From Shewanella cutis (GTDB lineage: Bacteria > Pseudomonadota > Gammaproteobacteria > Enterobacterales > Shewanellaceae): a DNA stretch of 64,000 bases. The notes below the pieces were generated by a model that was given only the letters and a program-made list of their open reading frames with translations, was not told the origin of the DNA and searched no databases. A program made the translations under genes and the position numbers. The DNA lies in contig NZ_JACSDI010000001.1 in the NCBI RefSeq assembly GCF_022410515.1, positions 434,001 to 498,000 of the forward strand. The letters run 5' to 3'. The first letter of the stretch is position 1; every line of letters starts with the position of its first letter. This document shows, in pieces, positions 1 to 64,000 of this stretch.

Positions 1-1256
1 GCTTGCAGGTCGATGGCGGCTTAAAAACGGGTACTGATGTTATCAAGGCGGCCTTACTCGGCGCCGAAAGCTTTGGTTTCGGCACAGTGCCCATGATTGC
101 CTTAGGCTGTAAGTACCTACGTATTTGCCACCTGAACAACTGCGCCACCGGTGTCGCAACTCAGGACAAGAAACTGCGCGATAACCATTACCACGGCTTA
201 CCAGAGCGAGTGATGACTTACTTTGAGTTTGTCGCCGAGGAAGTCCGTGAGTGGATGGCAACCCTAGGGGTCAGCAAGTTCGAAGACTTAGTGGGGCGCA
301 GTGAGTGGCTACACACCTTAGAAGGCCAGACCGATAAACAACGTGGACTCGATTTAGCGCCAATTCTGTATCAGCCTAAGGTCAAAGCCAATACAGCTCG
401 TACATGGCAGGAAACCAATCCACCAGCGGATTTAGGCTTACTCAACCAACATCTGCTCAATGAGTGCCAAAGTGCGGTGGATAAAGGTGAGAGTTTCGAT
501 GCTGCTTACAGTATCAACAACACCGATCGCTCAGTAGGCGCCCGTCTATCGGGTTATATAGCCACCACCCTTGGCGTTAAAGGCAGCAAGGCCCCGATAA
601 AACTCAGCTTTAACGGCAGTGCAGGCCAAAGCTTTGGGGTATGGAACAGCCCAGGCCTTGAACTCAAGCTCTGCGGCGATGCTAACGACTACGTCGGCAA
701 AGGCATGTCTGGCGGCAAGATTGTGATTTATCCACCGCTGGGTAGCCCATTCCAAAGCGAGCGCAGCGCCATTGTCGGTAACACTTGCCTGTATGGCGCG
801 ACTGGCGGACGCTTCTTCGCCGCGGGTCAAGCGGGTGAACGTTTTGCGGTACGTAACTCAGGCGCCATTGCCGTGGTTGAAGGTGTTGGTGATAACGCCT
901 GTGAATATATGACCAGCGGAATTGTTGTGGTGTTAGGTAAAACTGGAGTGAATTTCGGCGCAGGGATGACTGGCGGTTTTGCTTATGTCTTCGACCAATT
1001 TGGTCGCTTTAATCGCCGCGTCAATAGCGAACTGGTTGACACCCAAAAGCTCGAATCGCCTATTCATCAGCAACATTTAAAAGGCTTGATTGAAGAGCAT
1101 GTCGCCGAAACGGGCAGTGATCACGCGAAGATGATCTTAAGTGACTTTGCTAACTGGTTAGATTGCTTTGTATTAGTGAAACCAAAAAACATAGCCGTTG
1201 CAGATCTGCTCAAATTAGAGCAATCGAGCCCAGAACTGGCAGTTAAAGCGGGGTAA
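1..1256 (+). CDS. gltB: Glutamate synthase (NADPH) large subunit, C-terminal part
   Basis: This is the 3' end of the large GOGAT subunit, which makes glutamate from 2-oxoglutarate and glutamine-derived ammonia in the cytoplasm. About 417 codons are visible and the frame is open to the left edge, so the TTG near base 3 is not a real start. The first 50 visible residues hold the end of the FMN-binding synthase domain and the 3Fe-4S cysteines at visible positions 36, 42 and 47, with the family spacing C-x5-C-x4-C. From about residue 200 the glycine-rich beta-helix (GXGXG) domain follows, with repeated GG-x-x-G turns. gltD starts 6 bp downstream, so the two subunits are co-transcribed. Family assignment is certain; only the 5' part is missing. 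Confidence 0.97.
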   Translation, partial: LQVDGGLKTGTDVIKAALLGAESFGFGTVPMIALGCKYLRICHLNNCATGVATQDKKLRDNHYHGLPERVMTYFEFVAEEVREWMATLGVSKFEDLVGRSEWLHTLEGQTDKQRGLDLAPILYQPKVKANTARTWQETNPPADLGLLNQHLLNECQSAVDKGESFDAAYSINNTDRSVGARLSGYIATTLGVKGSKAPIKLSFNGSAGQSFGVWNSPGLELKLCGDANDYVGKGMSGGKIVIYPPLGSPFQSERSAIVGNTCLYGATGGRFFAAGQAGERFAVRNSGAIAVVEGVGDNACEYMTSGIVVVLGKTGVNFGAGMTGGFAYVFDQFGRFNRRVNSELVDTQKLESPIHQQHLKGLIEEHVAETGSDHAKMILSDFANWLDCFVLVKPKNIAVADLLKLEQSSPELAVKAG

Positions 1257-2669
<1,413 letters not shown>

Positions 2670-2765
2670 TTGTTTTTTGTTGTGCCGCTGTACCTGTGAG
2701 TCTCGGACTCGTACCCACGAGTCCACCATTTGCTTGTGACTTGTCGTAAAAGATACGTCAAATTC

Positions 2766-2790
2766 GCGCACCTTAGGGTGCGCATTTTTT
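2766..2790 (+). terminator. Rho-independent terminator after gltBD
   Basis: GCGCACC (2766-2772), a TTAG loop and GGTGCGC (2777-2783) form a perfect 7-bp stem followed by ATTTTTT. It lies about 100 bp after gltD. A second hairpin without a T tract, GGACTCGT/ACGAGTCC, sits upstream at 2705-2724. Confidence 0.85.
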
Positions 2791-2858
2791 ATCTTTCGCA
2801 CGTTTATCCTATCCCAATCAAGCAATCGCAATCCCACAATCACGCCGAAGCATAACTG

Positions 2859-2867
2859 TGGTATATT
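2859..2867 (+). promoter_or_regulatory. Possible extended -10 promoter of mtnN
   Basis: TGGTATATT matches an extended -10 element (TG-N-TATAAT type) about 68 bp upstream of mtnN. I see no good -35 box, which an extended -10 promoter can do without. This is a sequence match only. Confidence 0.35.
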
Positions 2868-2934
2868 AGCCGCCATTCCGTCGTCCCACATATTCAGTGG
2901 AATCACACATTCAGTAGAGTCAAAAGGGTCCCCC

Positions 2935-3645
2935 ATGAAAATAGGTATTATTGGCGCAATGGAGCCAGAAGTTGCTCATCTTATCGCGGCTATGACAAAT
3001 GCTTCATCACAAACCATTGCAGGTATTGAATTTATCGCTGGCACCTTAGCGGGCAAGGATGTTGTCGTCACGCGCTCAGGCATTGGTAAAGTCGCCGCCA
3101 GTATCGCCACAACCCTATTGATTGAAAAATACGCCCCCGATGCGGTAATCAACACAGGTTCCGCCGGCGGCTTTGTCGATTCACTGTCAATTGGTGATAT
3201 CGTGATTTCATCCGAAGTGCGCCACCACGATGTGGATGTCACCGCATTTGGTTACGAAATTGGCCAAATGGCGCAGCAACCCGCGGCGTTTATTCCTGCG
3301 CCATACTTAGTCGAAGCCGCCAATAAGGCCATTGCACAATTAGGCGAAGTAAAAGCGATTGAAGGCTTAATCTGTACTGGTGATAGCTTTATTTGCGACC
3401 CAGTACGCACCAAAACCATGTTGGAACACTTCCCAACGATGGCGGCCTGTGAGATGGAAGGTGCGGCGATTGCCCAAGTCTGTCACCAATTTGGCGTGCC
3501 TTTTGTGGTCATTCGCTCGCTCTCTGACAACGCCAACAACGACTCCCCCGTCGACTTCGATTCTTATATTGTAAAAGCAGGCTATCATTCAGCACTGATG
3601 GTAATGTTGCTGCTTGAGCAATTAGATACAAACTCAGTACAGTAA
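2935..3645 (+). CDS. mtnN: 5'-methylthioadenosine/S-adenosylhomocysteine nucleosidase
   Basis: This cytoplasmic enzyme (MTAN, Pfs) cleaves adenine from methylthioadenosine, S-adenosylhomocysteine and 5'-deoxyadenosine. It serves methionine salvage, SAM-product clearance and the path to AI-2. The 236-residue product has the family's catalytic residues: Glu12 in GAMEPEV, Glu175 in CEMEGAA and Asp198 in RSLSDNA. Length is within the normal 230-240. The ATG at 2935 begins the canonical [10 protein letters not shown] CbiB-like gene starts 31 bp downstream and may share the transcript. Confidence 0.97.
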
Positions 3646-3676
3646 TGAACAAAAGCATATTTGTGGAAAGTACCTG

Positions 3677-4666
3677 ATGCACAGCTCTTTTTATCAACAA
3701 CTTGTCGAAATTGATGGTGCTTTGTTTGAAGGCTTCTTGGTACTTTTCTTTGCTTTATTACTGGCGCGTTTGGCGCCATTACCCAGGGAAATGCAGCCAC
3801 TGATGTGGTTTAGTCACTTAGCTAAACAACTCGCCGCTAAAGTCAATCGCCCCGAGCGCGCGCCCAGCCAACAGGCAACCGCTGGCTTTTTAGCCATGTT
3901 GTTACTGGTATTCCCCTTCTGGGCGATTATTGCTTTTTTGCTCGAGCTCGCAGCCTTCCCATGGTTTTTTGAGTTTTTAGTGCTGTATCTTTGTATAAGT
4001 GATGCCGGCTTTAGCCAAGTCGCTGACGAAATCGCCAAGGCATTAAAACGAGAGGATAATGCCAGCGCAAAAAAGTTATTACAGTCGTGGGTTGTCCGTG
4101 ATACGGATAATCTATCGGAAGTGGGCTTAACCAAAGCCACCATTGAAAAGTTGGCTACGGCACCGATTTACGGCACAGCATCGACCATCTTCTTCTTTGC
4201 TATCGCGGGTGCTCCCATGGTGCTGGCAGTCAGAATGATTAAACAGCTCGAACTCAGTTGGCCGCCAATACAGCCCAAATATCAGTATTTTTGCCGAACT
4301 GTGCACACGCTCTCGACCGCGCTGCTAGCAATCCCTGCGTGGTTATGGAGCCTATCAATTGCAATTCAGGGCGGTCCCAAAGCGTTAGCGTTATTGTTTC
4401 GCACCTCTAAAAATCATCCTGCCCTGCGAGGGTATGTGATGAGTGTGTCGTTAGTGGCAAATATTTTACGGATTGAATTGGGTGGTCCACAGAAATTTTC
4501 AGGCCAACGTATTGATGTGGCAAAGGTTGTCTATGGTCCACAACCTCATCACGAAATGATAGCCCCAGCCATAAAACTCACCTCTCGCGCCTGCGCGATT
4601 TGGTTTAGCTTTATAACCTTACTTCCTTTCATTTGGGCGGGTTTACGCTGGCTACAAACCCTGTGA
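3677..4666 (+). CDS. CbiB/CobD-like integral membrane protein
   Basis: This 329-residue membrane protein resembles CbiB/CobD, the inner-membrane enzyme that attaches the aminopropanol arm to cobyric acid in cobalamin synthesis. Hydrophobic segments lie near residues 15-35, 70-110, 155-185, 210-230 and 300-325. The stretch from about residue 230 to 305 (HPALRGYVMS, RIELGGP and a late KLTSRACAIW) follows the CbiB C-terminal pattern. The usual N-A-G-x-P segment is replaced by K-N-H-P-A, and no other cobalamin gene is nearby. It may therefore act in salvage or have drifted in function. It lies 31 bp after mtnN and 43 bp before the next gene. Confidence 0.7.
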   Translation: MHSSFYQQLVEIDGALFEGFLVLFFALLLARLAPLPREMQPLMWFSHLAKQLAAKVNRPERAPSQQATAGFLAMLLLVFPFWAIIAFLLELAAFPWFFEFLVLYLCISDAGFSQVADEIAKALKREDNASAKKLLQSWVVRDTDNLSEVGLTKATIEKLATAPIYGTASTIFFFAIAGAPMVLAVRMIKQLELSWPPIQPKYQYFCRTVHTLSTALLAIPAWLWSLSIAIQGGPKALALLFRTSKNHPALRGYVMSVSLVANILRIELGGPQKFSGQRIDVAKVVYGPQPHHEMIAPAIKLTSRACAIWFSFITLLPFIWAGLRWLQTL

Positions 4667-4709
4667 TATGATGTTTTTCATCTTAGCACTAGGTTAAAGG
4701 CTGACTATC

Positions 4710-5099
4710 TTGTTCGAAAATATGCATGTTTCACTAACAACTCCCGCCTTGTTATTTCCAGCAATTTCCTTGCTGTTACTTGCTTACACCAACCGATTTT
4801 TTGCACTGGCGGCACTGATCCGCCAATTGAGTGGCGGCGATAAACCCGTGCATCAAGATCAGATCAAAAACTTAAGTCAACGGATCCGTATTATTCGCCT
4901 CATGCAAGAAGCTGGCGTATCCAGCTTTGCCCTGTGTGTACTCTGCATGATTTTCATTTATATCGGTTTTAATAAGACGGGCTCAATCATCTTTGGTGCA
5001 AGCTTGTTACTGCTACTCTATTCACTGATTTTATCTGTGATAGAAATTCGTATCTCTGTGGATGCACTTAATATCCACATCAAAGAGATGAGTAAATGA
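4710..5099 (+). CDS. DUF2721 family membrane protein
   Basis: This is a small inner-membrane protein of 129 residues with three hydrophobic segments, near residues 8-32, 68-88 and 92-114. The N-terminal run [20 protein letters not shown] and the following basic helix match my recollection of the DUF2721 family; no function is known for it. The TTG at 4710 is preferred because AAAGG sits about nine bases upstream. An ATG four codons later (4722) is the alternative. Its stop overlaps the next start as ATGA, so the two genes are translationally coupled. Confidence 0.7.
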
Positions 5100-5722
5100 A
5101 TCACTGGATTTACTTCTTCGATTTATGTGGTACGGCGGTTTTTGCGCTTTCCGGCGCCTTAGCCGCTGGTCGCCACCGGATGGATCCCTTTGGCGTTATC
5201 GTGCTCGCGTCGGTAACAGCTGTGGGTGGTGGCAGTATCCGTGATGCGCTAATTGGCGCAACGCCGGTGTTTTGGATCCGCGACCCAAACTACATCATCG
5301 TTATCCTTGCGACTGTAGTGGCTTGTTTGCTGTTAGTACGTCGCCCACGCAAGATGCCTGAGTACGTCCTCCCCGTCGCCGATGCCTTAGGTTTAGCCTT
5401 GTTCACAGTGATTGGTGCAGAAAAAGCCCTCAATATGGGACTAAGCGGCATGATTGCCGTGGTGATGGGCTTGATCACCGGCGTAGGAGGAGGCATTATT
5501 CGAGACTTACTGTGCAGACAAATCCCGATGGTGTTACGCACGGAAATCTATGCCACAGCCTCTATTATCGGCGGCATAGGGTATACGGTAAGTTTGGCCT
5601 GCGGTATGGGCGAAAAAACGGCGCTGTTTTTAGCCATGGCCAGTGCGTTAATCATCCGTCTATGCGCCATTAAATGGCATTTATCATTACCCGCCTTTGA
5701 TCTCAAAACCAAGAGGGAATAG
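5096..5722 (+). CDS. TRIC-type / UPF0126 membrane protein (YicG-like)
   Basis: This is a 208-residue inner-membrane protein made of two repeats of three hydrophobic helices. Each repeat has a conserved glycine-rich turn plus Gx[13 protein letters not shown] near residue 42 and [11 protein letters not shown] near residue 128. That duplicated pattern defines the UPF0126 family, whose members are prokaryotic relatives of trimeric intracellular cation channels. A cation-channel role is known for some relatives and is only inferred here. The start overlaps the previous stop by four bases, and the next gene begins two bases after its stop, so these genes form an operon. Confidence 0.85.
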
Positions 5723-5723
5723 T

Positions 5724-6215
5724 TTGCGAATTTTGCGTCTTTTAGTCTGTCTTATTTTTGTTCCGGCGCTATTTCCCGCGCATGTACATGCAAACTCAGG
5801 GGAAATGCCAGCAGAACAGCAGTTAGCCGTAAAATATATGAACGCGCTAACCGAGCACGACTATCAAACACTTAGCAAATTCTATAACCGCGATAGTGTT
5901 TTTTTCGATAAGACCGCCAACCGTAAATACACGGGCGGCCGTTTTATTATCGACTTTTTCGAACGCGCCCATGAGGGGGTGCTCGAATATGATTTCAATA
6001 TCGAGCATATGTATAACGCGGGCTCCTTAGTAGTGATGATTGGTAACTATCACTTTAAGGGACCGGGGGAGCTGTTTGGTAAACCAGGTAAAATCATTGA
6101 TATCGCCATCCCAGGGGTAACAAGCCTTAAACTTGATATGCGCAACCACAGAGTTGCAGAGCATATGGATCTGATTGACTATCAGACCATGTCAGATCAA
6201 TTAGCGATGCAGTAA
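5724..6215 (+). CDS. Exported NTF2/SnoaL-like protein of unknown function
   Basis: About 163 residues, beginning with a signal peptide (LRILRLLVCLIFVPALFPAHVHA). The mature part reads as one small alpha+beta domain. EQQLAVKYMNALTEHDYQTL followed by strands is typical of the NTF2/SnoaL fold, which often binds a small ligand or carries a simple catalytic site. I cannot name a substrate. The TTG at 5724 is preferred because AGAGGG lies just upstream. An in-frame TTG at 5697 would overlap the upstream gene. Likely periplasmic, and co-transcribed with the TRIC-like gene. Confidence 0.65.
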   Translation: MRILRLLVCLIFVPALFPAHVHANSGEMPAEQQLAVKYMNALTEHDYQTLSKFYNRDSVFFDKTANRKYTGGRFIIDFFERAHEGVLEYDFNIEHMYNAGSLVVMIGNYHFKGPGELFGKPGKIIDIAIPGVTSLKLDMRNHRVAEHMDLIDYQTMSDQLAMQ

Positions 6216-6338
6216 TCACAAAATTTACCTTTGATTGAAACTCGAGCCCAAAAAACGAGTCGAAACTAACAATGAGTCATACGACTAAACCAAGGCATTT
6301 GATGCATCACTCGGTCGTTTCGTTTCAATGAGGTTTGT

Positions 6339-6767
6339 ATGAAGTTTTTTGGACTGATTGCCCTACTCGCTCTCAATGGTTTTATGCTCGCACAAAACGC
6401 TCAAGCCCAGCAGCCCATAATCGTATCCTATGCAGTGCAACCAGTAAGCCATTTCAATCAGCAGCTGCGTATCGCCCAAGAGCAACATCAGGCTTGGAGT
6501 ACAGATCCAACGGCTATCAGCAGCCAATATGCGGGTAATAAATTCACCTTACTCCGTACTCAACCAACAAAGAATGGTGTGTTTACCTACCAAGTGAGCG
6601 AGATCTCCAAGCAACACCCGCAAATGCTGCTCATTTTGTCGCTCAAGAAGGATGCTCAGCGCTGGCAGGTCGATTCAGCGCAATTGGCGTGGAAATGTCG
6701 TGAAGGGCAGCATTTTGGTACCGACAGATGCAATATTGGCGAACATGAGGCTAGCACGGCGCCATAA
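6339..6767 (+). CDS. Small exported protein of unknown function
   Basis: This is a 142-residue protein with a clear signal peptide (MKFFGLIALLALNGFMLAQNAQA, cleavage probably before QQP). The mature part is about 119 residues with two cysteines near the C-terminus, in WKCREG and DRCNIG, which could form a disulfide in the periplasm. I do not recognise a family. AATGAGG eight bases upstream is a plausible ribosome site for the ATG at 6339. It has its own 120-bp upstream gap and is followed by a strong terminator, so it is probably transcribed alone or as the tail of the preceding operon. Confidence 0.6.
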   Translation: MKFFGLIALLALNGFMLAQNAQAQQPIIVSYAVQPVSHFNQQLRIAQEQHQAWSTDPTAISSQYAGNKFTLLRTQPTKNGVFTYQVSEISKQHPQMLLILSLKKDAQRWQVDSAQLAWKCREGQHFGTDRCNIGEHEASTAP

Positions 6768-6793
6768 TTCTTTTGCGATAAAAGACTAAAACC

Positions 6794-6820
6794 AAAAGAG
6801 CGCCGACAGGCGCTCTTTTT
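6794..6820. terminator. Bidirectional terminator between the small exported protein and tyrS
   Basis: AAAAGAGCGCC (6794-6804) and GGCGCTCTTTTT (6809-6820) form an 8-bp GC-rich stem with a GACA loop. A T run follows on the plus strand and an A run precedes it, so it can stop transcription from both convergent genes. Confidence 0.9.
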
Positions 6821-6851
6821 ATGGAATAGATGAGTGTCGACCAATGGCGGA

Positions 6852-8048
6852 TTAAACCAAAGTCACTTTAGCAAACTTACGTTTACCCACTTGGAATACT
6901 GCAACAGTACCTGAGCTCAGCGTCATACGGCTATCATCAACCTTTTCACCGTCCATCTTCACGGCGCCCTGCTTAATCATTCGCATCGCATCGGAAGTCG
7001 AACCCACTAAGTCGGCATCTTTAAGTAAGTTAGCAATCGCTAAGCCTTCACCCGCCGCTAATTCAACCTCAGGGATATCATCAGGAATAGCGCCCTTTTG
7101 GAAACGGTCGATAAAGGCTTGATGGGCACTCTCGGCGGCGGCTTCATCGTGGAAGCGCGCGATGATTTCTTTCGCCAAGGCAATTTTGATGTCGCGAGGG
7201 TTTGCACCACTGGCCACATCTTGTTTGAATTGTGCAATTTCCGCCAGTGGACGGAATGACAGCAACTCAAAGTAGCGCCACATTAATTCGTCAGAAATCG
7301 ACATGATCTTGCCAAACATTTCATTGGCGGGCTCACTCACACCAATGTAGTTGTGCGCCGATTTAGACATTTTCTTCACGCCGTCTAAACCTTCAAGCAG
7401 TGGCATCATAATCACAGCTTGTGGTTTTTGACCTTCGGCTTTCTGTAACTCACGACCCATCAACAGGTTGAACTTCTGGTCGGTTCCGCCCAATTCAACG
7501 TCGGCCTTGAGGGCTACGGAGTCATAGCCCTGTAGCAGCGGGTACATAAATTCGTGGATAGCGATCGATTGGCCCGACGCATAACGCTTCTTAAAGTCGT
7601 CACGTTCCATCATACGGGCAACGGTTTGCTGCGAGGCTAAACGGATCATCCCAGCTGCGCCCAACGGCTCTAACCAGCTCGAGTTGAACTCGATGCGGGT
7701 TTTGGCAGGATCCAAAATTTTATAGACCTGCTCTTTGTAGGTCTCAGCGTTGGCTAATACTTGCTCACGGGTCAGTGGTGGACGCGTGCTATTTTTACCA
7801 CTTGGGTCTCCCACCATACCGGTAAAGTCACCAATTAAGAAAATAACCTCATGACCTAACTCTTGGAATAATCTTAATTTATTTAAAATTACTGTGTGTC
7901 CAAGATGGATATCCGGTGCGGTAGGATCTGCGCCTAACTTGATACGAAGTGGACGTCCTTCTTTGAGTTTTTCCAGCAGATCCGATTCGAGTAAAATCTC
8001 GTCGGTACCACGTCTAATTTCTGCTAATACTTGGTCTAAATCAGCCAT
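6852..8048 (-). CDS. tyrS: Tyrosyl-tRNA synthetase (TyrZ-type)
   Basis: This enzyme charges tRNA-Tyr. It is a class I synthetase with DIHLGHT as the HIGH motif near residue 45, KKMSKS near residue 230, and a C-terminal S4 RNA-binding domain from about residue 335. The KMSKS form and the 398-residue length match the TyrZ subgroup. The E. coli TyrS is longer and has KFGKT. I chose the ATG at 8048 (MADLDQVL). AGGAG lies ten bases upstream and this is where family similarity begins. An in-frame ATG at 8078 would add ten residues and has no clear ribosome site. The gene is divergent from the M23 peptidase gene. Confidence 0.95.
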
Positions 8049-8134
8049 CTCGGCGGGGACTCCTAAGGCCATGGTCATAATATGAGGAGACTTATGTTAC
8101 TTGTTAGCCACCACAATTGAAAGTGTGTAAACTA

Positions 8135-9571
8135 ATGGATTATTCAAGCCTTAGGTTATCGGTATCGGCGTCAATGGGAAAGGTTATAACATTATTTAAA
8201 TTGTTGCCTAAAAAGCACCAAATTCTCCTTAGCATTCTTTCTGTTATCACAATGATAACGTTGCTCTTTCCCTCTGAAGAAGCGCAAGCTTCAAGACAAA
8301 CTCAAGGTGTTACCAACAATCAAATTAACACTCGTTATGATGTGCCCTTAGCCTTTCGCTCGCCGGACCGCCCAGAAGGGATTGAAGGGCAAACACAGGA
8401 TGCGCCAAATAACGTGACTCCGCTATCTTCAGCAGAGGCGTTAGCTGCGGCTAATCATTCCGCCACCGAAACGTTGGAAAGCGCCCACCATCGGGATGTT
8501 GAACACTTTGATGTGAAGAATGGTGATACCTTAGCCGCCGTATTTGAGCGGGCAGGACTCACTAGCAAAGATGTATATGAAATTACGCAGTTGCCACTCG
8601 CCAAACAGAATCTACTCAAAATCATTCCAGGCGAAGAAATTGTCATTTCCAAGGATGCCAATGGCGACTTAACCGAGGTGCGCTACCGTGTTGATGCGAT
8701 ATCAACCTTAGTGATCACTAAAGCTCAGGACAAGTATTCCGAGAAAATCTCCGAAAAAGACATAGAGATCCGCCCCAAATTCACAAGCGCGAAAATTAAG
8801 AGTAACTTCTGGAACGCCGCCGTGGATGCAGGCTTAAATGCTAACCAAATCATGCAACTCTCAACGGTATTTGGCTGGGACATCGACTTTGCCTTAGATT
8901 TACGCGAGGGCGATAGCTTCGCGATTATCTATGAGCAGGAATATGCCGAGGGCGAGTTTTTACGTAATGGCAATATTTTAGCCGCTGAATTTATCAACCA
9001 AGATGAACGCTACACCGCAGTGCGCTATACCGACGGTAACTACTATTCTGAAAACGGCACCAGCATGCGTAAGGCATTCTTACGCTCACCGGTCGACTTT
9101 AAATACGTTAGTTCAAACTTTAATCCGAGACGACTACATCCAGTAACTGGACAGGTCAAAGCCCACCGTGGCGTTGACTATGTTGCCGCAATTGGCACCC
9201 CCATTAAGGCCGCCGGTAATGGACGCGTTATAGAATCTGGCTACAGTCAATTTAACGGCAACTATGTGTTCATTAAGCACAATGATACCTACACGACTAA
9301 ATATTTGCATTTGACCAAACGCAACGTCAGTAAAGGTGCTAGCGTTAAGCAAGGGCAAATCATTGGTACATTAGGTAAAACAGGACGCGTTACTGGGGCG
9401 CATTTACACTATGAATTTATCGTTAATGGTGTACACCGCAATCCAAGAACGGTGGATTTACCGAAGTCCGAATCCATCGCCCGTAAAGAAAAGTCCCAAT
9501 TCGACGCACTCAGCAAACAACTGATGGCAAGCATTTCGCAAAACAAGCAAACGCAATTGGCAATGCAATAA
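8135..9571 (+). CDS. M23 family peptidoglycan endopeptidase (MepM-like)
   Basis: This is a probable murein DD-endopeptidase that cuts peptide cross-links in the periplasm. The 478-residue product has an N-terminal membrane anchor near residues 28-50, a LysM-like/OapA-like region near 125-200, and a C-terminal M23 zinc peptidase domain. The zinc ligands are visible in AHRGVDY (H-x3-D) and in HLHYEF. The layout matches E. coli MepM (YebA). I prefer the ATG at 8135 over the in-frame TTG at 8117. anmK begins 20 bp downstream, pairing wall cleavage with recycling of anhydro-muropeptides. Confidence 0.88.
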
Positions 9572-9591
9572 CGACTCATGGATCCCACCAA

Positions 9592-10701
9592 ATGAACAAG
9601 GCTTATTATATTGGACTGATGTCAGGCACGAGTATGGACGGCGTTGATGCTGTGCTGGTCGATTTTGCGGGCGAGCAACCTCAGCTTATTTGTACTCATA
9701 CCGAGACAATCCCGACGCATTTACTCAAAGGTTTACAGCGTTTGTGCTTACCGGGTACGGATGAGATTAATCGTCTTGGTCGTCTTGATCGCAGTGTCGG
9801 CAAACTGTTTGCACTGGCGGTCAATAATCTGCTCGCCAAAACCAAGATTGCGAAAGATGAGATTATTGCCATTGGCAGTCACGGTCAAACCGTGCGCCAT
9901 ATGCCAAACCTTGAAGTCGGTTTTACACTGCAGATTGGCGATCCCAACACCATAGCCACAGAAACAGGTATAGATGTTATTGCTGATTTCCGCCGTAAAG
10001 ACATTGCGTTAGGTGGGCAAGGTGCGCCGTTGGTGCCCGCCTTCCACCAGCAGACGTTTGCCCAAGTCGGTAAAAAACGTGTCATTCTTAATATTGGTGG
10101 TATTGCCAATATCACCTATCTACCGGGCAATAGCCAAGAAGTCTTAGGCTTTGATACAGGGCCAGGCAACACCTTGATTGATGCCTGGATCCAGCAGGTA
10201 AAAAATGAGTCCTATGACAAAAACGGTGCGTGGGCAGCATCGGGGAAGACAGACCCTCAATTACTGGCGCAATTGCTCTCACACCCTTATTTTTCCCTTG
10301 CCTATCCTAAGAGCACCGGCCGAGAACTATTTAATCAGGCTTGGTTAGAACAGCAATTATCAGCATTTAATCAATTAGATGAAGAAGATATCCAATCGAC
10401 ACTACTGGATTTAACCAGCCACAGTATCGCTCAAGATATCCTCAGGCTCGCTCCAGAAGGCGAGCTATTTGTCTGTGGCGGTGGCGCTTTCAATGGCGAG
10501 CTAATGCAGCGTTTAGCAGCACTACTGCCGAATTATCGCATCGATACGACCTCGGCACTGGGTGTTGACCCCAAATGGGCCGAAGGCATCGCCTTTGCGT
10601 GGCTTGCCATGCGCCATCATTTAGGTTTGCCCGCTAACCTGCCCGCAGTCACTGGCGCCTCCCGCGAAGCCGTTTTGGGTGGACGTTTTAGCGCTAAGTA
10701 A
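9592..10701 (+). CDS. anmK: Anhydro-N-acetylmuramic acid kinase
   Basis: AnmK phosphorylates and hydrates 1,6-anhydro-MurNAc to MurNAc-6-phosphate in cytoplasmic peptidoglycan recycling. The 369-residue product begins with the hallmark [18 protein letters not shown] phosphate-binding loop. It also has [10 protein letters not shown] near residue 100, [14 protein letters not shown] near residue 185, and [12 protein letters not shown] near residue 295. Length is typical. It lies 20 bp after the M23 peptidase gene and is convergent with the regulator gene, with 17 bp between stops. Confidence 0.97.
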
Positions 10702-10718
10702 TTGCTGCTTTACCTTAG

Positions 10719-12866
10719 TTACTTCAACAGCTTGTGTTTTAGCAGCATAATATCCCGTTGCGGGAAGCCATCGAGCGTCATCACTAAGCGGTTTACCTCC
10801 GGAATATAGGTCATGGAGCCAAAACCGCTTAAGCTCGAACGTGGCACTCTCAAGAGTGAGGTCACCTGTTGGCTGCTCGCCTCCCAATAATTCAATAGCT
10901 GCTCATGACCATTACTCGATTTAAAATAAACCCCGCTTGCCGTAAGCACCCAGTTATTACCCGCGCGAAATGCTTTAGTTGATATTAATGGCTCAACGTG
11001 CTCAGGCTGGGTTAAATCAATCTGCCACAGCCCATTCACGCCATCGCGGCTAAAGACCAACTCAGTGGCCGATTTGGCAAAACCCACCGCCATACTCAAT
11101 GAACTAATCACCCGTGGGGCACGATTGTCTAAGTAAAACTCCGTAATACCATCAGCGGTTGAAGCAAGCACAGTAGTCCCCTGCCAACTCCAACTTGGAC
11201 GACCATGGTTGTGATAACTCGACGCTAATGCGGTAATGTTTTTATTGGTTAAATCCAAAATAAAAATGCGATTACCTTCATTTCGATCATCGGGTGCAAT
11301 AAATGCAATTTTAGACCCATCGGGTGACCAGCGCGGATAGGCCACTCGTGATTTCAGTTGAGTAAGTTGTTCTAGTTTTTGGCCATTGATATCTGAGGTC
11401 CAAATCTCGTTAAAACCCGTCTCACTAGAGACAAATACAATCCGCTTTGCTTCAGGGGAATAATCGGGATTACGGTGGCTCACTCCAGAATATAATAATG
11501 GGAATAAACTGCCAGGCACTTTATCCCCGAGGGAGAAATACGCCATCTGGAATTGACGGTGATATTGATGATAAACCAGCTCCCCCTCATCGGATACGCT
11601 ACTGGGATAACTCATCCCTTCCACATCCAGAGAGCGGATCTGCGCCGTGTTAATATCGAGAGTAAAGCCATTACTGCTACCGGAATCTTCGGTCGCGAAG
11701 ACTAACGCCTGACTATCAGGTGTCCAACTTAACCCTCGAATATCTTCTAACCCTTGTGTAAGGCGCTTTTCATGGGCACTGGCTAAATCTCTAATAAATA
11801 TATCTTCTGAAATATTGCTAAAGCGCCTTGCTATCGCAAGCCATCTCCCATCGGGGCTGTAAGCTAAATCTCGGTCTTCATAGTTACAGCGGGTATCGCA
11901 GGATAAGCGTTCAGCCGTCGCTTCGGTAGACTTAAGCGATAAACGATAAATCCCTCCCATCTTTCCTGACTCATGGGCAGAGATATAAGCAAGATATTGG
12001 CCATCGGGTGAAATATCGATCGCGGTCAGATCCGAACTGCAGGGTGCTAAGGCTCTCATTTCATTCGTCGCTAAGGTCAACTGAGTGATGGTGCACTTTC
12101 CTGTAGCATGACTGCGGGATGCAAAAAATAATGCCGTATCATCTAAGCTCCACACGGCTCGTAGTTCGGATGAAGATGAAGGCGTTAACTGACGGGCAGG
12201 TAAATCTGCACGTTTAAAATCCTTAAGATAAAGACTAGAAGTCAACCCTGGTCGACTGGCTCCATAGACCAACCAACGCCTATCGTGGGATAACTGAGGA
12301 TAGCGCTCAGACCCAGGATCGCGAGTGAGCACAGTAAGTTGAGTATCCACCATCCGCAATTTATCTTGATACAAATGCACACCCATCACTAAAGCGCAGA
12401 TAAAGGTTATAACCCCCATCACTATCGCCATAATACGCATGCGTTTGGTGGCATGCTCCAATTTAATCTCGCGGGTTTGTCGTTGCTCTTCGCCGTCATC
12501 AAAGGTGTCGTAAATAGGCGGTAATAACAATCGATATCCGGTTTTACGCACGGTTTCAATCACACCATTTTCCAGAGCGAAGGGGGATAATTGCTGCCGC
12601 AAATGCCAAATCGCGTTGGTGAGCGCCTTAGTCCCCACGTAGGCGTTGCCTTCCCATACTTTCTCAATCAGCTCATCGCGGGTAACTACCTCTGGATAAC
12701 GCAGGGCAAGATAGCTAAGCACTTCAATAAACTTGGGTTGAAGCGAGACTTTAGCGGATTGATTAAGGTGAGGTTCATCGCCCAAAGTTTGAAATGAAAT
12801 TGAGTTATCGGAAGGGTCAATGCGACAACGCCCCAAGCAGAAACTCAACTTACTCTTATCCTTCAT
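10719..12866 (-). CDS. Membrane-bound CadC/ToxR-type regulator with beta-propeller sensor
   Basis: This 715-residue one-component regulator has three parts. Residues 10-118 form an OmpR-type winged helix (FIEVLSYLALRYPEVVTRDEL, ALTNAIWHLRQQL, IETVRKTGYRLL). Residues 143-166 form one transmembrane helix. About 540 periplasmic residues follow with repeated TolB/PD40-like blades (SPDGQYLAYIS, SPDGRWLAIAR, SPDGSKIAFIA). Such proteins bind DNA at the membrane while sensing a periplasmic signal. The target and ligand are unknown. It is divergent from the S9 peptidase gene across a 305-bp gap and near a TonB receptor gene, so local control of those genes is a reasonable inference. Confidence 0.85.
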   Translation of the reverse strand: MKDKSKLSFCLGRCRIDPSDNSISFQTLGDEPHLNQSAKVSLQPKFIEVLSYLALRYPEVVTRDELIEKVWEGNAYVGTKALTNAIWHLRQQLSPFALENGVIETVRKTGYRLLLPPIYDTFDDGEEQRQTREIKLEHATKRMRIMAIVMGVITFICALVMGVHLYQDKLRMVDTQLTVLTRDPGSERYPQLSHDRRWLVYGASRPGLTSSLYLKDFKRADLPARQLTPSSSSELRAVWSLDDTALFFASRSHATGKCTITQLTLATNEMRALAPCSSDLTAIDISPDGQYLAYISAHESGKMGGIYRLSLKSTEATAERLSCDTRCNYEDRDLAYSPDGRWLAIARRFSNISEDIFIRDLASAHEKRLTQGLEDIRGLSWTPDSQALVFATEDSGSSNGFTLDINTAQIRSLDVEGMSYPSSVSDEGELVYHQYHRQFQMAYFSLGDKVPGSLFPLLYSGVSHRNPDYSPEAKRIVFVSSETGFNEIWTSDINGQKLEQLTQLKSRVAYPRWSPDGSKIAFIAPDDRNEGNRIFILDLTNKNITALASSYHNHGRPSWSWQGTTVLASTADGITEFYLDNRAPRVISSLSMAVGFAKSATELVFSRDGVNGLWQIDLTQPEHVEPLISTKAFRAGNNWVLTASGVYFKSSNGHEQLLNYWEASSQQVTSLLRVPRSSLSGFGSMTYIPEVNRLVMTLDGFPQRDIMLLKHKLLK

Positions 12867-13171
12867 ATTTTCTCACACCCTTGTTATTCATTTTATGGTT
12901 ACGGTAATGAGTACATCATGTCGCTAAATACTACCTAAGACTTAGCAAGCTTGGCAATCTAATGATTTAAAGTAATTATTTAAAATTCAAAATATTAGCT
13001 TATAAAAAATCTAAAAAAGAGATTTAAACAATATAGAATCGAGTCAGGCTAGATTGCGACTAAGCAACAGATTGCTTACAACTGCATGACCAGTAAAAAC
13101 ATCAGCGTCAAAGCCTTACTCCTGCCGAACATTTATGCAGCAGGGGATATGCCCTTTGTAGGAACCCATAT
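12867..13171. other. Divergent control region between regulator and S9 peptidase genes
   Basis: This is a 305-bp AT-rich gap between two divergent starts, with the most A+T-rich stretch near 12960-13040. I see no open frame. There is a weak hairpin, CCTGC/GCAGCAGG, near 13120-13145. It is the natural site for both promoters and for an operator of the CadC-like regulator, but I cannot define a specific box. Confidence 0.4.
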
Positions 13172-15577
13172 ATGCTTCGTTTAGCCTTGATTTGCATCTG
13201 GATGATGCTCTGCCCTATTTTTACGCCAAAAACCTTAGCGCAGGACTACCAAAAACCTTCCCCGGCATTGCAGCAAACCATTAGCCACAGTACCAGCCTC
13301 ACGACTCGACTCTCAAACGATAACCAATGGCTGGCATTACTCAGTCCCATTTCAGCGCCCAGCATTGCAACCCTTGCGATGCCAGAGCAGAAACTGGCGG
13401 GGTTACGTATCGCAGCAGAGCAATTTTTACCGAGCCGTATTACCCAGCGTTATCATCAGCTCACGCTTATCAATATCAAAGACAACGGGCAACGCGTTAT
13501 CACCTTGCCAGGTGGATATGATATTACTGAGCTTAAGTTTTCTCCCGATAGCCGTAATCTCTCTTACGTAAGTTTAACGCCCGAGGGCGGTTATTTATGT
13601 GTTTATAATATCGCTCAAGATCGTCATCAACGCCTGTCAAATGAGCGTTTAAACGGCACTATTAGTCTTGATTATCAATGGGCTAATAATAAAACTCTGC
13701 TTGCTCGCTTTGTAATAGCGCAAGACACCAGCGCAAATCAGCCCCACGTTTCCATCGGCCCGAAAACCAAGGAAACCTCAGGTAAAAATAGTCCGCAGCG
13801 CACCTATCAAGACTTACTGAAAACCTCGGCAGATAAGCAGTTATTTAGCAGCCTGACTACCAGTCAACTTGCGCTAGTAGATTTAGAAGGCAAACTCACG
13901 AAAATCGGGGCGCCGGGGATTATTGAAGATTTCTCGGTGTCTCCCGATGGCCAGTATATTTTGAACCGCCAAATCACAACGCCCTTCTCAACTCAGGTAA
14001 AGTATGATGATTTTCCAACCTTAACAGAGATTTATAACCTTGATGGCCAACTGATTACCCTGTTACACCAGAGCCAAGGAGGGGAATCTCGACCACAGGG
14101 AAAAGATTCAGTCCTGCTTGGTCCGCGTATGTTGCATTGGGTACAAGGTCAAGCGGCAACCTTAGCGTTTACCAAAGCCCTAGATCAGGGAGATAGCCAG
14201 CGAGATGCGCCACTGCGTGATAGCCTTTGGCTACTCGACGCCCCCTTTACTCAACAAGCCACTCGCGTTGCACAAACCCAGTGGAGGATTACAGATATTG
14301 ACTGGGCTGAAAACCACTTAGCCTTAATCACTGAACGTAATAGCAAAGCTCAACAGATCAGACTCAGCAGTCTAAACACCCGTCTTGGGGAAAGCTCACT
14401 GCATACCTTAAACGAGCGTAATCTGCGCGATAAGTACCAAGACCTAGGACTCTTTGCAAAACACTATTATCCAGGAAAAGGACAAGTCGTTAGTTTGCTA
14501 CAAGGGGCTAAAACCACAGGACTAATTCACTATGGTCAAGGTGCCACCCCAGAGGGCGACAAGCCTTTTTTAAAGCGCACTTCATTACTGACTGGCGAAT
14601 CGTCACTACTTTGGCAATCTGCAACCCAGCGATTAGAGTCGGTGCGCTATGTGCTCAATCTTGAACCTTTACAACTCATCATCAATCGTGAAAGCCCTAC
14701 AGAGCCCCCAAGCCTTGTCCTACTCAATGGCACCAAAGAAAGCGTACTTTACGAGCACCCCGTTGGACTGAGTGCTTATCAAGGGATGCAAAAACAACTT
14801 ATAACCTTCAAAAGAGCAGATGGTGTCCCTCTTTCTGGGACGCTGTACCTACCCGCAAATTACACCAAGGAACAAGGAACCTTACCCGTATTGATGTGGG
14901 CTTACCCGCGGGAATTTAACGATCCCGAGGTTGCCGGCCAAATTAGCTTTAGCGCCAATCAATATCCCACCATCAGCCCAAGGGGCCCAATACCTTTGGT
15001 CGCTGAAGGCTTTGCGGTGTTTGATAAAGTCTCAATGCCTATCATTGCCCAAGGGGATAAAGAACCCAATGACACCTTTCGGGAGCAATTGACGGCCAAC
15101 GCACAAGCCGCTATCGATACCTTAGTCGATTTAGGTATTGCTGATCGCAAGCAAATCGCCGTTGGCGGGCATTCCTATGGTGCCTTTATGGTCGCCAACT
15201 TACTGGCGCATACGGATTTATTCTATGCAGGTATCGCCCGTAGCGGAGCTTATAATCGCAGCCTAACGCCCTTTGGTTTTCAAAATGAAGAACGCACCTA
15301 CTGGCAAGCCAATGATATTTACCAACAAATGTCGCCATTTAATTATGCGGATAAAATCAAATCGCCTTTGCTGTTGATTCATGGCGAAATGGATCAAAAC
15401 TCGGGCACTTTCCCGCTGCAATCTGAGCGTCTGTTTGATGCGATTCAAGGATTGGGAGGGAAAGCGAGATTAGTTATCTTACCATTTGAAGGGCACAGTT
15501 ATACGGCCAAGGAATCCCTAGAACATCTACTATGGGAACAAAGCCAGTTCTTAAAGGCGAATTTACCCCCCAACTAA
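13172..15577 (+). CDS. Exported S9 family peptidase (glutamyl-endopeptidase-like, S9D)
   Basis: This is an 801-residue serine peptidase with a signal peptide (residues 1-24, ending TLAQD). A beta-propeller precedes a C-terminal alpha/beta-hydrolase domain. The catalytic triad is visible: Ser668 in GGHSYGAF, Asp741 in HGEMDQN and His775 in FEGHSY. GIARSGAYNRSLTPFGFQ is characteristic of the S9D branch, related to chloroplast glutamyl endopeptidase, rather than of true prolyl oligopeptidases. AGGA upstream supports the ATG at 13172. It is likely periplasmic and may trim imported or secreted peptides. It sits between the CadC-like regulator and the TonB receptor genes. Confidence 0.88.
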   Translation: MLRLALICIWMMLCPIFTPKTLAQDYQKPSPALQQTISHSTSLTTRLSNDNQWLALLSPISAPSIATLAMPEQKLAGLRIAAEQFLPSRITQRYHQLTLINIKDNGQRVITLPGGYDITELKFSPDSRNLSYVSLTPEGGYLCVYNIAQDRHQRLSNERLNGTISLDYQWANNKTLLARFVIAQDTSANQPHVSIGPKTKETSGKNSPQRTYQDLLKTSADKQLFSSLTTSQLALVDLEGKLTKIGAPGIIEDFSVSPDGQYILNRQITTPFSTQVKYDDFPTLTEIYNLDGQLITLLHQSQGGESRPQGKDSVLLGPRMLHWVQGQAATLAFTKALDQGDSQRDAPLRDSLWLLDAPFTQQATRVAQTQWRITDIDWAENHLALITERNSKAQQIRLSSLNTRLGESSLHTLNERNLRDKYQDLGLFAKHYYPGKGQVVSLLQGAKTTGLIHYGQGATPEGDKPFLKRTSLLTGESSLLWQSATQRLESVRYVLNLEPLQLIINRESPTEPPSLVLLNGTKESVLYEHPVGLSAYQGMQKQLITFKRADGVPLSGTLYLPANYTKEQGTLPVLMWAYPREFNDPEVAGQISFSANQYPTISPRGPIPLVAEGFAVFDKVSMPIIAQGDKEPNDTFREQLTANAQAAIDTLVDLGIADRKQIAVGGHSYGAFMVANLLAHTDLFYAGIARSGAYNRSLTPFGFQNEERTYWQANDIYQQMSPFNYADKIKSPLLLIHGEMDQNSGTFPLQSERLFDAIQGLGGKARLVILPFEGHSYTAKESLEHLLWEQSQFLKANLPPN

Positions 15578-15803
15578 TCGTCACTCAGCTCTGCTGATTA
15601 AACGATAAGTTGAACATCGCAATCGGCATTAGCACTTAATGCTTAATGCTTAACGCTTGCCAAGATGACTCCCAACGATACCCTTTGCGGCGGCATATAT
15701 ACTCGCCGCTAAGGGTAATATCAGTTCATACCATCAAGCCTGCAAAAACATTAGCTTAAAGTGTATTGTTGAACCTACACCATTTTGCCCCCAGCCCCAA
15801 CTT

Positions 15804-16081
15804 ATACCAATCGTATTAAATATCTGTTCATTCAGCGGGAATTCAACGCGCTTTAGACAAGGCGAAGGCTTGAAGGCATAGTGGTGCTCCGCCTAAGCCT
15901 TAAACGCAGTATAAAGCGCGTTGCCATACAGTGAACATCAGCCGCCCTTCAGGAGCCTCAAAGGCATCCCACTCCGGTGTTGCATTGACTTAAAAGGGAA
16001 TAACCATTTCTGCGTCAATCCGCCTTGGATTGAAATGCCTGTGAGACTCTGAACTGATTAGATATTTAATGTGATTGGTAT
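15804..16081 (+). repeat. Structured inverted-repeat-ended element, copy 1
   Basis: This 278-bp non-coding element lies between the convergent S9 peptidase and TonB receptor genes. It begins ATACCAATC and ends GATTGGTAT, and the imperfect terminal repeats extend through ATTAAATATCT. TTA lies immediately outside the TACCAATC/GATTGGTA core on both sides. A nested hairpin pairs AACGCGCTTTA (15845-15855) with TAAAGCGCGTT (15912-15922), with AAGGCTT/AAGCCTT inside. A second domain pairs 15953-15971 with 16031-16049, imperfectly. It is homologous along its length to an inverted copy at 43779-44043. No long frame is present, so it is MITE-like or a structured RNA/DNA repeat. Confidence 0.85.
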
Positions 16082-16204
16082 TAACTGACCTGCCGAACTC
16101 GCTTAGCTAAAACTTTTGCGTACCCCCAGTAAAATCGCTTAACTATCTGAAGGAACCATAGCCAACAACAGTTCCTTTCTTGCTTAAGCCATTTAATCGC
16201 TAAT

Positions 16205-16238
16205 AAAAAAACCGCATGCAGGGAGCCACATGCGGTTT
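16205..16238 (-). terminator. Terminator of the TonB receptor gene
   Basis: AAACCGCATG (16209-16218) pairs with CATGCGGTTT (16229-16238) in a 10-bp stem. On the minus strand it is followed by a run of T, about 25 bp after the receptor stop codon. Confidence 0.88.
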
Positions 16239-16261
16239 AACCAACTGAAGTTAACTGACCT

Positions 16262-19200
16262 TTAGAACTTAAGCTCTGCACCGAGGTAAGCGTAACGCCC
16301 TACACCACCGCCGTAGGCACTGCTGTAGTTACCATTACCGGTTTCAATTAAGTCGCCACTATCAGCCACCCAAGGTCCTTGGTTGTCGAAAATATTGCGT
16401 AAACCGCCATATAAACGTAATTCAGCCTGACTCACATCCATGGTGTAAGACACTGATAAATCATGGGTGATATACGAGCCATAGAACAAGAAATCTGGCG
16501 TTTCAGGATTTGCTACTGCACTGGCATCACCGGCGTCGAGTTTGGCTTGGTTTTCGGCTTTCAGCACATTCCATTCTTCAACTCTATCGTGACTATCAAC
16601 CATTGCGCTCTTATATTTCGCGCTCCAACGCACACGCCAATCATCGTTACTCCAGCTTAATGAAAGCGTGCCTCGGTCTTCAAAAATTCCGCTGGAAAGT
16701 TCACCCACATAATCGTCTTCCACTAAACCATCGGTGTTATAGTAGCTTGAACTATATTCCAACACATGAGTCCAGTTGGTTTTTAAGCTGAGTTCGCCGT
16801 AATCGGCTAATTCCCACTCGTAAGCCATGGCGAAATCGATACCACGAGTAACGATGTCATTAAGGTTCAGCTCCTGCTGAATAATCTGGGTGATTTGGCC
16901 CTCAGTATCGCGAGTGATAGCCTGACAGTACTCATTATCAGCTCCATAGGGATTACTCGAGTTATAACACTCAGCCAGAATATCCTCATTGCTTAATGAA
17001 CCAATAGCATCAGCAACTTTAATATCGTAGTAATCAACCGCTAGGTTAAAACCTTCAAGGAAGGCTGGCGCCATGGTAAAGCCTAAGGTATAGGTATCCG
17101 CGGTTTCTTCGGTCAGGTTTTCATTACCCGCGTTAGGAGAATACTTTGAACCACTTACCGCTTTGAAAATGCCAGTGCTAGCAATGGCCGCTGCAATCCC
17201 AGGATCGAGACGGCAGCTATCATGCCCAGCGCCTGTTGAGGTTGCCGTTACACCATTACAAATATCGCGAATACTGTCGTAATCACCACGTGGTGGAGAG
17301 ATAAGCTCAGTGATATTCGGCGCACGTTGTGAACGTGAGTAATTTGCACGTAAAGCATAGTTGGCAATGGGTTCCCACAGTATGCCAGTACGGTAACTCG
17401 ACATTAAATCAATGTTTTTCTGACTGTAATCCGCAAGACGCAAGGACACATCCACATCCAGCTTATTAGCGAAGCTCATATCCCTTAACAAGGGTAGATT
17501 CGCCTCACCAAAGGCTTCCCATACGGTGACATCACCTTCAAAGGGAGGAACATCGTTAAAGGTAATCGCATCGCCACGCATCGCCTTATCGGTATCCACA
17601 GCCTGCGTATCACGGCGATACTCCATACCGAATGCCGATTGCACACCACCCGCAGGTAGCTCAAACAACTCGCCAGAAATATACCCTAACGCATTGAATT
17701 GAGTGATATCGGTATTGATATAGGGATTAGCGCGGATATAGTCCGCCCCTTCCTTGCTGATCGAGCCTTCTCCAAAGATATTGACGGGCACACACCCTTC
17801 AGCTCTGGCGGCTTCGCTGGCACATTGAATCGTCACACCATCTGCAGCATATACGGCATTCAGGGCATTTCTTAACCGACGAATGCTGATCTCATTGCTA
17901 CGGCGTTGACGCTGTTCGAACTGACCGTAACCCACTGACGCATCCCAGGTCCAAGTTTCAAACAAATCTCCCTGTAAACCCGCCCAAGTACGCAGCGTGG
18001 TACGCTCGTTGTCACTTTCAACAGGCCCTACTTCTTCGAAACGACGATCCCAACTAATACTCTTACCCGCTTTCGCGGCGATGTCAGCGGGTACATAAGG
18101 ATTATTCGGTGAAATACTGCCCGCATCAATTTTTCCAGGTAATCCCGTGATGGGATCAATGTACAGCTCAACATCGTTATAGTCTTGACCTTCTGCATCG
18201 GTACGGCGAAACGCAGTATTACGGCTAAATTGCACTTGCGCATTTGCACGCACACTTTCACTAAGGTCATAGTTGACTTTGACTGCAGCGGCTAAGGTAT
18301 CCTCAGGAACTTTTAATAGACCCGTGGTAAAGCTGTTATAACCATCACGCCCTTCTTTAAAACCAGCTTTAAGTTCAGTGCCGTCGTACCACCAAGCATC
18401 GGAGTTAAAGCGGCCGCCAACGATGTCGTTGCTGCGTGATCGCCAATCGTCAGGAGTGATATCGCGCATACACTTATCACCATCGACTGTGTTCATAGCA
18501 TTACACATTTGCTCTTTATCGTAGGCAAAGTTTGATTCATACAGGGCTCGCTCCCTGTCTGTGGCGAATAACCCATGCTGTTTATCATAGGTAGCACTGG
18601 CGTAAATGTAACCTTTATCACTATTAAAATCAGCACCATAGCCAGCATCAACGGTGGTTTCTCGGCCGCCACCTTCGGTGGTTTCACCACCACGGGCATT
18701 AATCTCAAACCCAGTCTTGTTTTGCTGGGTGATAATATTGACCACACCTGCAATCGCATCGGAACCATAGACAGCCGACGCCCCACCGGTAATGATTTCG
18801 ACCTTATCGACCATCGCCGCCGGAATCGTACTTAAACTGACGTAGTTACCACTGTAACTGTTAGAAACAACCCGACGACCATCAATCAGGGTTAAAGTAC
18901 GATCCGTACCTAAGTTACGTAGGTCAATGGTCGATAGACCGGTATTTTGTACACTCGATTGACTATTGGTGCTGCTAACCCCTTCGGCCAAAGCCGGAAT
19001 TTGGTCAACTAAAATATCCGCCAATGAGCCAATACCACTATCGGCGATATCCTTGGCATCTAAGCCCTGTAAAGGCGTACTTAATGAAAAACTATCTCGC
19101 TTAATCCGCGACCCCGTTACTGTGACCTTTTCTATGCCATCATTTTTATCTGCGGCTTCGGTTTCACTTCGAGTCGCATTTTCCTTAACTGCTTTCACTT

Positions 19201-19285
19201 CTATCGGTTCGGCAGCCCATGCTACCGAAGGAACAATACCAAACATTGATGCTTGTATTGCTAAGGTCAATAGTTTCTTCTTCAT
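16262..19285 (-). CDS. TonB-dependent outer-membrane receptor
   Basis: This is a 1007-residue outer-membrane transporter. It has a signal peptide (MKKKLLTLAIQASMFGIVPSVAWA), a TonB-box-like stretch near residue 50 (EKVTVTGSRI), and a plug domain around 60-190 with LRNLGTDRTLTLIDGRRVV and VEIITGGASAVYGSDAIAGVVNI. The large beta barrel ends in the typical C-terminal phenylalanine (GAELKF). I start at 19285 because GGGAAGG lies directly upstream. An in-frame ATG ten codons earlier (19315) is possible. The substrate cannot be read from sequence. The neighbouring S9 peptidase suggests peptides, which is inference. Confidence 0.93.
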   Translation of the reverse strand: MKKKLLTLAIQASMFGIVPSVAWAAEPIEVKAVKENATRSETEAADKNDGIEKVTVTGSRIKRDSFSLSTPLQGLDAKDIADSGIGSLADILVDQIPALAEGVSSTNSQSSVQNTGLSTIDLRNLGTDRTLTLIDGRRVVSNSYSGNYVSLSTIPAAMVDKVEIITGGASAVYGSDAIAGVVNIITQQNKTGFEINARGGETTEGGGRETTVDAGYGADFNSDKGYIYASATYDKQHGLFATDRERALYESNFAYDKEQMCNAMNTVDGDKCMRDITPDDWRSRSNDIVGGRFNSDAWWYDGTELKAGFKEGRDGYNSFTTGLLKVPEDTLAAAVKVNYDLSESVRANAQVQFSRNTAFRRTDAEGQDYNDVELYIDPITGLPGKIDAGSISPNNPYVPADIAAKAGKSISWDRRFEEVGPVESDNERTTLRTWAGLQGDLFETWTWDASVGYGQFEQRQRRSNEISIRRLRNALNAVYAADGVTIQCASEAARAEGCVPVNIFGEGSISKEGADYIRANPYINTDITQFNALGYISGELFELPAGGVQSAFGMEYRRDTQAVDTDKAMRGDAITFNDVPPFEGDVTVWEAFGEANLPLLRDMSFANKLDVDVSLRLADYSQKNIDLMSSYRTGILWEPIANYALRANYSRSQRAPNITELISPPRGDYDSIRDICNGVTATSTGAGHDSCRLDPGIAAAIASTGIFKAVSGSKYSPNAGNENLTEETADTYTLGFTMAPAFLEGFNLAVDYYDIKVADAIGSLSNEDILAECYNSSNPYGADNEYCQAITRDTEGQITQIIQQELNLNDIVTRGIDFAMAYEWELADYGELSLKTNWTHVLEYSSSYYNTDGLVEDDYVGELSSGIFEDRGTLSLSWSNDDWRVRWSAKYKSAMVDSHDRVEEWNVLKAENQAKLDAGDASAVANPETPDFLFYGSYITHDLSVSYTMDVSQAELRLYGGLRNIFDNQGPWVADSGDLIETGNGNYSSAYGGGVGRYAYLGAELKF

Positions 19286-19970
19286 CCTTCCCACCTTCAC
19301 GTTGAGACATCGCAAACCGTTTTTGTTGTTATGTAGAGCGGTTACTTAAATTAGCCCAATGCCTTAGCCAGTGATTGTCATCATCTAGGTTTTTGGATTA
19401 ACCATGAATCAGCATCATCAGAAACACATAATTAACATTTAAGTAACCTTGCTGTTTTACTTTGCCTAGTGAAGAGCGGCAACGAAATACCCCTCGTTTA
19501 TTTCCCCGTTTTATATCTATTAAATATCTATTCTTTTATTTTCAATGTATTAAATGTAAATAAAGGGAGAGAGCCGACTATTGAACATACTGAGAATCGT
19601 CAAGTGGCGGCCAGAGATGCACTGTATTTTTACCTAACAGAGACAAGATAATGCGTAACAAAACAGCTGAGACGATGCCTAAAAACGGTTTAAATACCCA
19701 GTGACACCCTTTCAAAAATGCACAATATAAAAACCCAGCTATGCTTAATCACAGTTGTGTCAAACAAGCTAAAGTGGTTGTTAACTAAGCAGTAAATGCA
19801 CAACTCACTCACAGTAAAAACCAAGCTTGGCATTCACATTCTGAACGCGCAACACTTCAATAAAGAGAATAGTTCATTCAGTTTTAACTTAACCAGCATG
19901 ATAAACAAGGGCTTATGTAAAGAGCCTGAAATGCATATCGGCATAAATCAACTCTATAGGAAATTCATCA
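19286..19970. other. Divergent intergenic region between TonB receptor and aqpZ
   Basis: This is a 685-bp A+T-rich stretch between divergent starts. Short open frames within it have no convincing ribosome sites and look like chance. It should hold the promoters of both flanking genes. I could not pick out a specific operator. Confidence 0.4.
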
Positions 19971-20666
19971 ATGAATATGTCACAAAAAATGGCGGCGGAG
20001 TTTTTGGGTACACTGTGGCTGGTTCTCGGCGGCTGTGGCAGTGCTGTGCTAGCGGCGGCCTTTCCAGAGGTGGGGATTGGCTTACTCGGGGTTTCGCTTG
20101 CTTTTGGTTTAACGGTTCTGACGATGGCGTTTGCGATTGGTCATATCTCAGGTTGTCATCTCAATCCTGCTGTATCCTTTGGGCTATGGGCTGGCGGACG
20201 TTTTCCTGCGTCTGAATTGCTGCCTTATATCGTTGCCCAAGTGGCGGGCGGGATCGTCGGTGCGGGTGTGTTGTACGCAATCGCCTCAGGGCAAGAAGGC
20301 TTTAGCTTGGCATCCGGCTTTGCCTCTAATGGCTTTGGCGAACATTCCCCCGGCGGCTATAGCCTGATGTCGGTGCTAATCTGCGAAATCGTAATGACCT
20401 TGTTCTTCTTATTGGTCATTTTAGGTGCGACCGATGAGCGCGCACCTAAAGGCTTTGCACCGATTGCAATTGGTCTGTGTTTAACCCTTATTCACTTGAT
20501 CAGCATTCCCGTATCAAACACCTCGGTAAATCCGGCCCGCAGTACCGGCCCTGCGCTCTTTGTCGGCGATTGGGCTGTCTCACAATTATGGCTATTTTGG
20601 GCAGCCCCCATTATTGGCGCCATGTTAGCGGGCGTTATCTACCGTTATTTCAACGCCGCTAAGTAA
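19971..20666 (+). CDS. aqpZ: Aquaporin Z-type water channel
   Basis: This 231-residue inner-membrane channel has six hydrophobic helices. Both half-helix signatures are present: [12 protein letters not shown] near residue 63 and [11 protein letters not shown] near residue 185. [18 protein letters not shown] at the N-terminus matches AqpZ closely. The arginine after the second NPA and the histidine in [20 protein letters not shown] match the narrow water-selective filter rather than a glycerol facilitator. ATAGGAAATTC upstream supports the ATG at 19971. A second ATG two codons later is possible. A terminator follows. Confidence 0.94.
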
Positions 20667-20675
20667 TTCCTACTA

Positions 20676-20709
20676 ACAACGGCGCCCTCACGGCGCTGTT
20701 GTGCTTTTT
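20676..20709 (+). terminator. Terminator after aqpZ
   Basis: ACAACGGCGCC pairs with GGCGCTGTTGT (one G-T pair) around a short loop, followed shortly by CTTTTTC. Confidence 0.75.
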
Positions 20710-20820
20710 CAAACTCCGCTCTAATGTTACCATCTTGGCAACTGGTGAATTTTGCTGTGCTGACGCTATACATGAGTGGCACGACAGGCTTCGCCCAATT
20801 CACGTATAAGAGATATTTTC

Positions 20821-21201
20821 ATGAGCAAGACTGTTAAAACCTTTGCAGAAGCGGCTGGAATGACTCCAGAAGCGCGTTACGATTACCTTGTCGAACAAGT
20901 CAAACAACACAAAGTGTTATGGACGCTACAGGATCAAGATGGTTGCGTCATGCTAACCACTGAAGATGAAGACTGCATCCCAATGTGGCCAACCGAAGAA
21001 GCCGCTGACTCTTGGGCTGTCGATGATTGGAGCGAATGCCAAACTCTAGCGATTCCATACGATGAGTGGCACGAAAGATGGGTGCCAGGTATGGAAGATG
21101 ATGATCTGTTTGTCGCCGTATTCCCTGTGCAAGATGACTTAGGTGTGGTGATCCCACCCTATGAGTTAGACCAACGTCTACTCACCAAGCAAAGTCATTA
21201 A
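20821..21201 (+). CDS. DUF2750 family protein
   Basis: This is a 126-residue acidic cytoplasmic protein without signal or membrane segments. The arrangement AEARYDYLVE..., WTLQDQDGCVMLTTEDEDCIPMWP, a tryptophan-rich middle and ERWVPGMEDDDLFVAVFP matches the DUF2750 pattern as I recall it. The function of that family is unknown. I start at ATG 20821, preceded by AAGAGATATTTTC. The frame stays open 45 bases further upstream without a good start. The following membrane-protein gene is 18 bp downstream, so they probably share a transcript. Confidence 0.7.
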   Translation: MSKTVKTFAEAAGMTPEARYDYLVEQVKQHKVLWTLQDQDGCVMLTTEDEDCIPMWPTEEAADSWAVDDWSECQTLAIPYDEWHERWVPGMEDDDLFVAVFPVQDDLGVVIPPYELDQRLLTKQSH

Positions 21202-21219
21202 TTTATAAGGCGAACAATA

Positions 21220-21675
21220 ATGTCGATGAGCGAGCAGGAATCCTCTTTGGCAACGCCAGTCACGACTCCGTTGACTCAAGCCCGTTTACCTAAACGCTTA
21301 ATCGCATTGCTGTTACTCTATGTTGCAGCCTCGGTAAGCGGCTTAATCGCCAAACAAGGAGTATTGTTTTGCCTGTTGACCCTATTGATGGTGTTAGGAA
21401 TTGTCGGTCGTCAAAAGGCGGGGCTAATTATGCTAAGGGGTTATACGTTAGTACAGTTAGCATTGGTGAGTATGCTACCTGTGATCCTATACGATCCCGA
21501 TAATCTCGTGGCAGGGCCAACCACAGTACACCTTGGTCAATGGCAGGGAAAATTCCCTGACTACGTGATTTTGATAGTGTTGATCATTTTGTCTTTATTG
21601 CAGGTTTGGATCGCATTTGATAAGAAAGTCAAAGCTTGGTTTAAGCCTAAATTAAATCTCAACATTATGAATTAA
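21220..21675 (+). CDS. Small inner-membrane protein, unknown function
   Basis: This is a 151-residue protein with hydrophilic ends and about four hydrophobic helices, near residues 26-44, 46-64, 70-92 and 108-128. The C-terminus is lysine-rich (FDKKVKAWFKPKLNLN), which suggests a cytoplasmic tail. I do not recognise a family. TAAGGCG lies upstream of the ATG at 21220. It is 18 bp after the DUF2750 gene and is closed by a strong terminator. Confidence 0.65.
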   Translation: MSMSEQESSLATPVTTPLTQARLPKRLIALLLLYVAASVSGLIAKQGVLFCLLTLLMVLGIVGRQKAGLIMLRGYTLVQLALVSMLPVILYDPDNLVAGPTTVHLGQWQGKFPDYVILIVLIILSLLQVWIAFDKKVKAWFKPKLNLNIMN

Positions 21676-21712
21676 CACCAAATATCCATGCTATTTAGGT
21701 GAACATAACCAA

Positions 21713-21743
21713 CAAAAAAGCCGTCTTCTCGACGGCTTTTTTA
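21713..21743. terminator. Bidirectional terminator between membrane-protein gene and erpA
   Basis: AAAAAAGCCGTC and CGACGGCTTTTTT form a GC-rich stem flanked by A and T runs. It can serve both convergent genes. Confidence 0.92.
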
Positions 21744-21764
21744 TATGCTATATCAGCGAATTAC

Positions 21765-22115
21765 TTATACTGAGAAGCTGGCACCACAACCACAGGTGGT
21801 TGTCGCATTGGGATTTTTCACAAAGAAACGCGAACCTTCGAGGCCAGAAGTGTAATCCACTTCACCACCAACTAAATATTGTAAGCTCATGGGATCGACG
21901 ACCAATTGGACGCCTTGCTTCTCAACGGTGAAGTCGCCTTCGTTGACCTTTTCATCAAAGGTAAAGCCGTACTGAAATCCAGAACAACCACCGCCAGTAA
22001 CATACACACGTAGCTTAAGTGCAGGATTTTGCTCTTCTTCCAACAAGCCTTTTACCTTAGCGGCAGCCGCATCGGTAAATTTAATCGGCATTGTTGCATC
22101 AGCTTGATCAGTCAT
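21765..22115 (-). CDS. erpA: Iron-sulfur cluster insertion protein ErpA
   Basis: This is a 116-residue A-type carrier that delivers [4Fe-4S] and [2Fe-2S] clusters to apo-enzymes, including the isoprenoid enzymes IspG and IspH. The three ligand cysteines are present: Cys44 in [11 protein letters not shown], and Cys108 and Cys110 in [11 protein letters not shown]. The N-terminus and length fit ErpA better than IscA or SufA. The next gene upstream on this strand ends 7 bp inside the erpA start, so the two are co-transcribed. Confidence 0.94.
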
Positions 22116-22914
22116 TACTACCTCTTACATCAGTTTTCTGGGGCAAATTATCCGTTACCTGACTATTTTGTTCAAGTATTACCCGCGGTTCTTTTTCACC
22201 CTGCATTAATTCAGGGACACTATAGACATGTTCTGTCTGTGAATTTTTGGTCCAACGGCTCGAAGGCACCACCACTTTGACTTTTACCTGCACAACATTA
22301 AAGCCTGCTGGTACAGTGACTTTGGTATCTATTACCTGAAAATAGCGAAAATCAAATTCGAGCTTAGAACCCGTGAGTTTGTTCACACTTAACTCAACGG
22401 ATTTGCCATCTTGCACACCAATCAAGGTCATTTCGGTACGCCCTTGAATCGCCTGTTTACGCTTTTGCAACTGAGTCAGAATCAGTTTGAAATTGTATTC
22501 ATCTGCTAAGGCACCCGGCGTCATCTCTAGTCCGTGGATGGCGATCCCTTCGGCATTATCGTCCGGCGACATGATGCTGCGATAAAAGGCTAATTCGTTC
22601 TCAAGTTCCTTTTGTTTTTTCATTTGCTGCGCAAACATATCCTGCATTTGCGCATTGGCTTCGCGCTCGACTGATAGCTCTAAATTACGAGTCGCAAGTA
22701 ACTGAGTTTGCTCTTCAAGTTCCGCGGTGACGCGTTGCAATTTACCACCGCCAATATGCTTTACGACAGGCTCGTCACTGTTAAGCACAATAAAGCTCAC
22801 CCAAGCGCCCAACAGAAATGCCACTAAGACCAACGACAATAAATACTTGGTCGATGGACGATACTTTAAATCCATGACTTGCAGCCGATTTAGCCAACGA
22901 TGATAATTTGGCAT
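22108..22914 (-). CDS. DUF6776-like membrane-anchored coiled-coil protein
   Basis: This is a 268-residue protein with one transmembrane helix near residues 24-44 ([21 protein letters not shown]). A coiled coil follows near 60-115, rich in Glu, Gln and Leu ([20 protein letters not shown]). The C-terminal soluble beta-rich domain ([13 protein letters not shown]) probably faces the periplasm. It resembles a conserved gammaproteobacterial family that I recall as DUF6776; the function is unknown. I use the ATG at 22914 (MPNYHRW). The frame continues upstream to 22974 and would run into the divergent CLC region. It overlaps erpA by 8 bp. Confidence 0.65.
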
Positions 22915-22988
22915 TAGGTAACAGCCCCTTATATAAAATACAATCAACTCAAGAACGAGTTCGATACAATACAACTCAGGCCAACGCA

Positions 22989-24713
22989 GTGCAATTAACG
23001 ATAAATAAAGCCGCGATTGAAGACGCCATCATCACAGCGAAAAAGTACTTAACTAACGAGCTGCGAGATCATTTATCCCAAGCCAAGATCAGTGCGCAGC
23101 TTTGCTTACTGGCCTTGCTATTTGCCATCTTTGCCTCCTGCGTGATCCTGTTGTTTCGACTCTTACTCCTGTGGGCAAATCATTACACCCAAATCGAGAC
23201 GCTGGATTTTACGGGTAACATCGCCGACTGGCGAGCACTGTTGCCACTTTTCGGCGCCTTATTGATCTGGCTTGTGGCCAAACTAGGCTCAAAACGTTAC
23301 AACCGAATGGGAATTGCCTATGTATTACATAGGGTTAAATTGCATTACGGCAAAATCCCCTTGCAATCTGCTGCAGGGCAATTTTTTCAGGCTCTGTTTG
23401 CCTTAGGGACTAATTTCTCGGTGGGCCGTGAGGGCCCCGCCATTCACCTTGGCGCAGTGAGCGCCAGCGTATTAGCCGAAAAATTTAACCTTCCCGATAA
23501 TAGTGTGCGGATTATGTGTGCCAGCGGTATTGCCGCGGGGATTGCCGCCACTTTTAATGCGCCACTAGCTGCAGTGATTTTTGTGATAGAGGTGATAGTG
23601 CGCGAGTACAAAGTGCATTACTTCTTCCCGATTATGCTGTCCGCCATTTGTGGGGCGGTTTCCAGTCAACTGGTGTTTGGCAATGTGCATGAATTTGACC
23701 GTATTCAAGTAATCCATATTCCGTTGGATCACTATCCGATTTTAGCCCTTGGCGGTCTTGCATTGGGCTGTGCAGCAGCATTCTTTAATTACACCCTCAT
23801 AAAAGTCACCGCCACGGGACAAAACTGGCCACTGATTTATCGGCTCTTGCTGGCGGGCAGTATCACAACCCTGATTGGCTTAATCTTGCCGCAGGCGCTG
23901 GGCACTGGAGATTTAGCGATTAGCGAAGCCATAAGTGAGCACCCCAGTTTATTACTGTTAATTGCCCTGCTCGCTGCCAAAATTGTCGCGACTATTGCCG
24001 CAATAGGTTTAGGGATACCCGGAGGATTGATTGGCCCGCTCTATGGTATAGGCGCCTTAATCGGTGCCATCTTAGCCTTAGTCAGCGCGATGTTATTCCC
24101 TTCGATTGCGCCTTACGTTGGTCTCTATACAGTGATCGGCATGACCGCCATGATGGGCGTTTGCCTTAGTGCGCCGCTCGCGGCATTAGTTGCGCTGCTC
24201 GAAATGACTAACGATGCCAGTATTATTCTACCAGCGATGTTTGTGACTATTCCTGCCTTCTTGATTGCCTATCAAGGGTTTAAAACTAACTCCATCTTCT
24301 TCAAGCAGCTAGAGATTATGGGTTTAGGTTATAAAGTCGCCCCTGTGAATTTAGCGCTACAGAAAAAAGGTGTGCGCGCCTTGATGGATAAGCGTTTTGT
24401 TATCGTCAACAACAACGACGAGCTGCTGCTCGAAGTGTTAAAACGCGCCGAAGGTCGCCCTGTGTTAGTGCGTAACGCCGATGGAGTGATTGAAATGCTC
24501 AGCCTCGAGATGCAATCCTTTGATGACAACGTCACCCTCTCGCGCCATCCGATGCCGGGGCTGAGTGACACTAAAACCCTCGATGAGGTGTATAACTTGT
24601 TGTTGCCCAAGCGCAGCGGTGAAGTATTTATCTACCAAGACACTCCAGACAATGTGGTGGGTGTGGTCAGTTGGTCGAACCTACAACAGGAAATTCGCTC
24701 GGGCCAAGTCTAA
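22989..24713 (+). CDS. CLC-type chloride channel or H+/Cl- antiporter with CBS domains
   Basis: This 574-residue inner-membrane transporter has a hydrophobic region of about 12 helices (residues 35-445) and a cytoplasmic C-terminal CBS pair (about 455-570, MDKRFVIVNNNDELL to VVGVVSWSNLQ). Conserved CLC motifs are GREGPAIHLGA near residue 145 and LGIPGGLIGPLYG near residue 345. The first filter motif GSGIP is not seen; the region reads RMGIAYVLHRV, so ion selectivity may be unusual. I choose the GTG at 22989 (VQLTINKAA). The frame is open upstream to 22908, where it would overlap the divergent gene. Confidence 0.85.
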   Translation: MQLTINKAAIEDAIITAKKYLTNELRDHLSQAKISAQLCLLALLFAIFASCVILLFRLLLLWANHYTQIETLDFTGNIADWRALLPLFGALLIWLVAKLGSKRYNRMGIAYVLHRVKLHYGKIPLQSAAGQFFQALFALGTNFSVGREGPAIHLGAVSASVLAEKFNLPDNSVRIMCASGIAAGIAATFNAPLAAVIFVIEVIVREYKVHYFFPIMLSAICGAVSSQLVFGNVHEFDRIQVIHIPLDHYPILALGGLALGCAAAFFNYTLIKVTATGQNWPLIYRLLLAGSITTLIGLILPQALGTGDLAISEAISEHPSLLLLIALLAAKIVATIAAIGLGIPGGLIGPLYGIGALIGAILALVSAMLFPSIAPYVGLYTVIGMTAMMGVCLSAPLAALVALLEMTNDASIILPAMFVTIPAFLIAYQGFKTNSIFFKQLEIMGLGYKVAPVNLALQKKGVRALMDKRFVIVNNNDELLLEVLKRAEGRPVLVRNADGVIEMLSLEMQSFDDNVTLSRHPMPGLSDTKTLDEVYNLLLPKRSGEVFIYQDTPDNVVGVVSWSNLQQEIRSGQV

Positions 24714-24904
24714 GCCCTGCAAAGATGGGCTTAGATTCACAAAATCTTGTATTAGCTATCTAAAAAATCCATGCAAGGCCACGGCGGCTATTTCGCAGCC
24801 CCTGTGCATCTGTTACAATCGCGCCTCAGCCACCCTACATATACACCAGGGCACAAAGCGCGACATTGCACTTTTACGCCCCCTAGCAATTGGAAAACAG
24901 GCTG

Positions 24905-25924
24905 ATGAACCAGTTCGAAGGATCCCATATCCTCTCCGTAAACCAGTTAGATCTTGATTCAATCCAAACTATTTTTAATGTCGCCCACCGTATGATGCCC
25001 TATGCACTACGTGAGAAGCGCACAAAAGTGCTCGAAGGCGCCATTTTAGGTAACCTGTTTTTCGAGCCAAGTACCCGTACCCGCGTCAGTTTTGGCTGTG
25101 CCTTTAACTTACTCGGCGGCCATGTGCGTGAAACCACAGGTATGGCCTCATCGTCCTTATCAAAGGGCGAATCCCTGTACGATACCGCCCGCGTACTCTC
25201 GACCTATTCCGATGTCATAGCGATGCGCCACCCCGACTCTTATTCGGTAAAAGAGTTTGCTGAAGGTAGCCGCGTGCCAGTAATCAACGGTGGTGATGGT
25301 TCGAACGAGCACCCGACTCAAGCCCTGCTTGATTTATTCACCATTCAAAAAGAGTTAGGCCACGCTGGCCGCGGTATCGATGGCATGCATATCGCGATGG
25401 TCGGTGACTTAAAATTTGGTCGTACAGTGCATTCATTGTCGCGCTTGCTGTGCATGTACAAGAACATCAGCTTCACGCTGATTTCGCCAACTGAATTAGC
25501 AATGCCTGACTATGTGATCTCTGACATTGAAAATGCTGGCCATAGCATCAAAATAACAGACCAGCTTGAAGGCCACTTAGATAAAGCCGATATTCTTTAT
25601 CTGACCCGCATTCAAGAAGAGCGCTTCCCATCCCAGGAAGAGGCTAACAAATACCGCGGTAAATTCCGTTTGAATCGCAGTATTTATACCCAACATTGCA
25701 AATCTAACACTGTGATCATGCACCCGCTACCACGGGATTCGCGTGCGCAAGCTAATGAGTTAGATAATGATTTGAACAGCCATCCTAATCTCGCTATCTT
25801 CAGACAGGCGGACAATGGACTGCTAATTCGTATGGCACTGTTTGCATTGACACTCGGGGTTGACTCGCAACTCGAAAAATATGAGTGTCCCGTTAATTGG
25901 TATTCACGTAAAGCCGATCGTTAA
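24905..25924 (+). CDS. pyrB: Aspartate carbamoyltransferase catalytic subunit
   Basis: PyrB condenses aspartate with carbamoyl phosphate in the first committed step of pyrimidine synthesis. The 339-residue product has FFEPSTRTRVSF (carbamoyl-phosphate site) near residue 55, HPTQALLDL near residue 137 and HPLPRDSR near residue 275. I start at ATG 24905 (MNQFEGSHIL), which matches the family. An in-frame ATG five codons upstream is less likely. No pyrI regulatory-subunit gene follows, unlike E. coli. hemL lies 26 bp downstream. Confidence 0.95.
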   Translation: MNQFEGSHILSVNQLDLDSIQTIFNVAHRMMPYALREKRTKVLEGAILGNLFFEPSTRTRVSFGCAFNLLGGHVRETTGMASSSLSKGESLYDTARVLSTYSDVIAMRHPDSYSVKEFAEGSRVPVINGGDGSNEHPTQALLDLFTIQKELGHAGRGIDGMHIAMVGDLKFGRTVHSLSRLLCMYKNISFTLISPTELAMPDYVISDIENAGHSIKITDQLEGHLDKADILYLTRIQEERFPSQEEANKYRGKFRLNRSIYTQHCKSNTVIMHPLPRDSRAQANELDNDLNSHPNLAIFRQADNGLLIRMALFALTLGVDSQLEKYECPVNWYSRKADR

Positions 25925-25950
25925 TCGGCGACATACTTTAAGGACTTAAC

Positions 25951-27243
25951 ATGACCCGTTCCGAAGCGCTATTTGAACAGGCTAAAAAAACCATCCCCGG
26001 CGGTGTTAACTCTCCGGTTCGTGCATTTAACGGTGTAGGTGGTTCGCCGCTGTTTATTGAAAAAGCCGATGGCGCTTATATCTACGATGCCGATGGCAAA
26101 GCTTATATCGACTATGTCGGTTCTTGGGGCCCAATGATCCTCGGCCACAACCATCCAAAGATCCGTGAAGCCGTGTTAGCTGCGGTACACAATGGCCTGT
26201 CTTTTGGCGCGCCAACTGAGCTTGAAGTACAAATGGCCGAAAAAGTCATTGCCATGGTTCCTTCTATCGAGCAAGTCCGCATGGTCAGCTCAGGCACTGA
26301 AGCGACCATGAGTGCGATTCGCTTAGCGCGCGGTTTTACTAATCGTGACAAGATCTTAAAGTTTGAAGGTTGCTACCATGGTCACGCTGACTGCCTATTA
26401 GTTAAAGCGGGTTCTGGCGCATTAACCTTAGGCCAACCAAGCTCTCCTGGTATCCCTGAAGATTTCGCAAAGCACACCTTAACTGCCGTGTATAACGATC
26501 TGGATTCTGTACGTAACCTATTCGAGCAATATCCAACTGAGATTTCTTGCATCATCATCGAACCCGTTGCAGGTAACATGAACTGCATCCCACCTATCCC
26601 AGGCTTCCTCGAAGGTCTGCGTAGCCTGTGTGATGAGTTTGGTGCGCTGCTGATTATCGATGAAGTGATGACTGGTTTCCGTGTTTCAAAAAGCGGCGCT
26701 CAAGGTCATTATGGCGTTACACCTGACTTAACCACTCTCGGTAAAGTTATCGGTGGCGGGATGCCAGTAGGTGCATTTGGTGGTCGTAAAGATGTGATGC
26801 AGTTTATCGCACCAACAGGTCCTGTATACCAAGCAGGCACGCTTTCAGGTAACCCAATTGCAATGTCAGCGGGTCTAGCACAAATGGAAGCCCTGTGTGA
26901 AGAAGGTCTGTACGAAGCGCTGAGTGCTAAAACTAAGCGCATCGCTGAAGGCTTTAAAGCGGCGGCGGATAAGCACGGCATCCCAATGGCAATCAACTAT
27001 GTTGGCGGTATGTTCGGCTTCTTCTTTACCGAGCAAGAGCACATCACGCGCTTCGACCAAGTGACTAAGTGCAATATTGAGCACTTCCGTACTTTCTACC
27101 ACGGCATGTTAGATGAAGGTGTTTACTTAGCACCAAGTGCCTATGAAGCAGGCTTCCTGTCGATGGCCCATGGTGAAGAAGAACTGCGCCTTACACTTGA
27201 AGCTGCCGACCGTGTCTTCGCTCGCATGAAAGCGGCAAACTAA
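25951..27243 (+). CDS. hemL: Glutamate-1-semialdehyde 2,1-aminomutase
   Basis: This is a PLP enzyme that converts glutamate-1-semialdehyde to 5-aminolevulinate for haem and sirohaem. The 430-residue product has [11 protein letters not shown] at the N-terminus, [14 protein letters not shown] near residue 120, IDEVMTGFR near residue 237, and the PLP lysine Lys265 in [17 protein letters not shown]. Length is normal. AAGGAC upstream supports the ATG at 25951. It lies 26 bp after pyrB and is closed by a terminator, so the pair may be co-transcribed. Confidence 0.97.
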
Positions 27244-27259
27244 GTATTTCATTAAAATC

Positions 27260-27285
27260 AAGGGACGCATTAGCGTCCCTTTTTA
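27260..27285 (+). terminator. Terminator after hemL
   Basis: AGGGACGC pairs with GCGTCCCT across an ATTA loop and is followed by TTTT. Confidence 0.9.
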
Positions 27286-28046
27286 TTTAGTTGCCTATTT
27301 GACGTGTTTCGCGCGGTCGATAACTATCGGATTGTTCCAAACCTACAACTGGACTTAAATCAAATCGGCACGACTAAAATGCTGGTAAGGTTAAGGTGAT
27401 ATGCTCAACAACTACGCTCGAATTGTTCAATACCCAAAGTGATCAACTGTTTATCACTGAATATCCACCAAACTAATCAGCCTAAAAGTAAGAGAGTCCG
27501 GAACACAAAAGTCATTTTGCGTTATCCTCAAAATACAACATCCAGTGTCTAAACCATTTAAGAGAAGCAAAATACTGTTCACTATGCACTCGCTCTATAT
27601 TTTGACTTAGCCAAGTCGGTGGCATGAGAGCATAATCCATATTGGTAACGGTAATTAACTAATTACTCTAGCATTCTATTTGTGCCTTTGATTTTTGCTG
27701 TATTTTCTCGATAAGGGAAAATTAATTGCAGGATCGATAAAATCACTGCTTAGACTTTAATCGTAGATTTTACTTTACAGTCGCCCTCCGAACAGGCTGA
27801 ATCAACATAAAAATTCAAACAAACACAAAAATTCAGCATTTTACACCAACACAAGCCAACCAATCTCGAGATCTGCATCACAAAGCGACAGAAAACTGAG
27901 TTACAGCTAACAGTTGCGTTATTCTCGCCATTATGTTCTGATCCGCACGCGCTAACACGGCAAGCTTAATTTAGCCTTGATAACGCCACTCAATAGCTCG
28001 CCTTTGGGCCTGCCACAACATTAAAACAGCAGTTGGAATTGCAGTT
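27286..28046. other. Long gene-free stretch upstream of nhaD
   Basis: About 760 bp with many stops in all frames and no convincing reading frame, repeat or hairpin. It is the upstream region of nhaD, so a Na+- or pH-responsive promoter may lie here. It is long for this otherwise compact window and could hold a small RNA or a decayed gene, but I see no positive evidence for either. Confidence 0.4.
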
Positions 28047-29294
28047 ATGTTATATACCTTTCTGATCATACTGGCGGTGCTCGCATTGCTCAGTATTATT
28101 TTCGAAGAAGTTACCCACCTTAATAAAGCAAAAACCACCTTATTCTTTGGCTGTATTTCATGGGTAGCGCTGTTTATGGCTGCTGGTGATCCTAGTCATG
28201 AGGAATTAGTTGGGCATCAACTCAATGAGAACTTGCTTGAAATTGCTACACTATGGTTGTTTTTAATGTCGACCATGACCTTTGTGGCTTATCTTAACGC
28301 TAAAGGTATGATCCAAATTATGGTACAGAAGCTGTTTCCACAGCAGGTTTCTGTGCGAATTTTAATGCTCCAAGTCGGCCTGTTTTCACTCGTACTCTCA
28401 GCATTTTGTGATAACGTCACCGCAACTCTGGTTTCTTTAGGCTTGCTAACTACCTTCAAACTCGATAAACAAATGCGCCGCAGAATGGCAGTATTGATTA
28501 TTTTCGCGGTGAACTCTGGTGGTGTTGCATTAATCACGGGGGACGTAACCACCCTGATGATCTTTTTAGCTGGTCACGTACATATCTCTGAGCTATTGAT
28601 GTTATTTATCCCCTCGGCAGTGAGTGTTATTTTATTAGCATCACTCTTTTCCCTAAAAGCTGAAGGCATAGTCTCAACAACCCCAATTAAACATAGTTAT
28701 CAAACGGTTGATCTATTAATTGCCCTCGTGTTCTTCTGCACGATTTTAATGACCATGCTGCTGAACATTTTGTTCGGGATCCCACCCGTACTGACCTTCT
28801 TAACGGGTCTATCAATTATGTTCTTGATCGGCCACACCATCCGTAGTGATAAAGAAGAAATCAAGATCCTTGAGTACATCCGCCAGGTAGAATACGACAC
28901 CCTGTTGTTCTTCTTAGGAATTTTACTACTGGTTGGTATGCTTAAAGAAATCGGCACCTTAGATATGCTAACCACAGCATATGCCCAATTTAATCCAAAT
29001 ATTTCTAACTTTGTCACTGGTTTAGGTTCAGCCCTTATCGATAACGTGCCGCTAACTGCAGCCCTGTTAAAAGCAGAGCCAGTACTCAGCACACCAGAAT
29101 GGTTAGGCTTAACCTATAGCGTGGGTGTCGGTGGTTCATTATTAGTCATTGGTTCAGCTGCGGGTATCGTGGCCATGAGCAAAGTAAAAGAGCTAACCTT
29201 TGTAAGCTACCTAAAATATGTGCCAGCCCTATTCCTGTGTTATTGCGTAGGTTATGGCTTAACCTTACTCCTCGCTTATAACTTCTTCGCTTAA
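28047..29294 (+). CDS. nhaD: Na+/H+ antiporter, NhaD type
   Basis: This 415-residue inner-membrane protein has about 11-12 hydrophobic helices and belongs to the ion-transporter superfamily. NhaD exchanges Na+ (or Li+) for protons and supports salt and alkaline tolerance. The family-specific stretches CDNVTATLVSLGLL near residue 113, NSGGVALITGDVTTLMI near residue 157, and SALIDNVPLTAALL near residue 330 are present. They form two inverted repeats with paired D-N motifs. Length is typical. It is preceded by a long empty region and followed by a bidirectional terminator. Confidence 0.9.
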   Translation: MLYTFLIILAVLALLSIIFEEVTHLNKAKTTLFFGCISWVALFMAAGDPSHEELVGHQLNENLLEIATLWLFLMSTMTFVAYLNAKGMIQIMVQKLFPQQVSVRILMLQVGLFSLVLSAFCDNVTATLVSLGLLTTFKLDKQMRRRMAVLIIFAVNSGGVALITGDVTTLMIFLAGHVHISELLMLFIPSAVSVILLASLFSLKAEGIVSTTPIKHSYQTVDLLIALVFFCTILMTMLLNILFGIPPVLTFLTGLSIMFLIGHTIRSDKEEIKILEYIRQVEYDTLLFFLGILLLVGMLKEIGTLDMLTTAYAQFNPNISNFVTGLGSALIDNVPLTAALLKAEPVLSTPEWLGLTYSVGVGGSLLVIGSAAGIVAMSKVKELTFVSYLKYVPALFLCYCVGYGLTLLLAYNFFA

Positions 29295-29310
29295 TCTTTA
29301 AAGATAAATA

Positions 29311-29333
29311 AAAGGCGCCACCTGGCGCCTTTT
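29311..29333. terminator. Bidirectional terminator between nhaD and the exeA-gspB operon
   Basis: AAAGGCGCCA and TGGCGCCTTT form a perfect 10-bp stem with a two-base loop, with A and T runs on either side. Confidence 0.9.
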
Positions 29334-29350
29334 GTCATTAAGTACATGGT

Positions 29351-30451
29351 CTAAATCGCCGGAACCCTAAATTGCGTTCCTTGAATGTCTAAAACGACAT
29401 CCCTCGGGCGAATAGCAATAATCTTCAATTTGGCAGCGATCATATCGCCTTCCTGTAACTCTGCGCCATCAACGTTCAGCCAACGTTGGCTCGCATCGGT
29501 TGAATAAACGTGGGCTACAATATTAAATTCAGGCACTTGTAACTGCAGTCCAGCCGGCAGTTGCCCGTATTTGGGAATATCGTCGTTTTCGGTTTTAGGG
29601 ATAGGGTCAAGCTTAGGCTCAGTAACGGGTACTTTTGCTGCTTTGCCATATTCAACATCTTTAAGTGCATCTTGGAAAGTCGCAACCAGTTCATCATCTT
29701 GACGACTCTGCGCCGTATTTAATCCCACATCAACGGCTGCCGCATTAACTTGTTGACGTAGCGCCTCAAGTGTCGCTAAACCTTGACCATTCGCGTTAGC
29801 TCCTAACATGATTGGCTCTGGTTCGGCGGCCTCTTGAGGTTCAATCATATTTTCCATTGATGATTGTTGACGAACTGTCTCATCCAAAGCCACCGAGGTG
29901 GCGAGATAATCATCGTAACTAGGATCCGTAGTAGCAGGATTCGCTGACAACGTCTGAGCCGAACTTATGTTTGAGTTAACATAGCCTTGCATGCTTAACG
30001 GCTGCTCATTTAAAACCTGCTCCCTGGGTAAAGCGACTTTTCCTGCTAATCGAAATCCAGCAGTTCCTCTTGCATCTTGAGGGTGTGTATCAGGTGAAAC
30101 CTCTGGCTCAGAAGTCGCACTTGTCGATAGCTCTCTGTTAGTCTGATTAACTACTGCATCAGAGCCCGTCTTTGAAGCGTGTGCAGCTATCACGGCCCCC
30201 TGATACGTATTGCTCTTATGAGCATCATTGGCCTTCAAAACAGCCATTGAACTTGACTGTTGCCAATTCGCAATCCCCCATGCTCCCCCCACACCGAGAG
30301 CAATCGCGACAGCGAGCAACGACAATTTAGCAACAGGAAACGCAGCCTTTCGTGGCGTAGGATAACTCGCCCTTGGCGTTAATACCGCATCAGGTAAAGC
30401 TGAAGATTGCTGCTGTTTATTACGGGTTACCGCGTCGAGTAAAATGGACAT
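29351..30451 (-). CDS. exeB: Type II secretion assembly protein GspB/ExeB
   Basis: ExeB works with ExeA to assemble the type II secretion secretin through the peptidoglycan. The 366-residue product has a short cytoplasmic N-terminus (MSILLDAVTRNKQQQ), one transmembrane helix near residues 40-62, a long low-complexity linker, and a C-terminal GspB domain from about residue 285 (LQVPEFNIVAHVYSTDASQR, then DVVLDIQGTQFRVP). Its start overlaps the exeA stop by one base (TAATG), so translation is coupled. The main gsp operon is not in this window. Confidence 0.88.
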   Translation of the reverse strand: MSILLDAVTRNKQQQSSALPDAVLTPRASYPTPRKAAFPVAKLSLLAVAIALGVGGAWGIANWQQSSSMAVLKANDAHKSNTYQGAVIAAHASKTGSDAVVNQTNRELSTSATSEPEVSPDTHPQDARGTAGFRLAGKVALPREQVLNEQPLSMQGYVNSNISSAQTLSANPATTDPSYDDYLATSVALDETVRQQSSMENMIEPQEAAEPEPIMLGANANGQGLATLEALRQQVNAAAVDVGLNTAQSRQDDELVATFQDALKDVEYGKAAKVPVTEPKLDPIPKTENDDIPKYGQLPAGLQLQVPEFNIVAHVYSTDASQRWLNVDGAELQEGDMIAAKLKIIAIRPRDVVLDIQGTQFRVPAI

Positions 30452-32115
30452 TAACTCTGCGCTCCATTATCGGTTAGGCGCGGCCCTTGATCACTTAAAT
30501 ACAAATTCAGTCTCACTAAAGTTTGATTACCTGCGATACCATCAGCCTTCAAACCATGTTGGCTTTGAAAGGCTTTAAGATCATTCTCCAACTTAAGATC
30601 AAATTGGCTGACTCGGCGCGAAGGTCGATTCGCCACATGGGCAAGTGCGTTTTCCAACCACTGTAGTTGTCCAGGGCTCGATTTCTGGCTAATTTCCATC
30701 ATAGGCAGATTGGGCGCTTGCCACAGTATTTCAAACGTGCCACTAAAATGTTGATTAAACCAAGCCCTTTCCACCCACAATTGTTGCTCGCCTAACTGCA
30801 TTAGCAATTGGTCACCATCAACAGCAATCACGGTACCATAAAAATCTTGTTGATTCTCATCAACTAAATATACAACTGCAGGATAATTTAGCCGCGTGAG
30901 AGACATCCAATTTCCCTGCTGTTGATAACATGCCAGTCCCTGCTCAAATGCAGACTGACAGGCGGTTAAGCCTTTAAAGGGGACTTTGCCCCACACATTA
31001 AAGAGGCCTGCAAAGGCTGTATCAATTTGTCGACTCTGCTTTATAGCCTCCTGCAGCACGCGCAAGTTCGGATCCGGTGCCACAAGCGTTTGAGCCTGAA
31101 TGCTCTCTGGCACAGTATTCGTTAATGCCGGTTGGCTTTGCTGTACGGAATTATCAGCAATAATAGTTTGTTTAGGTTGAGTCACGTTCTCGTTCGCCAC
31201 AGTGGCAACGACAGCATGATCCGTAAACAACCAGTAAGACACACCAAAAGCGAGAACAAGGGTGGCAGCAATCGCACTCGGCCACAGGAACTTATTCTGC
31301 GAAGGTTCTTCCTCTCCTAATACTTCTGCCGCCGCTTGCCTCACCATATGATGATCGATAGGCACTTTAGATTGCGCATAGCCCGCCATCAGCGCTCGCT
31401 CGCACAACAAGTTGATTAGGCGAGGGATACCACCACTGTATTTATGCAACACCTTAATAGCTTTTCGGGTAAATAATGGTTCAAAACGACCAGCAACCTG
31501 CAAACGGTGCAATACGTAAAGGGCTATTTCGTCTTCATTTAAGGGTAATAAATGATAACGAGCAGTGATCCGCTGGGCTAACTGGCGGAGCTCTTGCCGT
31601 TTAAGTAACAGTTGCAGTTCAGGTTGACCAATCAAAATAACTTGCAGCAGTTTTTTAGTATCGGTCTCAAGATTAGTCAGCAACCTTAATTGCTCTAACA
31701 CTTCAGCGCGTAAATGCTGCGCTTCATCGATTATGAGTACGGTATTGCGGCCCTTCTCATGATTGGCCAGTAAAAAACGGCTCAGATGGTCGGTAAGTTG
31801 CTTAAGCGTTGGATTTTCGCCATAGCTAATCTTCAACTCATCACACAATGTGGCGAGTAACTCCAACTCAGTCAGCGAAGGATTTAAAATAAATGCGGTA
31901 TCGGTATTATCGGGCAATTGCCCAAGCAAACAACGAGATACAGTTGTCTTCCCGGTACCTACCTCCCCCGTTAATAACACAAAGCCACCTGTTTCCCCTA
32001 GTCCATAGGTTAAATGGGCTAAGGCTTCTCTGTGTCTGTCACTCAAGAATAAATAATGAGGATTGGGTGCGATCGAAAAAGGGTTATCACTGAGTCCATA
32101 AAAGGCCTTGTACAT
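30451..32115 (-). CDS. exeA: Type II secretion assembly ATPase ExeA/GspA
   Basis: This 554-residue protein has an N-terminal AAA+ ATPase with Walker A GEVGTGKTT near residue 49 and Walker B LIDEAQHLR near residue 124. A transmembrane helix lies near 275-293. The periplasmic C-terminal region has a peptidoglycan-binding domain near 490-545 (LENDLKAFQSQHGLKADGIAG). With ExeB it remodels or binds murein so that the secretin can be placed in the outer membrane. I start at ATG 32115 (MYKAFYGLSDNPF), the family consensus start. An ATG four codons upstream is possible. Confidence 0.92.
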   Translation of the reverse strand: MYKAFYGLSDNPFSIAPNPHYLFLSDRHREALAHLTYGLGETGGFVLLTGEVGTGKTTVSRCLLGQLPDNTDTAFILNPSLTELELLATLCDELKISYGENPTLKQLTDHLSRFLLANHEKGRNTVLIIDEAQHLRAEVLEQLRLLTNLETDTKKLLQVILIGQPELQLLLKRQELRQLAQRITARYHLLPLNEDEIALYVLHRLQVAGRFEPLFTRKAIKVLHKYSGGIPRLINLLCERALMAGYAQSKVPIDHHMVRQAAAEVLGEEEPSQNKFLWPSAIAATLVLAFGVSYWLFTDHAVVATVANENVTQPKQTIIADNSVQQSQPALTNTVPESIQAQTLVAPDPNLRVLQEAIKQSRQIDTAFAGLFNVWGKVPFKGLTACQSAFEQGLACYQQQGNWMSLTRLNYPAVVYLVDENQQDFYGTVIAVDGDQLLMQLGEQQLWVERAWFNQHFSGTFEILWQAPNLPMMEISQKSSPGQLQWLENALAHVANRPSRRVSQFDLKLENDLKAFQSQHGLKADGIAGNQTLVRLNLYLSDQGPRLTDNGAQS

Positions 32116-32289
32116 ACCACCAATCATCCTAAGCTAAAAATAACGCACCACGTTAAAACGTCCTAAGGATATTGTCAAAGCATCAGCAACATGGATGTGA
32201 CATTCTAATAAATATCTCCACTCCAATTCACCTCGCCATGGCTTCATCATGTTAAGCTACCTTTATGACACACTAGCTAAAATATTCCT

Positions 32290-33540
32290 GTGAAAATTTA
32301 CTTAGTTGGCGGTGCTGTTCGAGACAGCCTGCTTAATCTCCCGATAAAAGATAAAGATTATATGGTTGTTGGTGCCACTCCAGAGCAAATGCAGCAACTA
32401 GGCTATCGACAAGTGGGTAAAGACTTCCCTGTCTTTTTACATCCTAAAACCCAGCAAGAATATGCATTGGCACGAACGGAGCGCAAAGTGGGTTTAGGCT
32501 ATGGTGGCTTTAGCTGTTATGCCAGTCCTGATGTTACCCTAGAGCAGGATTTACTTAGACGGGATTTAACCATTAATGCCATTGCTAAGGATGAAGAAGG
32601 CAATTTATACGATCCCTATCAAGGTATTGCAGATATAAAAGCACGCCAACTGCGACATGTTTCAGCTGCCTTTGCAGAAGATCCGCTAAGGGTCCTGAGA
32701 GTAGCCCGCTTTGCCGCCCGTTTTCATGATTTAGGTTTTGAAATTGCAAACGAAACACTAGCCCTAATGCAGCATATGAGCAAAACCGAAGAGTTAACGG
32801 CGCTTACGCCTGAGCGCGTCTGGCAAGAAGTCGATAAAAGTCTCGGCGGGCCAAATCCAGAAGTCTTTTTCCAAGTGCTGCGTCAATGTGGCGCATTGAA
32901 AATTCTCTTTCCCGAGATTGATGCCCTCTTTGGTGTCCCACAACCCGAAAAATGGCACCCAGAGATAGATACAGGCCTTCATACTCTGATGGTATTGGCT
33001 CAAGCAGCATTACTTACGCAGGAAAAAGTAGTGCGCTTTGCAGCCTTAGTTCACGATCTAGGTAAGGCAGTAAGTCCTAAAGAAGACTTACCCAAGCACC
33101 ATGGACACGGGCAAAAAGGACTACCGCTCATAAAAGCATTGTGCGAGCGGCTTCGTGTTCCTAACGAGTATCGCGATCTCGCCCTATTGGTTAGTGATCA
33201 GCACCAAAACGTTCACCAAGCGTTTGAGTTAAGGGCTGAAACCATTATAAAGATCTTCGATAAAGCCGATTTTTGGCGCAAGCCTGAAAGACTCAATCAA
33301 CTATTGTTGGCTTGTATTGCCGATATGCGAGGTCGAACAGGATTCGAACACCAAACCTATCCACAGAGTGACTACCTTAATGCGTGTTTTTTAGCCGCAA
33401 ATAATGTAAATGTAAAAACCATCATAGAGACAGGATTGCAGGGGGCACAGATAAAACAAGCTCTCTATTCGAAGCGAATTGAAATCGTTGAGCAAATAAA
33501 AGCCAATTGGTCGAGACGACAAACTAAACAAACGCAATAA
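32290..33540 (+). CDS. cca: Multifunctional CCA protein (CCA-adding tRNA nucleotidyltransferase)
   Basis: This enzyme adds or repairs the 3' CCA of tRNAs. The 416-residue product has the class II nucleotidyltransferase motif [20 protein letters not shown] at residues 7-26 and the [10 protein letters not shown] motif near residue 90. A C-terminal HD domain (VHDLGKAVS, with HHGHGQKG after it) is associated with phosphatase and phosphodiesterase activity. The GTG start at 32290 is the only fitting one, because [12 protein letters not shown] is the family N-terminus. The gene is divergent from exeA. Confidence 0.96.
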
Positions 33541-33700
33541 ATTTGTAACTACTTTGTAAAAATATGCGCAATTTCTGGTAAATGCCGCCCTGTTTATCGA
33601 TAAAAAATGGGGATACAGCCTAGAAAAAACACTTTTCAAAAAAATTTATCTGTCTATAGTGGTTAAACCCATTAATATTCGTAGCAAATTAAAATAGCTA

Positions 33701-33709
33701 TGTCATAAT
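33701..33709 (+). promoter_or_regulatory. Possible extended -10 promoter of the lipoprotein gene
   Basis: TGTCATAAT fits an extended -10 (TG-N-hexamer) 65 bp before the lipoprotein ATG. No clear -35 hexamer is placed 17 bp upstream. The surrounding region is strongly A+T-rich, as expected for a highly expressed gene. Confidence 0.35.
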
Positions 33710-33774
33710 TAGGCAGTTTCGATTCCCAAGTGACGAAACATTCAAATCCAACCTATTTTAAGGGATTTTTTACA

Positions 33775-34041
33775 ATGAACAAAAAAGTACTGATGATTGC
33801 TGGTTTAGCAATGACTGCCCTACTAGGTGGTTGTGCAAACACTACTGCTCTGGAAGAAAGCGTTGCAACTCTGGGCAACAAAGTTGATCAATTGTCAGCT
33901 GATGTTAGCTCTCTGAAATCAGAGCAAGGCAAACTGTCTGCAGACGTTAAAGATGCTAAAGCAGCAGCTATGGACGCACAAGCAGAAGCTAAACGCGCTA
34001 ACGACCGTCTAGACAACGTTGCTTCTCGTTACAAGAAGTAA
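33775..34041 (+). CDS. Lpp-like alanine-zipper outer-membrane lipoprotein
   Basis: This is an 88-residue lipoprotein with a type II signal peptide and lipobox ALLGGC (Cys20). An alpha-helical heptad repeat (SVATLGNKVDQLSADVSSL, then AKAAAMDAQAEAKRANDRL) gives a trimeric coiled coil or alanine zipper. It ends in Arg-Tyr-Lys-Lys. This is the architecture of Braun's lipoprotein, whose C-terminal lysine is linked to peptidoglycan. Such a linkage here is inferred from the Lys end. The ATG at 33775 is preceded by AAGGGATTTTTTAC. A strong terminator follows, so it is a single-gene unit. Confidence 0.9.
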   Translation: MNKKVLMIAGLAMTALLGGCANTTALEESVATLGNKVDQLSADVSSLKSEQGKLSADVKDAKAAAMDAQAEAKRANDRLDNVASRYKK

Positions 34042-34080
34042 TGATAAGTGATTAACCTGTAATTATCAGGTTGAGATCAA

Positions 34081-34129
34081 AGGCTTGAGAAAGATGAAAG
34101 CGAATAGCACACCTATCTCAAGCCTTTTT
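34081..34129 (+). terminator. Terminator after the Lpp-like gene
   Basis: AGGCTTGAGA pairs with TCTCAAGCCT in a 10-bp stem with a long loop, followed by seven T residues. Confidence 0.85.
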
Positions 34130-34401
34130 TTATGGCCAATATTTAACTGCTGATAGTGCTCTTCCCTCTTTTTTATCAAGTAAAAAGTATCTGTTTTCTA
34201 CTTCCTCTAATTAGCGCAGTCAATTTAATACTTCCCTAGCTTTCTCGTCTTAGTTAAACCTCATAGCAGGTAAACTCCTCATCAGTTTTACTTTTGATAC
34301 CACCCGTAAAATCAACCGTTGTGTTTTCTATTACTTCTGCTGATTTCTCTAAAAAGGTAAATTTTTATCAGACCATTTGCCTAGGGCGAGTTAAAACATA
34401 A
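34130..34401. other. Gene-free region downstream of the Lpp-like gene
   Basis: A+T-rich, no reading frame of note and no clear hairpin. It separates the lipoprotein terminator from the convergent rlmA end. I see no terminator for rlmA here. Confidence 0.35.
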
Positions 34402-35229
34402 TTATAACTTTTGCGCGAGGACTAAAGTAAAATCGATTTCTAGCTTATCGAATGCTTGGCTCCGAATAAGGTGTTTTACTTTATCCGATGCGCGCCATGC
34501 GTAGGGGGTCATATCGAGCAATACTAACGCTTGCTCACCCGTCACTGACAAATTGAATTGTAATCGCTGCTGTTCTTTCACTGTTAACCCTGAAGGCAGG
34601 TTTACTTGGACGGATTTTTCAGCGAGTTCGGGATAAATGAGGGCTTTAATTTGCCACAGATGTCGAGCGCCGGGGATCACCTGCAACATAACCCCCTGCT
34701 CTTTAAGTACTCGGACACATTCTTTGCCTTTCAACGGTCGATCTACCACCGTGATAAAATCGACACAATTATCCGCAAAAGGTAACACTTTCGATGTGCT
34801 TAAACAGAGCACTGCAGGCGTTTGCGCTTTAGCGGCAGCAAAAATGGTATTTTCCGCGTCTGCAACACCAGTGTACTGGACATCTATTCCATTGGTCAGT
34901 TTAGACAGCGTCGAAGATAACGCGCGTAAATAGAAACCTTCAGCACACTCGTAATCCAACAGGCAATCATTCGGCTGTAAATATGCCGCGATCATCTCGC
35001 CCATTTTGTCGATCAAGGGCGTAAAAACTCCCGACTCAAGCAAGAAATGTTTAGCTCTTACCTGTTGACGACTATCCCCAGTTGGCTTTTGACGGGCGGG
35101 CTTTGTGAATACCCAATATCCTGCTGCATTCTTATCAAAATGGTGCTTGTTAGCACAATAAAAACCTTGGGATGCCTGATGTTGCATCAGCGCCAAACCA
35201 CAGGTCGGGCATTGAAATAGAAGGCTCAT
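34402..35229 (-). CDS. rlmA: 23S rRNA (guanine-745-N1)-methyltransferase
   Basis: RlmA methylates G745 of 23S rRNA in gammaproteobacteria. The 275-residue product has the N-terminal zinc knuckle (CPTCGLAL, YCANKHHFD), with ligand residues Cys7, Cys10, Cys24 and His28, and a Rossmann methyltransferase domain. VIPGARHLWQIKALIYPE near residue 180 is typical of RlmA. The SAM-binding motif I reads LLDYECAEGFYL instead of the usual D-x-G-C-G-E-G-Y-Y, so activity is open to question. I use the ATG at 35229 because GGAG lies six bases upstream. An ATG six codons earlier (35247) is possible. Confidence 0.85.
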   Translation of the reverse strand: MSLLFQCPTCGLALMQHQASQGFYCANKHHFDKNAAGYWVFTKPARQKPTGDSRQQVRAKHFLLESGVFTPLIDKMGEMIAAYLQPNDCLLDYECAEGFYLRALSSTLSKLTNGIDVQYTGVADAENTIFAAAKAQTPAVLCLSTSKVLPFADNCVDFITVVDRPLKGKECVRVLKEQGVMLQVIPGARHLWQIKALIYPELAEKSVQVNLPSGLTVKEQQRLQFNLSVTGEQALVLLDMTPYAWRASDKVKHLIRSQAFDKLEIDFTLVLAQKL

Positions 35230-35267
35230 AAACAACTCCGGAAACAAAAACTCATGCCTAAAAACAC

Positions 35268-35295
35268 AAAAATCGGGCGCTAGACCCGATTTTTT
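35268..35295 (-). terminator. Terminator after uppP
   Basis: AAAAATCGGG and CCCGATTTTT form a perfect 10-bp stem with a seven-base loop. On the minus strand it ends in T residues between uppP and rlmA. Confidence 0.85.
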
Positions 35296-35313
35296 GGCAA
35301 AAGAGCCTGTGCA

Positions 35314-36114
35314 TTATAAGAAGATAAATCCACACAACACGGCACCAAGGGCCAGACGATAAATCACGAAAGGCGTCATACCCATGCGGCTAATAATTTT
35401 CAAGAAATAATGGATACATAGATAAGCGGCAACAAAGGAAATCACAGTTCCGAGGGTCAGCGCTTGATAATCAATGGGAAGCGGGCTCTCAGCCAAATCT
35501 TTACCAACTAAAATTGCCGCACCTAAACTCACAGGCACAGACATCAAAAAGGAAAAACGCGCCGCCGCATCACGACTAAGGCCTAACATAAGCGCAGCAG
35601 TCATCGTCGCGCCTGAGCGTGAAGTGCCAGGAATTAGCGCCAGCGCCTGAGCAAAACCAATTAATAACGCCTTACGCCAACCTGTTTGATAAATGGTTAA
35701 ATCGTGACGTGACATTTTATCCGCCCACCAAAGCAACAAACCAAACACCACAGTGGTAACGGCTATCACACCAGTATTACGCAAATGAGTGGCGATAAAG
35801 TCTTTCGCCATAAAGCCAAAAAAGACCGCAGGTAAAGTAGCAAGAATGATCCACCACGCTAGCTTACTATCGTCGGAATGCTGACCTTTCACTATGCTGG
35901 CAATCCACGCCTTAAACATAGCCCAGAGCTCATGTCTAAAATAAATCACCACGGCGAATAACGAGCCCGTATTCACCGCTACGTCGAAGGATAACCCCTG
36001 ATCTTCCCAACCTAAAAGCTGCGCAGGTAAGATAAGGTGAGCCGAGCTGGAAATAGGAAGAAATTCTGTTAACCCTTGAATTAGCGCTAAAATAATTACC
36101 TGAAACGTATCCAT
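35314..36114 (-). CDS. uppP: Undecaprenyl-diphosphatase (BacA family)
   Basis: This integral membrane enzyme dephosphorylates undecaprenyl pyrophosphate, recycling the lipid carrier for peptidoglycan and O-antigen. It gives bacitracin resistance when overexpressed. The 266-residue product has the two signature loops, [16 protein letters not shown] near residue 14 and [10 protein letters not shown] near residue 165, and about eight hydrophobic helices. I start at ATG 36114 ([18 protein letters not shown]). An ATG six codons upstream is also in frame. The folK stop is at 36133, just upstream on the same strand. Confidence 0.95.
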
Positions 36115-36132
36115 GACAATCCTATCAATCAA

Positions 36133-36636
36133 TTAAAAAGTCAGCCCATAAGGCCACTCAAAGGTCACAGGCCAAAGCTTTTGTGACGTTTTATCATATT
36201 CATCCCACATCGCGGCATAGGTTTTCTGCTGCAATGGGTGAATCAAATCCGGCGCAATTTCAGATAAAGGCCACAACACAAAAGCATTACTGACGATTTC
36301 GGCTCGTGGCAGTATCACAGGGGTTTGACAAACAACATCATCGTAAAGCAGTAGATCAATATCTAGCGTTCTTGGACTGAACTTTTTAGCCCCCATCAGC
36401 CGGCCGTGATTTTGCTCGATTTGCTTAAACTGCGCAACTACCTCGGCAATATTCAGCTCGGTTTGGGCACAGACCACCATATTTAAAAAATTGGTGCCGT
36501 TAAATCCGACCGCTTCACTCTCATACATAGAGGAAAGTTGCAGAGGACCTAAGTATGTGCGTAAAGATTGTAAACCCGCCTTGAGGTAGTGAGTGGGTTC
36601 TATATTACTGCCTAAACTAATGTATATACGTGCCAT
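36133..36636 (-). CDS. folK: 2-amino-4-hydroxy-6-hydroxymethyldihydropteridine pyrophosphokinase
   Basis: FolK transfers pyrophosphate from ATP to 6-hydroxymethyl-dihydropterin in folate synthesis. The 167-residue product has YISLGSNIEP at the N-terminus, FLNMVV near residue 53, and the signature RTLDIDLLLYDD near residue 90. I use the ATG at 36636 (MARIYISLGSN) since the family starts there. The upstream ATG at 36660 would add eight unusual residues. folB lies 42 bp upstream and uppP follows, giving a folB-folK-uppP order on the minus strand. Confidence 0.94.
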   Translation of the reverse strand: MARIYISLGSNIEPTHYLKAGLQSLRTYLGPLQLSSMYESEAVGFNGTNFLNMVVCAQTELNIAEVVAQFKQIEQNHGRLMGAKKFSPRTLDIDLLLYDDVVCQTPVILPRAEIVSNAFVLWPLSEIAPDLIHPLQQKTYAAMWDEYDKTSQKLWPVTFEWPYGLTF

Positions 36637-36678
36637 GCAAATGTCCGAACCATCTTTCAACTAAATCTAAAGCTTCAA

Positions 36679-37029
36679 TTAACGTGAGCGCTCAATCTCA
36701 ACCCCAACAGATGAGGCAGAAGGTACTGCACCGGGCTTCATCACCACCACTTTTACCCAGCTCACCCTAAACTCACTCAATAAACACTCAGCAACCCGTT
36801 CTGCAACTGTCTCAATTAACTCAATCGGCTTTTCAGTGACAAGCTTCGTCAAGCGATTGGACACCGTCTCATAGCAAAGGGCATATTGATAGTTATCGGT
36901 CGCGGCAGCAGGCCGATTATCCCAAGCCATATCAAGATCTAAAAACAGGCTTTGGTGGATGTTCTTTTCCCATTCGTAGACGCCAATCACAGTATCAATA
37001 CGTAATTGTCGAATAAGCACTTTATCCAT
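36679..37029 (-). CDS. folB: Dihydroneopterin aldolase
   Basis: FolB cleaves dihydroneopterin to 6-hydroxymethyl-dihydropterin and glycolaldehyde, the step before FolK. The 116-residue product begins MDKVLIRQLRIDTVIGVYEWEK, the family start. It has LIETVAERVAECLLSEF near residue 75 and the VVVMKPGAVPSASSVGVEIER end. Length is normal. It is the first gene of the folB-folK-uppP run and is divergent from plsY across about 260 bp. Confidence 0.95.
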   Translation of the reverse strand: MDKVLIRQLRIDTVIGVYEWEKNIHQSLFLDLDMAWDNRPAAATDNYQYALCYETVSNRLTKLVTEKPIELIETVAERVAECLLSEFRVSWVKVVVMKPGAVPSASSVGVEIERSR

Positions 37030-37290
37030 ACTAATTCCTACTCACTCATGCCAATGAGGTCTGATAAGCTAAACACAATAGAGTCTGTATAATCCGCCGC
37101 TCTATAGAATAACTAATTTACTTTCTACTCGGACCAATCCGAAGTAGGATAACGCCCAAATGGATTTATTCATTCAGAAACTGTCGCAACCTGATAAGTT
37201 GCGTTATCACCACCGCTTATGACTGAATGCTTGCCAAGAGGCTGTTAAATTGTGGCGCGATAATACCTTAAGACGTGTAAGGAAACCAAT

Positions 37291-37902
37291 GTGAGTCAAT
37301 TATCACTGACACTTTTGATGATTGTGGCCGCTTATTTAGCCGGTTCTGTCTCAAGTGCTGTGCTAGTGTGTAGGATGAGAGGCCTGCCCGATCCAAGATC
37401 TCAAGGCTCTGGTAACCCAGGGGCAACAAATGTGCTGCGCATTGGCGGCGCAAGCTCGGCTGCCATGGTGTTGTTTTTCGATATGCTCAAAGGCGCCCTG
37501 CCAACTTATCTTGCCTATCTGATGGGTATCGACGCCATCTCTTTAGGCTTGATTGCAATAGCCGCTTGTCTTGGCCATATTTATCCTGTCTTTTTTGGTT
37601 TTAAAGGTGGCAAAGGCGTTGCAACAGCGTTTGGAGCGATGGCGCCTATTGGAGATGACTTAGCAATTTGTTTAATGGCATCTTGGGTTGTATTAGTCTT
37701 GATTAGCCGCTACTCCTCACTTGCAGCCATTATTACCGCACTGCTTGCACCACTTTATACTTGGTGGCTAGACGATAGATTTACCATTCCAGTCGCGATG
37801 CTTTCGACACTAATTATCATTCGCCATAAAGATAATATTAAGCGACTTCTCAAAGGGGAAGAATCTAAGGTGTCTCGTAAAAAGCGCCCTAAAATCCCCT
37901 AA
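37291..37902 (+). CDS. plsY: Acyl-phosphate glycerol-3-phosphate acyltransferase
   Basis: PlsY is an integral membrane enzyme that acylates glycerol-3-phosphate from acyl-phosphate, the first step of phospholipid synthesis in the PlsX/PlsY route. The 203-residue product has the three family motifs: [14 protein letters not shown] near residue 41, [17 protein letters not shown] near residue 97, and a late charged loop ([16 protein letters not shown]). The GTG at 37291 is preceded by AAGGAAACCAAT. The C-terminus is basic. A bidirectional terminator separates it from tsaD. Confidence 0.95.
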
Positions 37903-37931
37903 GCCACGATTAACCTTTACAGGATATAAAT

Positions 37932-37958
37932 AAAAACAGCGCTTAATGCGCTGTTTTT
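37932..37958. terminator. Bidirectional terminator between plsY and tsaD
   Basis: AAAAACAGCGC and GCGCTGTTTTT form a perfect 11-bp stem with a TTAAT loop. It serves both convergent genes. Confidence 0.92.
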
Positions 37959-37980
37959 ATTCGGATTAAGCTACCAAAAA

Positions 37981-38997
37981 TCAAGCCAATGGCGGCAAAG
38001 TATCAAGCGGCCATCTTGGTTGGCCTTTTACCGCTAAGTCTTCCTGTTGTCCCGCTTTTAAGCGTTGTAATCCAGCAAAGGCGATCATGGCGCCATTATC
38101 TGTGCAAAACTCGCCGCGGGGATAATAAACGCGGCCACCAATGGAGCTCATCATCTCTGCCAGCGTTTCCCGTAAGCGGGTATTGGCACTCACACCACCG
38201 GCAATCACTAAACGGTTATAACCCGTCTGTTTTAAGGCACGGCGACATTTAATCGCTAAAGTATCAACAACCGCTTCTTCAAAAGCTCTGGCGATATTGG
38301 CACGGGTTTGCTCATCATCAGGTTCAGCTGCAATGGTATTAGCGGTGAAAGTTTTAAGGCCTGAAAAGCTGAAATCAAGCCCAGGTCTGTCGGTCATTGG
38401 ACGCGGAAATTGATAACCTGCAGGTTCACCTTTTGCGGCAAGTTTAGCTAAACGTGGACCACCTGGATAATCAAGCCCCATTAACTTGGCCGTTTTATCA
38501 AAGGCTTCACCAGCAGCATCATCAACTGATTCACCCAAGACTTCATAAAGCCCGATACCATCGACTTTGACCAACATGGAATGACCGCCTGACACCAACA
38601 GTGCAACAAAAGGAAACTCCGGCGCATCCTCTTCCAGCATAGGCGCAAGCAAATGCCCTTCCATATGGTGCACACCAATGGCAGGTTTGTTCCATGCAAA
38701 GGCAAGCGAGCGACCAACACAAGCGCCCACTAATAAAGCCCCAATTAACCCAGGGCCTTTGGTGTAAGCGATACCGTCGATGTCTGCAATGTCAGTATTG
38801 GCGTTTTTCAACGCTTGGCGGATCAAGGGGATAATTTTGCGCACATGGTCGCGGGAGGCAAGTTCAGGCACCACACCACCATAATCTGCATGCAACTTAA
38901 CCTGACTATATAAAGCATGGGAAAGCAAACCCTGCTTATCGTCATAAACGGCAATACCTGTCTCATCACAGGATGTCTCAATACCTAGAACCCGCAT
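37981..38997 (-). CDS. tsaD: tRNA N6-adenosine threonylcarbamoyltransferase
   Basis: TsaD, with TsaB and TsaE, transfers the threonylcarbamoyl group to A37 of ANN-decoding tRNAs (t6A). The 338-residue product begins [19 protein letters not shown]. It has the metal-binding HHMEGH (His111, His115), the ATP-binding SGGHSML, and [11 protein letters not shown] near residue 270. Length is standard. It is divergent from rpsU, the classical arrangement in gammaproteobacteria. The tRNA at 44243, with an A after its CAT anticodon, is a likely t6A substrate. Confidence 0.97.
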
Positions 38998-39110
38998 GGT
39001 GCCTCAAATCAAAATCTTCAAAGGGCGCTAATTCTACCTGTATGATGGCAATTACTCCAGCCGACAATCACCCTATACCACTATCCAACCCCATCACAAA
39101 TGATTAGGGC

Positions 39111-39138
39111 TTTACAAGCCTAGCTGTCTCGGTATAAA
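39111..39138 (+). promoter_or_regulatory. Probable sigma-70 promoter of the rpsU operon
   Basis: TTTACA (39111-39116) and TATAAA (39133-39138) are separated by 16 bp, about 75 bp before rpsU. It is a good match to the sigma-70 consensus. I see no obvious LexA box nearby. Confidence 0.55.
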
Positions 39139-39211
39139 ATTCCGCACCATTTTAAATACACTTGGTTCGAGCAATTGAACCACACAACCTACACCTAAGG
39201 GGTGATGGCGT

Positions 39212-39427
39212 ATGCCAATTATTAAAGTACGTGAAAACGAACCATTCGACGTAGCTCTGCGTCGTTTCAAGCGCTCTTGTGAAAAAGCTGGTATTTTAGC
39301 CGACGTGCGTGCTCGTGAATTCTACGAGAAGCCAACTACTGCACGTAAGCGCGCAAAAGCAGCTGCAGTTAAACGTTTAGCTAAAAAGCTTTCTCGCGAA
39401 AACGCACGTCGCGTACGTTTATACTAA
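39212..39427 (+). CDS. rpsU: 30S ribosomal protein S21
   Basis: S21 is a 71-residue basic protein of the small subunit needed for efficient initiation. It begins [21 protein letters not shown] and ends in the basic [10 protein letters not shown], the family pattern. AAGGGGTG upstream is a strong ribosome site. It heads the rpsU-yqeY-dnaG-rpoD cluster and the next start is only 6 bp after its stop. Confidence 0.98.
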
Positions 39428-39433
39428 TCTGTT

Positions 39434-39877
39434 ATGAGCCTAATTGATCAGCTAAAAGACCATATGAAACAGGCCATGATCGCCAAAGAGAAGGCGAGAT
39501 TGAGCACTATTCGTATGGCACTTGCAGCCATCAAACAGATTGAAGTGGATACCCGCGAAAGTCTGAACGATGAGCAGGTTATAGCTGTCTTAACCAAAAT
39601 GGTAAAACAACGCCGCGATTCAATTGCTCAATATGAAGCAGCGGGTCGCAGCGAATTGGCTGCAGCAGAAGCAGAAGAGATTCAAGTAATTGAAACTTTC
39701 CTGCCTACCCCCCTCTCTGAGGCGGAGATCGCTGCATTCATTGATGCCGCTATTGTTGAAATAGGTGCATCCTCCATGGCGGATATGGGCAAAGTAATGG
39801 GAGCATTGAAACCTAAAGTTCAAGGACGTGCAGACATGGGCGCTATTGGCGCTATGATCCGTGCAAAATTGCAATAA
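39434..39877 (+). CDS. yqeY: GatB/YqeY domain protein
   Basis: This is a 147-residue cytoplasmic protein of the YqeY family, related to the tail domain of the GatB amidotransferase subunit that contacts tRNA. Typical stretches are MKQAMIAKEKARLSTIRMAL near residue 10, VKQRRDSIAQYEAAGR near residue 57, and MGKVMGALKPKVQGRADM near residue 119. The exact role is not established. It is 6 bp after rpsU, and its position between rpsU and dnaG is common in this group of bacteria though absent in E. coli. Confidence 0.9.
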   Translation: MSLIDQLKDHMKQAMIAKEKARLSTIRMALAAIKQIEVDTRESLNDEQVIAVLTKMVKQRRDSIAQYEAAGRSELAAAEAEEIQVIETFLPTPLSEAEIAAFIDAAIVEIGASSMADMGKVMGALKPKVQGRADMGAIGAMIRAKLQ

Positions 39878-39895
39878 TTAGCGCTTCAATGTATG

Positions 39896-39928
39896 AACAA
39901 GCCGTGCCTATGCGCGGCTTGTTTGTTT
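39896..39928 (+). terminator. Hairpin between yqeY and dnaG (probable attenuator)
   Basis: AACAAGCC (39896-39903) pairs with GGCTTGTT (39916-39923), extended by three more pairs, and is followed by TGTTTAA. The T tract is weak, so partial termination is likely. Its place just before dnaG matches the known E. coli terminator that lowers primase output. Confidence 0.6.
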
Positions 39929-39960
39929 AAATTCGCGCAAGGCGAGATTTTAAGCACTCA

Positions 39961-41685
39961 ATGGCAATACCTCGTGATTTTATCAATGAGCTAATCGCTC
40001 GCACCGACATCGTCGAACTAATCGATCGAAAGGTGCCCTTGAAAAAGGCGGGTAAAAACTACTCGGCCTGTTGTCCTTTTCATAGCGAAAAATCACCTTC
40101 GTTTACCGTTAGTCGTGATAAACAGTTTTATCATTGTTTTGGCTGCGGTGCCCACGGCAATGCCATCGATTTTGTGATGGAGTACGACAGACTCGATTTT
40201 GTCGATGCGATTGAAGATCTTGCCGGACAATTGGGTTTAGAAGTACCCAGAGAACAAGGCACAGGTAAGCGCCAAGATGATGGCCTAAGCCGTGATCTAT
40301 ACCAATTAATGGAAGAAGCCAGCCGCTTTTTTCAAACTCAGTTAAGACAACACCAAGACAAACAAAAAGTCATCAACTACCTCGCCTATCGCGGTTTATC
40401 CGATGATATTGTTGAACATTTTGGTATTGGTTTTGCGCCAGACGGTTGGGATGGCCTATTAAGCCGCTACCGTCAAAATCAAGATGCGCAGGATAAACTG
40501 CTGACAGCTGGCATGCTTATCAGTAATGACAGCGGCAAAAGATACGATAGATTTCGTGACCGGCTGATGTTTCCAATCCGCGACCGCCGCGGTCGTGTGA
40601 TTGGATTTGGTGGCCGAGTCTTGGGAGATGGTACACCCAAGTACTTGAATTCACCAGAAACGCCCATATTTCATAAGGGCAATGAACTTTATGGCTTATA
40701 CGAGCTAAAGCAGCGGCACCGTGATCCAGACAAAGTACTGATTGTCGAAGGCTATATGGACGTGGTCGCCCTCGCCCAATATGGAGTGGATTACGCGGTC
40801 GCCTCCCTTGGCACCTCAACGACGGCTGAACAATTTCAATTGTTGCTGCGTAGTGCTAAAGAAGTCATCTGCTGTTACGACGGTGACAGAGCCGGCAATG
40901 AAGCCGCATGGCGCGCATTAGAAACCGCCTTACCCCTGTTAAAACCTGGGGACAAAGTACGTTTTATGTTTTTACCGCAATCAGAAGATCCTGATTCTAT
41001 GGTACGTAAGATTGGTAAAGACGCCTTCGAGCAATTGATGGAAAGTGCCATCACCTTGCCCGAATTTTTGTTTGACACATTAGCGACTAAATTCGGTACC
41101 GATAAAGGTAACTTAGCCAAACAAGCCTTTGGCTTAATTGAAAAAATACAAGATACTGTGCTGCAAAACCTCCTACTTGAGAACTTAGCTCATAAGTTAG
41201 GGATGAACAGCTCAGATGATATGAAGAAAAAACTGGGTTTTACGGTCAAACAACCTAAACCTACAGCATCAACGGGACTGAAAGGACGGGGTACACCATT
41301 GCGACTTGCCATCGCCTTGTTAGTACAGCATCCCGAACTGGGCGTGGGATTATCTCCACAACCCGCATTGAACCATCTGCAAATGCCAGGCATCGACTTG
41401 CTGCCATTGCTGTTGGAGTTAACTCGAGAGCATAGGTTAAACAGCGCACAACTACTTGAGCAATTCAGAGACAGCCCCCACAGCGGGACGCTGCATAAAT
41501 TAGCCCAATGGGACCATCAAGTGGCGGAAGAAAACCAGCTCGAAAAGTTTAAACAAACCCTGGTTTGGTTGAACAATCAATATATTGAACAACGATATCA
41601 GGAATTGAGTCTAAAGCAGACCCATACTAAGGAAGAGAAGATCCAGCTGCAGAAGCTGATCTCAGTCATGAAAGGACTAAACTGA
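39961..41685 (+). CDS. dnaG: DNA primase
   Basis: DnaG makes RNA primers for replication. The 574-residue product has the CHC2 zinc domain (CCPFHSEKSPSF near residue 39, YHCFGCGAHGNAIDF near residue 59), the TOPRIM core (GGRVLGDG, then VEGYMDVVALAQYGV near residue 263, CYDGDRAGNEAAW near residue 304), and a C-terminal DnaB-interaction domain after residue 430. Length is normal. ATG 39961 is followed by the family start AIPRDFINELIARTDIVE. It lies between the attenuator hairpin and rpoD. Confidence 0.97.
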   Translation: MAIPRDFINELIARTDIVELIDRKVPLKKAGKNYSACCPFHSEKSPSFTVSRDKQFYHCFGCGAHGNAIDFVMEYDRLDFVDAIEDLAGQLGLEVPREQGTGKRQDDGLSRDLYQLMEEASRFFQTQLRQHQDKQKVINYLAYRGLSDDIVEHFGIGFAPDGWDGLLSRYRQNQDAQDKLLTAGMLISNDSGKRYDRFRDRLMFPIRDRRGRVIGFGGRVLGDGTPKYLNSPETPIFHKGNELYGLYELKQRHRDPDKVLIVEGYMDVVALAQYGVDYAVASLGTSTTAEQFQLLLRSAKEVICCYDGDRAGNEAAWRALETALPLLKPGDKVRFMFLPQSEDPDSMVRKIGKDAFEQLMESAITLPEFLFDTLATKFGTDKGNLAKQAFGLIEKIQDTVLQNLLLENLAHKLGMNSSDDMKKKLGFTVKQPKPTASTGLKGRGTPLRLAIALLVQHPELGVGLSPQPALNHLQMPGIDLLPLLLELTREHRLNSAQLLEQFRDSPHSGTLHKLAQWDHQVAEENQLEKFKQTLVWLNNQYIEQRYQELSLKQTHTKEEKIQLQKLISVMKGLN

Positions 41686-41820
41686 GGCAAAAATGTCCTC
41701 ATTCTGTATCCCAGTGACTAGCACAGGTAAGTGCACATGGCTATAATTGACGATTTGCGCGGCACTTAGCATAAGCTAACTGTCCGTCGTTGTAACAGTT
41801 TCCCAACTTGGATGATATCT

Positions 41821-43671
41821 ATGGATCATACTCCGCAGTCGCAACTCAAGCTGTTGCTTGCCAAAGGTAAAGAGCAAGGTTACTTAACCTATGCAGAAGT
41901 GAACGACCACTTACCTGCAGACATGGTCGATTCTGACCAGATCGAAGATATTATCCAGATGATAAATGACATGGGTATTCGGGTATTCGAAGAGGCTCCC
42001 GATGCCGATGACATGATGATGTCGGAAGACAACACAGACGAAGATGCAGCAGAAGAAGCCGCAGCCGCTCTTGCCACGGTAGAAAGTGAGCTTGGCCGCA
42101 CCACAGACCCTGTGCGTATGTACATGCGCGAAATGGGTACCGTTGAACTGCTGACTCGCGAAGGCGAAATTGTTATCGCTAAGCGCATCGAAGAAGGCAT
42201 TAACACAGTTCAAAGCTCTGTCGCCGAGTACCCACAAGCGATCGCCATGATCCTTGAACAGTACGACCAGTACGAAGCCGACGAACTGCGCCTGTCTGAT
42301 ATTATCTCTGGATTTGTTAACCCTGACGAAGAAGACCTTGGTCCAACCGCCACCCACATCGGTTCTGAATTATCAGAAGAAGATCTTGAAGATGAAGATG
42401 ACGATGAAGACGAAGAAGATGAAGACGGTGATGGCGACGGTGATGATGATGGCAATAAAGGCCCCGATCCTGAAGAGGCTCGTGAGCGTTTTAGCCAACT
42501 AAGAACTGCCTACGAAAGCGCACTTAAAATTATTGACGCCAAAGGCCGTGAACATCCAGAGTCGATTCAAGCACTGTTTGAAATCGGCGAGATTTTCAAA
42601 GAGTTCCGCTTAGTACCTAAACAGTTCGATCGCTTAGTGAAAAGCATGCGTTCTATGATGGACCGTGTTCGCGTACAAGAGCGTCTTCTGATGAAGCTTT
42701 GCGTCGAACAGGCCAAAATGCCGAAGAAAAACTTTGTTAAGTTCTTCACAGGTAATGAGACCAACCTCGATTGGTTCGAAGCCGAAAAAACCTCAAACAA
42801 ACCTTATGCCGAAGGCTTAAGAATGGTTGAGGAAGACGTACAGCGTTGCCGTAGCAAGCTGGCCGCCATCGAAGAAGAAACCGGTTTAGTCATTGCCGCG
42901 ATTAAAGATATTAACCGCCGCATGTCAATCGGTGAGGCTAAAGCTCGCCGTGCGAAGAAAGAAATGGTTGAGGCAAACTTACGTTTGGTTATTTCTATCG
43001 CCAAGAAATACACCAACCGTGGCCTGCAATTCTTGGACTTAATCCAAGAAGGTAACATCGGTCTGATGAAGGCTGTTGATAAATTTGAATATCGCCGTGG
43101 TTACAAATTCTCGACCTATGCGACTTGGTGGATCCGTCAGGCAATCACCCGCTCAATCGCGGACCAAGCCCGTACGATCCGAATTCCAGTACACATGATC
43201 GAAACAATCAACAAGCTGAACCGTATCTCTCGTCAAATGCTACAGGAAATGGGCCGTGAACCCTCCCCTGAAGAACTGGCTGAGCGTATGATGATGCCGG
43301 AAGATAAGATCCGTAAAGTACTAAAAATCGCTAAAGAACCTATCTCCATGGAAACCCCAATCGGTGACGATGAAGATTCGCACTTAGGCGATTTTATCGA
43401 GGATACTACCCTCGAATTACCACTGGACAGCGCCACCAGCGAAAGCCTGAAGAGCGCCACCCATGAGGTATTAGCTGGCTTAACAGCCCGTGAAGCAAAA
43501 GTACTGCGTATGCGTTTTGGTATCGATATGAATACCGACCACACACTTGAAGAAGTGGGTAAGCAATTTGACGTGACCCGTGAACGTATTCGTCAAATTG
43601 AAGCAAAAGCGCTACGTAAACTGCGCCACCCTTCACGCTCGGAAATCTTAAAGTCCTTCTTAGACGAATAG
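41821..43671 (+). CDS. rpoD: RNA polymerase sigma-70 factor
   Basis: This is the main vegetative sigma factor. The 616-residue product has region 1.1 (residues 1-80), an acidic non-conserved region with a run of Asp and Glu near 190-215, then region 2 ([40 protein letters not shown]), region 3 and region 4.2 ([20 protein letters not shown]). I choose ATG 41821 ([10 protein letters not shown], as in E. coli MEQNPQSQLK). An ATG three codons upstream is possible. It closes the macromolecular-synthesis cluster. A 12-bp tandem duplication repeats its stop codon region. Confidence 0.97.
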
Positions 43672-43705
43672 ATAGACGAATAGATAAGAGTGAAACATTC
43701 AGCTT

Positions 43706-43729
43706 AAGCCCCGCACTGCGGGGCTTTTT
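43706..43729 (+). terminator. Terminator after rpoD
   Basis: AAGCCCCGC pairs with GCGGGGCTT across a three-base loop, followed by TTT. Confidence 0.9.
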
Positions 43730-43778
43730 ATTGCCCCAATAAACATCCCCATAAAATTTCCGCAGAATATCTACTGTT

Positions 43779-44043
43779 ATACCAATCACATTAAATATCT
43801 AATCAGTTCAGAGCCTCACAGGCATCTCAATCCAAGGCGCATTGACGAAGAAATGGTTATTCCCTTTTAAGTCAATTTAACACGGGAGTGAGATGCCTGT
43901 GAGGCTCCCGAAGGGCGGGGTTGAACGGGCTTTATACTGCGTTTAAGGCTTTCGACAGAGCGCCACTATGCCTTCAAGCCTTCGCCTTGTCTAAAGCCCG
44001 TTTAACTCCCGCTGAATGAACAGATATTTAATACGATTGGTAT
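43779..44043 (-). repeat. Structured inverted-repeat-ended element, copy 2
   Basis: This 265-bp element between the rpoD terminator and the tRNA gene is the reverse complement of the family seen at 15804-16081. Its ends are ATACCAATC and GATTGGTAT, again with TTA just outside both core ends. The outer stem here is AACGGGCTTTA (43924-43934) with TAAAGCCCGTT (43992-44002), a paired C-to-G and G-to-C change relative to copy 1. A second domain is a perfect 19-bp inverted repeat, 43811-43829 with 43889-43907. It has no coding capacity. It is clearly related to copy 1 over its whole length, with small indels. Confidence 0.85.
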
Positions 44044-44177
44044 TAACCTCTTTTTAAAAATCAAAAGGTTAAAAACCTCGCCCCCATGCCGACTGTTATA
44101 ACGCCCTAAGCAAAAGCGGCAGTTGATTAACAGATAACCACTTGAATCAATTCGGTGAATTTCATCAAAAAACACGG

Positions 44178-44206
44178 GTGACAAGCGCAAACAAGCTTAG
44201 TATACT
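44178..44206 (+). promoter_or_regulatory. Promoter of the tRNA gene
   Basis: GTGACA (44178-44183) and TATACT (44201-44206) are exactly 17 bp apart. Transcription would begin near 44213, about 30 bp before the mature tRNA 5' end. A close fit to the sigma-70 consensus. Confidence 0.7.
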
Positions 44207-44242
44207 GCCACTCGCTTTAGGTGATGACGATTACCTTTAGTC

Positions 44243-44319
44243 GGCCCCTTAGCTCAGTTGGTTAGAGCACACGACTCATAATCGTTAGGTCCACGGTTCA
44301 AGTCCGTGAGGGGCCACCA
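44243..44319 (+). tRNA. ileX: tRNA with CAT anticodon, probably tRNA-Ile2 (lysidine-modified)
   Basis: This 77-nt tRNA has the 3' CCA encoded. The acceptor stem is GGCCCCT/AGGGGCC, the D arm has GCTCAGTTGGTTAGAGC, the anticodon loop is CTCATAA (CAT at 44277-44279), and the T arm is CACGG/CCGTG. Anticodon CAT alone would suggest Met. The acceptor stem with C4-G69 and C5-G68 matches E. coli tRNA-Ile2, while E. coli elongator tRNA-Met has U4 and A5. TilS uses those pairs to convert C34 to lysidine, giving AUA decoding. I therefore prefer Ile2 over Met. Confidence 0.85.
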
Positions 44320-44327
44320 ATTCCGAT

Positions 44328-44362
44328 AAGGCGTAGCAGGTTAATCACTGCTACGCCTTTTT
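44328..44362 (+). terminator. Terminator after the tRNA
   Basis: AAGGCGTAGCAG pairs with CTGCTACGCCTT in a perfect 12-bp stem followed by TTT, eight bases after the tRNA 3' end. Confidence 0.92.
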
Positions 44363-44594
44363 CATTTAACGGAATTCACTATGTCGATTGATGGTCTTCA
44401 ATATTGTCGATGGATGGGCAATCCCCCCAGCAGACATTAATACGCCAGCCTATTCCCGCAATTTTGCTGTATAACCAAAAAATCTAGCTAGCTTGCCCCC
44501 TTCATCTATACCGCAACGGAATTCTCTGTAATTAACATGATGAGTTAATGACTATAGGGTTAAAGGGATAGATCTAGTGGAATGAAATTGACAT

Positions 44595-44636
44595 AAAAAT
44601 AGGCGCGGACATTTAATCAGCGCCTATTACATTTTT
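44595..44636. terminator. Terminator after the chemoreceptor gene
   Basis: AATAGGCGC (44598-44606) pairs with GCGCCTATT (44620-44628). T residues follow on the minus strand, and ATTTTTT follows on the plus strand, so it can work in both directions. The receptor gene ends at 44660 on the minus strand. Confidence 0.8.
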
Positions 44637-44659
44637 TACCAATCGACTGATATTGGTTA

Positions 44660-46780
44660 TTAGGTTTTTAGCTTACCTAATTGCTGATGTTGTTGCTTCA
44701 CTAAGTCGGCGAGGACTACGCTGCTTTGTTGCGCTTCGCCAGCAAGGCGTGCAAGTTCAGATGCGGAGTCGGAAATACCCGTAATATTCCGATTAACTTC
44801 TTCTGTTACAGCACTTTGTTCTTCTGCCGCAGCGGCGATATGCGTCACTTGCGCTGAGATCTCTTCAATTTGACTCACCATGGAGTTGAGTGACGTCAAT
44901 GCTTGTTCCGTTTGCGAAACAGCCATTTGCGCACGCTCTGCACCTTTATCAATAATCGCAGATGCACTGTGAACCTCTTTTTGAAGCGCATCAATCAACA
45001 CACTGATATCATCGGTTGAGCTTTGGGTTTTAGAGGCAAGGGCCCTGACTTCATCAGCAACTACCGCAAATCCTCGCCCTTGCTCACCAGCACGAGCGGC
45101 TTCAATGGCTGCGTTTAAGGCAAGTAAGTTAGTTTGTGCGGCAATCGAGCTAATCACTTCGAGGATTCGACTAATATTAGTGCTACTTTCAGCCACTTTA
45201 CTCACGGCAACTTTAGCCTGCATAGACTCCTGCGACATGGTGGTCACATAATCCATCGCTTTCGTTAGGCTATCTTCACTGAGGCGCACATTGCGAGACA
45301 TAGCTTCAGTTTCTGCTGCGGTTTGTTCTGAGGCTTTTGCGACCTCAAGTGCTGTAGCACTCATTTCATTAACCGCTGTCACCACACTCTCAATTTCGCC
45401 ATATTGGCGATGTACACTGTCGCGAGTTAACTCTGCAATTTTGGCAGAGGACAGACTTTCTTCCTGTGTTTGACCTGCAAGCGCTTTGAGTTCAGAGATT
45501 AAATCTTTAAGTTTATGGATGAACGAGTTAAATCCTTTACCTAGAGCGATGAGTTCTGCGTGTGAATCGACTTCAATCGATTGGGTCAAATCGCCATCGG
45601 CACTTGCTAAATTCTCAACGCGTCCTTGGATAAGTCTAAGCGGTGCAATCACACTGCGGATCACAATGCTAATGGTTACAACGGCAAGTATCGAAACAGC
45701 TAATCCTACAATCAACAATATGCTGCCAAGGGATGTAGCCATTTCATCCATTTTGTCATTCAACTCAATAGAGCTCTTAAGCGCCATGGATTTAGGCACT
45801 TGTATTGCTAGCGACCACTCAGCTTTAGCTAAGGGAATATTGATTGGATAGGCTACGATGATTTCATTATCGTTCAGCATATAACCGCCGTTTTTGTGTA
45901 AAGCGATTATCTGAGAGGCAAGTTTAGGATCGATAGATTCTGCTAATGGGCGGGCCTTTTTGCTGTAATGACTCGCGGCAACCACCAAACCTCGAGTACT
46001 GAGTAAGGTCACTTTTGCCTGACCGTCATATAGACTTTTAGACAGTTTATCAATTAACACTTGGAATACGGGTAAGTTAACATCCACCCCAACCACGCCT
46101 ATAAACTGCTTATTCTTAACAGCAGGAACAGTTAACGACGTCATTAGCGCAGTATCACCTGGGGTGATTTCGTAGAGGTACGGCTCCATTAAACAAGGCT
46201 TTAAGGTTTCCTTGGCACAGAGGTACCATTCGGATTCACGGATGCCAAACTCATTAAGAGATTCTTTATATTTTTCTGAGGAATCATCAACTTGATGGTG
46301 TTCAACCGTACCGTCATCATTGCGAGTGTAATATATCTCCAATACGCCCGATGAAGCGACACTGTGACTCACATTCACGTTTAAAAATTCGCTATCGAGT
46401 CCATCGTAACCGTTAGCTTCAAACTGAGCATACATGGAGGAGACTTGAATGTTTTTCTTTAACACCGCCGCAATCGCCAACTCTAAACGATCACGCTTTA
46501 GTGGTTGCTCTTCAGCAGTGCTTTCGACTATGCCAGCAAAAGAGTATGGGATCCGATAGGCTTCGTTGATAAACCCCGCCACCATTTCACCGTATTCCCC
46601 TGCACGAGCTGCGAGCTTATCGTGGGTCTCAATCTGCAAAGTTTCCTGCACCTGATGAGAGAGTTCAACATTTTGCTCAGAGAGGGTCCACCAAAGGCTG
46701 ATGGAGAGAATGGCGACAATCGATAAAAATAAAGCGGAAGTGATCCACAACAACTTAGTACTGATGGACAAATGCTTCAT
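44660..46780 (-). CDS. Methyl-accepting chemotaxis protein with Cache sensor
   Basis: This is a 706-residue chemoreceptor. A transmembrane helix at about residues 10-32 is followed by a long periplasmic Cache-type sensor (about 40-345). It includes [19 protein letters not shown] and [13 protein letters not shown], which are typical double-Cache stretches. A second helix (about 350-374), HAMP (375-430) and the cytoplasmic signalling domain (to about 700) follow. The hairpin tip is [20 protein letters not shown] with [18 protein letters not shown]. There is no C-terminal NWETF-type CheR tether. The ligand cannot be read. It stands alone with its own terminator. Confidence 0.95.
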
Positions 46781-47234
46781 CGAGTAAACTCCAAATAGAA
46801 GGTCAAAAGCCTAATTATTTTGATCTAGTTCATTTTATTTTTACTTACTAACTTAAAAAGTAGCACTCTCTATCAAGATTACCAGCTTTTAAGATAGTGA
46901 ATTGTTGCGTATAAGTAAAACTTTTGATGGAGCTATTTCAACAATTTGAGTGTGATGACGCTCCCATTAACGAAATCTAATAAATATAGCCAAACGATCT
47001 GAAGAGACAGTATTTAGATGACTTAGGTATACGTTTACCGCTAATGTCATTTTACAAATATGACCCAACTCACAATGAAGGAAGATTAAGATAGGTTTTA
47101 GCAAATTCATTAACATTAACTCTAGATTAAAAAACCTAAATTCATTTGTAACAAAGTCTATTCTGTGGCGTTGTACCATTGGTTTGCGCAGTCTATCGCC
47201 TTATACTCTTGGCCCTAAACACAAAACAACAATA
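46781..47234. other. Intergenic region between chemoreceptor and POT transporter
   Basis: About 450 bp of A+T-rich DNA between divergent genes. It should hold both promoters. No frame, repeat or clear operator was seen. Confidence 0.4.
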
Positions 47235-48800
47235 ATGGAAGCAAGCTTTATGACTCTTGGTACCAATCAGGTAAGCAAGACACATTCGTTTATGACGGTG
47301 TCACTTATCGAATTATGGGAACGTTTTGGTTATTACGGCATGCAGGCGCTGATCGTATACTTTATGGTGCAGCGTCTTGGCTTTGATGACTCACGTGCAA
47401 ACTTGGTGTGGAGCGCCTGTGCGGCGTTGATTTACGTATCACCCGCAATTGGGGGCTGGGTCGGGGATAAAATTCTTGGCACCAAACGCACAATGTTGCT
47501 CGGTGCGGGGATTTTATCTGTCGGTTATGCACTCATGACGGTGCCAACCGAAAACACTTGGTTTATGTTCTCCGCCCTTGGGGTGATTGTGGTCGGTAAC
47601 GGCCTATTCAAACCCAATGCCGGTAACTTAGTCCGCAAGATCTACGAAGGCGATGACTCTAAAATCGACAGTGCTTTTACCATCTATTATATGGCGGTAA
47701 ACGTAGGTTCGACCTTCTCTATGCTGTTAACCCCTTGGATAAAGGACTATGTTAACGCTCAATACGGTAATGAATTTGGCTGGCATGCCGCCTTTGCCGT
47801 GTGCTGTGTGGGTATTCTTGTCGGTTTAGGCAACTATGCTCTGATGCATAAAAGCCTCGCGAACTATGGTTCTGAGCCAGATACGCGTCCAGTCAACAAG
47901 AAGAGCCTTGCTATTGTATTAGGATTAGCGGCACTGTCAGTGGTTGCTTCGGCGATTATTCTAGAATATGAAGATGTTGCCCGTGTATTCGTTTACGCTG
48001 CTGGTGTTGCAGTATTGGGCATTTTCTTCCATTTGATTCGCACAAGTGAGCCAAGTGAGCGTGCCGGACTTATCGCGGCGCTTATTCTCACCGTACAAAC
48101 GGTATTCTTCTTTATCTTCTATCAGCAAATGTCGACTTCGCTGGCTCTGTTTGCACTGCGTAACGTCGATTGGGATTTCCAAGTCTTTGGCACCCATTTA
48201 TGGACTTGGTCACCTGCGCAGTTCCAAGCACTTAACCCAATCTGGATCATGGTATTAAGCCCAGTTCTGGCATGGAGTTATTCCTGGGCTGGCCGCAATA
48301 ATAAGGACTTTTCGATAGCAGCCAAATTTGCCTTGGGCTTTGCCGTGGTGGCGATTGGTTTCTTTATCTACGGTTTTGCAGGCCAATTTGCCGTAAACGG
48401 TAAAACCTCTTCTTGGGTAATGATTTGGGGTTATGCCTCTTACTCTTTGGGTGAATTACTGGTCAGTGGCCTTGGTTTAGCGATGATTGCTCGCTACGTA
48501 CCTGCACGTATGGGCGGCTTTATGATGGGCGCGTATTTCGTGGCATCGGGCATTTCCCAGTACTTAGGCGGCGTTGTGGCCAACTTTGCTAGCGTGCCAC
48601 AGGACTTAGTCGATCCGCTGCAAACGCTACCCGTTTATACCAATCTATTCAATAAATTAGGGGTTGCGGCCGTGGTTTGTACCATTATCGCTCTCGCCGT
48701 ATTGCCGCTGATGCGCCGTTTGACAGAAAGCCATCATGCCCATAGCAGTATTGAAAATAATGCAGCAGCCTCCTTGCGCGATGTAAAAGCTGAGCAATAA
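47235..48800 (+). CDS. POT family proton-dependent di/tripeptide transporter
   Basis: This 521-residue inner-membrane symporter of the PTR2/POT family imports di- and tripeptides with protons. The ExxER-type motif appears in LIELWERFGYYGMQALIVYFM. The PTR2 signature is in the KPNAGNLVRKIY region, and GGWVGDKILGTKRTMLLGA lies in loop 2-3. About 14 hydrophobic helices follow, as in YdgR/DtpA. I start at ATG 47235. The frame is open upstream to 47184, and an internal ATG at 47250 is also possible. A bidirectional terminator follows. Confidence 0.92.
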   Translation: MEASFMTLGTNQVSKTHSFMTVSLIELWERFGYYGMQALIVYFMVQRLGFDDSRANLVWSACAALIYVSPAIGGWVGDKILGTKRTMLLGAGILSVGYALMTVPTENTWFMFSALGVIVVGNGLFKPNAGNLVRKIYEGDDSKIDSAFTIYYMAVNVGSTFSMLLTPWIKDYVNAQYGNEFGWHAAFAVCCVGILVGLGNYALMHKSLANYGSEPDTRPVNKKSLAIVLGLAALSVVASAIILEYEDVARVFVYAAGVAVLGIFFHLIRTSEPSERAGLIAALILTVQTVFFFIFYQQMSTSLALFALRNVDWDFQVFGTHLWTWSPAQFQALNPIWIMVLSPVLAWSYSWAGRNNKDFSIAAKFALGFAVVAIGFFIYGFAGQFAVNGKTSSWVMIWGYASYSLGELLVSGLGLAMIARYVPARMGGFMMGAYFVASGISQYLGGVVANFASVPQDLVDPLQTLPVYTNLFNKLGVAAVVCTIIALAVLPLMRRLTESHHAHSSIENNAAASLRDVKAEQ

Positions 48801-48832
48801 CTTTTACTCAGCGAACTGTTACTCACATAAAC

Positions 48833-48870
48833 AAAAAACTGCCGATAAGCTTAGCTTTCGGCAGTTTTTT
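48833..48870. terminator. Bidirectional terminator between POT transporter and gabT
   Basis: AAAAAACTGCCG pairs with CGGCAGTTTTTT in a perfect 12-bp stem with a 14-base loop. It closes both convergent transcripts. Confidence 0.93.
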
Positions 48871-48885
48871 ATATCGATTGTGAAA

Positions 48886-50163
48886 CTAACCTTTTAACAC
48901 AGCATTGAAGCTCGTTTTCAAAATACCCAGCCCCGCATCTAACTGGGTATCCGACACGGTTAACGGCACCAAAATTCGCAGCACATTGCCATATGTGCCG
49001 CAAGACAACAAGATTAACCCACGGTTTCTCGCCTCTGCTAAGATTTGCGCGCAATACTGAGGCGCGGGTTTGCCATCCTCCATCAACTCAATGGCGATCA
49101 TGGCCCCTAAGCCGCGCACATCAGCAATTTGCGAATGCTCTACTTGCATAGTATTCAACGCCGACTTAATCCGCTCACCAATGGCATTGGCGCGCTCAAG
49201 CAGCTTTTCTTCTTCAAACACCTCAAGCACAGCAAGCGCCGCAGCGCAGGCGAGCGGATTACCGCCGTAGGTGCCACCTAAGCCACCAGGGCCAATGGCA
49301 TCCATGACCTGCGCGCGTCCAGTAATCCCTGACAGTGGAAAACCACCAGCAATGGATTTGGCAAAGGTTGTAATATCAGCGCTTACGCCCATTTGCTCCA
49401 TCGCGAAAAACGTCCCCGTGCGACCCGCCCCCGTTTGCACCTCATCGGCGATCAGCATTATGCCTTCACGGTCGCAGAGCGCCCGTAAACGCTGCATAAA
49501 TGCGGGGGATACGGCATAAAATCCGCCCTCACCTTGCACAGGTTCGAGAATAATTGCGGCAATATCACTTGGCTCCGCATCGTTTTTAAAGATGCGTTCA
49601 ATTGAAGCCATAGCATCATCATCGGATACGCCGTGCAGTGCACAGGGGAATTCGGCGCGAAACACGTTGGCTGACATTAACCCCATGCCTTTACTGTAGG
49701 GCGCCACTTTACCGGTTAACGCAAGTGCTGCCATCGTGCGGCCATGGTAACCCGAGGTAAACGCAATCACTCCGGCACGCTTAGTGTAAGCTCGAGCTAC
49801 TTTTACTGCGTTTTCAACCGCTTCTGAACCGCTGGTAAACAAGGCGGTTTTTTTAGCAAAATCACCGGGGACTAATTGATTGAGTTTTTCGCAGACTTGG
49901 ATGTAACTCTCATAGCCAAGCACCATAAAGCAAGTGTGGGAGAAATCCTCAAGCTGCGCCGCTACAGCGGCTTTTACCTTAGGATGTAAATGCCCAGTAT
50001 TGAGCACGGCAATGCCTCCGGCAAAATCGATAAACTCACGGCCTTCGACATCCCACACGCTCGCGTTTTCGGCTCGGGCAGTAAAAATCGGGTGAATTTG
50101 ACCTACACCAGCCGCGACGGCGGCTTGGCGACGTGCCATTAATGAATCATTCGTTGTGCTCAT
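48886..50163 (-). CDS. gabT: 4-aminobutyrate aminotransferase
   Basis: GabT is a PLP enzyme that moves the amino group of GABA to 2-oxoglutarate, giving succinate semialdehyde. The 425-residue product has FTSGSEAVENAVKVAR near residue 108, ADEVQTGAGRTG near residue 238, and the PLP lysine in TTFAKSIAGGFPLSG near residue 268. Start ATG 50163 has AAGGA seven bases upstream. The frame is open 21 codons further, to 50226. It lies 63 bp after gabD and is the last gene of the puuB-gabD-gabT unit. It may also play the part of E. coli PuuE. Confidence 0.94.
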   Translation of the reverse strand: MSTTNDSLMARRQAAVAAGVGQIHPIFTARAENASVWDVEGREFIDFAGGIAVLNTGHLHPKVKAAVAAQLEDFSHTCFMVLGYESYIQVCEKLNQLVPGDFAKKTALFTSGSEAVENAVKVARAYTKRAGVIAFTSGYHGRTMAALALTGKVAPYSKGMGLMSANVFRAEFPCALHGVSDDDAMASIERIFKNDAEPSDIAAIILEPVQGEGGFYAVSPAFMQRLRALCDREGIMLIADEVQTGAGRTGTFFAMEQMGVSADITTFAKSIAGGFPLSGITGRAQVMDAIGPGGLGGTYGGNPLACAAALAVLEVFEEEKLLERANAIGERIKSALNTMQVEHSQIADVRGLGAMIAIELMEDGKPAPQYCAQILAEARNRGLILLSCGTYGNVLRILVPLTVSDTQLDAGLGILKTSFNAVLKG

Positions 50164-50226
50164 GTCGTGTTCCTTGCTCGCATTCCCAATTTGCAGATGT
50201 CTCATTGCCGATTTAGCGTCAGCCAC

Positions 50227-51675
50227 TTAAACAGACATACAGATATATTTGATTTCTAAATATTCTTCGATGCCGTACTTAGAACCTTCACGGCCCAGCC
50301 CTGAAGACTTCATTCCGCCAAAGGGCGCCACTTCGGTGGAAATCAAGCCAGTATTCACCCCCACCATGCCGTATTCGAGCGCCTCGGCGACTTTCCACAC
50401 CAAGGAAACATCACGGCCATAGAAATAGGCAGCTAAGCCAAACTCGGTATCATTGGCTTGTTTGATTACATCATCGACATCGGTAAACTTAAACAGCGGT
50501 GCGAGCGGACCAAACGTTTCTTCACGGGCAACACGCATGCTTTTATCAACATTGGTTAGTACGGTTGGCTCGAAGAAATTACCGCCAAGTTCGTGAGCTT
50601 TCCCACCGGCAAGCACTGTCGCGCCTTTATTGATGGCATCTTCAAGATGACTTTGCACTTTTTCAACCGCTGCAGTATTGATCAGTGGTCCGGTTGTCAC
50701 GCCCGCCGTAATCCCCTCACCGACCTTTAACTTAGCCACGGCCATACTGAGCTTTTCGGCAAATTCGTCATACACGCCCGCCTGCACATAAATGCGGTTA
50801 GCGCAAACGCAGGTTTGGCCCGCATTGCGATATTTAGCAATCATGGCTCCTTCAACGGCCGCATCAATATTGGCATCATCGAATACAATAAAAGGCGCAT
50901 TGCCACCTAATTCTAAAGATAATTTTTTCAGCGTCGGCGCGCACTGCGCCATCAACTTAATCCCAACATTGGTCGAACCAGTGAAAGACAGCTTACGTAC
51001 AACAGGGTTATTGCACATCTCATTCCCGATGGCGATAGCATCACCGGTGATCACACTAAAAACCCCAGCCGGAATACCTGCGCGCTCAGCCAATACGGCT
51101 AATGCTAATGCGGTCAAGGGCGTTTGCGGCGCAGGTTTAACCACCATAGTACAACCTGCAGCGAGAGCTGGCGCGGCTTTACGGGTGATCATCGCTGCAG
51201 GAAAGTTCCACGGCGTAATCGCCGCAGTCACGCCCACGGGCTGCTTGATCACCATAATGCGTTTATCGCCTTGATGCCCCGGAATGGTATCACCGTAGAT
51301 GCGCTTAGCCTCTTCGGCAAACCATTCGATAAAAGATGCCGCGTAGGTCACTTCACCTTTAGCTTCAGTCAGTGGCTTGCCCTGCTCAGTAGTCATCAGC
51401 AGTGCTAAATCATCACTGTTTTCATTCAATAATTCGAACCAACGGCGCAGCTTGGCACCGCGATCTTTGGCGGTTAATGCTCGCCATGCGGGTAATGCCG
51501 CCTCAGCAGCCGCAATCGCCGCTTGAGTTTCGGCTTGCCCCATCACAGGGACACAGGCGATCACTGCGCCCGTTGCCGGATTAGTAATCGCAACGGTTTC
51601 CTTAGAATGGGCATTGCACCACTGACCATTGATATAACATTGCTGACGTAGCAGACTCGGATCATTAAGCAACAC
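50227..51675 (-). CDS. gabD: Succinate-semialdehyde dehydrogenase (NADP+)
   Basis: GabD oxidises succinate semialdehyde to succinate. The 482-residue aldehyde dehydrogenase has ITPWNFPAAMITRKAAPALA near residue 152, the NAD(P) loop FTGSTNVG near residue 230, the catalytic glutamate in LELGGNAPF near residue 253, and the nucleophilic cysteine in NAGQTCVCANRI near residue 287. The sequence is of the GabD type rather than PuuC, and no PuuC gene lies nearby. It is 57 bp after puuB and 63 bp before gabT, on the same strand. Confidence 0.95.
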   Translation of the reverse strand: MLLNDPSLLRQQCYINGQWCNAHSKETVAITNPATGAVIACVPVMGQAETQAAIAAAEAALPAWRALTAKDRGAKLRRWFELLNENSDDLALLMTTEQGKPLTEAKGEVTYAASFIEWFAEEAKRIYGDTIPGHQGDKRIMVIKQPVGVTAAITPWNFPAAMITRKAAPALAAGCTMVVKPAPQTPLTALALAVLAERAGIPAGVFSVITGDAIAIGNEMCNNPVVRKLSFTGSTNVGIKLMAQCAPTLKKLSLELGGNAPFIVFDDANIDAAVEGAMIAKYRNAGQTCVCANRIYVQAGVYDEFAEKLSMAVAKLKVGEGITAGVTTGPLINTAAVEKVQSHLEDAINKGATVLAGGKAHELGGNFFEPTVLTNVDKSMRVAREETFGPLAPLFKFTDVDDVIKQANDTEFGLAAYFYGRDVSLVWKVAEALEYGMVGVNTGLISTEVAPFGGMKSSGLGREGSKYGIEEYLEIKYICMSV

Positions 51676-51732
51676 AAGAATTTCCTCTTCCTTCGAGGCA
51701 ATACATTGCCTCAGCTGAAAAAATAAGACGGA

Positions 51733-53019
51733 CTAAACGCCTAATTTATCTCTTAAACTGTAATACCAAGCACCCAGCGCGCTAAAAGGCACACGTAAAG
51801 CATGACCACCGGGGAAGGGATAATGTGGTAATGCGGCAAAGGCATCAAAACGCGTCGCTTGACCATTAAGCATTTCAGCAATTAATTTGCCAGCTAAATG
51901 AGTGTAAGTGACGCCATGTCCACTACAACCCTGTGAATAATAGATATTTTTACCGATACGACCAACCTGTGGCAGACGTGATAATGTGAGTAAAAAGTTA
52001 CCCGTCCACGCATAATCAACCTTCACGCCTTTTAACTGTGGGAAGGTTTTGAGCATGTTGGGAATAATTAAAGATTCGATATCCGCGGGATCGCGCGCGC
52101 CATACACCACTCCGCCACCATAGATCATCCGCTTATCGCCGGAGAGCCTAAAATAATCGAGTAAATAGTTACAATCCTCAACGCAGTAATCCTGCGGTAA
52201 TAAACTTGCCGCCAAGTCTTCGTCTAGTGGTTCGGTGGTAATCACTTGTGTGCCACAGGGCATTGATTTGGCTTGTAATTCAGGCATTAATTTACCAAGG
52301 TAGGCATTACCCGCCACCACGACAAACTTGGCTTTTACGCTGCCAGTTGCGGTATGCACTACGGGATTATCGCCCTCATCAACCCGTAATACCGCAGAGT
52401 CTTCAAAAATCTTGCCGCCAAGGGATTCAACGGCGCGAGCTTCACCTAAGGCGAGATTGAGCGGGTGAATATGGCCGCCACTCTTGTCCAACATACCGCC
52501 AACATAACGCTCAGTATTTACCACAGAGCGAATCCCCTTGCCATCAAGTAACTCAAGCTGCCCCACATGACCGTGGCTTTCCCATAATTGTTTTTGATGA
52601 CGTAAATGGCCCATTTGCTTTTCGTTCATCGCCGCAAATACGCCACCATCCTTAAGGTCGCATGAAATATTGTACTTAGCGATACGTTCGCGGATGATAC
52701 GCCCGCCTTCAAAGGCCATTTTCCCGAAGAGTTTTGCCTGTTCTTTACCTACCGTTTTTTCAATAGTATCAATATCTCGGCTATAACTATTGACGATTTG
52801 ACCGCCATTACGTCCCGATGCACCCCAACCAATTCTGGCCGCGTCGAGTACCACCACACTAAAGCCCAACTCAAGTAAATGTAACGCCGCAGAGAGGCCA
52901 GTATAGCCCGCTCCTATCACGCAAACATCGGCTTCAATCGATTCCTGTAAACGCGCACGCTCAACCTTATCGTTAGCCGATGCCGCATAATATGATCCAG
53001 TGTGAGGTATGGCAGACAT
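51733..53019 (-). CDS. puuB: Gamma-glutamylputrescine oxidase-like FAD enzyme (PuuB, copy 1)
   Basis: PuuB oxidises gamma-glutamylputrescine to the aldehyde, releasing ammonia and hydrogen peroxide. The 428-residue DAO-family protein has an FAD-binding GAGYTGLSAALHLLELGF near residue 36, GWGASGRNGGQIV near residue 64, and the C-terminal YYSQGCSGHGVTYTHLAGKL near residue 370. It lies directly before gabD and gabT in one run. A second, clearly related gene is at 61289. Which copy carries the puu flux cannot be decided from sequence. Confidence 0.85.
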   Translation of the reverse strand: MSAIPHTGSYYAASANDKVERARLQESIEADVCVIGAGYTGLSAALHLLELGFSVVVLDAARIGWGASGRNGGQIVNSYSRDIDTIEKTVGKEQAKLFGKMAFEGGRIIRERIAKYNISCDLKDGGVFAAMNEKQMGHLRHQKQLWESHGHVGQLELLDGKGIRSVVNTERYVGGMLDKSGGHIHPLNLALGEARAVESLGGKIFEDSAVLRVDEGDNPVVHTATGSVKAKFVVVAGNAYLGKLMPELQAKSMPCGTQVITTEPLDEDLAASLLPQDYCVEDCNYLLDYFRLSGDKRMIYGGGVVYGARDPADIESLIIPNMLKTFPQLKGVKVDYAWTGNFLLTLSRLPQVGRIGKNIYYSQGCSGHGVTYTHLAGKLIAEMLNGQATRFDAFAALPHYPFPGGHALRVPFSALGAWYYSLRDKLGV

Positions 53020-53117
53020 GATGTTCCCTTGATTTTTATGTTCGTTATTTTAAACAACTGTCACATCCTACACCTTCAAATCGGCAAACACTAGCCATAA
53101 ACACACAATAATTTACA

Positions 53118-53141
53118 CTTCGTTTGATATTTCAAACAAAG
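53118..53141. promoter_or_regulatory. Imperfect inverted repeat upstream of puuB copy 1
   Basis: CTTCGTTTGA (53118-53127) and TCAAACAAAG (53132-53141) face each other with one mismatch, about 100 bp upstream of the puuB-gabD-gabT unit. It may be an operator. It does not contain the TGTTCATT core seen near puuD. Confidence 0.35.
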
Positions 53142-53203
53142 CGTAATAAGCGGCTTAGCATGGCAAGGGCTTACTAAAGAGATGCAGGAAAACGCTAACA
53201 GGA

Positions 53204-53237
53204 CAAAAACGCAATGGCCTTGCGATACAAGGCCATT
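53204..53237 (-). terminator. Terminator after the potFGHI operon
   Basis: AATGGCCTTG (53213-53222) pairs with CAAGGCCATT (53228-53237). On the minus strand it is followed by GCGTTTTTG, 15 bp after the potI stop. Confidence 0.88.
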
Positions 53238-53251
53238 GATTTACAAAATTA

Positions 53252-54067
53252 TTAATTAAGCGGCATCCGCTCACGTTTTTCTGCACGTCTTGCCATATAC
53301 CAAGAAAGGAAAGCAATTAACGATACGCAGAGAATAATCAGAGTCGCTAAGGCGTTAATTTTAGGCGATACCCCAAGACGAACCGAAGAGAACACCACCA
53401 TAGGTAAGGTGGTCGCACCAGGTCCTGAGGCAAAGCTTGAGATCACCAAGTCATCCAGTGACAAGCTAAAGGATAATAACCATCCCGCCACTAGCGCTGG
53501 TGAAATCATCGGTACTGTAATGAGGAAGAAAGTCTTGAGCGGTGTCGCGCCTAAATCCATTGCAGCCTCTTCGATTGACCTATCTAACTCACGCAATCTT
53601 GAGGACACAACCACAGCCACATAAGCCGCGCAGAAGGTCGAATGGGCAATCCATACTGTCACCATACCGCGCTCTTTTGGCCAACCGAGGAGATCCGCCA
53701 TATGCACAAACAGCAGTAGCAATGACAAACCCGTTATCACCTCAGGCATAACCAAGGGAGCGGTAATCATATTCGACAGGGTTAACTTAGCCCATGAACG
53801 CTTAAAGCGCGTCATAACAAACGCAGCCATAGTGCCAATAATTACCGCCATCGTTGAGCTGTAGAAGGCAATCCGCAAGCTGGTCCATACCGCATCGAGG
53901 ATTTGTTGATCTTTAAATAGTTCACCGTACCACTTAGGTGAAAAACCACCCCATACCGTCACGAGCTTGGACTCGTTAAAAGAATAAATGACCAAAATCA
54001 ACATAGGGGCATACAAAAATAACAGTCCGAACCACAGCATTACGGAAGAAAAACTCAGCTTTTTCAT
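53252..54067 (-). CDS. potI: Putrescine/polyamine ABC transporter permease PotI-like
   Basis: This 271-residue inner-membrane permease has about six hydrophobic helices. The EAA-type cytoplasmic loop reads EEAAMDLGATPLKTFFLITVPMISPALVAGW near residue 165 and contacts the ATPase. It pairs with the PotH-like permease to form the translocation pore for putrescine or a related polyamine. The start overlaps the potH stop by four bases (ATGA), showing coupling. The order is potF-potG-potH-potI on the minus strand, with a terminator after it. Confidence 0.92.
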   Translation of the reverse strand: MKKLSFSSVMLWFGLLFLYAPMLILVIYSFNESKLVTVWGGFSPKWYGELFKDQQILDAVWTSLRIAFYSSTMAVIIGTMAAFVMTRFKRSWAKLTLSNMITAPLVMPEVITGLSLLLLFVHMADLLGWPKERGMVTVWIAHSTFCAAYVAVVVSSRLRELDRSIEEAAMDLGATPLKTFFLITVPMISPALVAGWLLSFSLSLDDLVISSFASGPGATTLPMVVFSSVRLGVSPKINALATLIILCVSLIAFLSWYMARRAEKRERMPLN

Positions 54068-54969
54068 AGGTCTTTCTCCAAACTACGCGCTTGATAGCGA
54101 TGGAATAAGGTAATAGGAATAATCAGTAGTACTAACATCACAATTGCCAGTGATGAGGCTACCGGCCAATCACGGTTATTGAAGAACTCCTGCCACAATA
54201 CTTTACCTATCATTAAGGAATCTGGGCCGCCGAGTAGTTCAGGGATCACAAACTCACCTACCGCCGGAATAAACACCAGCATAGAACCTGCAATCACCCC
54301 ACTCTTAGATAACGGGAAAGTGATTTTCCAGAAGGTGTTGATACGGCTTGAGCCAAGATCCGATGCAGCCTCAATTAAACTCATGTCCAACTTCACTAAA
54401 GTCGCGTATAGCGGCAGGATCATAAAGGGTAAATAGGCATAAATAATCCCAATATACACGGCAGTATTGGTGTTTAATATTTGCAATGGCTCAGAAATAA
54501 TCCCAAGCCATATTAATGCGTTATTAATAATGCCCGTATTACTTAAGATCCCCATCCACGCGTAAACTCGGATTAAAAATGAGGTCCACGAAGGTAGCAT
54601 CACCAACAGCAGCAAAACGGTCTGCCATCTGGCTGGCGCGCGGGCAATGGCATAAGCCATCGGATAGCCAATGATCAAACAACCAATAGTTGATACTAAA
54701 GCCATTTTTAATGAACTCAGATACGCTGTGTAGTACAACGGATCATCGAGCAACATTAAATAGTTACCTAAGTGCAGAAAGATATTTAACACATCATCTG
54801 CGTATTGAAAGGTCGCCTCATAGGGTGGGATAGCAATCGCCGCCGTAGACAAACTGATCTTAAGGACGATCGCAAAGGGCAAGGCAAAAAACAGCAATAG
54901 CCAAGCATAAGGAAAACTAATCGTCCAAAAGCGTCCCTTGAGCCATTTGAGTTTGGATTTTATCTTCAT
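54064..54969 (-). CDS. potH: Putrescine/polyamine ABC transporter permease PotH-like
   Basis: This is a 301-residue permease with six hydrophobic helices and the loop IEAASDLGSSRINTFWKITFPLSKSGVIAG near residue 198. WTSFLIRVYAWMGIL near residue 130 is typical of PotB/PotH. I start at ATG 54969 (MKIKSKLKWLKG), which overlaps the potG stop by four bases. The frame continues to 55002 inside potG. It works with PotI as the membrane channel. Confidence 0.92.
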   Translation of the reverse strand: MKIKSKLKWLKGRFWTISFPYAWLLLFFALPFAIVLKISLSTAAIAIPPYEATFQYADDVLNIFLHLGNYLMLLDDPLYYTAYLSSLKMALVSTIGCLIIGYPMAYAIARAPARWQTVLLLLVMLPSWTSFLIRVYAWMGILSNTGIINNALIWLGIISEPLQILNTNTAVYIGIIYAYLPFMILPLYATLVKLDMSLIEAASDLGSSRINTFWKITFPLSKSGVIAGSMLVFIPAVGEFVIPELLGGPDSLMIGKVLWQEFFNNRDWPVASSLAIVMLVLLIIPITLFHRYQARSLEKDL

Positions 54970-56102
54970 GATCTTAACACCACGCCACTGGTGTCCTCCC
55001 AACTGATGAACACTTCATCATCCCAGGTTGCATGATCAGCACGGCGTTCACGGTTTGTCATACTGCACTGTACAATCTGCCCATTTTCAAGGCGAATGTA
55101 GTACACCGAAATCCCGCCTAAATAAGCAATATCATGCACTATACCTTTGGCCCAGTTGTATTCACCTTCAGGTTGCTCACGACTAATAATGGTTTTTTCA
55201 GGACGCACTGCTAGCCATACACGTTTATCTTCAAGGCTGGTGGTCACACCGTAACCTACATAGAAAGATCGCGCTAAATCATTAGGCTTAATGATGAGAT
55301 GGTCGACTTCATCCACTTCAATCTCACCGCTAAAGAGGTTCACTGAACCAATAAATTCAGCAATCATGCGGCTATTTGGACTCTCGTAGATATCCATAGG
55401 AGAGCCAGTTTGGGCTATCCAGCCATCACTCATAATCGAAATCCGCCCCGCCATGGTCATAGCTTCTTCTTGATCGTGGGTCACCATCACACATGTCACA
55501 CCAACGCGCTCAAGGATTTCAACCACTTCTAGCTGCATCTGGGTACGCAGTTTTTTATCGAGCGCGCCCATTGGCTCGTCGAGCAATAATAATTTGGGGC
55601 GTTTTGCCAAAGAGCGTGCCAAGGCGACCCGTTGGCGCTGACCGCCAGAAAGTTGATGGGGTTTTCGTTTTCCGTATTGCTCCATATGCACCAGCTTGAG
55701 CATTTCCTGAACGCGCTGCTCAATTTCAGCTTTAGGCAACTTATCTTGCTTTAATCCGAAGGCAATATTTTGTGCCACTGTCATATGGGGAAACAGTGCA
55801 TAGGATTGGAACATCATGTTGATAGGGCGCTCGTAAGGCGGCAGATCGGTAATATCTTCGCCATCAAGATAAATCCGGCCACTTGTTGGTCTTTCAAATC
55901 CAGCGAGCATGCGTAATAAGGTCGACTTACCCGAGCCAGAGCCCCCGAGTAAAGCAAAAATCTCACCTTTATTGATCGTCAATGATACGTCGTCAACCGC
56001 ACGCACATCGTCAAATAACTTACTCACCCGCTCAATCTTAAGCAGGACTTTTTCTTGCGTCTTTGTTGTGGGTTTATTGGTGACGCCCGAGGTGCTTGCC
56101 AT
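54966..56102 (-). CDS. potG: Polyamine ABC transporter ATP-binding protein PotG-like
   Basis: This 378-residue cytoplasmic ATPase powers uptake. Walker A is GGSGSGKSTLLRMLAG near residue 53. The ABC signature is LSGGQRQRVALARSLA near residue 153, Walker B is LLLLDEPMGALD near residue 174, and the switch histidine is in VMVTHDQEEAM. The C-terminal TOBE-like domain covers about residues 300-370. The upstream gap to potF is about 160 bp and contains a hairpin. potH follows with a 4-bp overlap. Confidence 0.95.
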   Translation of the reverse strand: MASTSGVTNKPTTKTQEKVLLKIERVSKLFDDVRAVDDVSLTINKGEIFALLGGSGSGKSTLLRMLAGFERPTSGRIYLDGEDITDLPPYERPINMMFQSYALFPHMTVAQNIAFGLKQDKLPKAEIEQRVQEMLKLVHMEQYGKRKPHQLSGGQRQRVALARSLAKRPKLLLLDEPMGALDKKLRTQMQLEVVEILERVGVTCVMVTHDQEEAMTMAGRISIMSDGWIAQTGSPMDIYESPNSRMIAEFIGSVNLFSGEIEVDEVDHLIIKPNDLARSFYVGYGVTTSLEDKRVWLAVRPEKTIISREQPEGEYNWAKGIVHDIAYLGGISVYYIRLENGQIVQCSMTNRERRADHATWDDEVFISWEDTSGVVLRS

Positions 56103-56227
56103 AGTACTTCTCCACCCGAGTATTGATGTAACAACACATTCAACACTTGAGATTTACACAGTGAATTAATGAATAGAGATTGAGTGTTGCGGCTAAATGC
56201 TCAAAAGAGCAGCCATTGTCGTGGTGA

Positions 56228-56253
56228 CCAAAAGGGGCAAGCAGTGCTTGCCC
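56228..56253 (-). terminator. Hairpin between potF and potG
   Basis: GGGCAAGC (56235-56242) pairs with GCTTGCCC (56246-56253) across AGT. On the minus strand it is followed by CCTTTTGG. The short T run suggests partial termination or mRNA 3'-end protection after potF. Confidence 0.65.
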
Positions 56254-56261
56254 GATATCGA

Positions 56262-57986
<1,725 letters not shown>

Positions 57987-59342
57987 TTATACGCTGAGTA
58001 ATAGGAACTCCCGCTCCCACGAACTCACGACCCTGCGGAAATTTTCAAGTTCAGCCTGTTTTACGGCCACAAACCCCGTAGTAAAGGATTCACCTAAGTA
58101 TTCCTTACAGGCGTCACTTTCCTCCATCGCGGCTAAGGCTTCCTCCAAGGTTAACGGCAAACAATGTGGATTGTTGCTTCGGCTTTCGTTCGCTTTACCT
58201 TGAACGGGTGTCGATGGTTTTAATCCTTCGACCATGCCGATATAACCACAGAGTAAACCTGCCGCAAAAGCTAAATAGCAGTTAGCATCGGCTCCTGGAA
58301 TTCGGTTTTCAATACGGCGGTTTTGTGGTGAAGATTCAGGAATGCGTAATCCGCAAGTTCGATTCTCTATGCCCCATTCCAAGTTCACTGGCGCTGAGGT
58401 TCCGGGTAAAAAACGACGGAACGAGTTAGCGTTTGGCGCCATAAGTGGCAAGAACTCAGGAATATATTTCTGTAGTCCTGCGATATAGCTCAAAAATAAC
58501 GCGCTTTGGGTGCCATCTTCATTGGTAAAAATATTTTTACCTGTTTCTTTGTTAATCACACTTTGATGAATATGCATGGCGCTGCCCGGCTCATCGGTCA
58601 CAGGTTTCGCCATAAAAGTGGCACAAACATTATGCTTTAATGCCGCCTCACGCAGGGTACGCTTAAATACAAACACCTGATCAGCAAGTGATAACGGGTT
58701 ACCGTGGCTGAAGTTAATCTCCATCTGCGCAGGGCCGTCTTCATGGATAAGCGTATCAATATCTAAACCTTGAATTTCGCACCAGTCGTACATGTCTTCA
58801 AACAGAGGATCGTATTCGTTGGCGGCATCAATTGAGAAGGACTGACGTCCCGCCTCTGGCCTGCCTGAACGACCAATTGGCGGTTTAAGAGGTAAATCAT
58901 GGTCATCACTTCGGCTCGTCAGGTAAAACTCCATTTCTGGCGCAATAACGGGCTCCCAACCTTTTTCATCGTAAAGAGACAACACTTTTTTCAAGACGTT
59001 ACGAGGTGATAACTCAATGGGATTACCCATTCTGTCATAGCAATCGTGGATCACCTGCGCCGTAGCTTCAATCGTCCAAGGCAGCATAAATACCGCGTTT
59101 TCATCGGGAACACAGACAAAATCAATATCCGCATCATCAAGCAAACTGTAGTAAATATCATCGTCGACAAAGTCACCGGTAACGGTTTGTAGCAAAACAC
59201 TTTCGGGTAAGCGCATGCCTTTTTCGTCGAGAAACTTATCAACTGGTGCTATTTTTCCACGGGCGATACCTGTCATATCGCAGATAACACATTCGACTTC
59301 CGTGATTTTTCGTTCTTTTAAAAAAGCGATTAGCTTATTCAT
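57987..59342 (-). CDS. puuA: Gamma-glutamylputrescine synthetase
   Basis: PuuA joins glutamate to putrescine with ATP, the first step of the Puu route. It is a 451-residue glutamine-synthetase-fold protein with VICDMTGIARGKIAPVDKF near residue 19, the catalytic stretch PEMEFYLTSRSDD near residue 139, and SFRRFLPGTSAPVNLEWGIENR near residue 312. The short length and sequence fit PuuA rather than GlnA. It starts one base after the puuD stop, so the two are coupled. The order puuD-puuA is reversed compared with E. coli. Confidence 0.93.
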   Translation of the reverse strand: MNKLIAFLKERKITEVECVICDMTGIARGKIAPVDKFLDEKGMRLPESVLLQTVTGDFVDDDIYYSLLDDADIDFVCVPDENAVFMLPWTIEATAQVIHDCYDRMGNPIELSPRNVLKKVLSLYDEKGWEPVIAPEMEFYLTSRSDDHDLPLKPPIGRSGRPEAGRQSFSIDAANEYDPLFEDMYDWCEIQGLDIDTLIHEDGPAQMEINFSHGNPLSLADQVFVFKRTLREAALKHNVCATFMAKPVTDEPGSAMHIHQSVINKETGKNIFTNEDGTQSALFLSYIAGLQKYIPEFLPLMAPNANSFRRFLPGTSAPVNLEWGIENRTCGLRIPESSPQNRRIENRIPGADANCYLAFAAGLLCGYIGMVEGLKPSTPVQGKANESRSNNPHCLPLTLEEALAAMEESDACKEYLGESFTTGFVAVKQAELENFRRVVSSWEREFLLLSV

Positions 59343-59343
59343 T

Positions 59344-60105
59344 TTATTTCACTCGAGTGGTAGCCCGACGACGACAAGCATCGCCAAAGGCATTGAATAT
59401 AGAGAGGTAAAATGGATTGTTACTCACCTTCCATTCAGGATGCCATTGCACGCCGAGGGCAAATTCAGTGGCATCTATCACGGAGAAGGCCTCAACAAGA
59501 CCATCAGGAGCACAAGCTTCTGGCCGTAACCCAATCCCAAGACGCTCCACGCCTTGAGTATGCACAGAGTTAACCTCTGCAGAGTTACGGCCCCAAGCCT
59601 CGTAAATGACCCCCCCAGGCTCCACAGTGATACTGTGGGATGGCCCATATTGCTCCTCTAAGGAGGCATCTTTATCTTCTCTATGTTCAATAAAATGACC
59701 GACTTCATGCAGTTTTTGATGCAAACTGCCACCAAAAGCCACATTCATTTCCTGAAAACCTCGACAAATCCCAAGGACAGGCACACCGGCTGCGATGGCG
59801 GCTCGAATGAGCGGTAATGTAGTCGCGTCACGCATAGGATCATGGTGCGTGCCTGCTTCACTCGGTGCACCAGCATAAAGGTGTGGCTCTACGTTAGAGG
59901 GCGAGCCAGTAAAGAGAATGCCGTCAAGTCTTGCAAGAATCGCTTCGATAGGTTGATCCGCACCTAATGATGGGATCACAAGCGGCCACCCCTTAGCGCC
60001 ATGAACGACACCTAACAGGTATTTTTCTCCAACAATATTAAAGGGGTGTAAACCCAATTGTTTGTTACACGCAATAACACCAATAAGGGGTAACAGGGCA
60101 GCCAT
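59344..60105 (-). CDS. puuD: Gamma-glutamyl-gamma-aminobutyrate hydrolase
   Basis: PuuD releases GABA and glutamate from gamma-glutamyl-GABA. The 253-residue class I amidotransferase-like protein has the nucleophile Cys114 in LGICRGFQEMN, the oxyanion-side GILFTGSPSNVEP near residue 62, and the catalytic His in GVQWHPEW near residue 221. Cys114 matches the numbering I recall for E. coli PuuD. It is the first gene of the puuDA pair, and puuA follows one base later. An inverted TGTTCATT repeat lies 31 bp upstream. Confidence 0.94.
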   Translation of the reverse strand: MAALLPLIGVIACNKQLGLHPFNIVGEKYLLGVVHGAKGWPLVIPSLGADQPIEAILARLDGILFTGSPSNVEPHLYAGAPSEAGTHHDPMRDATTLPLIRAAIAAGVPVLGICRGFQEMNVAFGGSLHQKLHEVGHFIEHREDKDASLEEQYGPSHSITVEPGGVIYEAWGRNSAEVNSVHTQGVERLGIGLRPEACAPDGLVEAFSVIDATEFALGVQWHPEWKVSNNPFYLSIFNAFGDACRRRATTRVK

Positions 60106-60136
60106 AACTCACCTTTACGCATTTAATCATTAGTAC

Positions 60137-60164
60137 AATGAACAAGTTAATTTTAATGTTCATT
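60137..60164. promoter_or_regulatory. Predicted PuuR operator of puuDA
   Basis: AATGAACA (60137-60144) and TGTTCATT (60157-60164) form a perfect 8-bp inverted repeat with a 12-bp spacer, 31 bp upstream of puuD. The recognised E. coli PuuR box, as I recall it, is AAAATATAATGAACA, which shares the AATGAACA half. The match and position support PuuR binding. Confidence 0.6.
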
Positions 60165-60455
60165 TTTTCACACAGTACACGGAAATTTAACCTCAGGCAA
60201 GAGGTTAAACACTTGTTAACCATAGTTTGATTTTCATGAGTAATTTTTAGATTTAATACAGTGTGTTAAGCTAAAAAATGTTTTTTTATGCTGATAAAGC
60301 AATTGTTGACAGTATTGTCTGGATGAAAACCAGCCAAAGATAAAGAGAGAGAATCGAGGTCTATTTGAAAAATATTATTTACACTTTGAATAAAATATTG
60401 CAATCAAAAGCCAGTTCAATGTGGTAAACAACAGGCGGGGGTACTCAAAGATAAC

Positions 60456-60500
60456 GCTATCCTAGACACTCTAGGACAGCGTAGCTCTAGGACAGCGTAG
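60456..60500 (-). terminator. puuR terminator-like hairpin with duplicated arm
   Basis: GCTATCCTAGA (60456-60466) pairs with TCTAGGACAGC (60470-60480), one mismatch. The 16-bp unit CTCTAGGACAGCGTAG occurs twice in tandem (60469-60484 and 60485-60500), so two alternative hairpins can form. It lies directly after puuR on the minus strand. The T tract is weak. Confidence 0.55.
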
Positions 60501-60505
60501 CGCAG

Positions 60506-61063
60506 TTAGAAATTAGCGGGGGTTGTAGCACTGATCAGACGACAAGGCTCATCGAAAGGATTGCGAAATCGATGGGGTAACTCACTGTTAAAGTAGTAAC
60601 TATCGCCCGCTTCTAAAATATATACCTCATCACCTACGGTAAGCTCAAACTTACCTTCAATGACCATGGCAGCTTCTTCCCCCTCGTGCTTCAGCATTTC
60701 CTCGCCGGTATCAGAACCCGGAGGATAGGTTTCGCTCATCACCGACATGGCGCGATTAGGGTAATCGCGACCAATCAATTTAAATTCTAATGGCCCAGTA
60801 CCTATATTGAGGAGTTCATCAGAGCGATAAACCACTTTTTGCTCGCACTCACTTGATGCTTCAATTGAAAAAAAATCGACTAAAGACATAGGGATACCCG
60901 ACAATACTTTTTTCAAAGAACTGACGGATGGGCTAACACTGTTTTTTTCGATCATTGAAATGGTACTGTTAGTCACACCAGCACGCTTAGCCAGCTCACG
61001 CTGGGATAGGCCTTTCATTTTACGAACAGTTCTGAGACTGGCTCCAATATCCAAATTTCGCAT
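60506..61063 (-). CDS. puuR: Transcriptional regulator PuuR (HTH-cupin)
   Basis: PuuR represses putrescine-use genes and releases DNA when putrescine is present. The 185-residue product has an N-terminal HTH of the XRE/Cro type (LSQRELAKRAGVTNSTISMIEK near residue 20) and a C-terminal cupin (HEGEEAAMVIEGKFELTV near residue 120). Length equals that of E. coli PuuR. I start at ATG 61063 (MRNLDIGASL), but GGGGAG lies directly against it, so the TTG two codons later or an upstream ATG (61132) is possible. It is divergent from puuB copy 2. Confidence 0.9.
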   Translation of the reverse strand: MRNLDIGASLRTVRKMKGLSQRELAKRAGVTNSTISMIEKNSVSPSVSSLKKVLSGIPMSLVDFFSIEASSECEQKVVYRSDELLNIGTGPLEFKLIGRDYPNRAMSVMSETYPPGSDTGEEMLKHEGEEAAMVIEGKFELTVGDEVYILEAGDSYYFNSELPHRFRNPFDEPCRLISATTPANF

Positions 61064-61178
61064 CTCCCCAAAGGATCGGTTGCCCCGATAGATGAAGAAC
61101 AGGTTGTTCAGGATAAACACCATCCCAAACACATTTTGGCCCTAAAAGCGCGAGTTAAATCGCTTCCGTTGTATTCTA

Positions 61179-61216
61179 GCTAAAAAGTGTGTTAAATAAA
61201 ACGAACACTTTTTAGC
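61179..61216. promoter_or_regulatory. Palindromic operator between puuR and puuB copy 2
   Basis: GCTAAAAAGTGT (61179-61190) and ACACTTTTTAGC (61205-61216) form a perfect 12-bp inverted repeat with a 14-bp spacer. The right part overlaps AAAACGAACA, like the E. coli PuuR half-site. It lies in the divergent promoter region and is a good candidate for PuuR autoregulation and control of puuB. Confidence 0.6.
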
Positions 61217-61219
61217 GGT

Positions 61220-61235
61220 ATCACAAAAGTGTGAT
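61220..61235. promoter_or_regulatory. Second palindrome between puuR and puuB copy 2
   Basis: ATCACA (61220-61225) and TGTGAT (61230-61235) are separated by AAAG. The halves point the opposite way from a CRP box (TGTGA-N6-TCACA), so this is a different kind of site or a hairpin in the puuB leader. Confidence 0.4.
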
Positions 61236-61288
61236 GAGTATACTGAGACAAGCCCAATTTACAATAAAAACAATTTTTTGGAGCCATA

Positions 61289-62596
61289 ATGGCCACTAAA
61301 CCTCCAGTACACAGTGAGCAATATCCTCACTCTTATTATCTTGATACCGCTAAAGAAATTTATGATCACCCTCAACTTGAAGGCAGCATAACAGCAGATG
61401 TTTGCATTGTAGGCGGCGGATTTAGTGGCATCAATACTGCGATAGAACTAAGACAACGCGGCTTAAGTGTAGTACTGCTCGAGGCTAAACGAGTGGGCTG
61501 GGGTGCGTCGGGCCGCAATGGCGGCGAGCTGATCCGCGGTATTGGCCATGATCCAGCACAATTCATAAACGAAATTGGCCAAGAAGGCGTAAGTGCGATT
61601 CAGCAAATGGGCTTTGAAGCGGTAGACATAGTCCGAAACCGCATCCAAACCCACCAAATTGATTGCGATTTGCAAATGGGCTATTGCGATCTGGCGGTAA
61701 AACCTCGGCATGCGATTGAATTACAAGAGGAATATGAAAGCCTTAAAAGCCTTGGATATAAGCATGAAATCAAATTATTAACTCAATCTCAACTCGGTGA
61801 GGTCATAGGCTCTGATTTCTACCAAGGCGCTTTAGTCGATATGGGCAGCGGCCATTTACATCCACTTAATTTAGCGTTGGGAGAAGCTCGTGTCGCCCGC
61901 GATTTGAGCGCGCAATTATTTGAATACAGTGCCGCCGAAAAAATTATTCAGGGCACGAAACCAAAAGTCCTCACGGCCAAAGGAGAAGTAACGTGCCAAT
62001 ATTTAGTTTTGGCGGGCAACGCTTATATCGGCCATAAACTCAATAGTTACATTGGTGGAAAAGTATTGCCAGCGGGTAGCTACCTGCTTGCAACAGAGCA
62101 ATTAACGCAACAACAGTGTAATAACATTATTCCGCAAAATATGGCCTTTGCCGATATGCGAATTGCTTTAGATTACTTCCACTTATCGGCAGATAGACGT
62201 TTACTTTTTGGTGGACTTTGTACCTATTCAGGCAAAGATCCCAAGGATATCGAGGCAGCCCTAAGACCTAATCTTGAAAAGGTATTCCCACAATTAAAAG
62301 GCATCCGCATCGATTACGAATGGGGCGGCATGATAGGCATTGGCGCCAACCGTATGCCGCAAATTGGTCGCCTACCCGATGCGAGTAATATTTTTTTCGC
62401 CCAAGCCTATGCGGGGCACGGCGTCAACGCTACTCATATGGCAGCAAAACTCTTAGCCGAAGCGATTTGTCAGCAAGCTGGACATTTCGATGTATTCGCT
62501 AAGATTAAGCATATGACCTTCCCTGGTGGTCCGACATTCCGCTCCCCAATGCTCGCTGCGGGTATGCTGTACCATCGATTTAAGGATTTATTCTAA
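61289..62596 (+). CDS. puuB: Gamma-glutamylputrescine oxidase-like FAD enzyme (PuuB, copy 2)
   Basis: This is a 435-residue FAD-dependent oxidoreductase of the DAO family, related to the gene at 51733. FAD binding is GGGFSGINTAIELRQRGL near residue 40, followed by GWGASGRNGGELIRG near residue 70. The C-terminal motif is AQAYAGHGVNATHMAAKLL near residue 371. GGAG before ATG 61289 supports the start. Divergence from puuR across two palindromes makes it the more likely PuuR-controlled copy. It should oxidise gamma-glutamylputrescine or a close relative. Confidence 0.85.
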   Translation: MATKPPVHSEQYPHSYYLDTAKEIYDHPQLEGSITADVCIVGGGFSGINTAIELRQRGLSVVLLEAKRVGWGASGRNGGELIRGIGHDPAQFINEIGQEGVSAIQQMGFEAVDIVRNRIQTHQIDCDLQMGYCDLAVKPRHAIELQEEYESLKSLGYKHEIKLLTQSQLGEVIGSDFYQGALVDMGSGHLHPLNLALGEARVARDLSAQLFEYSAAEKIIQGTKPKVLTAKGEVTCQYLVLAGNAYIGHKLNSYIGGKVLPAGSYLLATEQLTQQQCNNIIPQNMAFADMRIALDYFHLSADRRLLFGGLCTYSGKDPKDIEAALRPNLEKVFPQLKGIRIDYEWGGMIGIGANRMPQIGRLPDASNIFFAQAYAGHGVNATHMAAKLLAEAICQQAGHFDVFAKIKHMTFPGGPTFRSPMLAAGMLYHRFKDLF

Positions 62597-62615
62597 TCTT
62601 CATAGAGGAACAATC

Positions 62616-62645
62616 GATGGATGCCTTATGGCTTGAGCATCCATC
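62616..62645. terminator. Hairpin after puuB copy 2
   Basis: GATGGATGC pairs with GCATCCATC in a perfect 9-bp stem. No T tract follows, so it is a weak terminator candidate. Confidence 0.4.
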
Positions 62646-62666
62646 ATCTGGTTCAGAAAGAAAGCT

Positions 62667-63179
62667 CTAATAACTCTGACTTAATTTAAGGCGCTTGCGT
62701 CGCCTTGCCCATAGGAAAAAGGGAATTGAGCCAAGATAGTGCACCACTAACGCCACCAGCACACCAAAACCAATACCACTAGCAGTTAAAGGGATACCCG
62801 GCGTAAAGTGGGTGATGGTTTTTTCTAAATAATCAAACCGAGTCGAATTAAACATATAGGCAGTTTTTTCAAATAGATTTCCGTGCTCAAAAATCTCCAT
62901 TCCATGCTGTAATTCTTTATAAAGCAATAGCGTTTGACGCTTCTGCAGCGCATCAGAGCGCACATTCGGCTCCTCGTTTTGGAGATGGCGAGCAATCATG
63001 TCATCAACATCTTCGTAATGATGCTCCTTAGCCGTTGCTTCATAGCCCTCAACTTGCCATTGAGTCGAGGTATAAAGCCCCGCCAAAAACTGCTGGTAAT
63101 GTTCCGCTAATTGGGGTAACTGCAGCGCAATCACTAAGATAAACCCAAAGATCAGTTTATCGAACAATCTCGCTATCAT
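62667..63179 (-). CDS. DUF2937-like membrane protein
   Basis: This is a 170-residue protein with a hydrophobic N-terminus (MIARLFDKLIFGFILVIALQLPQL), a helical, charged middle (residues 30-125) and a C-terminal helix near 137-158 followed by a basic tail (WARRRKRLKLSQ). The overall pattern resembles the DUF2937 family as I recall it. The function is unknown. It follows the sseA-like gene on the same strand at a 92-bp distance and may be co-transcribed. Confidence 0.55.
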   Translation of the reverse strand: MIARLFDKLIFGFILVIALQLPQLAEHYQQFLAGLYTSTQWQVEGYEATAKEHHYEDVDDMIARHLQNEEPNVRSDALQKRQTLLLYKELQHGMEIFEHGNLFEKTAYMFNSTRFDYLEKTITHFTPGIPLTASGIGFGVLVALVVHYLGSIPFFLWARRRKRLKLSQSY

Positions 63180-63271
63180 GACGAACTCCTTGATAATGCA
63201 AAGGACATCGAACAGGAAAGAGGATACCGCAACCTTATCCGTTCAACTTTACAGCCCTCGAGCGTTGTCAA

Positions 63272-64000
63272 TCAGCGCTCAATCGGTAAATCTATACGGC
63301 TGCCCCAGTCGGCCCAAGAACCATCGTATAACACTGCATCGCCATGTCCTGCTGCCACCGAAGCCAAGATTAAAATACAGGCGGTAATGCCTGACCCGCA
63401 GCTAAAAATCCTTAAGGCTTTATCACCGACAAGTGCTTGAAAAAGCGTTTGTAACTCTTCTGCGCGTTTGATTTTGTAGCCATCAAGTACCTCACCAAAG
63501 GGAAGATTCACTGAATAGGGAATATGACCACTGCGCACACCTGCTCGCGGCTCACTCACTTGGCCTAAAAAGCGTGCCTGTCCCCGCGCATCAATAATCG
63601 CACTTTCACTATCATCAAGCTTTGTTAATACGGCCTCAGCATCCATCACTTTTTCAGATTGATACTCAAGTACTGCCGTCAATTGACCACAATCGGTCGC
63701 CCCATAATCGATACCCTCTTCCTGATACCGCGACGAAGTCACTCGGTCTTCAGCAATCCATTGGGGTAAACCACCATCAAGCACATACACTCGCTTAAAC
63801 CCCATCACCTTGAAGATCCACCACGCACGGGGAGATGAATAAATGCCTTGGTTATCATAGATAACAACCACACTTTGCGGATTAATACCGAGCTTGGCGA
63901 TGCCTTCTACAAACTGCTCAAACCTTGGTAAAGCATGGATTTGAGTAGAGGTTTTATCGCAAAAATCCTCTTCAACATCAAAACGGCGCGAACGTGGAAT
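63272..64000 (-). CDS. sseA: 3-mercaptopyruvate sulfurtransferase-like protein (5' end beyond window)
   Basis: At least 242 residues of a two-domain rhodanese-type enzyme. The frame is open to the right edge, where the family stretch IPRSRRFDVEEDFCDKTS appears, so only the start is missing. The first domain continues with VVIYDNQGIYSSPRAWW and WIFKVMGFKRVYVLDGG. The second holds the active-site CGSGITACILILA, and the CGSG-(V/I)-T form marks mercaptopyruvate sulfurtransferases rather than thiosulfate rhodaneses. It transfers sulfur from 3-mercaptopyruvate to thiol acceptors in the cytoplasm. Confidence 0.9.
   Translation of the reverse strand: MPRSRRFDVEEDFCDKTSTQIHALPRFEQFVEGIAKLGINPQSVVVIYDNQGIYSSPRAWWIFKVMGFKRVYVLDGGLPQWIAEDRVTSSRYQEEGIDYGATDCGQLTAVLEYQSEKVMDAEAVLTKLDDSESAIIDARGQARFLGQVSEPRAGVRSGHIPYSVNLPFGEVLDGYKIKRAEELQTLFQALVGDKALRIFSCGSGITACILILASVAAGHGDAVLYDGSWADWGSRIDLPIER

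Follow-up and report, generated by a model that had tools for sequence, protein, structure and literature searches.

The RUP element of pneumococcus is a miniature inverted-repeat transposable element (MITE) mobilised by a transposase of the IS630/Tc1 type, and the hallmark of IS630 is the duplication of a TA dinucleotide. Transcript-level effects have been described for other short repeats; in the accessible part of one account, ERIC sequences situated at 3' ends alter the transcript level through an RNase E site, and Correia transcripts are cut by RNase III (PMC10969869). In the sections available to us, QMITE1 and QMITE2 of Coxiella burnetii are presented as gammaproteobacterial MITEs with structured transcripts, and relatives of QMITE2 were found beyond this species (PMC5896051, PMC10969869). 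As far as these partial sources permit a statement, MITEs with structured transcripts are already known in general (PMC10969869, PMC5896051, PMC4133298).

The present study concerns a 64,000-nucleotide stretch of Shewanella cutis DNA (contig NZ_JACSDI010000001.1, hereafter the window), in which an element of the form TACC...GGTA occurs twice, in mutually inverted orientation. Similar to IS630/Tc1-type MITEs such as RUP, the element is gene-less, intergenic, and multicopy, carries terminal inverted repeats, and belongs to a genus that has DDE_3 elements with similar ends. It differs from these MITEs in its duplication, which is a 3-bp TNA rather than the TA of IS630, and in its interior, which is conserved alone and is common to elements with other ends. 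Of the features of an IS630-derived MITE, the similar ends are present but the TA duplication is not, the TNA form being also present on the DDE_3 elements of the genus. ERIC and Correia/NEMIS resemble the element as short mobile repeats, but no homologous inverted hairpin pair with exchangeable ends is described for them in the available part of the source, and no sequences were compared (PMC10969869). The direct repeats of QMITE2 are given in the available excerpts as 7-9 bp, in contrast to the 3-bp TNA of the element (PMC5896051, PMC10969869). The Tn3-derived TIMEs are, like the element, gene-less, with alike predicted folds despite sequence differences; the accessible text assigns them 38-bp Tn3-type ends and, for TIME-composed elements, 5-bp duplications, whereas the element has 27-nt ends and a 3-bp duplication (PMC4133298). 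The GTAG/REP repeats of Shewanella likewise are palindromic repeats in this genus, but they are described, in the portion of the report at hand, as tagged units of 20-40 bp, a criterion not met by an element of approximately 263-280 bp with terminal inverted repeats and a TNA duplication (PMC3733652).

Among Rfam families, only tRNA exceeded the gathering threshold in the window, and no family did so in copy 1 or in 15 relative loci. One weak match of Flavo-1 RNA (RF01705) to hairpin 2 of a relative locus (L133) remained below the cut-off (E 0.03-0.045). A search of 148 genomes of the order revealed none over the cut-off of this family and three at E <= 0.01, and membership in Flavo-1 was thereby ruled out. 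The literature search returned no account of the element or of the shared two-hairpin core among the matches listed; most subscription literature and ISfinder were not covered, and absence from print is not claimed.

The presence of two inverted copies, as proposed in an earlier note on this DNA, was confirmed. Copy 1 extends from 15805 to 16080 (276 bp, + strand), as determined from the sequence, BLAST, and the duplication tally, and its limits are set by TTA target duplications at 15802-15804 and 16081-16083. Copy 2 extends from 43780 to 44042 (263 bp, - strand), its limits being set by the TTA duplications at 43777-43779 on the low side and 44043-44045 on the high side together with empty sites. 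The element therefore lies where the earlier note had placed it (15804-16081 and 43779-44043), but the first and last bases of those intervals are part of the target duplication. The terminal inverted repeats of copy 1 were identified by a repeat search as arms of 27 nt with 85% complementarity (15804-15830 and 16055-16081); from this search and the alignment, the left repeat of the element was assigned to 15805-15830 (+) and the right repeat to 16055-16080 (-). The ends read TACCAATC...GATTGGTA, and the sites of the end pattern and the alignment of copies revealed that the left and right ends are distinct from each other and that each is conserved. Copy 2 is located between an ORF resembling the sigma factor gene rpoD (named by eye) and a tRNA-Met gene at 44243-44319, its neighbourhood comprising positions 41812-44319. 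The claim that no gene lies inside also held; the mechanical ORF list contained no ORF of at least 80 aa within either copy, and a 127-aa ORF on the - strand (43406-43789) overlaps copy 2 only in its last 10 bases.

An exact 3-bp TNA duplication flanks 86 of 117 copies, namely 46 with TTA, 37 with TAA, 2 with TGA, and 1 with TCA; the tally took 117 of 119 rows, L047 and L053 being left out. These TTA/TTA, TAA/TAA, TGA/TGA, and TCA/TCA flanks exclude a duplication of TA only for the TACC...GGTA end type. Empty sites in related strains, a comparison suggested in the earlier note, were found for copy 2, to which this analysis was confined; in four relatives, the flanks are kept around a single 3-bp site without the element, the triplet being TTA in L155, CTA in L151 and L152, and CCA in L148.

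A match to the Pfam domain DDE_3 was detected in 78 of 126 same-genus genomes. Inverted ends resembling TACCAAT, identical at 12 or more of 16 bases, were present at 15 of 30 same-genus DDE_3 loci, and the transposons at 12 of these 15 (L177, L179, L181-L183, L185-L188, L193, L194, and L200; 944-1,114 bp) have identical 3-bp flanks, all of them TNA, under a scoring of ends that gave no reward for flank identity. The other three (L190, L191, and L204) have such ends without identical flanks, and the remaining 15 loci have weaker ends or none. At L178 and L179 (genomes G092 and G071), the DDE_3 match falls into two overlapping pieces in different frames, with several copies of equal score, a pattern resembling that of a recently active element with a frameshifted transposase of two ORFs. 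On the basis of the terminal inverted repeats, the TNA duplication, the empty sites, the absence of a gene, and the DDE_3 elements with similar ends, the element is a gene-less non-autonomous transposable element (MITE) that inserts at TNA with a 3-bp duplication, which bears out the earlier suggestion of a MITE-like passenger. Because the DDE_3 transposons of the genus carry similar ends and TNA flanks, an IS630-type (DDE_3) transposase probably moves the element in trans; transposition is inferred here from the similarity of ends and duplications only.

The two copies, all that the earlier note had described, are members of a family that numbers at least 44 in this genome. BLAST yielded at least 42 matches (40 of 69 candidates were scored), a 23-bp end occurred at 92 sites with up to three mismatches versus none for the reversed control pattern, and 44 copies of the genome were taken into the analysis. 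Within the genus, 93 of 129 genomes contained a match to the element, and among the matches listed, full-length copies at 73-76% identity were approximately 263-282 bp long. A scan of named genomes with a strict core pattern led to a single record, that of Shewanella benthica KT99, which also gave a weak hairpin match (E 0.0053).

Several copies of the S. cutis genome are irregular. A complete copy around L023 lies between two partial matches (G000:C33:340770-341297), a MITE inserted in a MITE. Shortened or partial copies are located within an IS630-type transposase gene at contig ends (L044:3001-3113 and L046:1-84, contigs C28 and C44 of G000), and truncated copies with one end only are present at L041:3001 and L043:3001. 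A lone end-like ATACCAATCGTATTGAATTTTTG without a visible hairpin core occurs at L045 (reverse strand, end at 3022), approximately 0.2 kb upstream of a gene that by eye reads like a TetR-type regulator.

The predicted RNA fold of copy 1 comprises a terminal stem and two arms, with z values of -7.75 on the + strand and -7.12 on the - strand (0 of 200 shuffles were as stable); the DNA fold gave a z value of -7.80. The compensated C-to-G and G-to-C change noted between the two copies exists as described (AACGCGC...GCGCGTT in copy 1 and AACGGGC...GCCCGTT in copy 2), but it belongs to the stem of internal hairpin 1 and not to the outer stem. The same pair is broken in some copies, such as L024 and L048 (AACGGGC...GCACGTT). 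We examined covariation in 66 sequences with a mean pairwise identity of 0.77, obtained from 119 rows by dropping nine and applying a 97% identity filter to the other 110. Parsimony on the tree of these sequences counted, over 93 pairs, 83 events in which both sides changed and one Watson-Crick pair replaced another, compared with 1-5 in eight slid controls, so the excess of paired changes sought in the earlier note is large. These counts depend on parsimony and on a structure that was itself inferred from the alignment tested, and are not entirely independent. In an R-scape-like test of all pairs, with substitutions permuted on the tree, only two pairs reached E < 0.05, both within the structure; restricted to the structure, the test supported 10 of 93 pairs, the 66-sequence set being small for such a test.

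The covariation extended to an alignment of 79 hairpins of many genera, which was fitted to the covariance model. In this alignment, 94.2% of cells were paired, the covariation score was 0.953 versus 0.222 in shuffled and 0.11-0.14 in slid alignments, and both sides had changed in 620 cells versus 184 in shuffled ones. That 19 of 20 pairs had some double change is not decisive, as 39 of 500 shuffles attain this count. Conserved residues also occur outside the stems, in an internal loop (CAAGGC / AACGCAG) and in a ATAGTTATTC-like terminal loop; in one copy (L143:120-380), repeats of a GCGTTGCTCTACCTCCTGC-like unit expand the loop of the first hairpin. A central C(UNCG)G tetraloop was present in 37 of 44 own copies and 41 of 73 other copies, compared with 14.7% of shuffled 60-mers. 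The DNA strand complementary to C(UNCG)G would likewise form a favourable loop, and the own copies are not independent; we therefore dropped the tetraloop as proof of an RNA.

The core of the element consists of two homologous hairpins of approximately 85 nt in inverted orientation, a relation that the earlier note, which had seen only two internal domains, did not contain. Pairwise alignment of the two hairpins within single elements surpassed 500 shuffles only in L067 among the seven alignments listed, and a covariance model was therefore used for homology. The model (R1) was built from hairpin 1 only, with 40 sequences; the underlying set A1 held 40 of 55 relocated hairpin-1 rows and set A2 held 42 of 65 hairpin-2 rows, with 11 hairpins not relocated after the removal of gap columns. 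At E < 0.01, R1 recovered hairpin 2 from the opposite strand of 20 loci out of the 27 given to it. Hairpin 2 was missed in L126 (E 0.22), in L071, L141, and L143, where one arm was found, and in L136, L137, and L140. Over 400 kb of the S. cutis genome, R1 produced 13 matches up to E 10, of which 11 were in six known copies (a single arm in one), one was in a new element, and one had an E of 0.41; since these matches fall almost wholly in known copies, we regard the model as specific.

In copy 1, hairpin 1 occupies 15842-15925 with its working sense on the + strand, as indicated by R1 (L001:1539-1622:+), covariation, and G-U bias; the locus of copy 1 is a member of the alignment of the model itself. 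Hairpin 2 of copy 1, the inverted homologue, occupies 15958-16044 with its working sense on the - strand (L001:1655-1741:-, E 1.2e-5; G-U bias on the - strand). In copy 2, hairpin 1 is located at 43921-44005 on the - strand (L034:1143-1227:-, E 7.3e-20) and hairpin 2 at 43816-43902 on the + strand (L034:1038-1124:+, E 4.2e-8). A few loci (L136, L137, L140, and L242) have, by eye, one hairpin between inverted ends, those of L242 scoring 15; these may possibly be half-units of the two-hairpin element.

The two hairpins also differ in the strand on which wobble pairs are tolerated. When hairpin 1 was read on the + strand, changes on one side of a Watson-Crick pair produced G-U pairs more often than A-C pairs (42.3 vs 19.8, p 0.007), whereas hairpin 2 read on the same strand exhibited the reverse (13.9 vs 53.0, p 2e-6), so that G-U is favoured on the working strand of each hairpin. 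The terminal stem displayed no bias (14.0 vs 13.6), and transitions at unpaired sites had no direction matching that of the hairpins. In 48 hairpins of other genera read in the working sense, G-U changes numbered 53 and A-C changes 7, a count that may be biased, since the strand is chosen by a model trained in the working sense. On either strand of the element, the hairpin in working sense is the 5'-proximal one. Each hairpin is thus conserved as a single-stranded fold in one sense, with fixed unpaired motifs. The double changes, the G-U bias, and the covariation of the 79 hairpins strongly support selection on the fold across species, as the earlier note had surmised, with the caveat that few pairs passed the R-scape-like test.

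Paired changes may also result from a mutational process in which the arms of a quasi-palindrome correct each other by strand switching, without any selection on the fold. Double changes are indeed common, transversion pairs included (17.4 of the 31.9 double changes in arm 1), and a full swap between C-G and G-C separates some closely related copies. However, strand switching predicts neither the G-U/A-C asymmetry nor the conserved unpaired motifs, both of which were observed; the asymmetry changes direction from one hairpin to the other and is lacking in the terminal stem, and copies with a broken pair exist. We consider this process improbable as the full explanation. Palindrome-arm correction may add to the double changes without explaining the strand asymmetry or the conserved loops.

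The same asymmetry would also be compatible with hairpins that worked as single-stranded DNA, because a G-T wobble is tolerated over A-C in DNA as well. According to this explanation, a strand exposed during replication or excision would fold its 5'-proximal hairpin, and a host factor of replication, repair, or mobility would recognise it, which would aid multiplication of the element under any transposase. Each strand holds one hairpin in working sense, which agrees with this explanation. We know of no protein partner of the hairpin, which weighs against it. Although we consider it rather unlikely, the use of single-stranded DNA is the main rival to a role in RNA and cannot be excluded here; no transcript data were available, and the arguments from wobble pairs and loops apply to both.

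The hairpin is not confined to Shewanella. At the level of the order, the covariance model detected it in 121 of 295 genomes, representing 35 of 99 genera; the corresponding figures for the class were 46 of 321 genomes and 38 of 243 genera, and for the phylum 56 of 398 genomes. Since only part of the first-look candidates was scored (15 per genome for the order, 13 for the class, and 11 for the phylum), copies per genome are lower bounds. Among the 56 genomes of the phylum, 20 are outside the class, and 15 of these belong to one family of small, mostly fragmented genomes; some of the out-of-class matches may be binning contamination. The best of them (L271) starts within 1 kb of the contig start and has TATACCC ends of the type seen in the order. 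A DNA-level search of the order with L067 retrieved fewer genomes than the covariance model (50 of 394, in 16 of 114 genera). At the sensitivity used, none of 72,556 plasmid records and none of 50,697 phage records matched the window copy, and one exact core pattern had no match in viral contigs. Relatives from other genera matched plasmid records of Vibrio, Photobacterium, Pseudoalteromonas, and Catenovulum, the named hosts being Vibrio tritonius, V. casei, Photobacterium sp. DA100, Pseudoalteromonas shioyasakiensis, and Catenovulum adriaticum; the covariance model identified hairpins in all three records checked among these hosts. L219 had no phage match and L238 no plasmid match.

Across genera, the ends surrounding this hairpin core are unrelated. 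In the order, the TACCAAT type occurs in Shewanella and a few other genera, the TATACCCAAGT..CTTCAAG type in many genera and additionally in one Shewanella locus (L230), and an (A)GGGC-TGTT-A-CTTTG type in L214 and L218; the flanks of the TATACCC type look compatible with TA by eye, without a tally. Five further types were identified in the class, namely GTGTACTGGAACG, GGGAAGCTCTGATTGA, CCCCAACAATCATGC, CTAACCCGAACACTGG, and GGAACCTCTGACTGG (L238, L240, L244, L245, and L247), with scores of 16-20 compared with a maximum of 13 at 60 random places. The ten loci examined in the class also include two with marginal ends, L242 (a 163-bp element scoring 15) and L246 (score 14); no credible ends were found at L239 and L241, and L243 was outside the scoring. 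The ends of three loci of the order remained unresolved: L221 (score 12), L223 (score 9), and L227 (short). L221 was rejected as an end type because its score does not exceed the best of the random places. Two kinds of ends coexist even in the S. cutis genome, where the second type, that of the new element matched by R1, places the hairpin between CTAGGGCGTGTTGACGTTTC and CTAGAGCGTGTTGATGTTTC (L252:8780-9064, score 16).

The core is therefore kept while the terminal repeats change, and the same inverted pair occurs within other ends throughout the class, a finding that goes beyond the earlier note. That note had allowed that the element might be an internal remnant of a known insertion sequence. 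This was not upheld; a core common to elements with unrelated ends argues against a simple remnant, and the core bore no visible resemblance to the insertion sequence of L083/L084, a comparison made by eye only and not systematically. The notion of an ordinary MITE that arose from a DDE_3 transposon by deletion and has a passive interior accommodates the ends, the duplication, and the copy number, but an interior that is conserved between genera within unrelated ends and covaries strongly is unlike a passive one, and we consider this notion very improbable. A core shared by differing end types is also what would be expected of a site for a host factor in single-stranded DNA.

We further analysed the placement of the copies relative to genes by using crude ORF calls, setting aside five copies that lacked a called gene on at least one side and two inside an ORF. 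The neighbours of 42 own copies were convergent in 20 cases, co-directional in 21, and divergent in one, whereas the intergenic bases in 400 kb were 12.6% convergent, 66.7% co-directional, and 20.7% divergent (convergent excess, p 3e-8; divergent lack, p 0.001). Against the gaps of at least 40 bases in the window (25.5% convergent and 32.4% divergent), the convergent excess lost strength (p 0.002) and the divergent lack became more pronounced (p 3e-6). In other genomes, 26 copies comprised 8 convergent, 15 co-directional, and 3 divergent cases, without a baseline. A preference for TTA/TAA targets combined with purging from promoters could underlie this bias. The orientation at co-directional sites was even (20 vs 16), as a two-sided device predicts. 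The bias to the 3' ends of genes is more natural for a role in RNA than for one in single-stranded DNA.

This bias is also consistent with the transcription-end repeat entertained in the earlier note, but such a function was not demonstrated. No site resembling an intrinsic terminator was found inside copy 1 or copy 2, the nearest candidate (43706-43726) being outside copy 2; the element is therefore not a simple intrinsic terminator. A further possibility is that the element is a mobile small-RNA gene, with its own promoter and a structured RNA acting in trans, in the manner of a bacterial SINE counterpart. Conserved loops and structure without an ORF, the many copies, and the spread across genera are compatible with this possibility, and a sigma-70-like site (TAGACA-17-CATAGT, 9/12) occupies an equivalent position in hairpin 1 of both copies. 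Nevertheless, promoter-like sites in the two window copies were approximately as frequent as in shuffles (2 vs a mean of 0.9 and 1 vs a mean of 0.9), and the two-sided arrangement and the 3'-end bias fit read-through better, which renders a small-RNA gene doubtful.

We favour, with a probability of approximately 55%, the reading that the element is a transposon-borne hairpin module moved by DDE_3 transposases and acting at the transcript level by shaping read-through transcripts; the function is inferred, and no RNA data support it directly. The ends would serve whichever transposase is present, and the core would be the constant part, acting primarily as RNA. With the two hairpins in opposite orientations, read-through from either neighbouring gene would first produce a hairpin in working sense. 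Given the placement behind genes, this hairpin would most likely shape the 3' part of read-through transcripts through end formation, processing, or protection, possibly by means of a conserved host RNA-binding factor. The hairpin may thereby make insertion downstream of genes tolerable, and the core would be retained as the terminal repeats are swapped. A broader proposal, which we put forward only tentatively, is that an ancient two-hairpin module of RNA or single-stranded DNA persists as a mobile passenger in Gammaproteobacteria, and perhaps in other groups as well, swaps transposon ends while keeping its fold, works from either side, and acts on host transcripts via a conserved factor whose identity has yet to be established.

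The usual view of a bacterial MITE is that of a broken insertion sequence whose interior is of no consequence. In the family described here, the interior is conserved and the ends are exchangeable, which implies that a function is carried by the fold. The two inverted homologous hairpins, with G-U tolerance on opposite strands, yield a direct prediction for compensatory mutants. If the role in RNA is true, a widespread class of bacterial intergenic repeats would belong to RNA biology and not to genomic litter.
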